DNA from: Punctularia strigosozonata HHB-11173 SS5
Lineage: Eukaryota > Basidiomycota > Agaricomycetes > Corticiales > Punctulariaceae
Direction of reading: 5' to 3'
Assembly: GCF_000264995.1 (NCBI RefSeq)
Contig: NW_006767434.1
Location: forward strand, 356,358 to 384,831
DNA length: 28,474 nt
The notes beneath the pieces are model-generated. The model was not told the origin of the DNA and searched no databases. It was given only the letters and a program-made list of their open reading frames with translations. The translations under genes and the position numbers were made by a program. Of this stretch, positions 1 to 28,474 are shown piece by piece; the stretch's first letter is position 1; the number at the start of each line of letters is the position of its first letter.

Positions 1-178
1 CGAACGTCGGGGCGGGATGCTGAGGGAGCGTCGGGATGCTAAAGCGAACGTCGGGCGGGATGCTAAGCGAACGTCGGGCGGGATGCTAAGCGAACGTCGG
101 GCAGGATGCTAAGCGAACGACTGGGCGGAGGCGGAGGCGGAGGCGGAGGCGGAGGCAGAGGCTAAGCGAACGACGGGC
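1..178. repeat. 23-nt tandem repeat with GGCGGA hexamer expansion
   Basis: Copies of a 23-nt unit that begins CGAACGTCGGG and ends GATGCTAAG run from the window edge to about position 118; the first two copies are imperfect. The next unit is interrupted by about five GGCGGA/GGAGGC hexamers (about 124-160), after which CTAAGCGAACGACGGG returns. The array may continue beyond the window. The open frame across it on the minus strand gives only Ser-Ala repeats and is not a gene. Confidence 0.9.
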
Positions 179-1160
179 GGGGAAGTGAGCGTCAGGGATT
201 TATTCCCACGTCTCCCATCCATATTCAACGCCATGCTAGGCGCTTCGGCAGCTATTCTCCGATTGCCCTGACTAAGGAAGCCTCGGATGCAGTACATTAG
301 CCGGCCAATAGCCGCGTCAATGTGCGATCAATGCTACCCCAATCGCCCGTCGTGCAAAAAAACGGCTAAATAGCCGTGGTATACGACAAGCCCGTCCCCG
401 GCTATTAGCCGCGACTGTTGCGCAAAACTAGATGCCACCGCTGCATGTGAATAGCTCGTGAAGGTTGGCGTACCGTGCAGCAGCGTTTCGCAAAACGTAT
501 ATATCGCCCATGATCTCGCCGGAAACGTGGTACCAGCCATGTCGGCGGGGCTGCGGAGAGTCTGCGCTTGGCAGCCGCGTTCCGCATGCTTCACTTTATA
601 GATTCTGTCGCGCTGCGTCATTAGCTCTATTCGAGGCCCTGTCCCGTCAACACGCGGCGAAGAAGCATCGGTTCTTTGCATAGACGAACACTGCTAGTAC
701 ACAGGCATATCCCAACAGGCGGAATTCCTTGACCGCTGCGCGAGAAACGCAGCTGGTACTGTATGTGTGCGCACACGAGAGCTCGGCGTACCCGTTGGGC
801 GGTGATAGCGAAGTAAGCGGCGAGGTTTCAATCGAGGTGGGAAGGACTGACACTTAAATAGTCTTATAGAAGGTCGGTGACAGAACGTCATATCGGGGCG
901 CATTGAGATGGATTTGGGCGGGTCTAAACGTATTGCCTTGGCGGCAGCTAAGCTTGGATACGTGCCGGCCGCAATGCCATCTACTGATTGTGGCGGGTGC
1001 TATGTCCATACAACGCGTTACTTCCGAGATCACCACAGTACGTGTCAAATCAATGGCGAACGGACGACAGGAAAGAAGACGCGATCAACCGCATGGACCA
1101 GTGACGAGCCCGCACGCAAGATAGATTCCTCCATAGCGTAATCAACGGGAAGACGCCCAA
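179..1160. other. Non-coding or unrecognised stretch before the tRNA
   Basis: No open frame here has the splice signals or protein character of the real genes in this window. Frames are short on both strands and overlap each other. The one visible pattern is a cluster of short AGCCG/CGGCT words at 298-413, including small palindromes of the form GGCTAxxTAGCC. Function unknown. Confidence 0.5.
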
Positions 1161-1254
1161 GCATTAATGGGGTAGTGGTAACCTGGGTCGTTGCCAGCGA
1201 ATCCGTTCGATGGACGAGTTCGACCCGCCGGGGGTTCGATTCCCCCTTAATGCA
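1161..1254 (+). tRNA. tRNA-Gly(GCC) with a 23-nt intron
   Basis: The cloverleaf folds by eye. The acceptor GCATTAA (1161-1167) pairs perfectly with TTAATGC (1247-1253), followed by discriminator A1254. The D stem is GGGT/ACCT with loop AGTGGTA. The anticodon stem GGTCG pairs perfectly with CGACC (1221-1225) only if a 23-nt intron (1197-1219) is removed after the purine 3' of the anticodon, the usual place for nuclear tRNA introns. The loop reads TTGCCA with anticodon GCC at 1193-1195. The variable loop is 4 nt. The T arm GGGGG-TTCGATT-CCCCC includes a perfect B box (GGTTCGATTCC). The mature length is 71 nt, normal for tRNA-Gly. Decayed copies of its 3' half follow downstream. Confidence 0.93.
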
Positions 1255-1550
1255 ATGACTTTTGCGGTTGACTGACGCCTCTCATTTTTCAAGTATCCCT
1301 TTCCCGTTCGATGGACGAATTCGACCCATCGGGGGTTCCCTTCCCCCTGAATGCAATAGCTTTTGCATTTCATGCTATAGTCTCAACTTTTCGATTCTTA
1401 TCCTCCTGTTCGATCGACGAATTCAACCCGCATGAGATTGGATTCCCCCGTTATGCAATAACTTTTGCATCCATGCCATGGTCTCACTTTGGATCTTGCC
1501 CTTCTCCTCTGTGGACGAGTTTGACCCGCCGGGGATTCGTGCCGCGCCCT
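1205..1550 (+). repeat. Tandem array of tRNA-Gly 3' halves plus flank
   Basis: A unit of about 101-103 bp starts in the tRNA intron (GTTCGATGGACGA) and runs through the anticodon 3' stem, T arm, acceptor end, T-stretch and about 40-50 bp of downstream flank. Copies start at 1205 (inside the intact tRNA), 1306, 1408 and about 1509. The second copy has T arm GGGGG-TTCCCTT-CCCCC and end TGAATGCA. The third keeps ATTCCCCCGTTATGCA. The fourth keeps only GTGGACGAGTTTGACCCGCCGGGG and then diverges. None has the 5' half (A box, D arm, anticodon), so they cannot be functional tRNAs. Confidence 0.88.
1260..1263 (+). terminator. RNA polymerase III T-stretch terminator
   Basis: Four T residues lie six bases after the end of the tRNA-Gly gene, as expected for Pol III termination. 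The same ACTTTTGC or GCTTTTGC context is kept in the next two decayed tandem copies. Confidence 0.65.
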
Positions 1551-1757
1551 GTTCTGTGCTGCATCTGGACCACCGGGGTTCGCTGTCGAACATTCTCCCT
1601 GGGGCAAGTACAAACATCGCGCGTTAGATCCAGCAGTTCATCTGCCCTGCTTATATTTAACGATCATATATTCTTCGTCTTCCGGCATACAACATCGCGG
1701 CCGCCATCGTGTCGTAAAATACTCCCTTTGTTCGTCACTTCGCCTGCGGACACGAGA

Positions 1758-4674
1758 TCAAGGAAGGAGCAAGAAAAGGGCGAGGAGGCGTTCGAAGTTA
1801 GGTGTGCCGACACCTGAACAGACACGCGATGAGAACGAGACAAAGTCGGCGGGAGAGACTCGACTCACCTGTGACAGGATCCCATCCGGTCGTTCTGGTA
1901 GAGCAAGGACAGGGTCAATCACGAGCTGACGTTTACTGTTGATTATGCTGCGCAACGACTTACGACTCGAAGCCCGGTGTACCTGTTAAAATGTAAACTC
2001 TGGGTTTCACTCTTCAGAAGTTGGCACTCACCACAACCCTGGTTGCCTCCCGTGGTGATGTCATTGAAAGCAATCTTGAAGGCATCAGTATAGATCTGGA
2101 AAAGTGGGCTCTATGAGATTCAACAAAGATCCGGGGGATAGCTACGCACAGCTGGGTTGATGAAGCCTGCGGGCAATCCGTTATTACTGAGCCGGTCGTA
2201 AGAATATCGATTCCTTGCTCACCGACAGGTCCTTTGCCGATCGCGAGGCGAGCGTCGTTGATGAGCGTGATGAGGGACCCTACGACAGGACTCGAACTAA
2301 GACGATAAGGCGACACATCACAATCGGCTCCCGAAGACACGTTGCGAAGACGCTCACGCGGATGTGCCGAAGACGAGCTCAAACTCGCCATCGATGCCTG
2401 GTGCAAAGAGCGAGTGTTAATGTCACATCCATACTCAGGCGTCGATGTCATGAGTACCGATTACGTAGTTGGCGCTGTAACGAAGGATGCGTTAGATCGA
2501 GAGTGTGCATTGGCAACATTGTAATGCTCACCCGTTGGCGCTGAGGTCCGGGAAGGCCCTGACAACCCCCGAGTTGTTGAATTGGGCAGCCGTGTACGGC
2601 GGCGGGTGGTTCTTCAAGAAGCTCTTGACGGCCGTTTCTTGATACTGCGGAGGAACACAGATTCCCGTCAGAGGCTTGCACCTCCCCGAAAGCGCGAAAA
2701 AAAAACAGACATACTTTGGGCATGGCGAAGATGTTGGAGAATCCACCTACGCGACAGCGGATCAGTCACATCCTGAATCGACGCTAGAGCAAAAACGTTG
2801 CGGCAACGTACCTCCACTGAAGATCACCTGCTCGCATGCGCTCTCTGGGTCGTTCACGGTCGCATTCGGGTTCACCTGAGTCGCGCCGACCGCCGTCACG
2901 AACGGGCACGTCACCGGGAACCCTGGGTTGAACCGCGTTCCGTTCGGGTCCTCCTGGTCCGTCGCGTTGATGCACGTGTTCCCAAAGCTCGCGACGCCGT
3001 TGTCGCCGGAGGAGTAGAGTACGCTAGTCCCGAGCATCCCGAGCTTGCCGTACTCGGCGCATTGGCGTTGCGCGTAGGCGGACGTGACGGAGTGCTCGGA
3101 CTGGCCGTAGGAGACGGAGACTACAAACGGAGGCTTGATGATTCCGCACGACTCGGGTCCTGTGAGGCGGCGTTAATAGGTGACGGGATTTCGAGCGAGG
3201 GTGAAGGCAGTCGAACGGAGCGAACCTTCGAATGCGCCTGCGCCACCGATAGGGTCTGGATAGATCCCGTCCTGCGTCGGGTCGTCGCCGCCCTCGAAGG
3301 TGCAGAAAGATGCGTCGACAGCGTCGAGCCAGTTGTTGAAGGATGCGCCTGAAGGTTTGCCGTCAACTATAATGCCATGCCGGTTCTGACCGATATATGC
3401 ATGCCTTCAACAAGGTCACCGGCTTGCAGAAGAGTTATGGGTTGCGCTGCACTCCAACATGAGACGTGAACCACTGCCGAGACACATAGGAATGATGCAT
3501 ACGGTTTGTGAGTGCCATGGCGTATTCGAGGTCGAGATCGCTCTCGCCATTGAAGTTGAAGCTTTGGTCTTGAGTCTGCGCGACACCTCCATCGATCGAA
3601 ATGAGGTTCGGCCTCTTCCCCAGAGCGTTGGGGGAGAAATTCCTGAACCCCGGGTCAATGAGTGGATCAGATGAAGGTGACCGCTACGCACGTGAAGAAG
3701 AGGTCCAAATCATCGGCAAGGAATGCTTGCGGCGTAAACTCCACTAAGATAGGTCGTTCACACAGCGTCGCACCACGTACATACGAAGAGACGCACCAAT
3801 TCCATACGAGTTTTTCTTGGTCGCGATCGGCGTATAGTGCACGTTATACAACGCCCTCAAGCAATCTGGCGTGATGAACCTGGCGAATCGATGATCGTTG
3901 AGGACAATCTAGAGCGCACAAGATGCGCAGGTCACGTACTGGTCGCACGTCGCCAGGTTCGGCGTGATCTTGACTTTCTGACCGTTCGTCTTCGGGCCCG
4001 TGTGCGCTGACGGCTGGCCCATGCGCGAGCCATCTCCAGAGCGCTTGTGCAGGGGCTCGGAACGCATGACATGGTTGAAGTGGACGGTGGGCGTGATCAA
4101 ATCAACGTGTTCCCGGATCTGCTCTGGGACGGAGTAGGAGGGGCAGCTGATCTGTTCGAGGCCGGAAGAGTGGGTATAGACGTGGTACTCCGTCTGAAGG
4201 AGATCTTCCGCCTGGTGGATGAAGCGTAAGGGTTCCTCACCAACTAGCGCGTATTCGAATACTTACCTCTGCGACGGTGACGTTGAACTCCAACCATCCC
4301 TTACTCGGGCTCATCTTCATCCTGCCTGGTGCGATGCCAAACTCCGTCAACCAAGTTTTGACCGCTTCAACGGTGTCCTCTGCCGGTTTGAAGAAGTCAA
4401 CGACCTCAGCCGGAGTCCAATGCATGCCGTAGTTGTCGCTCTCCGGATGCGCGACCTCCATCAACATGTCCTCGAGTAGGTGAAGATTGCGCTGCGCGAG
4501 GCCGACGCGCATAGGTAGCACCGCGGCCGGATCTGCGCGGCGCGCGCTGAGCCAGTGTTCAGGCGATGGCTCCGCTGCGCGTTTCTCGTGCACGACATGA
4601 CGCCGGTGGACGGACGGGATAGCGAGAGCGGCACCGAACGTGGCTAGCGTCGCGAGGGCACGGAAGAGGCGCAT
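1758..4674 (-). CDS. Secreted sedolisin (S53) peptidase, tripeptidyl-peptidase type, 18 exons
   Basis: A secreted serine-carboxyl peptidase. Exons, high to low: 4674-4267, 4211-3940, 3879-3797, 3743-3692, 3642-3503, 3446-3405, 3348-3226, 3159-2812, 2746-2715, 2644-2532, 2474-2458, 2397-2358, 2296-2223, 2166-2150, 2095-2032, 1982-1964, 1894-1869, 1813-1758. They sum to 1926 nt, in frame, 641 aa. Residues 1-18 (MRLFRALATLATFGAALA) form a signal peptide; about 35-190 is the pro-kumamolisin activation domain; the rest is the S53 domain. All catalytic positions are visible: Glu305 and Asp309 in GESDLDLEYAM, Asp426 in LYSSGDNGV, and Ser556 in GTSASSP, split by an intron. The C-terminal WDPVTGVGTPNF motif is present. 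The second ATG of the frame is chosen because it gives the signal peptide and lies about 60 bp after a TATA-like box. Intron 6 (3404-3349) is GC-AG; two exons are only 17 nt. Likely role: extracellular protein breakdown. Confidence 0.93.
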
Positions 4675-4730
4675 CGTTCCTATTCGAGCACGAGGGGCTC
4701 GACACACCCCTCATCGCTCGAGATACGGCG

Positions 4731-4738
4731 CATATAAG
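4731..4738 (-). promoter_or_regulatory. TATA-like box of the sedolisin gene
   Basis: CTTATATG reads on the minus strand 57-64 bp before the chosen ATG at 4674. It would place the transcription start near 4705, so the upstream in-frame ATG at 4707 would probably not be in the mRNA. Confidence 0.45.
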
Positions 4739-5579
4739 CGACGAAATTCGGTTCGTCGGGTGCGGTCCTGAGTGGCGTGCGCCATGCGGGAGGTCGGAGC
4801 GTTCACGGCTCTGCGCGTGGTCGCGCTCGCCATCGCGGGCGTGCTCCTTGGGGATTGGTATAGCGAGTGCACGGTGTGGGCTCGCGATCGGACGGGTCGG
4901 TCAGGAGCCTGCCCCGTATATGTGAGATGTTCCCTACGGGTGTGCTTCGCGCGGGATTCTCGTGAGGTACCGGGGCGAGATGCTGCGGAAGGATGAGAAC
5001 GCGAGAAGAGAGAAGCGTAGACGGGGACCGACAGATATCGAAGACGCGCTGTGAGGCCGGTTATAGAGAGGGGCAAGTCCGTATTCTTGGTCACGGTGGT
5101 GGGTGTCTCTGTGAAAAGCTGGGAGTTGATAACGAGCCGGGACTTACATGCTTCGACCTGTCGCAAGCGTCTCAAGGGTAGCAAGATATAGTTCCGCGGC
5201 GTCGCCCGGGTCGTTGTGCCACAGTTTGATACATACCAAAATCATATCCGTGTTTGCTCCGTTAATCTACTGTATTGGTGCACGACGACAGGGCTGCTTG
5301 TTCGTGACCGTGACCTGCCCCGCTGTTCGTTACTTACATGGCACGTCACGTCACTTATCCCGTTGAGCTTTTCCCTGATCAGCGCTCAGCAGCCAGCTGT
5401 ACTCTGTTTTCTCTGTTTGACTAACGCATATGCACGATATAATCACCGCTTCAGTTTTTGAATCGGCTTAATCCCGTAGCCCATCTCCTATCCGCAGGGT
5501 ACCCGAGCGAACAATATTCTCGAAGGTCCGAAGCAGCGTCGATGGGTGTCGGCAACGGCCAGATTGACCAACGCGATGC
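4739..5579. other. Upstream region of the sedolisin gene, no gene seen
   Basis: About 840 bp between the peptidase promoter and the first inverted-repeat arm. Open frames on both strands are short, rich in Arg, Ser and Thr, and lack splice or domain support. It probably holds upstream control sequence for the peptidase. Nothing else is recognised. Confidence 0.45.
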
Positions 5580-6310
5580 AAATACCGCGCCGGCGGAACG
5601 CCAGAGCACCTCGCCGCGGCTCTGGAGAAGGATGATATCCTGCGGGAACGAAGGGAGTGCGCGACGACTCTCGTTCGCCCGATATCGAACGGCGTACCGA
5701 TGAGGAGCCTGCAGATATCACAAGGATGATTGCGTTGGCGCGCGGAGGATCGTTGCTTCACAATTACGGCGCGTTGCATATCTCAGTCGTACCCCGCAAT
5801 CCTACATGAGACCGGCGCCATATCTGCAAGCACACGAACTCTCGCCATAGGCGTCGGCAAGCGCTCTATCAGACAGGCAGCCGTGCACGCCGCTCCGGTA
5901 CGTACCTGCTCCTCTCGTTCATATTATCGTCTGCTCACCGGAGGATCGTTTTCACGTAGGCGATCATCTCATCTCACCATCGCCTCCGCCCCCATCCAAA
6001 ACGAAGTAATCAAAGCAGTCTGAGCTAGTAAAGCACGCCGTGTACGGTTCCGCACTGGCTAGGCCTTCATCAACGGCGATACCCCAACTTTTCCAGACGC
6101 AACTACCCGTCTACGAAAGCAACATTCAAGGCGAAGGCGGCCTCTCGGAGCGAGCTCGCGATGGGATGGGTCGACGCGAGTCGTACGCATATATGCGAGT
6201 GATAGCGGGTGGGTAAGGCAGATAAGATGAGAGTGCATGATCGTCGTTAGGCCCGAGGACCACGTAAGCAGACACATTGTGCGTCAAGTATTCACTGTCC
6301 AATCTCATTG
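5580..6310 (+). repeat. Inverted repeat arm 1 (diverged)
   Basis: The reverse complement of this stretch aligns collinearly with 23365-24110, by eye at roughly 75-80% identity with small indels. Anchors include AACGACGATC, CCTTACCCACCCG, ACTCGCGTCGACCC, CCGAGAGG, CTCCGGTGAGCAGA, GAGAGGAGCAGGT and TACGCCGTTCGAT on the aligned strand. Frames on the plus strand are partly shared with arm 2 (for example VVRPEDHVS here against VVPEDYIS there), and a possible intron (GTACGTACC to ACGTAG, about 5900-5960) is shared. The arms may therefore be decayed copies of an old gene or mobile element. I do not recognise a family, and stops break any long frame. Confidence 0.75.
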
Positions 6311-6365
6311 TTCAGGATCTTCATCCGTGTAGAATACAGGGGGTTATGCTAGACTACACTTTTGG

Positions 6366-7878
6366 TCACTTCTCCTTCTTCGTCAGCGCGGTAGCTGCAG
6401 CATCCTTTTCGCGCTCCTTCTCGGCCTTCTCAACCACAGTAGCCACGTCCCAATCATCCTTGAAGTACTTGTTCACCGTCGAGTTATCTGCGTCGCGAAG
6501 ATCGGCCTCGAGCTTGTTGAGGTTAATCTTAGAGTCTTCCTCCTTTATCGTGTCGATCATATCTTCAGCAATCTGTGTATCGCAAACAAAGTCAATGCAT
6601 CATTAACGAGGTGCGGGTGTGGGTGCTTACGGCGGAGGCGGCGCCGGTCTGGCCCTTGTTGAGGAGGTTGAGATACGTCGTGCTCGTGCTCATCTGCTCG
6701 GTGACGTGTCGCGCCTGCTGCTTGATCGCGTCGATGACCAGGCGGACAACCTGAGTCTCGTGGATGCCTTCAATAAGCTTGTCCTTCCTGAACGGAACGT
6801 GAAGTTGATGGTGACAATGTCATGCATGGTAGAAAAGCTTACTGTTGTCCACCGACGATGACCTCGATCAGCGGCGCGACGCCCACGAGTACGACGCCAA
6901 ACCACGAAAGCCATTTTCCGATCTTGCCCAGGAACTTGAACAAGCGCGCAACTTTGCTTTCCTCTGATCGAGTGTAAGCGTTTCCTGGTAGGTGTCAAGT
7001 CAAATGCTACGTACGACCTACGAGGCCAGCCGCTTCTTTCCCGGCTGCATGAACCAAACCAAGTATCAATAAAATGCGGAGCAGATAGAAAAACAAGCGC
7101 GACTTACTCTGCGCGATGGCTCGAGCCCGAGCGGCGGCGTTTGCGACGGCTGATTGAGAGCGATATTCCGTCAGTCGATGTGGAAGAAATGAAGGCGGTT
7201 GGATCATGCGTACCTTCTCCAACGGCAGCTGCGCCACGCGCCAGACCGGGAATCGCCTCGACGAACGCGGTGACGATGGCGCGAACGGCTTGTATGGCGG
7301 CGATGCCGCGCACGAGCGCCATAATCGCCTTGCCTGCAAGTACGGTCAGCTGGACTCGCGACTTTGCAAGATGAAGTTCGTACTTCCGAGGGATACGAGC
7401 TTGCCACCTCCGAGGAGGAGACCGATCCAGAGCATCGTCTCCGTGATCTGCAGAGACGTCAACAAGGAGTTCAAACAGCACAAATAGTGGTTCTTACTTT
7501 AGCCACTTCTTTCGTAGACGAAATCAACTAAGGAGATCGTCAACATAAAGACTCCTCCGAGGTCAGATCCAAACGACCTACAGCCTCAAACTCGTGCTTC
7601 TGCTCATCAGTCAGCTTGCTCATCGCCTCGTTCTTGAGCGCGGCGAGGGTCTTGATCTTGCCCTCCTTGAGCAGCGCGTTGAGGATCGTCTGCGACTTCT
7701 CGTCGAGCTCGTCCATGCGCGCCTTCTCCTGAGAGATGTCGGTCTGCAGCACGCCGATGTTGTTGATCAGCTGCTGGAGGCGGTCCGCGCGGGGGACGTT
7801 GTCTGCGGAGGCATGGTGGTTAGATGAGCGAGGACGGGAGAGATTGAGCGGCGGCTTACCGGGGTAGAAGACGGTCAT
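6366..7878 (-). CDS. Paralog A: helical protein with hydrophobic middle (336 aa), unknown family
   Basis: Function not recognised. Exons, high to low: 7878-7860, 7802-7582, 7527-7498, 7447-7384, 7333-7214, 7149-7108, 7044-7015, 6963-6843, 6787-6631, 6572-6366; total 1011 nt in frame. The N-terminus carries FYPDNVPRADRLQQL, then a charged, heptad-like helical stretch to about residue 90 rich in Glu and Lys. A hydrophobic segment (TMLWIGLLLGG) follows near 93-105, then an Ala-rich stretch. A clear membrane-type segment (FGVVLVGVAPLIEVIVGG) lies near 197-214, then further charged helices and a Lys/Glu-rich tail. There is no signal peptide. Exons 2, 3, 4 and 6-9 have exactly the lengths of those in paralog C (11211-12694). 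For exon 7 the GTACGT donor at 7014 was preferred over a nearby GTCGTA because it is stronger and gives the same 30-nt exon as C. Divergent from paralog B. Confidence 0.85.
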
Positions 7879-7949
7879 GTCGATTCGATTTGAAGGTGTG
7901 GCGACGAGGGAAGGTTGGTGGTTGGAGTCGTATGGCTTTGTGTAGAGTA

Positions 7950-7956
7950 TTTTATA
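7950..7956 (-). promoter_or_regulatory. TATA box of paralog A
   Basis: TATAAAA on the minus strand, 72-78 bp before the ATG at 7878, directly preceded by GCCGCG. Paralogs B and C have TATA-like boxes at nearly the same distance, also preceded by a CGCG or GCGC word. Confidence 0.7.
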
Positions 7957-8639
7957 CGCGGCAGCTCGGACTATCGTCTCCTCATCTCCTCGGAAACTGG
8001 GTTCTGCCACATACGCATCCGGTGTCAATCACAACCGGGATGTTATGTCGCCATAGCGGTAGCACAAAGCCTGGCAGACGAAGAAGCAGGGTGCAATGGA
8101 GACTTGACGTCCGGCCTTGACGAGTGTCCGCGATCGGTGCGGGCCCGCGACCGAGGGTACTGATTGCATTCGGTGCTTCATGTATGACATTGATAGGACA
8201 CGTAATTACGAAGGATGCGAGGCGACAATGAGATCGGGACTAGAAACCTGTGTGGATGGCAGGGAGGTAGAGCAGAAGACTCGTAAGTCTGTAGCCGTTC
8301 TATTAGCAGACATCCTTGAACGTTACGCCGAGTGTCTTGCAGTCAATTATGTTGCTGTTCATGACAGTTGAGTTGAAGTCAGGAGCTTTTTTGACCAGGA
8401 GCAAACGCGTAAGAATGCATGAACTCGCGTGCTCGTGGACTTCGGCAACTTCGAGTACACGCTGTCAGTTCAATGCACCACGTGCATTACCGCGGTCACG
8501 GAGCTAAAATGAAACGCCGTTACTTCACATGTTCGAATTACTAGTCCTTCGTGTCCGACTTGGAACTACGGAGACGCTCTTTCGCCGACGCCCATCATAG
8601 CATGCGCGTCATGGGGTACTGTACTATTTGGCTACGCGC
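7957..8639. other. Divergent intergenic region between paralogs A and B
   Basis: About 680 bp between the two TATA boxes of genes transcribed away from each other, so it probably carries upstream elements for both. Open frames here lack domain or splice support. No specific factor site can be named from sequence alone. Confidence 0.5.
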
Positions 8640-8646
8640 TATTTAG
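8640..8646 (+). promoter_or_regulatory. TATA-like box of paralog B
   Basis: TATTTAG 73-79 bp before the ATG at 8719, directly preceded by ACGCGC. The position and context match the boxes of paralogs A and C. Confidence 0.5.
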
Positions 8647-8718
8647 CACATCGACGCGGTCCTGGCTAAATCAGACAATACTCTGAGATCTCGAAACGCA
8701 CTACTATACCTCGCAATC

Positions 8719-10625
8719 ATGGGTAACTCTCAATCTCTCTTCTACCCAGACAACCCCAACAGGCGCGCTCGCGCTCAGCAGCTCGCCGACGACTGTCAGT
8801 CGTTCAAGCACGATTACGAAAAGATCAAGGCCGAAGTCGAAAAGGAACTCGGCCCTTACAAGGAGAAAGTCGCCAAAGTCTTGCACGCGTTTGGGTGCAA
8901 GAACCTCGATGATCTCGACAAGCTGGTGCGCAGTACCGCCGTCGGCGAGAACCTGGAAAAATGGATTGAAATTAAGAGCACTGTGGACGACCTGGATACG
9001 TAAGTCTACATGGGAGATTTGGTTTTGAAGAATGTTCGCTCATGTCACATTAGTGCTAGCGAAGTATTCTCGACCGCGATGGCCATGTAAGTCGTCTATA
9101 GTGACCCACAACTTCCGCTGATCAACACTGCGAATAGTGTCGCTATTGCCGGGATAGCCATCAGTATTGTAGGCGCTCTCGCCGGTGGCTTTGGCTTTTT
9201 CGCCGGCAAGTCTCTCTCGAGGTTTACATTCAAGCAAACCAGCTTACGTTTATTATCCAGGGATCGCTGTCACGACCGATATCCTCTTGGTACTGGGAAT
9301 TATCGGGGCCATCTTTGACGCCATTAGCGGGGCTGTTCAACGCTCCCAGCTGCGTGACGCTATCAACTCGGTAAGTGTTCTCGGGGGCTCTGCATCATAC
9401 CGCTCGACTAAGTACGCAATGCTAGCTTTATCCATCTCGCATCAAGATCAAGTACTTGCTGGAACATAGCAGGCATCCGTTTTTTCCTCGCAATCGTGAT
9501 AGTTATAACTGATAATACGTTCAGACTGATACAAATCAATATCTCCGGCATTAAGAAGCTCTATAGGATCTTCGAGAAAGCCGGATATGATAGGGACATG
9601 ATCATCAAAGAGCTGCGCGAAGGCGACGTCATGAAGAACCTGCAGGAGAGTAACGCTGCCGCTACCTACTACGAAATCGCCAAAGGCTTGGTCGAGCATG
9701 ACCGTACCCGACCCGGAGGCGCATGGACAAATGAGGACCCCGGATGGGAGGCCATCGCGCACTCGCTCGATGCGGAACTTGAGGCGAAGAAACGAGCCGC
9801 TCGCGGGAAAACGGTCGCGTTCCAGCCTGCCATGCTCATGTCCACTTCTGCGATTGGAGCTTCGCACACTCAGCCTTTGAGAAGGATGGCGAATGATATC
9901 ATGCCCGAGGTCTGCATGCGACATCTTACTTGTGATTGCGCCCTTACACTGCAACGTAGCCTCTGACCTCTGAGATGCGCGAGTGCAACCTCAGCCTTGA
10001 TCGCCTCAGATACATGAAGGAACATAAGATGAAATACGAACCGCCATCGTCTGAGGTGAGCTGCGAGAAATCGCTCCGAGGCTTTCGCCGATTTTTTCTC
10101 CAGGGTACCACTGCCCAGATCACGGTTGTTTTGGAGCCAAAGGGCACGAAGACCATCTCGCCCTTGCTACAGGGTCCTATGCATATAGCTCTGGGGTCCT
10201 TCCTCAACGCAACAGCAGCTGTTGTCCACGTTCAGTACGTCCATCCAGTTCCTTGGCGTGACTTGGATATCAAACGTGTTCATCTAGGACTAGAACGCAC
10301 GACACGCTTCAAGCCGACGCGACCCATCTGAAAATCCGCACGGAGCACGCTGCAACTTCTTCGGTGAGTCCCATCTTCGCCTCGATATGAGCCTTTGTGA
10401 AATGACACATCTCATCAGACCGCCTGGATCATCTCCTTTGCGAACGCTGCCGAAGCAGCCAGCTTCGCGGGCAATCACGGCGCTGATTCGAAAACAATGC
10501 ACTCTCTTTCCGTGGAGGTTTCTCTACGTGTCGAGACGCCGGACACGCTTTACCTGGCAGCGGATGGAAGTCTCTCGCGAACCCCTGTGAAGTCTTCGAG
10601 CATCTTCATGGCGCGTTATGCCTGA
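8719..10625 (+). CDS. Paralog B: possible N-myristoylated protein with hydrophobic hairpin and extra C-terminal domain (470 aa)
   Basis: Function not recognised. Exons: 8719-8999, 9054-9086, 9138-9205, 9261-9370, 9426-9451, 9525-9909, 9960-10055, 10104-10234, 10288-10363, 10419-10625; total 1413 nt, in frame. It starts MGNSQS, which fits the N-myristoylation pattern (Gly2, Ser6), followed by the FYPDN motif shared with paralog A (LFPDN in C). Residues about 15-93 are charged helix. Residues about 99-146 form two Gly-rich hydrophobic segments (AIAGIAISIVGALAGGFGFF, then ILLVLGIIGAIF) separated by a short turn, a hairpin-like build. After more helix, a C-terminal part (about 334-470) looks beta-rich and has no counterpart in A or C. 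Intron 3 (9206-9260) uses a GC donor (G|GCAAGT). The 26-nt exon 9426-9451 is needed to keep the frame. The intron at 9910-9959 is the least certain join. Without it the frame stops at 9966, giving a shorter protein. Confidence 0.78.
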
Positions 10626-11136
10626 ATCGTCGTGATCGACCTCATGTATTCCGATATCAATAATTACAACGTCATCCGAACGTGATTTTCGACATCTTTT
10701 GTACACCGGAATGGGTTGAAGAAAGTCAACACCTGAGCATGCGAACTTGACCGCCACGTGCCGGACTCTCCTAGCCAGCTCCCAGCTGTTGACATCGATA
10801 TCGGATTGATTTCTTCAAGTGATTTGGCTCCTGCCAAAGTACGTCATTGCCTCAAGCCTGCGATGTCGAAGCAAAGAATTCCCAGGCGACCGGCATGTCA
10901 ATGTCAATGTGTGTGAGTCCGATCATCCACGCACCGGCTTCGGTGTCACGGAATCAAATGCTTGCACCTGCTCGACGCCAGAAGGCCCGCAGATACTTCG
11001 CTGTCAGCGCATGCAATGCATATGGCGACATACATAACATTACGGACGGTCGGCATCAAGACACCTCCGAGGGCTGGTCTCTTCACATCTACCCTGCTGT
11101 GACGATGACGATGAGTTTGGGGTATGCCCCGCGCAC
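10626..11136. other. Intergenic region between paralogs B and C
   Basis: About 510 bp between the stop codon of B and the TATA-like box of C, both on the plus strand. It should hold the 3' end of B and the upstream region of C. No coding frame with splice support is seen. Confidence 0.5.
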
Positions 11137-11144
11137 TATTTAAA
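11137..11144 (+). promoter_or_regulatory. TATA-like box of paralog C
   Basis: TATTTAAA 67-74 bp before the ATG at 11211, with CCGCGCAC just before it, matching the arrangement at paralogs A and B. Confidence 0.6.
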
Positions 11145-11210
11145 ACAAATGCGTTGCTGTATCGTCTACAGAACCACTTTGCAATCTGTCTAGCGCAACT
11201 GATCTGCACC

Positions 11211-12694
11211 ATGTCTACACCTCATCTATTCCCCGGTACGTTGTCTGATCACTCGCTTTTATACCATTGCTTACTGATTACTACTTAGATAACGTCAAGC
11301 GGGCGGACAGGTTACAGCAGCTCATCAACCACATCGGCGGGCTTCAAAGCGACATTATCAAAGAGAAGCGCCGAATGGACGAGTTAGACAAGGCCGCGCG
11401 AGCGATCTTGGACGAGTTGCTTCATAAAGGCGATATATCGACCTTGGAAGAGCTCAAGAAAAAGGCGATGAGCAAGCTCACAGAAGAGCAACGCCGTACC
11501 TATCAGACCGTACGTTATCCAGTCCATCTACTCAATCCTGATCTAATAAGCAAGCTTCCAGTTGATTGACGCTACCAGGACCGTTCACCAGGTAGGTCAG
11601 AGATATGTGTTGAGGCATCTCGTCAATAATGCGAGTTAGATTGGCGAAACGATGTTCTGGGCGGCACTCGTTATCGGGGGTCCCGAACTAGCCAAGTTAG
11701 GCGGTGAGTGTCGTCCAATTCAGAGTGGGCCTGATCACCAATCGCCTCGCTCGTAGGAACCGCAATTATGGGTCTCTTCAAAGGCGCTTCTAGTATGCAA
11801 GCCGTGCAAAGCTCAGTCAGCGCACTCGTCGATACGCTCGTGAAAGCAACAGCCGGAACTGCAGCTGCCGCTGGCGAAGGTATGCGGTATATTGCTACGC
11901 TGGCATGCGTTATCGACTGACATCATCGATGTAGGTGTTGCACAGGCTGCGCAGACCGCGTTGAAGAGCGCTGAAGGTAAAGCTCGTAATCTACTTAAGA
12001 TACACGGAGCCAAAGTAACGCGCTCTCTGTTTGGTAGCTGGAGAAGGTACTGTTATCGCTGCTGAAGGTGAGTATATCTTTCTGCAGAATTCGTACGGCG
12101 TCAACTTAAGATACACCAGAAGGAGCCGAAGTCACCAAGAGCATTGGCTTCCTCGGTAAATACGGCAAATGGTTCTCCCGCTTTGGGGTTGTAATCTTGG
12201 TGGCGACACCTATCGTCGAGCTCTTCCTCGGTGCTCGGCAGTGAGTTTCTATAAAGACGATCGCATACTTCAAGATATTCATTCTGTTGTATGCAGGAAA
12301 GAGCGACTCATTGACGGCATTCACGAGACGCAGGTGGCTCGTTTGGTAGTCGATTGCCTGCGAGAGCAAGCTCGGAAACTCACCGAACAAATGACCTCGA
12401 TCAAGACCTACCTCGATATGCTGAAGAAAGGAAAAAAGAGCGAAGCAGCAGCCGTGAGTAATCTAATTTGATATCATGTGCTCAGTAAAGGTATCCTGAA
12501 TGGAACATACGCAGTTCGGCAAGGAACTTCTGGGCACGATCAGGGCCGCCAACGCGGGGATCGACTTGGAGAGTCTGGAGGATGGTCTCGAAAAATCGGA
12601 TAAGAGTTCCAGCAATTATTACGGCGAAGATGATCTGAAATCTGCCACTGTGGTCGAACTGGCGCTCAAGAAGCAGGATGGAGAAAAATCTTAG
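11211..12694 (+). CDS. Paralog C: helical protein with hydrophobic middle (330 aa), unknown family
   Basis: Function not recognised. Exons: 11211-11235, 11289-11509, 11562-11591, 11640-11703, 11757-11879, 11935-11976, 12038-12067, 12120-12240, 12297-12453, 12515-12694; total 993 nt, in frame. The N-terminal motif LFPDNVKRADRLQQL and the next charged helix (to about residue 92) match paralog A closely, including DELD and AMSKLT. A short hydrophobic segment (MFWAALVIGG) near 97-107 is followed by an Ala/Gly-rich stretch (113-180), then a membrane-type segment at 200-216 (FGVVILVATPIVELFLG), then helices containing IHETQV, shared with A, and a charged tail with SATVVE, also shared. There is no signal peptide. 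The build (helix, hydrophobic, helix) resembles membrane-inserting alpha-helical proteins in general, but no named family motif is seen. Intron 6 contains a decayed copy of the start of exon 8. Confidence 0.87.
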
Positions 12695-13252
12695 ACCAAA
12701 ACGAGCTCAAGGGACGTGCGCAGATGATACCTCATACAAGGCATGTATATTACTATGTCAGTGAAAAGATAAAGAACTCTTGTTGAAGTTGAATCAATCA
12801 GCGACTATATGAGTCCATAATGATGTTCACAGATGAGTATGCGTGGACGCCTGAGCAATTGCAAGACAGTGGCTGATACTTAGTTTGCGCAGCGAGCTTC
12901 GTAATAAGAGTATAAATGAATAATCATAACATGCACAGTACAGTGATGAGATGTTAGATGTGAGACCTTGATACGGAGGGTGTTTGGGCTCTCGACTCAA
13001 TCGAGCAGAATCGAAAAGAAAGTGAGGAGGGAGATGGTATTGTTACATCGGTCATGGACGTTTGGACACGATGAGTTAGTCTCGATGCGAAGTCGAACAA
13101 TGAAAAACAATTCTATGATGCTGATTAGTGTATGAGATAAAGATCGGAAGGAGTGCAATAGTCTGAGCGATCGAGTACATATATATGTATCGTCGGCTGG
13201 TTGACGCCTCGCGGAGCAGGGGCTCTTGGCAGCATCATGGCGCGACATGAGC
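12695..13252. other. 3' flank of paralog C, no gene seen
   Basis: AT-richer stretch with several AATAA-like words (for example near 12905-12930) that could serve 3'-end formation of paralog C. The lower part is crossed on the minus strand by the frame-shifted continuation of the zinc-finger relic (to about 13190). No independent gene is recognised. Confidence 0.45.
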
Positions 13253-13800
13253 CTACCGCGCACGGGGCAGAAGACACAGATGTTGAAGTGCGTCAACAAT
13301 GCGACGTGTAAGGTCCTTGGCAGTCCGGAAGGAAGAGTCCGGGTCGAGCGGGCACGAGAAATGCGACGAATCACCACGTTCTGCGATGTGCTCTCGGACG
13401 TGATATTCGGCGTCCTCGTAATGAAAGTCCCTGCACGTATGGACGCAGCCTGGCCATTTGCAAAAACCGGTCGAGAACTTGCGGAGTGACGACTTAGGGG
13501 CAGCTGCACACCTTCGGCGTGCAGGGGTTGCCACAGTGGGCACTGCGGGCTCTTGCATCTGCGGGGTTCTATGGTAAAGAGCAAGTGCCGTGAGTAGCTT
13601 CGCCGCTGATTTGATGCTGTCCAAAGACTGAGCCTGATCCATGAAATCGTATGCGTTCTCGAGGGTGTCGAGGGTGTCGCGGATGGTCGAGTTCGACCTG
13701 TCCGATAATGGTCTAAAGATAGATTCGTCAGGAAACACGCGTGGACTACTAGTGTGACTTGCCTTCTGCACGATTGCCAGTGAGAGATACGATCGCGCTC
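13253..13800 (-). pseudogene. Chimeric relic: NLR N-terminal exons joined to broken C2H2 zinc fingers
   Basis: The upstream part on the minus strand (about 13800-13580) matches the intact NLR gene at about 18550-18780: GTGCAGAAG, then the intron GCAAGTCACAC to ATCTTTAG, then an exon with CTCGACACCCTCGAGAACG and ATGGATCAGGCTCAG. It lacks four bases (AATC or equivalent) within CTCGACCAATCCATCCGC, which breaks the NLR frame. Just after the match ends, the frame runs into a zinc-finger-like part: C-x4-C-x14-H-x3-H in CKWPGC...YHVREH (about 13470-13380). A second finger-like unit follows in which expected Cys and His are Ser and Arg (SCPLDPDSSFRTAKDLTRR). A third (CVFCPVRGRLMSRHDAAK) is readable only after a one-base frame shift near 13290. 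I infer two decayed genes brought together, not an active fusion. Confidence 0.7.
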
Positions 13801-13829
13801 TCACCTGCGGCTATAGCCTGCGCCACTGG

Positions 13830-14870
13830 TATAGGATGGTCAGGCTCGTATACCATGACAGGAGGTCCGCGAGCGTGCTCGTAGACGAGCCGGGCATGTG
13901 TGCCACCGTCCACGTCGGAGTTTTAGCATTTGCACGGCACGTCGGAGAAACAGGCTGGGATGAGGAAGACGTGATCGCAAGCTTGAGGTGGGTGAGCTGC
14001 AGTCATGCCGTCATCGTCCATGCTGTTGGGAAGGAGATCATGGGGGCGCAGCAGCGCTCTCGGCTCAAGACACGCCTAACCCACTCCCGTCCCTCCGTCG
14101 CACCACACTTCAAGTTCAACCTGGCGTACAAGTCAGGCTCGCTGCCGTACGCAGCGCAAGACATACAATGTCACACACATTGTAGGTAGACTATCGTCCA
14201 TGGGTTCCTCCGAGTTGCGGTTGAAGACGGTGGCTCCGTCTGGTACGTCTTTTTCCGCAAATCGATGCACATATTCCAACCTTGCAGATGTCCACGAGCG
14301 CTGGCCGTACATCAAAGCCGATGCCCGTCGCGTCAGTGACGGTTGTTTCGAGTGCGAGGTTGATCAGCGCTGAGCGATAGTGGACGACGTTGTGCTGGGC
14401 ATCGGGATGAATCTTCCCCAGTAAGATAACGGCTTGGGCCTGCGGGTACACAACTCACGCCCTCCGATAGAAGGTCGCGATGGGATTGCGGCGACGGCAT
14501 TCGAACTCGCTATTGATGTGGCCACCGCGCCGGATACGCTCTCCCCCCGGATTGGCCGTGCAAACCTCGAGCGGATTAGGCTGGAGGTCGATGATTGCCC
14601 AGCATGAGCAGTGCAAGTATATGCGACGGCCCATCCAGTCCGGTACGTGATTCCTCTCCCCCCCTCGCCGTACTTGAACCGAAGTCCACGCATGCTGAGG
14701 AGCGCATATATGCACCCTTTCTCTAGCTTACTTCACGACAACGAACTTGGCCCACTATCCTCCAACACCAACCTGCCCATCTGCGGGAGTACCATACCTG
14801 CCTGCTCGTCCAGGTCTTCGACGTGCCGCGATCGTCCGAAGAACCGCGATTAAGGTGCGTGATTTTTCTC
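13830..14870 (+). other. Unrecognised, probably decayed coding region with matches near 25.6 and 27.5 kb
   Basis: Two pieces recur elsewhere. 14185-14290 matches the reverse complement of about 27470-27605 (GTCCATGGG, CTCCGAGTTGC, GTTGAAGAC, CTGGTACGT). Read as coding plus donor, both give SMG-SEL-LKT followed by a GTACGT donor. 14595-14840 matches 25535-25760 in direct orientation (CATGAGCA, GTATATGCG, AAGTCCACG, ATGCTGA, GCGCATATA). On the plus strand a short frame gives LLVQVFDVPRSSEEPRL before a GTGCGT donor (about 14800-14853). A minus frame with AVILLGKIHPDAQHNVVHY is also open (about 14350-14450), so the coding strand is not settled. No family is recognised. Confidence 0.4.
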
Positions 14871-17142
14871 ATTCCTCCTTCTTGACTTGTACACGCTCTC
14901 TGTGAATCTCGGCCGTTTGCATCGTCTTCTCTTACTATACTCTACTATATCCGCTTCCTGATAGACGCTGATGCGCGTTCGTAGGCTCATACTCTAGGCA
15001 CCTCAGGACTTATAAAGTGTATTCATCTTCGCTACTTTAACCCTCGCAGGACCGTCCTCGACGAGCAACCTCGTCTGCCTACAACTCTTTCTGATCGTGC
15101 CTCTGGTGACTGCTGCCGACGCCAAAGACCATTTTTACAACGTCCCCGGAGCGATGCGATGCAAGTACCACAGTCCATGTCTATCATCCTCCCGCCTACA
15201 CCCTCCGTTTCCTCAGACTACTGTGCGCGTCGCATACCGCAGGGATCACCACTGTCCCGCCCGCCTCCTCGCTCGTTCAAAGTGTTCCGTTGTCGTCCAG
15301 CGACCTGCCCCGCAAAGATGGAAAAGCTCCGACCGTATGTGCCCGGTCTGACCAAGACATCGAGCTCAAATTTGCTGAGGATCTGCGCGAGCGCAGCGTC
15401 GAGTGCGCGCACCCTCCCGATGCGGAGACGGATGTCGAACTGGTCAAACGGAAGTTCACGGCCGTCCATGAGCCCAGTTCTTGCTAAACATGTATCATAG
15501 CATATATGTGCAAGATAGCGACGTACGGTGGTCCTGTCGACGTCACAAAAGTAGCGTACAGGCTTGCTTTGGTGCACGAGTTGAGGAGAGCAACTCCTGA
15601 CGATGCAGGATGCGCTCCGGGAACGTCGTCGGCAGCGCGATTTTGACCGCGTGAACGTTTCTGTGTTCTGGATACGATGTTCAAGCACGCTGTGAGCATA
15701 CCGATTGAGCCTGAAAACTTCATACGAAAGCAGACACAGACGCACGCACGCAGTTGGCGACGTCGCGATGCGCCAGGATCCAAATTATACACGTCTATGG
15801 TCAAGGATCTTGTTATGTCGCGCCATACTCCAACGTCCACGCGATTGACCACCGCCTGGTTGAACAAGGTGGAAGCGTCTTGAAGGCCTATTGCAAGCAG
15901 TTGCCGTCTACGCCCTTCCCCATGTAGATTCAGAAAATGGCCCGGGGGATCCGTGGATGGCACCGTCTGGTCTTCGAGGAAGAAATCGAAATCGTTCTCG
16001 AGGTCATGATACTCGGAGACCCTGTACACGCTCCTCAATGAACTTGGACACGATCGAGCGACAGAACGAGGTGTACGCACAGATTTGCCCACTACCCCCG
16101 ACAGATTCCTGACTGCGCACGCTGTGGTGCGAAAAGAGCTTGTAACAGGCTACGCATGTCCTTCCATCTTTGCGCGTACCTAGATACACTCTTCATCGGC
16201 TTCGATTATCCCATATCCAAGTCAGCCCGTTGCGCGCAAAAGATCGATCTTGTGATCAACTGCGCAATGAACTGGTTCAGTCCGAGCTGGCACAGATGTT
16301 GGACCCTGGGGGCGCGGATAATCCGACGGCAGTAGAGGATGGCTGGATCGGCTTATATGGGCGGCTTTGATAGCAATCTTGGGCGTAGTTGATGATCACG
16401 CATGTATAGTATGCAACAGAACGAGGTAGCGGTGCAACCGGTGCAAGACCAAAGGCTGGTGTCTCGCGCGAATCGTCGACCGCGGGCTTCAACGTTTGAC
16501 TGCTGCTACGACAAGCTGCAAAAGCCACGCGTCCGGAATGCGTCCAATTTCCCATCCCGATTGTTTTGCGCTGCATCGATAGCTAAATTCTACAACTCAG
16601 ATCTTTGCAGCTCGGCTGGAACGCATTGTTGAGCTGCCATGCGCAAGATTCGGACGACGGACCTACGCTAAGGGCTACCCGAGGGGACCTGTGATGCACC
16701 TCAGTCAACTCCAATTGCTCGGGAAACACATTCGCTGTAACACTCTTTCCTTGAAGTATACTCATCAACATCATGCTGTGGCCAATGCAACCGTCCGCTC
16801 TCACGAACATCAGTAGATCCCCCGGCACGCTGTCGACTGCACGAGTGGCGTACGTGCAGCGCAGCAACCGGCTGTTCCGCTACCGGGACCTCGTCGGCAA
16901 TCTACCTACCTACCTACCTACCCCCAGCTTTAGCCCTCAGAACTATGTATCCAATGAAGGTATCTCGACTGAGTAGGGTTTCGCACAGCACGCTGAAACG
17001 GCATGCATGATCATGAGGGCTCGCTCACCTAAAGCCCTTCCACTGAGTGTGCTCGCTCTCCTTCCCCGTTCCCTCTGACTATCGCCACCATCGACGCACA
17101 TCTACTCAACAGCTGGAACACTTGGTACACACGTGAATCGTC
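14871..17142. other. Unrecognised stretch upstream of the NLR gene
   Basis: No complete gene could be built. Short frames with protein-like composition include the plus frame near 15370-15487 (DLRERSVECAHPPDAETDVE), the minus frame near 15750-15960 (TLFNQAVVNRVDVGVWRDI), the plus frame near 16260-16370 (DNPTAVEDGWIGLYGRL) and the minus frame near 16750-16860 (GDLLMFVRADGCIGH). None recurs in the window or shows a known motif. They may be exons of decayed genes. The last part should contain the NLR promoter. Confidence 0.4.
16896..16922. repeat. TACC microsatellite
   Basis: A short run of TACC units (CTACCTACCTACC and on) ending in CCCCC, about 220 bp before the NLR start codon. Confidence 0.85.
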
Positions 17143-20100
17143 ATGGCTGTTCGTAAAAAGATAGGCGATGAGTTCAGGAAGCTCAGGTCTCCCCCCGATA
17201 ACGCTCGGGATGAGGGCGCTTCCTCCCAGCCCCTGGATCTCGCAACAGGCACGATAGGCGCGATGGTGAGTACAACTCTCTGGGACTGTGCACACGCAGG
17301 GAGGGCATCTAACGCTGGATATTGGACCAGGATGTCGACGAACCGCAGGCGACCGGAACCTCTCAACCACACCAGCGGACTAACGACATCGGCTCGCCTC
17401 AGGATGATCTGACTGTACAGTTGCATCATTGTGGCAAGCAAAGTCACTGCCTAATGTCCGTAACACACAGAAACACTCAGGTCGCGCAATCGCAGAAGCC
17501 GGAGGATATCGATCATCGGAGCAGACCGTCGCGCGGCGAGCCATTGATGAGGCCAAGAAAGAGGTCGCCACCATGCAATCTGATACACTGGTGGAACGAG
17601 GCGCGGCGGCAGTCGACGAACGGAAAGACCTGGCGCAAGGGCTGGCCTCGTCACCAAAGCAATGGGAATCGTTGTTCAGGCGTCTTAAGCAGTTCACAGA
17701 GCTTGTCGACAGATTGCCGAGGTGATCATTCGTGGTTCGGATTTTCGTGATTCCGAACTCATGNNNNNNNNNNNNNNNNNNNNNNNNNNNNNNNNNNNNN
17801 NNNNNNNNNNNNNNNNNNNNNNNNNNNNNNNNNNNNNNNNNNNNNNNNNNNNNNNNNNNNNNNNNNNNNNNNNNNNNNNNNNNNNNNNNNNNNNNNNNNN
17901 NNNNNNNNNNNNNNNNNNNNNNNNNNNNNNNNNNNNNNNNNNNNNNNNNNNNNNNNNNNNNNNNNNNNNNNNNNNNNNNNNNNNNNNNNNNNNNNNNNNN
18001 NNNNNNNNNNNNNNNNNNNNNNNNNNNNNNNNNNNNNNNNNNNNNNNNNNNNNNNNNNNNNNNNAACGCTGGACTATTGGACCAGGATGTCGACGAACCG
18101 CAGGCGACCGGAACCTCTCAACCACACCAGCGGACTAACGACATCGGCTCGCCTCAGGATGATCTGACTGTACAGTTGCATCATTGTGGCAAGCAAAGTC
18201 ACTGCCTAATGTCCGTAACACACAGAAACACTCAGGTCGCGCAATCGCAGAAGCCGGAGGATATCGATCATCGGAGCAGACCGTCGCGCGGCGAGCCATT
18301 GATGAGGCCAAGAAAGAGGTCGCCACCATGCAATCTGATACACTGGTGGAACGAGGCGCGGCGGCAGTCGACGAACGGAAAGACCTGGCGCAAGGGCTGG
18401 CCTCGTCACCAAAGCAATGGGAATCGTTGTTCAGGCGTCTTAAGCAGTTCACAGAGCTTGTCGACAAGATTGCCGAGGTGATCATTCGTGGTTCGGATTT
18501 TTCGTGATTCCGAACTCATGCTGGCCACGGCGAAAGATTCATCCCTATGCAAGCATGGCGTGGAATGTTCTCTCAATTGTGCAGAAGGCAAGTCACACAT
18601 ATCAGTCCGACACGTGTCTCCTGACGAATCCCACCTTTAGACCATCATCGGGCAGGTCAAACTCGACCAATCCATCCGCGACCTCCTCGACACCCTCGAG
18701 AACGTATACGACTTTATGGATCAGGCTCAGCCTCTGGACAGCGTCAAATCAGCGGCGAAGCTGCTCACGGCACTCGCTCAGCAGACGACCGAATGCGGCT
18801 GGTTCATACACGACTATGCGAAAAACAAGGATTTCTGTACGTTCCGGGTCCCTTGCACATCGTCGTCGCCGTGTCCGTAACCTTGATTACAGTACCACGA
18901 ATGGCGTCGAATGCCTTGAAGAAACTCGTCCATCCAACCCAAGCGGCGCCAGCGATGGTGAAGGAATACCAAGCCAAGTTCGCGGAACTAAAGTCGCAGC
19001 TGCTGGAAGGATCCACGATACGGACAGCCATCGCCATAGCGAACGTCGATCTTGTCGTTCACAGGGTCTTGAACACCGTCGAAGAGATCGGTAAGGAACC
19101 CGCCGGCTTGTCTTTCGCCGCGCTGACTGTCGATTATCATCAGCCGTGGACGTCAAGATGCAGCGGTTGGAAGACGCCTGTGCCAGAGGTTCTCGGTTCA
19201 ACAGAGATAAGAGATGCATTCCAGGGACCCGTCAGACAATTCTTCAGATCATAGCCGACTGGATCAACGATCCGCTTGACGCTCGTCGCGTGTTTCTGCT
19301 CTATGGGCCGGCGGGGTCGGGTAAGTCGGCGATCGCTCATACCATAGCAGCTATATTCTACGACATGCTTCGCTTGGGGTCTTCGTATTGCTTTGACAGG
19401 TCCAACGTCGAGCTTACTCGTGCTATCCCCTTTTTCGCCACCATCGCCCGCGACCTATCCGAACGTGAGCCTCAGATTCGAATTCAACTTTCGCGGGTCA
19501 TCGCCCGGGACTCCGCCCTTGCCACATCGAACGATCTTCGCGAGCAGTTTCGGCGCTTCATCGTAGAGCCTGCGTCACAGCTCGCGATCTCTGGGCCGAT
19601 TGTCATCGTCATCGACGCTCTTGACGAATGTGACTCGTACGCACGCAGCAGACTCTTATCAATTTTGCAGAGTCAGGAAGCGGAGGATGCGCTCCCGCGC
19701 AACGTTCGCATCCTCATCACCTGTAGGCCAGAGCCCGACATCATGGACGTGATTCGGGACGCGCCTCTTGTTCATGCTCGATCCATGAATTACGTACTGG
19801 GGACGGCCGCTAACGAGGACGACATACAGCTGTATGTCCGTGGACAACTGTCGTCCCTCTCGAAAGTGCATGATGTCGATACCATATGCGCCGATCTCGT
19901 CCGCGCCGCCGAGGGACTCTTTCAGTGGGCTGCGACAGCATGTCGCTTCCTGACCGCAAAAACTCCCCCATTGACCATCAAACAACGGATGGCACTTGTT
20001 CTACCATCCGATGGCAAACGCACCGCTAATGGCCAACTTGATACGCTGTACTTAGAAGTCCTTCGGACCACCTTCTCTTCCACGCACCCCGAGGTCATGG

Positions 20101-23100
20101 AGAATTTCCATCGGGTGATGAGTCTCCTCATGACGGCGGTCGAACCGCTGTCCATCTCGGCATTGCAGGATATCGTTAATGGACAGGCAAACCTGGATCC
20201 AGATATGATTCAAGGGGTACTCGCGGGAATGGGATCGCTCCTATCTGGAACCGATCGCTTGGACGTCGTCGTGCGCCCTCTGCATACGTCGTTTCGAGAC
20301 TTCATTCTAGATCCCAAACGCAGCCACGAATTTGTCGTCAAGCCAGGGAAAGAGGAGCATCTACAATTCGCGCGGGGGACCCTACGTCTTCTGTTGAGCG
20401 AGCAGTTGCACATCAACATGTGCGGACTCGAGACGTCCTATGATCTCAACACGGAATACCATGACTTAGAGGAGCGTGTACGCACGAACATCCCGTTGAG
20501 TTTGGTCTATTCCACGCGCTACTGGGCCGATCATCTCAAAGAGACTGCGTACGGCTCTGGCCTGCTGCAAATGGCGGAACAACTGCTGAAAGTCAAGTTC
20601 CTGTTCTGGCTCGAGCTCCTGAGTCTTCTAGGATCTGTTTCCACCTGCGCGTCGGCACTCCTGAAGCTCAAACAGTGGACACCTCGGGCAGGTCTTTTCA
20701 TTGGTTACATCTATCGCGTGCGGCTCACATACGTATTCTGCCCTTAGGATACTGCGGAAGGACTGGAAACGGTCTCAATCATCGAGGACTTCCTGAAATT
20801 CCTCCGAGCTTTTGGGGTGATGATCGGATCTTCTGCTCCCCACATTTATCTCTCAGCCATACCTTTTGCACCGACGAGGTCACAAGTGCGGCGGCTGTAC
20901 GAATCAAAGCTTCCCAGAAGAGCTACGGTGGTGTGCGGTGGATCGTCAGAATGGCCCGCCTTAGAATGCACCATGGACTGCGATGGCCGCGTCCTCTGTG
21001 CGGAATTCTCCGGCGATGGAAAACACATCTTCTTTGTCTCGCTCGGGTCATCAGGCTGCACTATACATGTGCGAGATGCGGCCACTGGACAGCCGGCCCG
21101 TCGACCTGTGCACTGTGGTACAGAGAGTAATGTCCAGTGCGTCGCCTTCTCTTCGGAGCGAGACTTCATAGTGCTGGGCTTGTACAACAACACGATTCAG
21201 GTTTGGAATACCAAAGCAGGGCAGCATATCCACACGCTCAGAGGGAACATGGGTTATGTTTCAACGGTCGCTTTCTCTCCTGACGGCAAGCAGATTGTGT
21301 CGGGCTCGGGTGACATGATGGTCTGTATTTGGGATGTGCAGTCTGAAAAGCTTGTCCATCCACCACTCCAGGGACATACGAACCGGGTGGTTTCCGTGGC
21401 TTTCTCGCCTGACTCCAACTGGGTGGTCTCACGTTCAACAGACGAAATGATTTGCTTATGGGATACCATAACGGGAACACTCGTGCACGAGCTATTGCGT
21501 GGCTATCCATCCGATACATCCTATGTCGCATTCTCGCAGGATGGAAAATGGATTGCGTCAGGCGACGAGACCGTGCAGCTGTGGGATGCCAAGTCTGGCC
21601 AGCCTATCGGGTCCCCTCTTCGGGGCCACACTAGCGATGTCGCAGCGTTGGCGATTTCCCAGGACGGCAAATTCGTTGTATCCGGTTCTGTAGATGGTGT
21701 TGTTCATCTCTGGGACACGACAGAACAGGCCCTCTGCACGACTTTCCATGGTCACTCCAACAGGGTGAACTCTGTGGCGTTCTCGGGAGACGGCCAGTAC
21801 ATCGTCTCCGGATCAGAGGACAGGACTGTACGCGTGTGGAACGCTTCAACCCGACGCACTGAGAAGGACATTGTCAGAAGACACGCTGGCCTGGGCGACG
21901 GTATAGCTGTTTCGCCGGATGGGGAGTGTATTATTACTTGGCACGAGAAGGACATTTGTGTGTGGGATGTCTCGATGGGAATGCCTGTTCAGGCGCAGCA
22001 CTGGCCGGAAAGGACCGCCGAATTGCGCTACATTGCGTTCTTACGCGATGTACACCAGGTCTTGTCGTGGTCGGAGGATGACAACGTTCGCGTGTGGGAA
22101 GTCTCCACCGGTCAACAGATTCGCCAGTTCCAAGTTCCGACCTTTCGACCCCGTTGGCCAAACCCTGCAGCAATCTCTCCGGACGGGAAGTATATCGCAT
22201 TGTCAAGCTCAGGAGAGATTATACACGTATGGGACATCTCCACCGGGGAGCGTTCGCAGGAACCTCTCGAAGGGAACACTGCTCTCGTCGCATCCCTTGC
22301 ATTCTCTCCAGACGGGAAGTGCATCGCATCGGGCGCATGGGACGAGAAAATACTCCTATGGGACGTCGAGACAGGTCAGACTGTATGCGCACCATTGGAG
22401 GGGCATACCAAACCAGTATATTGCGTTGCCTTTTCGCCAGATGGCGCTTATCTCGTCTCCAGTGACCGCGCTGGCGTCATTCGGATCTGGGACTCTGCCA
22501 CGGGACAGACGATCTGCGGTCCTTGGCGTGGCCATGACGATTGCGTTAACTCCGTCGTTTTCTCGCCAAACGGACGCTGCGTGGCCTCGGGCGGACGTGA
22601 CGGTACAGTTCGCGTTTGGGATGCGGTCACCGGGGAGGCGATTCGCGAGCCGTTTCGGGGTCACACAAGTTGCGTCGAGACAGTGGCATTTTCATCGGAT
22701 GGCCAATGCATCATATCACGCGGCAACGACGACACGATCCGGTTGTGGGATGCCTCGACGGGGCAGGCTGACAATGTCGAGGGACTACGGGGTGCGTCAC
22801 CTCAACGTTTTACTTGATCTTACTCACACTGGCTGTCCGGCGTAGTAGACGATTGCGCTGTCTCAACCCAACCGCAGTCCGCATCGTTCTCGCCAGACGA
22901 GGATCACGCTCTTGCCGACATTCAGCTCATAGTCCCTGGCGCTGAACAGATGTCACGGTTCAGAATCGACGATTCGTTCACGCTGAAGGACAACGGCTGG
23001 GTCATGGGACCTGACGATCGGCGCCTGATCTGGATACCGGTTCAGAATCGTGACATATGGAGACCGCAGAACAGGCGAACCATCATAGCTTTGGGTGCGG

Positions 23101-23174
23101 TGACCACGCTTGATCTGAGCAACTTTGCTCACGGCGAGAAGTGGGCCGAGTGCTACGAGGAGAGCTCATCCTGA
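17143..23174 (+). CDS. NLR-type STAND protein: helical N-terminus, NACHT NTPase, 14 WD40 repeats (1606 aa)
   Basis: A signal-transduction NTPase of the class used in fungal non-self recognition. Exons: 17143-17265, 17331-17414, 18226-18477, 18537-18587, 18641-18836, 18893-19090, 19144-20687, 20748-22791, 22846-23174; total 4821 nt in frame. Residues 1-300 are mostly helical and resemble the Goodbye/HeLo-like N-terminal regions of fungal STAND proteins (HPYASMAWNVLSIVQK near 154-170). The NACHT has Walker A GPAGSGKS at 356-363 and Walker B IVIVIDALDE at 454-463, both with key residues present. A helical arm follows to about 816, then 14 WD40 repeats (about 897-1485), mostly ending in W-D/N/E. 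The tail (to 1606) has WIPVQNRDIW and the LDLSNFAHGEKW motif common at the end of this class. Introns 18588-18640 and 20688-20747 are GC-AG. Exons 2 and 3 also appear before the N gap (17331-17721), where exon 3 lacks one base; I used the copy after the gap because it keeps the frame. Confidence 0.9.
17311..17763. repeat. First copy of an almost identical pair flanking the gap
   Basis: This 453-bp stretch matches 18065-18520 (456 bp) base for base except for three one-base gaps: GGATATTGG against GGACTATTGG, GACAGATTG against GACAAGATTG, and GATTTTCG against GATTTTTCG. The missing base in GACAGATTG breaks the NLR frame. The pair is most likely the same genomic piece assembled twice, with this copy the poorer read. 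Confidence 0.95.
17764..18064. other. Assembly gap (301 N)
   Basis: A run of 301 unknown bases inside the NLR gene, between two near-identical 0.45 kb stretches. The spliced NLR reads through in frame with nothing missing, so the gap probably holds no real sequence and the two contig ends overlap. Confidence 0.9.
18065..18520. repeat. Second copy of the pair flanking the gap
   Basis: The partner of 17311-17763. It contains NLR exons 2 and 3 (18086-18169 and 18226-18477) with the reading frame intact and joins without a break to the rest of the gene, so it is the better version. Confidence 0.95.
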
Positions 23175-23364
23175 GTGGGCCGGTGCGTGGTTCACTGGAT
23201 ATCGTGGAGTGGAGAGGTATCTTGTTGTCCAACTTTCAGTACGGCCGGACATCTTCATGAATATGGTTGACCTGAATTGGTGACGTGCCGGGGTCTACAG
23301 ACGTCGTGTTTAGCGCATATAGTGATATTAGCTGGAAAGACAAGTCGAAGACGACGGTGCTGAT
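23175..23364. other. 3' flank of the NLR gene
   Basis: About 190 bp between the NLR stop codon and inverted repeat arm 2. It should contain the 3' end of the NLR transcript; no clear signal is visible. Confidence 0.4.
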
Positions 23365-24110
23365 CAATGAAATCCGATAGTAAATACTTGTCGTACGATA
23401 TGAATGCTGATGTAGTCCTCGGGCACAACGACGATCGTACATGCTCCCATGTTACCCGCCTTACCCACCCGTCACCACTCGCATATACGCGCCCGACTCG
23501 CGTCGACCCGTCCGATCGCGTGCTCGCCCCGAGAGGTTACCTTCGCCTTGAGGTTGGTTTTGTAGACGGGAAGTTGCGTCGGCAAAGGTGAGGTATCGGC
23601 CGTTGACGAGGGCCTAGCCGGTGCGGAGCCGCACAAGGCACGCTTTGCCACCTCCGACTGCTTAGATTATTTTGCTTTGAGTAGGACAGAGGCGATGGTG
23701 ATATGAGACGATCGCCTGCGTGATAAAGGGCCTCCGGTGAGCAGATCATAGGATTCATGAGAGGAGCAGGTGCGTACCGAAGCCGCGTGCCTGGCTGGCT
23801 CCGTGACGAAGCGCTTGATAACGGCTCTGGCAAAAGTCCGCGTGCGCGCAGTTCTGGTGTCGGTCTCATCTAGGATGGCGAACACGACTCAGACATGTAA
23901 CGCGCCGTGACCGCCAAGCGATACTCACCACCCGATTACAATCCTCCGCGAATACATGCAACTGCCCTTGTGGTGTCGGGACACTGCTCATCAGTACGCC
24001 GTTCGATCTTCGGTGAACGAGATATCATTGCGCACCTGCACTGCTCCCGCCATATCTCAGTCTTCATCGAATACGTGACGGGCTGCGCCGGCGTTCCGCT
24101 GGCACCGATT
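23365..24110 (-). repeat. Inverted repeat arm 2 (diverged)
   Basis: The partner of 5580-6310 in opposite orientation. Together the arms enclose about 17 kb holding paralogs A-C, the NLR relic and the NLR gene. Like arm 1 it has partly open frames (minus strand, for example FARAVIKRFVTEPARHAAS before a GTACGCACC donor) but stops break any full gene. Minus-strand coding character seems to go on beyond the repeat to about 24166 (NDRLRDLIMFNATIGFKIG), so this arm may belong to a larger decayed gene. Confidence 0.75.
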
Positions 24111-24939
24111 TTGAAACCGATAGTCGCGTTGAACATTATGAGGTCTCGCAAGCGGTCATTCACCATGTTTCGTGCCTGCGCTGCATTCGGTCGGGTCGTG
24201 GACCCCGCAGGTATGATATCTGGCGTATCGGTTGGGTTGCAAGGCGAGGCGGAGTTTCTATCATGCAGATGGTTGAGTCAAACAGAGCAAGCACCGTGCG
24301 CTACTGCTTAACAGGGGAAAAAGGGTACAACATACTTGAAAGTGTCGACGGCCGTGCGTGCAGCATGGACCGAGATGGCCGTTCTTGATGCACATAGCCG
24401 TCAGCGGTCCCGGTCAGGATGTTTTCGCTCGCCCTTTGCGGAATCCAGACAGATATCTCAACACCTCGAGTGTCTGTTCTCAGCGCCCTAACGCCGGAGA
24501 CCCGCTGGGTGAACAGTATACAAACGGCGTCTGGGCATTCGCGGCCGCAAGCGAGACCATGCGACCAAGCATGGCGATAGCATTCTGAGTTTGATCATTG
24601 GGCGTGGTCCGAGAGCCTTGGAAGGTACACAGACGCCCTAAAGCGCGGCTACAGAGAGTTTCATTCATGCGACAGAATATTCAGAGATTAAAATGCAAGA
24701 AGAAGCGGCACCATATTGACAGGCTTTTGTAGATTAGAGAGCACGAAGGTGAGCACGGTAAGATGCGTAGGTAGGTGGCGCGCCATTCTTCACTCTCTGC
24801 CACGGTCGCACATCAGGACGTACGCCGATAAAACTGAAGACTCGCACCGGGCGATATAGGGACGAGGACGGGCGCGAGGTATAGTCGATGGATAACAGTA
24901 GTGTGCGTGTTCGATTTTGCGCGGAATGACGACGTTCGT
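24111..24939. other. Unrecognised stretch after the inverted repeat
   Basis: Short minus-strand frames have protein-like character (for example QNAIAMLGRMVSLAAANAQ near 24550-24610), but no complete exon chain could be built and no motif is recognised. It may be a decayed or partial minus-strand gene continuing from the arm. Confidence 0.35.
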
Positions 24940-25290
24940 TCACTCACCTGGTTGTGTGCCATCGCAGTCGAGCATCGAAATCTTGATCCCGCTCGCTCTG
25001 GCTTCAAAGTTAAACTGATCAGACACCCATCCTACTTGGTCCAGGACACCTCCAGAGCCCAAGAACGCGTCGACCTCGGATCTCCCGCACGCGTCGCCAT
25101 CGTAGGGCCGTCCCAGACTAGGAGCCTCATCTACATACCTATCGCCTGGGAACGACGTACTTACGCTCTCCTCTCCTTCACCGAAGTCAAGTTCCGCTCC
25201 GAAAGCCATGCCCGGGCCCCGGACGCGATACGGTCTGCCTGTGAACATGTGCACGTCGCCTTCTCGCCCTCTCGTGCGCCTCCTCCTCAT
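24940..25290 (-). CDS. Possible minus-strand gene, exon 1 only (uncertain)
   Basis: An ATG-started minus frame reads to a GTGAGT donor near 24950 after GIKISMLDCDGTQP. It contains VDAFLGSGGVLDQVGWVSDQ and FNFEARASGIKI, which have the composition of a real soluble protein. A second GTAAGT donor lies inside (about 25184). The downstream exons on the minus strand (about 24750-24900) are not clear. The plus strand is also open here, so the strand is a judgement. Not recognised as any family. Confidence 0.3.
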   Translation of the reverse strand: MRRRRTRGREGDVHMFTGRPYRVRGPGMAFGAELDFGEGEESVSTSFPGDRYVDEAPSLGRPYDGDACGRSEVDAFLGSGGVLDQVGWVSDQFNFEARASGIKISMLDCDGTQPGE

Positions 25291-25389
25291 ACCACTTCGT
25301 ATACAAACATTAGCGTCATGCCACCATCGCCGCCGCTATCTCACCTCCGCATCATTCGCCTATACCATACCTCCCTCAGCATAGTCCAC

Positions 25390-25810
25390 CGGCATGGCGG
25401 CCCGTCCTCTGGACATGAAGATGCTTCGCCCGAAGGCGAATAGTCTAGGGCACGGGTATGAACGCTGCGACGACTACGCCTACCCTCAGACCGGACAGGC
25501 ATTTGTCGAACGGAGTATGCGGGAGGCTGGCCATACCGTCCCGCATGAGCAATGGGAGTATATGCGGCCGGCGGCGCGTCCACTCCCGGTACGTTTTCCT
25601 GCATTGTCTCCGCCCTTTGTACCCGCACCCAAGTCCACGGATGCTGACGCGCGCATATAGGCATACCCTCCGTAGGCGGCCTCACGACGAACGCACCGGC
25701 CTGGCTCTACATCGGCCTCTCTTCCTCATCAACGCCCTCGACGAACCCTACGAAGATCGTATCGGCTTGCTCATGAATGCTCTTTCCCAATGGTTAACTG
25801 AGGTGAGTAC
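25390..25810 (+). pseudogene. Fragment related to 14595-14840, unknown family
   Basis: A plus-strand frame from the ATG at 25394 gives a Tyr/Pro-rich protein with HEQWEYMRPAARPLP before a GTACGT donor (about 25590). The matching place at 14.6 kb reads HEQCKYMRRPIQS before GTACGTG. After the intron-like part and GCGCATATAG, a second frame gives PLFLINALDEPYEDRIGLLM before a GTGAGT donor near 25800. The shared exon-intron-exon layout suggests two relatives of one gene; whether this copy is alive cannot be told. Confidence 0.4.
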
Positions 25811-26194
25811 GCGTCCGCATCTTCTCTTCTCATCATCCTCTTGCACCCGCTCCGGTGCTCACGAATCCTTGCTGCGTGAACCTGCTCCCTCTTCTAGTAT
25901 ACATCTATGGATCACGATTGACACTGATACGCGCATACACTCGTTTCAGGTATCGCAAATCTCGAAGCACCGCGTTAGTGTTCCTTCACGCCCCTTCGGC
26001 CAGCCTCAATCGCTCCTCCGGACGGCGTGCGTTATCATAAAACGCCAACTGGCCCATGATCGCTCTTGTCTATGATCGACGGCAGCGTAAATGCATCCCA
26101 CTGCGAACCGGCGCTTCTTCTCAAATGCCCGCATCGTCTCATCCAAGCATGTGAATTGCGTCAGCCTGACTTCGTCTCTCCAGTCGCGTTACTT

Positions 26195-26880
26195 CAACAG
26201 TCGGCTTGACGTCGTCGTTTACGCGCCGCTATGCACCTTCGAGGGTGATGCCGACCCGAAGCAGGCCTGGATATCTAGGGCTTTGTCGACGACGCAGGCG
26301 CCTTTCAAAGGTATGTTCCGGTTCTTCTTCGCCGCGTCCGCTCCTCTTTTTCTTCGCCGAGACTGATCCTCACCTGAATAGGTCCCGAGTTGCGCGATGT
26401 CGTCAAATCACCTGTCATAGGCTTTGGCTCCTGCGACGAATCCGAGCGCTCGACCGCACGCGGGTGTGCGCAGCGCTGATGCACCGAGGATGAAAGTATG
26501 GACTGCTCGTCACCGGCGTGCTCTGCTCCTCGGGTGCGAATGACATCGCGAGCTTCAGGATAGCGTGCAACAGGAGAGACCGAAGGGGCCGCGATTCAAA
26601 AGCCCGGGTTTCGTATGATGTGCGAAGGCCGGTGATCGGAGCGGGAGGCGGGACGTCGAGGCCGTCGAGGTCTTCGCCGATTTGGGGGAGATATATCCGC
26701 GAGTTGAGGAAAACGAGGGCGAAGCGGCGGTGATCAAACACATCCTGGCCAATGTGAATACAGGGCGATCGTTAGGGCTCGTGAATGGCATATTGGCGAA
26801 GATCCTCGGCCGTGCACCCGTCATTGACCCGAAGCTCCACGGGTCCGTTACTGCCTGGAGTACACCTACGTATGTGAGTG
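26195..26880 (+). CDS. Possible plus-strand gene fragment (uncertain)
   Basis: One exon (about 26195-26310) reads RLDVVVYAPLCTFEGDADP and ends AFKG at a GTATGT donor. After a likely intron (26311-26381, GTATGT to TGAATAG) it continues GPELRDVVKSPVIGFGSCDE. Farther down, a plus frame at about 26652-26873 reads VEVFADLGEIYPRVEENEGE and GLVNGILAKILGRAPVIDP up to a possible donor. Between the two a stop at about 26478 must be spliced out or is real decay. The minus strand is also partly open. No family is recognised. Confidence 0.33.
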
Positions 26881-27230
26881 CACCATCCTGTGAAATTCGA
26901 TCAATGTCGATTGATGTGTGTTATTGTGCGGTACAGCACTGCGCGTGGCCGGTTCCCCTACATGGCAACGGCGATGCTGGGACGAGGGACTGGATAGCAG
27001 ACATTAGGTCTCTCTCTTGACTCTCGGGCATTGGCACCGTAGTCATGATATGAGAAGGAATAGTTGGTACCCATCTGGGCGACAAGCATGATTCCTTCCG
27101 ATCTCGAGATGTAAAATCTCATACACCCACTGCAGCTTATCGAGCAAAAAAATCCTGGTCGTCCGCGACTTCACGCTCTATCAGTATCGTTGCTCATAAG
27201 CGATCTAGACCGATCTTCAAGTCTTTGTAT
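26881..27230. other. Stretch without recognised gene
   Basis: About 350 bp with no supported frame; it lies between the possible plus-strand fragment and the possible minus-strand gene, so it may be the 3' region of both. Confidence 0.35.
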
Positions 27231-28000
27231 CTAGGTCTGAATCCCCACGTCTCCGTGCGTCAAGGGACATGACACCCAGCAGTCGTACAATGCGCTCCCG
27301 ATGAACATCTCCGATATGAGACCCAGGGCAAATGCGTTCAGCTTTAGCCGCGAAAACTGAGGTTCTCGGCAGTGGCAGCGTTCCACAGATACCTCCGCAG
27401 CGTTGCCAGTCGCCATCGCGCCCGCCTCGACGTCCTGCGCGTCGCGAACAAGTTCACCGGTCCCGAATTGTTTTGAGGCGGCTGCCAGGTTGAGATGTGT
27501 GCAACGATTTGCCTCCACTGGGACGAAAATACGTACCAGGCAGAATCATGGTCTTCAACTGCAACTCGGAGAAGCCCATGGACGGTAGTCGACCCAGAAC
27601 GCGGGGAGAAGAGAAGAGGTAGTCGGTGCGAGCCCTTGGGGACGAGGGTGACATCTCGAGTGCCCTTCGATCCGAATCGAGTGGTGCCGTTATCGACCGG
27701 GATAGGATCGGACGAACGTTCCCGTCCGTCGCTTCTCCTTGGATTGCGGGCTGCTGATGCGGGCCGCATGACGGTAGGGGATGTAGTCGAATAAGCGCGC
27801 GATACTTCCTTCATGTTACGCGTAACGGTGGCGGCGCCATGACTGCAGTTTGTTGAGTGAGAGATTAGCGTCGCATTCTCTTCGTCATCGCCTGCCTCGC
27901 CGATGCAGTGCGTCATGCCGGAGTCCGCGAGGTTGACCTGCATGTCCTCGAGCTTGATTTTGTAGTGTACATCCAGGCGGGCTATCGCGGACGAACCGGC
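27231..28000 (-). CDS. Possible minus-strand gene (partial model, unknown)
   Basis: Minus-strand frames with protein-like content, in order: ARLDVHYKIKLEDMQVNLAD and HCIGEAGDDEENATL (about 27980-27860), VLGRLPSMGFSELQLKT before a GTACGT donor (about 27540), then after a likely intron (to CCTGGCAG near 27485) ASKQFGTGELVRDAQDVEAG, and finally FSRLKLNAFALGLISEMFIG with a stop at 27231. The GFSELQLKT piece and its donor recur at 14185-14245. I do not recognise the family, the joins are not all established, and parts may be decayed. Confidence 0.33.
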
Positions 28001-28474
28001 GGAAGAGCCAGGTTCGATTCAGCCTGGAAACACGATAGTTGGGTGGAAAGACGAGAACGCACGCAGTTACCCACCACGCGCGAGGACGCACCGCGCACGG
28101 TATCTCATATACCAGACGTCGGGATTCGAAGATCTTGGCATGCCTTGCACGCTCCTTTCCATTTTGCAGCGAGGACGAATGCTTCGTCAGCCTCAATAGC
28201 CCCGCTTTGATGTAGCCGCGCCGGGGAGGCGAAAGACCCCGCGTTCGGTTTGGCGTGCTTCACGCGAGCTATGGACGCGCGAATGAGCATACTGGGGATG
28301 GACTCAAATCCGTTGTCTTGGAGTAGGCTGACTTGAGGCAGGTAGTAGGTGGACCGACGGTAGCGGCAGGTACGATGATACAACGAGTTGCGTGCTGTAC
28401 GAAGCAGGCTCGGAGAACACGATCGAGACGAGACGCATTATATGATATTGCCATGCGAGTGCACATCTGAGTCG
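28001..28474. other. Window end, no recognised gene
   Basis: Frames on both strands are open but short and without motif or splice support. If the minus-strand gene at 27231-28000 is real, its upstream exons and promoter would lie here. Confidence 0.35.

Follow-up and report, generated by a model that had tools for sequence, protein, structure and literature searches.

A compact cluster of three genes, designated A, B and C, is flanked on either side by a piece of an NLR unit in the genome of Punctularia strigosozonata, within a stretch of 28,474 nt (hereafter the window, to which all plain coordinates refer). The encoded proteins contain internal hydrophobic segments of differing strength, and A and C are clearly related to each other and constrained by selection; known families were absent from all three in the sets searched. 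Judged from their sequences, the proteins probably act on membranes, and we tentatively propose that they are linked to NLR immunity. Little has been established about how the NLRs of basidiomycetes bring about cell death or protection. The cluster is small, under selection and without a family name, probably encodes membrane proteins and occupies the position of an NLR, and it represents a candidate set of executors.

Gene models of the cluster

A first-pass annotation had proposed a cluster of three related genes in this region, and models rebuilt from the sequence indicate that the cluster is real, its outer limits being the stop-codon ends of A (6366) and C (12694).

6366..7878, minus strand: gene A, open frame, CDS 1011 nt, 336 aa; ten exons (7860-7878, 7582-7802, 7498-7527, 7384-7447, 7214-7333, 7108-7149, 7015-7044, 6843-6963, 6631-6787, 6366-6572) of 19, 221, 30, 64, 120, 42, 30, 121, 157 and 207 nt
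7879..8718: 840-bp gap from the start of A to that of B, which point away from each other
8719..10625, plus strand: gene B, 468 aa; ten exons (8719-8999, 9054-9086, 9138-9205, 9261-9370, 9426-9451, 9525-9909, 9960-10055, 10104-10234, 10294-10363, 10419-10625)
11211..12694, plus strand: gene C, CDS 993 nt, 330 aa; ten exons (11211-11235, 11289-11509, 11562-11591, 11640-11703, 11757-11879, 11935-11976, 12038-12067, 12120-12240, 12297-12453, 12515-12694) of 25, 221, 30, 64, 123, 42, 30, 121, 157 and 180 nt

The ten-exon structures proposed for A and C were recovered, with all nine introns of each gene bounded by GT-AG, and exons 2, 3, 4 and 6-9 match exactly in length between the two genes (221, 30, 64, 42, 30, 121 and 157 nt). 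The motif described near the protein starts is likewise present, as FYPDN in A and B and as LFPDN in C, and intron 1 of both A and C splits the Asp codon of this motif after its first base. By eye, the sequence TATAAAA occurs approximately 70-80 bp 5′ of the gene A ATG, and TATTTAAAA occurs approximately 70 bp 5′ of that of gene C. The 840-bp stretch separating A from B is possibly a shared promoter.

Eight of the nine introns in gene B are GT-AG and one is GC-AG (exonic CCG followed by intronic GCAAGT). When the B donors were scored with a matrix trained on the introns of A and C, using the 85 GT sites of 8701-10640 as background, seven of the nine, including the GC donor, ranked 1 to 7, and the donors of introns 5 and 6 were weak (ranks 12 and 14). 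Retention of intron 6 (after 9909) would yield a protein of 319 aa without the C-terminal part. Codon usage trained on the neighboring NLR, compared among the three forward frames, places the coding frame at the top in 29 of the 30 exons of A, B and C, with small margins in several (B exons 2, 5, 7 and 10); the sole exception is the 25-nt exon 1 of C, in which the coding frame ranks lowest. By these sequence measures, B is gene-like.

Relationship among the three proteins

A and C are 45% identical across 321 aa (E 1e-94), with a Smith-Waterman score of 736 against 44.6 +/- 7.7 for shuffled sequences, none of 300 of which scored as high. Their identity by codon position is 0.60/0.72/0.40, and the NG86 method gives dN 0.46 and dS 1.92, the latter near saturation, for a dN/dS of approximately 0.24. 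We regard A and C as old paralogs under purifying selection. At the DNA level, likeness in the cluster genes is moderate in exons (0.47-0.70) and 0.46-0.61 in introns, with exons 3 and 10 no more alike than introns.

The description of all three genes as paralogs is thus firm for A and C, whereas B is significantly similar to them only across its first ~70 residues. Smith-Waterman scores of B were 69 against A (shuffles 39.9 +/- 5.7) and 73 against C (shuffles 39.1 +/- 5.7), with none of 300 shuffles as high in either case, and hhalign returned the N-terminal likeness with probability 77 and E 1.9e-5. Beyond this region, B residues 94-235 aligned to A and C from residue 91 with scores reached by 182 and 96 of 500 shuffles, respectively. 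An extra C-terminal part of ~150 residues is found in B only.

Search for known families

The earlier statement that the proteins carry no signature of a named family held in scans of Pfam, NCBIfam and PDB sequences, which gave no match above cut-off or noise. The best Pfam E-values (A 0.017, B 0.011, C 0.009) are all chance-level and below cut-off, the list for C being led by HisKA (E 0.009) and then CARD (E 0.018); NCBIfam scans were likewise chance-level, with best E-values of 0.018-0.074. A profile of A, B and C matched 15 PDB sequences at E <= 10, the top one being a myosin coiled-coil chain (E 0.0053) that we judged to be coiled-coil noise. The C-terminal part of B had no match in Pfam, with a query that was off by one letter, or among PDB sequences.

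An exon-by-exon search of the unmasked genome revealed no other copies of A, B or C. Relatives were also absent from the viral_contigs and genome_contigs sets, from a plasmid set searched with C and from a phage set searched with B; as these sets are of prokaryote and virus origin, the result says little about fungi. On present sequence evidence, A, B and C form a fungal family without a name in the libraries scanned. Elsewhere in the window, ten other open reading frames gave no Pfam match at E <= 0.01, and Rfam gave none at gathering scores. In the genome at large, an open frame of 5954 aa is best explained by masking (5974 and 9804 N, respectively, in two loci of 10,000 nt).

Hydrophobic segments and N-termini

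Hydropathy was calculated over 19 residues on the Kyte-Doolittle (KD) scale. The charged, hydrophobic, charged order described previously can be seen in the sequences, although two adjoining strong hydrophobic segments occur in B only, at 102-120 (KD 2.51) and 135-153 (KD 2.37), with no charged residue in the 36 positions from 98 to 133. Protein A has a single strong peak at 194-212 (KD 2.24) and lesser peaks, containing arginines or glutamate, at 114-132 (KD 1.80) and 131-149 (KD 1.47); C has a single peak above 1.3, at 197-215 (KD 1.89). Reading from the N-terminus, KD values of at least 1.3 are first reached in peaks beginning at residues 114 (A), 102 (B) and 197 (C). Membrane-insertion energies, summed without position weights, fall below zero only for B 102-120 and are positive for every segment of A and C. 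Amphipathic stretches follow the hydrophobic segments at A 228-245 (moment 0.66), C 231-248 (0.65) and B 173-190 (0.60).

By eye, no signal-peptide-like start is seen in A, B or C. The start of B, MGNSQS, fits an N-myristoylation pattern, and neither A nor C begins with Met-Gly.

NLR surroundings of the cluster

The NLR context of the cluster is new, having been absent from the first-pass annotation.

5589..6315, plus strand: element of ~730 bp, beside gene A
13579..13776, minus strand: shortened copy of the exon for an NLR N-terminus, no NLR body being found beside it
18574..23174, plus strand: nearest intact NLR gene, its start provisional owing in part to an N gap, comprising an N-terminal exon piece (18574-18779), an NPHP3_N/NACHT ORF (19095-20747, Pfam), a WD40 ORF (20748-22817, Pfam) and a tail ORF (22818-23174, by position and its copies)
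23360..24103, minus strand: second copy of the ~730-bp element, 3′ of the intact NLR

The cluster is flanked by the ~730-bp element and by the NLR exon fragment, whose orientation matches, and no NLR body was detected between them. In all six other genomic places, the element lies 176-201 bases past an NLR tail match; the copy at 5589-6315 instead lies 50 bases past the stop of A. The exon fragment is 86% like 18574-18779 by blastn, and 86% and 87% like the copies at C2:392862 and C2:412144; the second copy of the element, at 23360-24103, is 74% like the one beside A. A separate comparison put the fragment at 90-91% likeness to three intact NLRs, and the element beside A at only 76-80% likeness to the other elements. 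These unequal values do not demonstrate a single common event for the two flanks, which may be leftovers of separate duplications. Repeats at the edges of the region are limited to 8-9 bp matches (E ~1-4).

The nearest intact NLR begins 5.9 kb from the cluster. The 33.6-Mb genome has 27 NPHP3_N matches, 11 of them on contig C2, and approximately 1.3% of positions are equally near such a match, a post hoc figure for one locus. A hand-joined 159-aa N-terminal stretch of the NLR aligned to A, B and C with scores reached by 39, 48 and 80 of 500 shuffles, respectively, and its own matches to NACHT_N (E 0.0046) and RPW8 (E 0.0055) were below cut-off. Genomic clustering with an NLR, which is a feature of NLR-executor systems, is thus observed here, with an intact NLR in the window and NLR-unit pieces on both sides, although clustering alone is no proof of a working pair.

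A proposed function and its alternatives

Because the cluster occupies the expected place of a repeated NLR gene copy, its products could be partner proteins of this receptor system. We infer that A, B and C are intracellular proteins in which two charged N-terminal helices, headed by the (F/L)(F/Y)PDN motif, would precede a central hydrophobic part and then more amphipathic helices. In the soluble state, the charged helices would shield the hydrophobic part, and upon a trigger this part would enter the membrane, which would be permeabilized or remodeled. The membrane-anchored subunit would be B, given its hydrophobic pair and the N-myristoylation predicted at its start, and A and C, as old duplicates that do not begin with Met-Gly, would be related partners or regulators. 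The position of the cluster, at the expected site of an NLR body in an NLR-rich region, makes NLR signaling the likeliest trigger, in the manner of the gene pairs of NLRs and stand-alone executors in ascomycetes, in which such genes are described as clustered (PMC12881547). A bolder version of this proposal, that a cassette encoding a new class of membrane executors unrelated to HeLo proteins, gasdermins or ClyA was swapped in for the NLR body, with the nearby NLRs controlling a myristoylated hairpin protein, B, and its two related partners, A and C, strikes us as very unlikely.

Proteins with hydrophobic helices also serve many functions that do no damage. A, B and C could be membrane-associated structural or trafficking proteins (scaffolds, tethers or organelle-shaping factors) with no part in death or defense, their NLR neighborhood being a coincidence of a fast-evolving region, and we hold this as a possible if tentative explanation. 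The weak PDB-sequence matches, led by the myosin coiled-coil chain, the small number of strongly hydrophobic stretches that A and C contain, and a dN/dS that reflects ordinary constraint all agree with it; confinement to one locus, with no further copy found in the genome, and a location with NLR-unit pieces on both sides argue against it.

Mushrooms contain cytoplasmic defense proteins that are stored without a signal peptide. The lack of such a peptide (by eye) and the extra ~150-residue C-terminal part of B, which by eye might be beta-rich, are consistent with a defense against fungus-eating animals or rival microbes, in which B would combine a pore-forming-like helical part with a C-terminal binding part. 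This is improbable in our estimation, as the C-terminal part matches nothing in Pfam or PDB sequences and depends on intron 6, with its weak donor.

Comparison with known systems

The general build of the three proteins had been likened in the first-pass annotation to ClyA-like toxins. As read from sequence, they may share with ClyA, HBL/Nhe and XaxAB/YaxAB the order of helical part, hydrophobic insert and helical part, and the presence of three related proteins recalls the tripartite members of that class. A, B and C differ in being eukaryotic and intron-rich, in having no secretion signal by eye, and in that the hydrophobic pair is clear just in B; by hydropathy, the internal hydrophobic part is clear in B (98-153) and weaker in A and C. 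PF05791 (Bacillus_HBL) was not among the Pfam matches listed for the three proteins at E <= 1 and had no match in the genome at E <= 10. No fungal ClyA-like family was found among the matches listed in the open-access literature. A five-helix bundle is described as common to members of the class (PMC6162564).

HeLo and related Pfam profiles gave no match above cut-off in A, B or C, and exon-wise searches of the genome at E <= 0.1 detected neither HeLo (PF14479) nor PF17111, named PigL_N here, which we take to be HeLo-like. In HeLo proteins, the helix used on the membrane lies at the extreme N-terminus (PMC12881547), whereas the hydrophobic part of A, B and C is internal by hydropathy; HeLo-type membership fails on this point, although the proteins may yet have an amphipathic N-terminal helix. 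Descent of the three proteins from a basidiomycete Goodbye/HeLo/MLKL-like superfamily, diverged past sequence recognition, seems unlikely to us: residues 63-145 of C weakly resemble positions 32-114 of the Goodbye profile (PF17109; E 0.045), and stand-alone BaMLKL proteins are reported from Basidiomycota (PMC9815663), but the C match, at 14.6 bits against a cut-off of 24.8, is third among chance-level matches, neither A nor B matched PF17109 in the same scan, and the hydrophobic part is not N-terminal. Goodbye matches above cut-off occur elsewhere in the genome, at C2:634107 and C4:555649. In that report, a motif was common to an NLR and a stand-alone executor in few cases and, in its scan of ~500 stand-alone BaMLKL proteins, never in neighboring genes; its authors nonetheless conclude that motif signaling between NLRs and executors occurs in Agaricomycetes (PMC9815663). 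The resemblance of A, B and C to HeLo and MLKL-like executors with NLR partners, such as HET-S/NWD2, is that of small intracellular and presumably helical proteins encoded near NLR genes.

Gene models, coding evidence and paralogy

Genes A, B and C are real, selected and unnamed, and the span of the cluster given by the first-pass annotation, 6366-12694, runs from the A stop to the C stop.

6366-7878 (-): gene A, 336 aa
8719-10625 (+): gene B, 468 aa
11211-12694 (+): gene C, 330 aa

When rebuilt from the raw sequence, A and C have ten exons each, with every intron GT-AG, and the equal lengths previously noted for seven exons of the two genes (2, 3, 4, 6, 7, 8 and 9) are exact. The encoded proteins are 45% identical over 321 residues. 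Identity by codon position is 0.60, 0.72 and 0.40, the third position being the most diverged, and dN and dS are 0.46 and 1.92 (NG86), a ratio of ~0.24 with dS near saturation. A and C are thus old duplicates maintained by selection, and their equal exon lengths reflect common descent. Identities by segment (C numbering) are 52/91 for residues 1-93, 34/86 for 94-180, 18/40 for 181-220, 26/44 for 221-264 and 22/66 for 265-330, the best-kept regions being the N-terminal part and the stretch that follows the hydrophobic segment.

Codon usage was scored with a model trained on the neighbouring NLR, an immune-receptor gene. Of the 30 exons of A, B and C, 29 have the coding frame as the forward frame with the top mean score; in exon 1 of C (25 nt) the coding frame scores lowest. 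Over the whole coding sequence of each gene it outscores every other frame of the six, with a reverse frame always as runner-up (codon scores of 0.25 vs 0.19 for A, 0.15 vs 0.06 for B and 0.16 vs 0.07 for C).

The open exon chain, splice sites and codon usage of B establish it as a gene. Its donors are weak at introns 5 and 6, and the C-terminal part (~150 residues) hinges on intron 6; exons 2, 7 and 10 have codon scores near zero, yet the coding frame is the best of three in each. B resembles A and C significantly only in its first ~70 residues, and its exon pattern is unlike theirs, so the proposal of three paralogs is firm for A and C and partial for B.

Protein features and relatives

Composition, stretches free of proline and glycine, and amphipathic moments suggest helices in the proteins, and no signal-peptide-like start was seen by eye. 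C has a single hydrophobic peak (197-215); A has a strong one (194-212) and two lesser ones (114-132 and 131-149). The middle of both is rich in alanine and glycine (39-40% Ala+Gly), with charged residues at 12/85 positions in A and 12/87 in C. In B, two strong hydrophobic segments (102-120 and 135-153) adjoin across a glycine-rich turn. B begins MGNSQS, which matches an N-myristoylation pattern; neither A nor C starts with Met-Gly.

No match over cut-off was found in Pfam (with B also rescanned in parts) or NCBIfam, and nothing of note among PDB sequences. Searches for relatives came up empty in the prokaryotic and viral sets, among phages with B alone as query and among plasmids with C alone. 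An exon-by-exon search of the unmasked part of the 33.6-Mb genome yielded no family members besides A, B and C; we would expect relatives in other Agaricomycetes.

Surroundings of the cluster

The genome contains 27 matches to NPHP3_N, an NLR domain, 11 of them on the contig of the cluster, C2 (NW_006767434.1), between 134 and 636 kb; the window covers C2:356358-384831. A second dense group, five matches in about 60 kb, lies at C12:906599-966930. Across the mapped region (C2:336358-534831, of which 52,868 of 198,474 bases are N), the typical unit comprises NLR N-terminal exons, NACHT, WD40 and a tail, followed in fixed orientation by a ~730-bp element 176-201 bases from the tail match. The element occurs at seven places in the genome (eight match rows, one place being split in two), all on C2.

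Window positions:
5589-6315: element, beside A
23360-24103: element, second copy
18574-23174 (+): intact NLR
13579-13776 (-): truncated NLR N-terminal exon, beyond C

C2 positions:
397662-398558: element
416923-417468: element
473928-474656: element
503108-503845: element
521957-522686: element

Six of the seven places lie 3′ of an NLR tail; the exception is the copy beside A, which ends 50 bases from the A stop. The element could be either a small convergent gene or a downstream sequence that is conserved; at E <= 0.01, Pfam matches none of three ORFs that overlap one of its copies.

On the other side of the cluster, 884 bases past the C stop, lies the 198-bp NLR exon piece, in matching orientation. 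No remnants of NACHT, WD40 or tail were detected between it and the element (blastn E <= 1e-3, tblastn E <= 1). The distance from exon piece to element is 7.3 kb around A, B and C, as against 4.6 kb in the window's intact unit. On the simplest reading, the cluster stands where an NLR body has been lost. Similarity of the exon fragment to three intact NLRs is 90-91%, whereas the element beside A is 76-80% similar to the other six copies (78-94% among themselves), which disfavours a single-event origin of both flanks; these could also be two unrelated leftover fragments. A search of the cluster edges turned up no terminal repeats.

In the 5′ region of the intact NLR, a 301-base N stretch (17764-18064) lies between ~455-bp copies of 99.3% identity (17311-17763 and 18065-18520); an assembly artefact is the probable cause, with masking as the alternative.

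Other features of the window

4237-4710 (-): protease pro-domain, Pro-kuma_activ, Pfam E 7.8e-28

This match makes a sedolisin-type gene probable; the ORFs downstream resemble a protease body by eye and have no Pfam match. Repeats comprise two inverted matches (2968-3341 vs 26572-26192, 65.6%; 14185-14287 vs 27594-27482, 113 bp, 76%) and an overlapping direct repeat (1203-1439 and 1304-1537, 72% identity).

Possible functions and comparison with known systems

Our preferred reading, of low confidence and with close rivals, is that A, B and C are membrane-acting proteins tied to NLR immunity. They could instead form a general membrane scaffold or a stored anti-feeding defence, or be diverged MLKL/Goodbye-like executors; C matches the fungal Goodbye domain weakly (E 0.045), third among its chance-level matches. 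Within the limits of an exon-wise search, Goodbye gave three match rows at two places in the genome, two of the three over cut-off, and the HeLo and PF17111 profiles gave no match at E <= 0.1.

HeLo proteins are described as carrying a membrane helix at the extreme N-terminus (PMC12881547), whereas the hydrophobic part of A, B and C is internal, a position that does not fit HeLo membership. For the ClyA/HBL-type class, to which the first-pass annotation had likened the build of the three proteins, the shared frame is described as a five-helix bundle (PMC6162564). The profile PF05791 (Bacillus_HBL) is absent from the listed matches of A, B and C at E <= 1 and unmatched in the genome at E <= 10, and the likeness to this class is possibly one of analogy.
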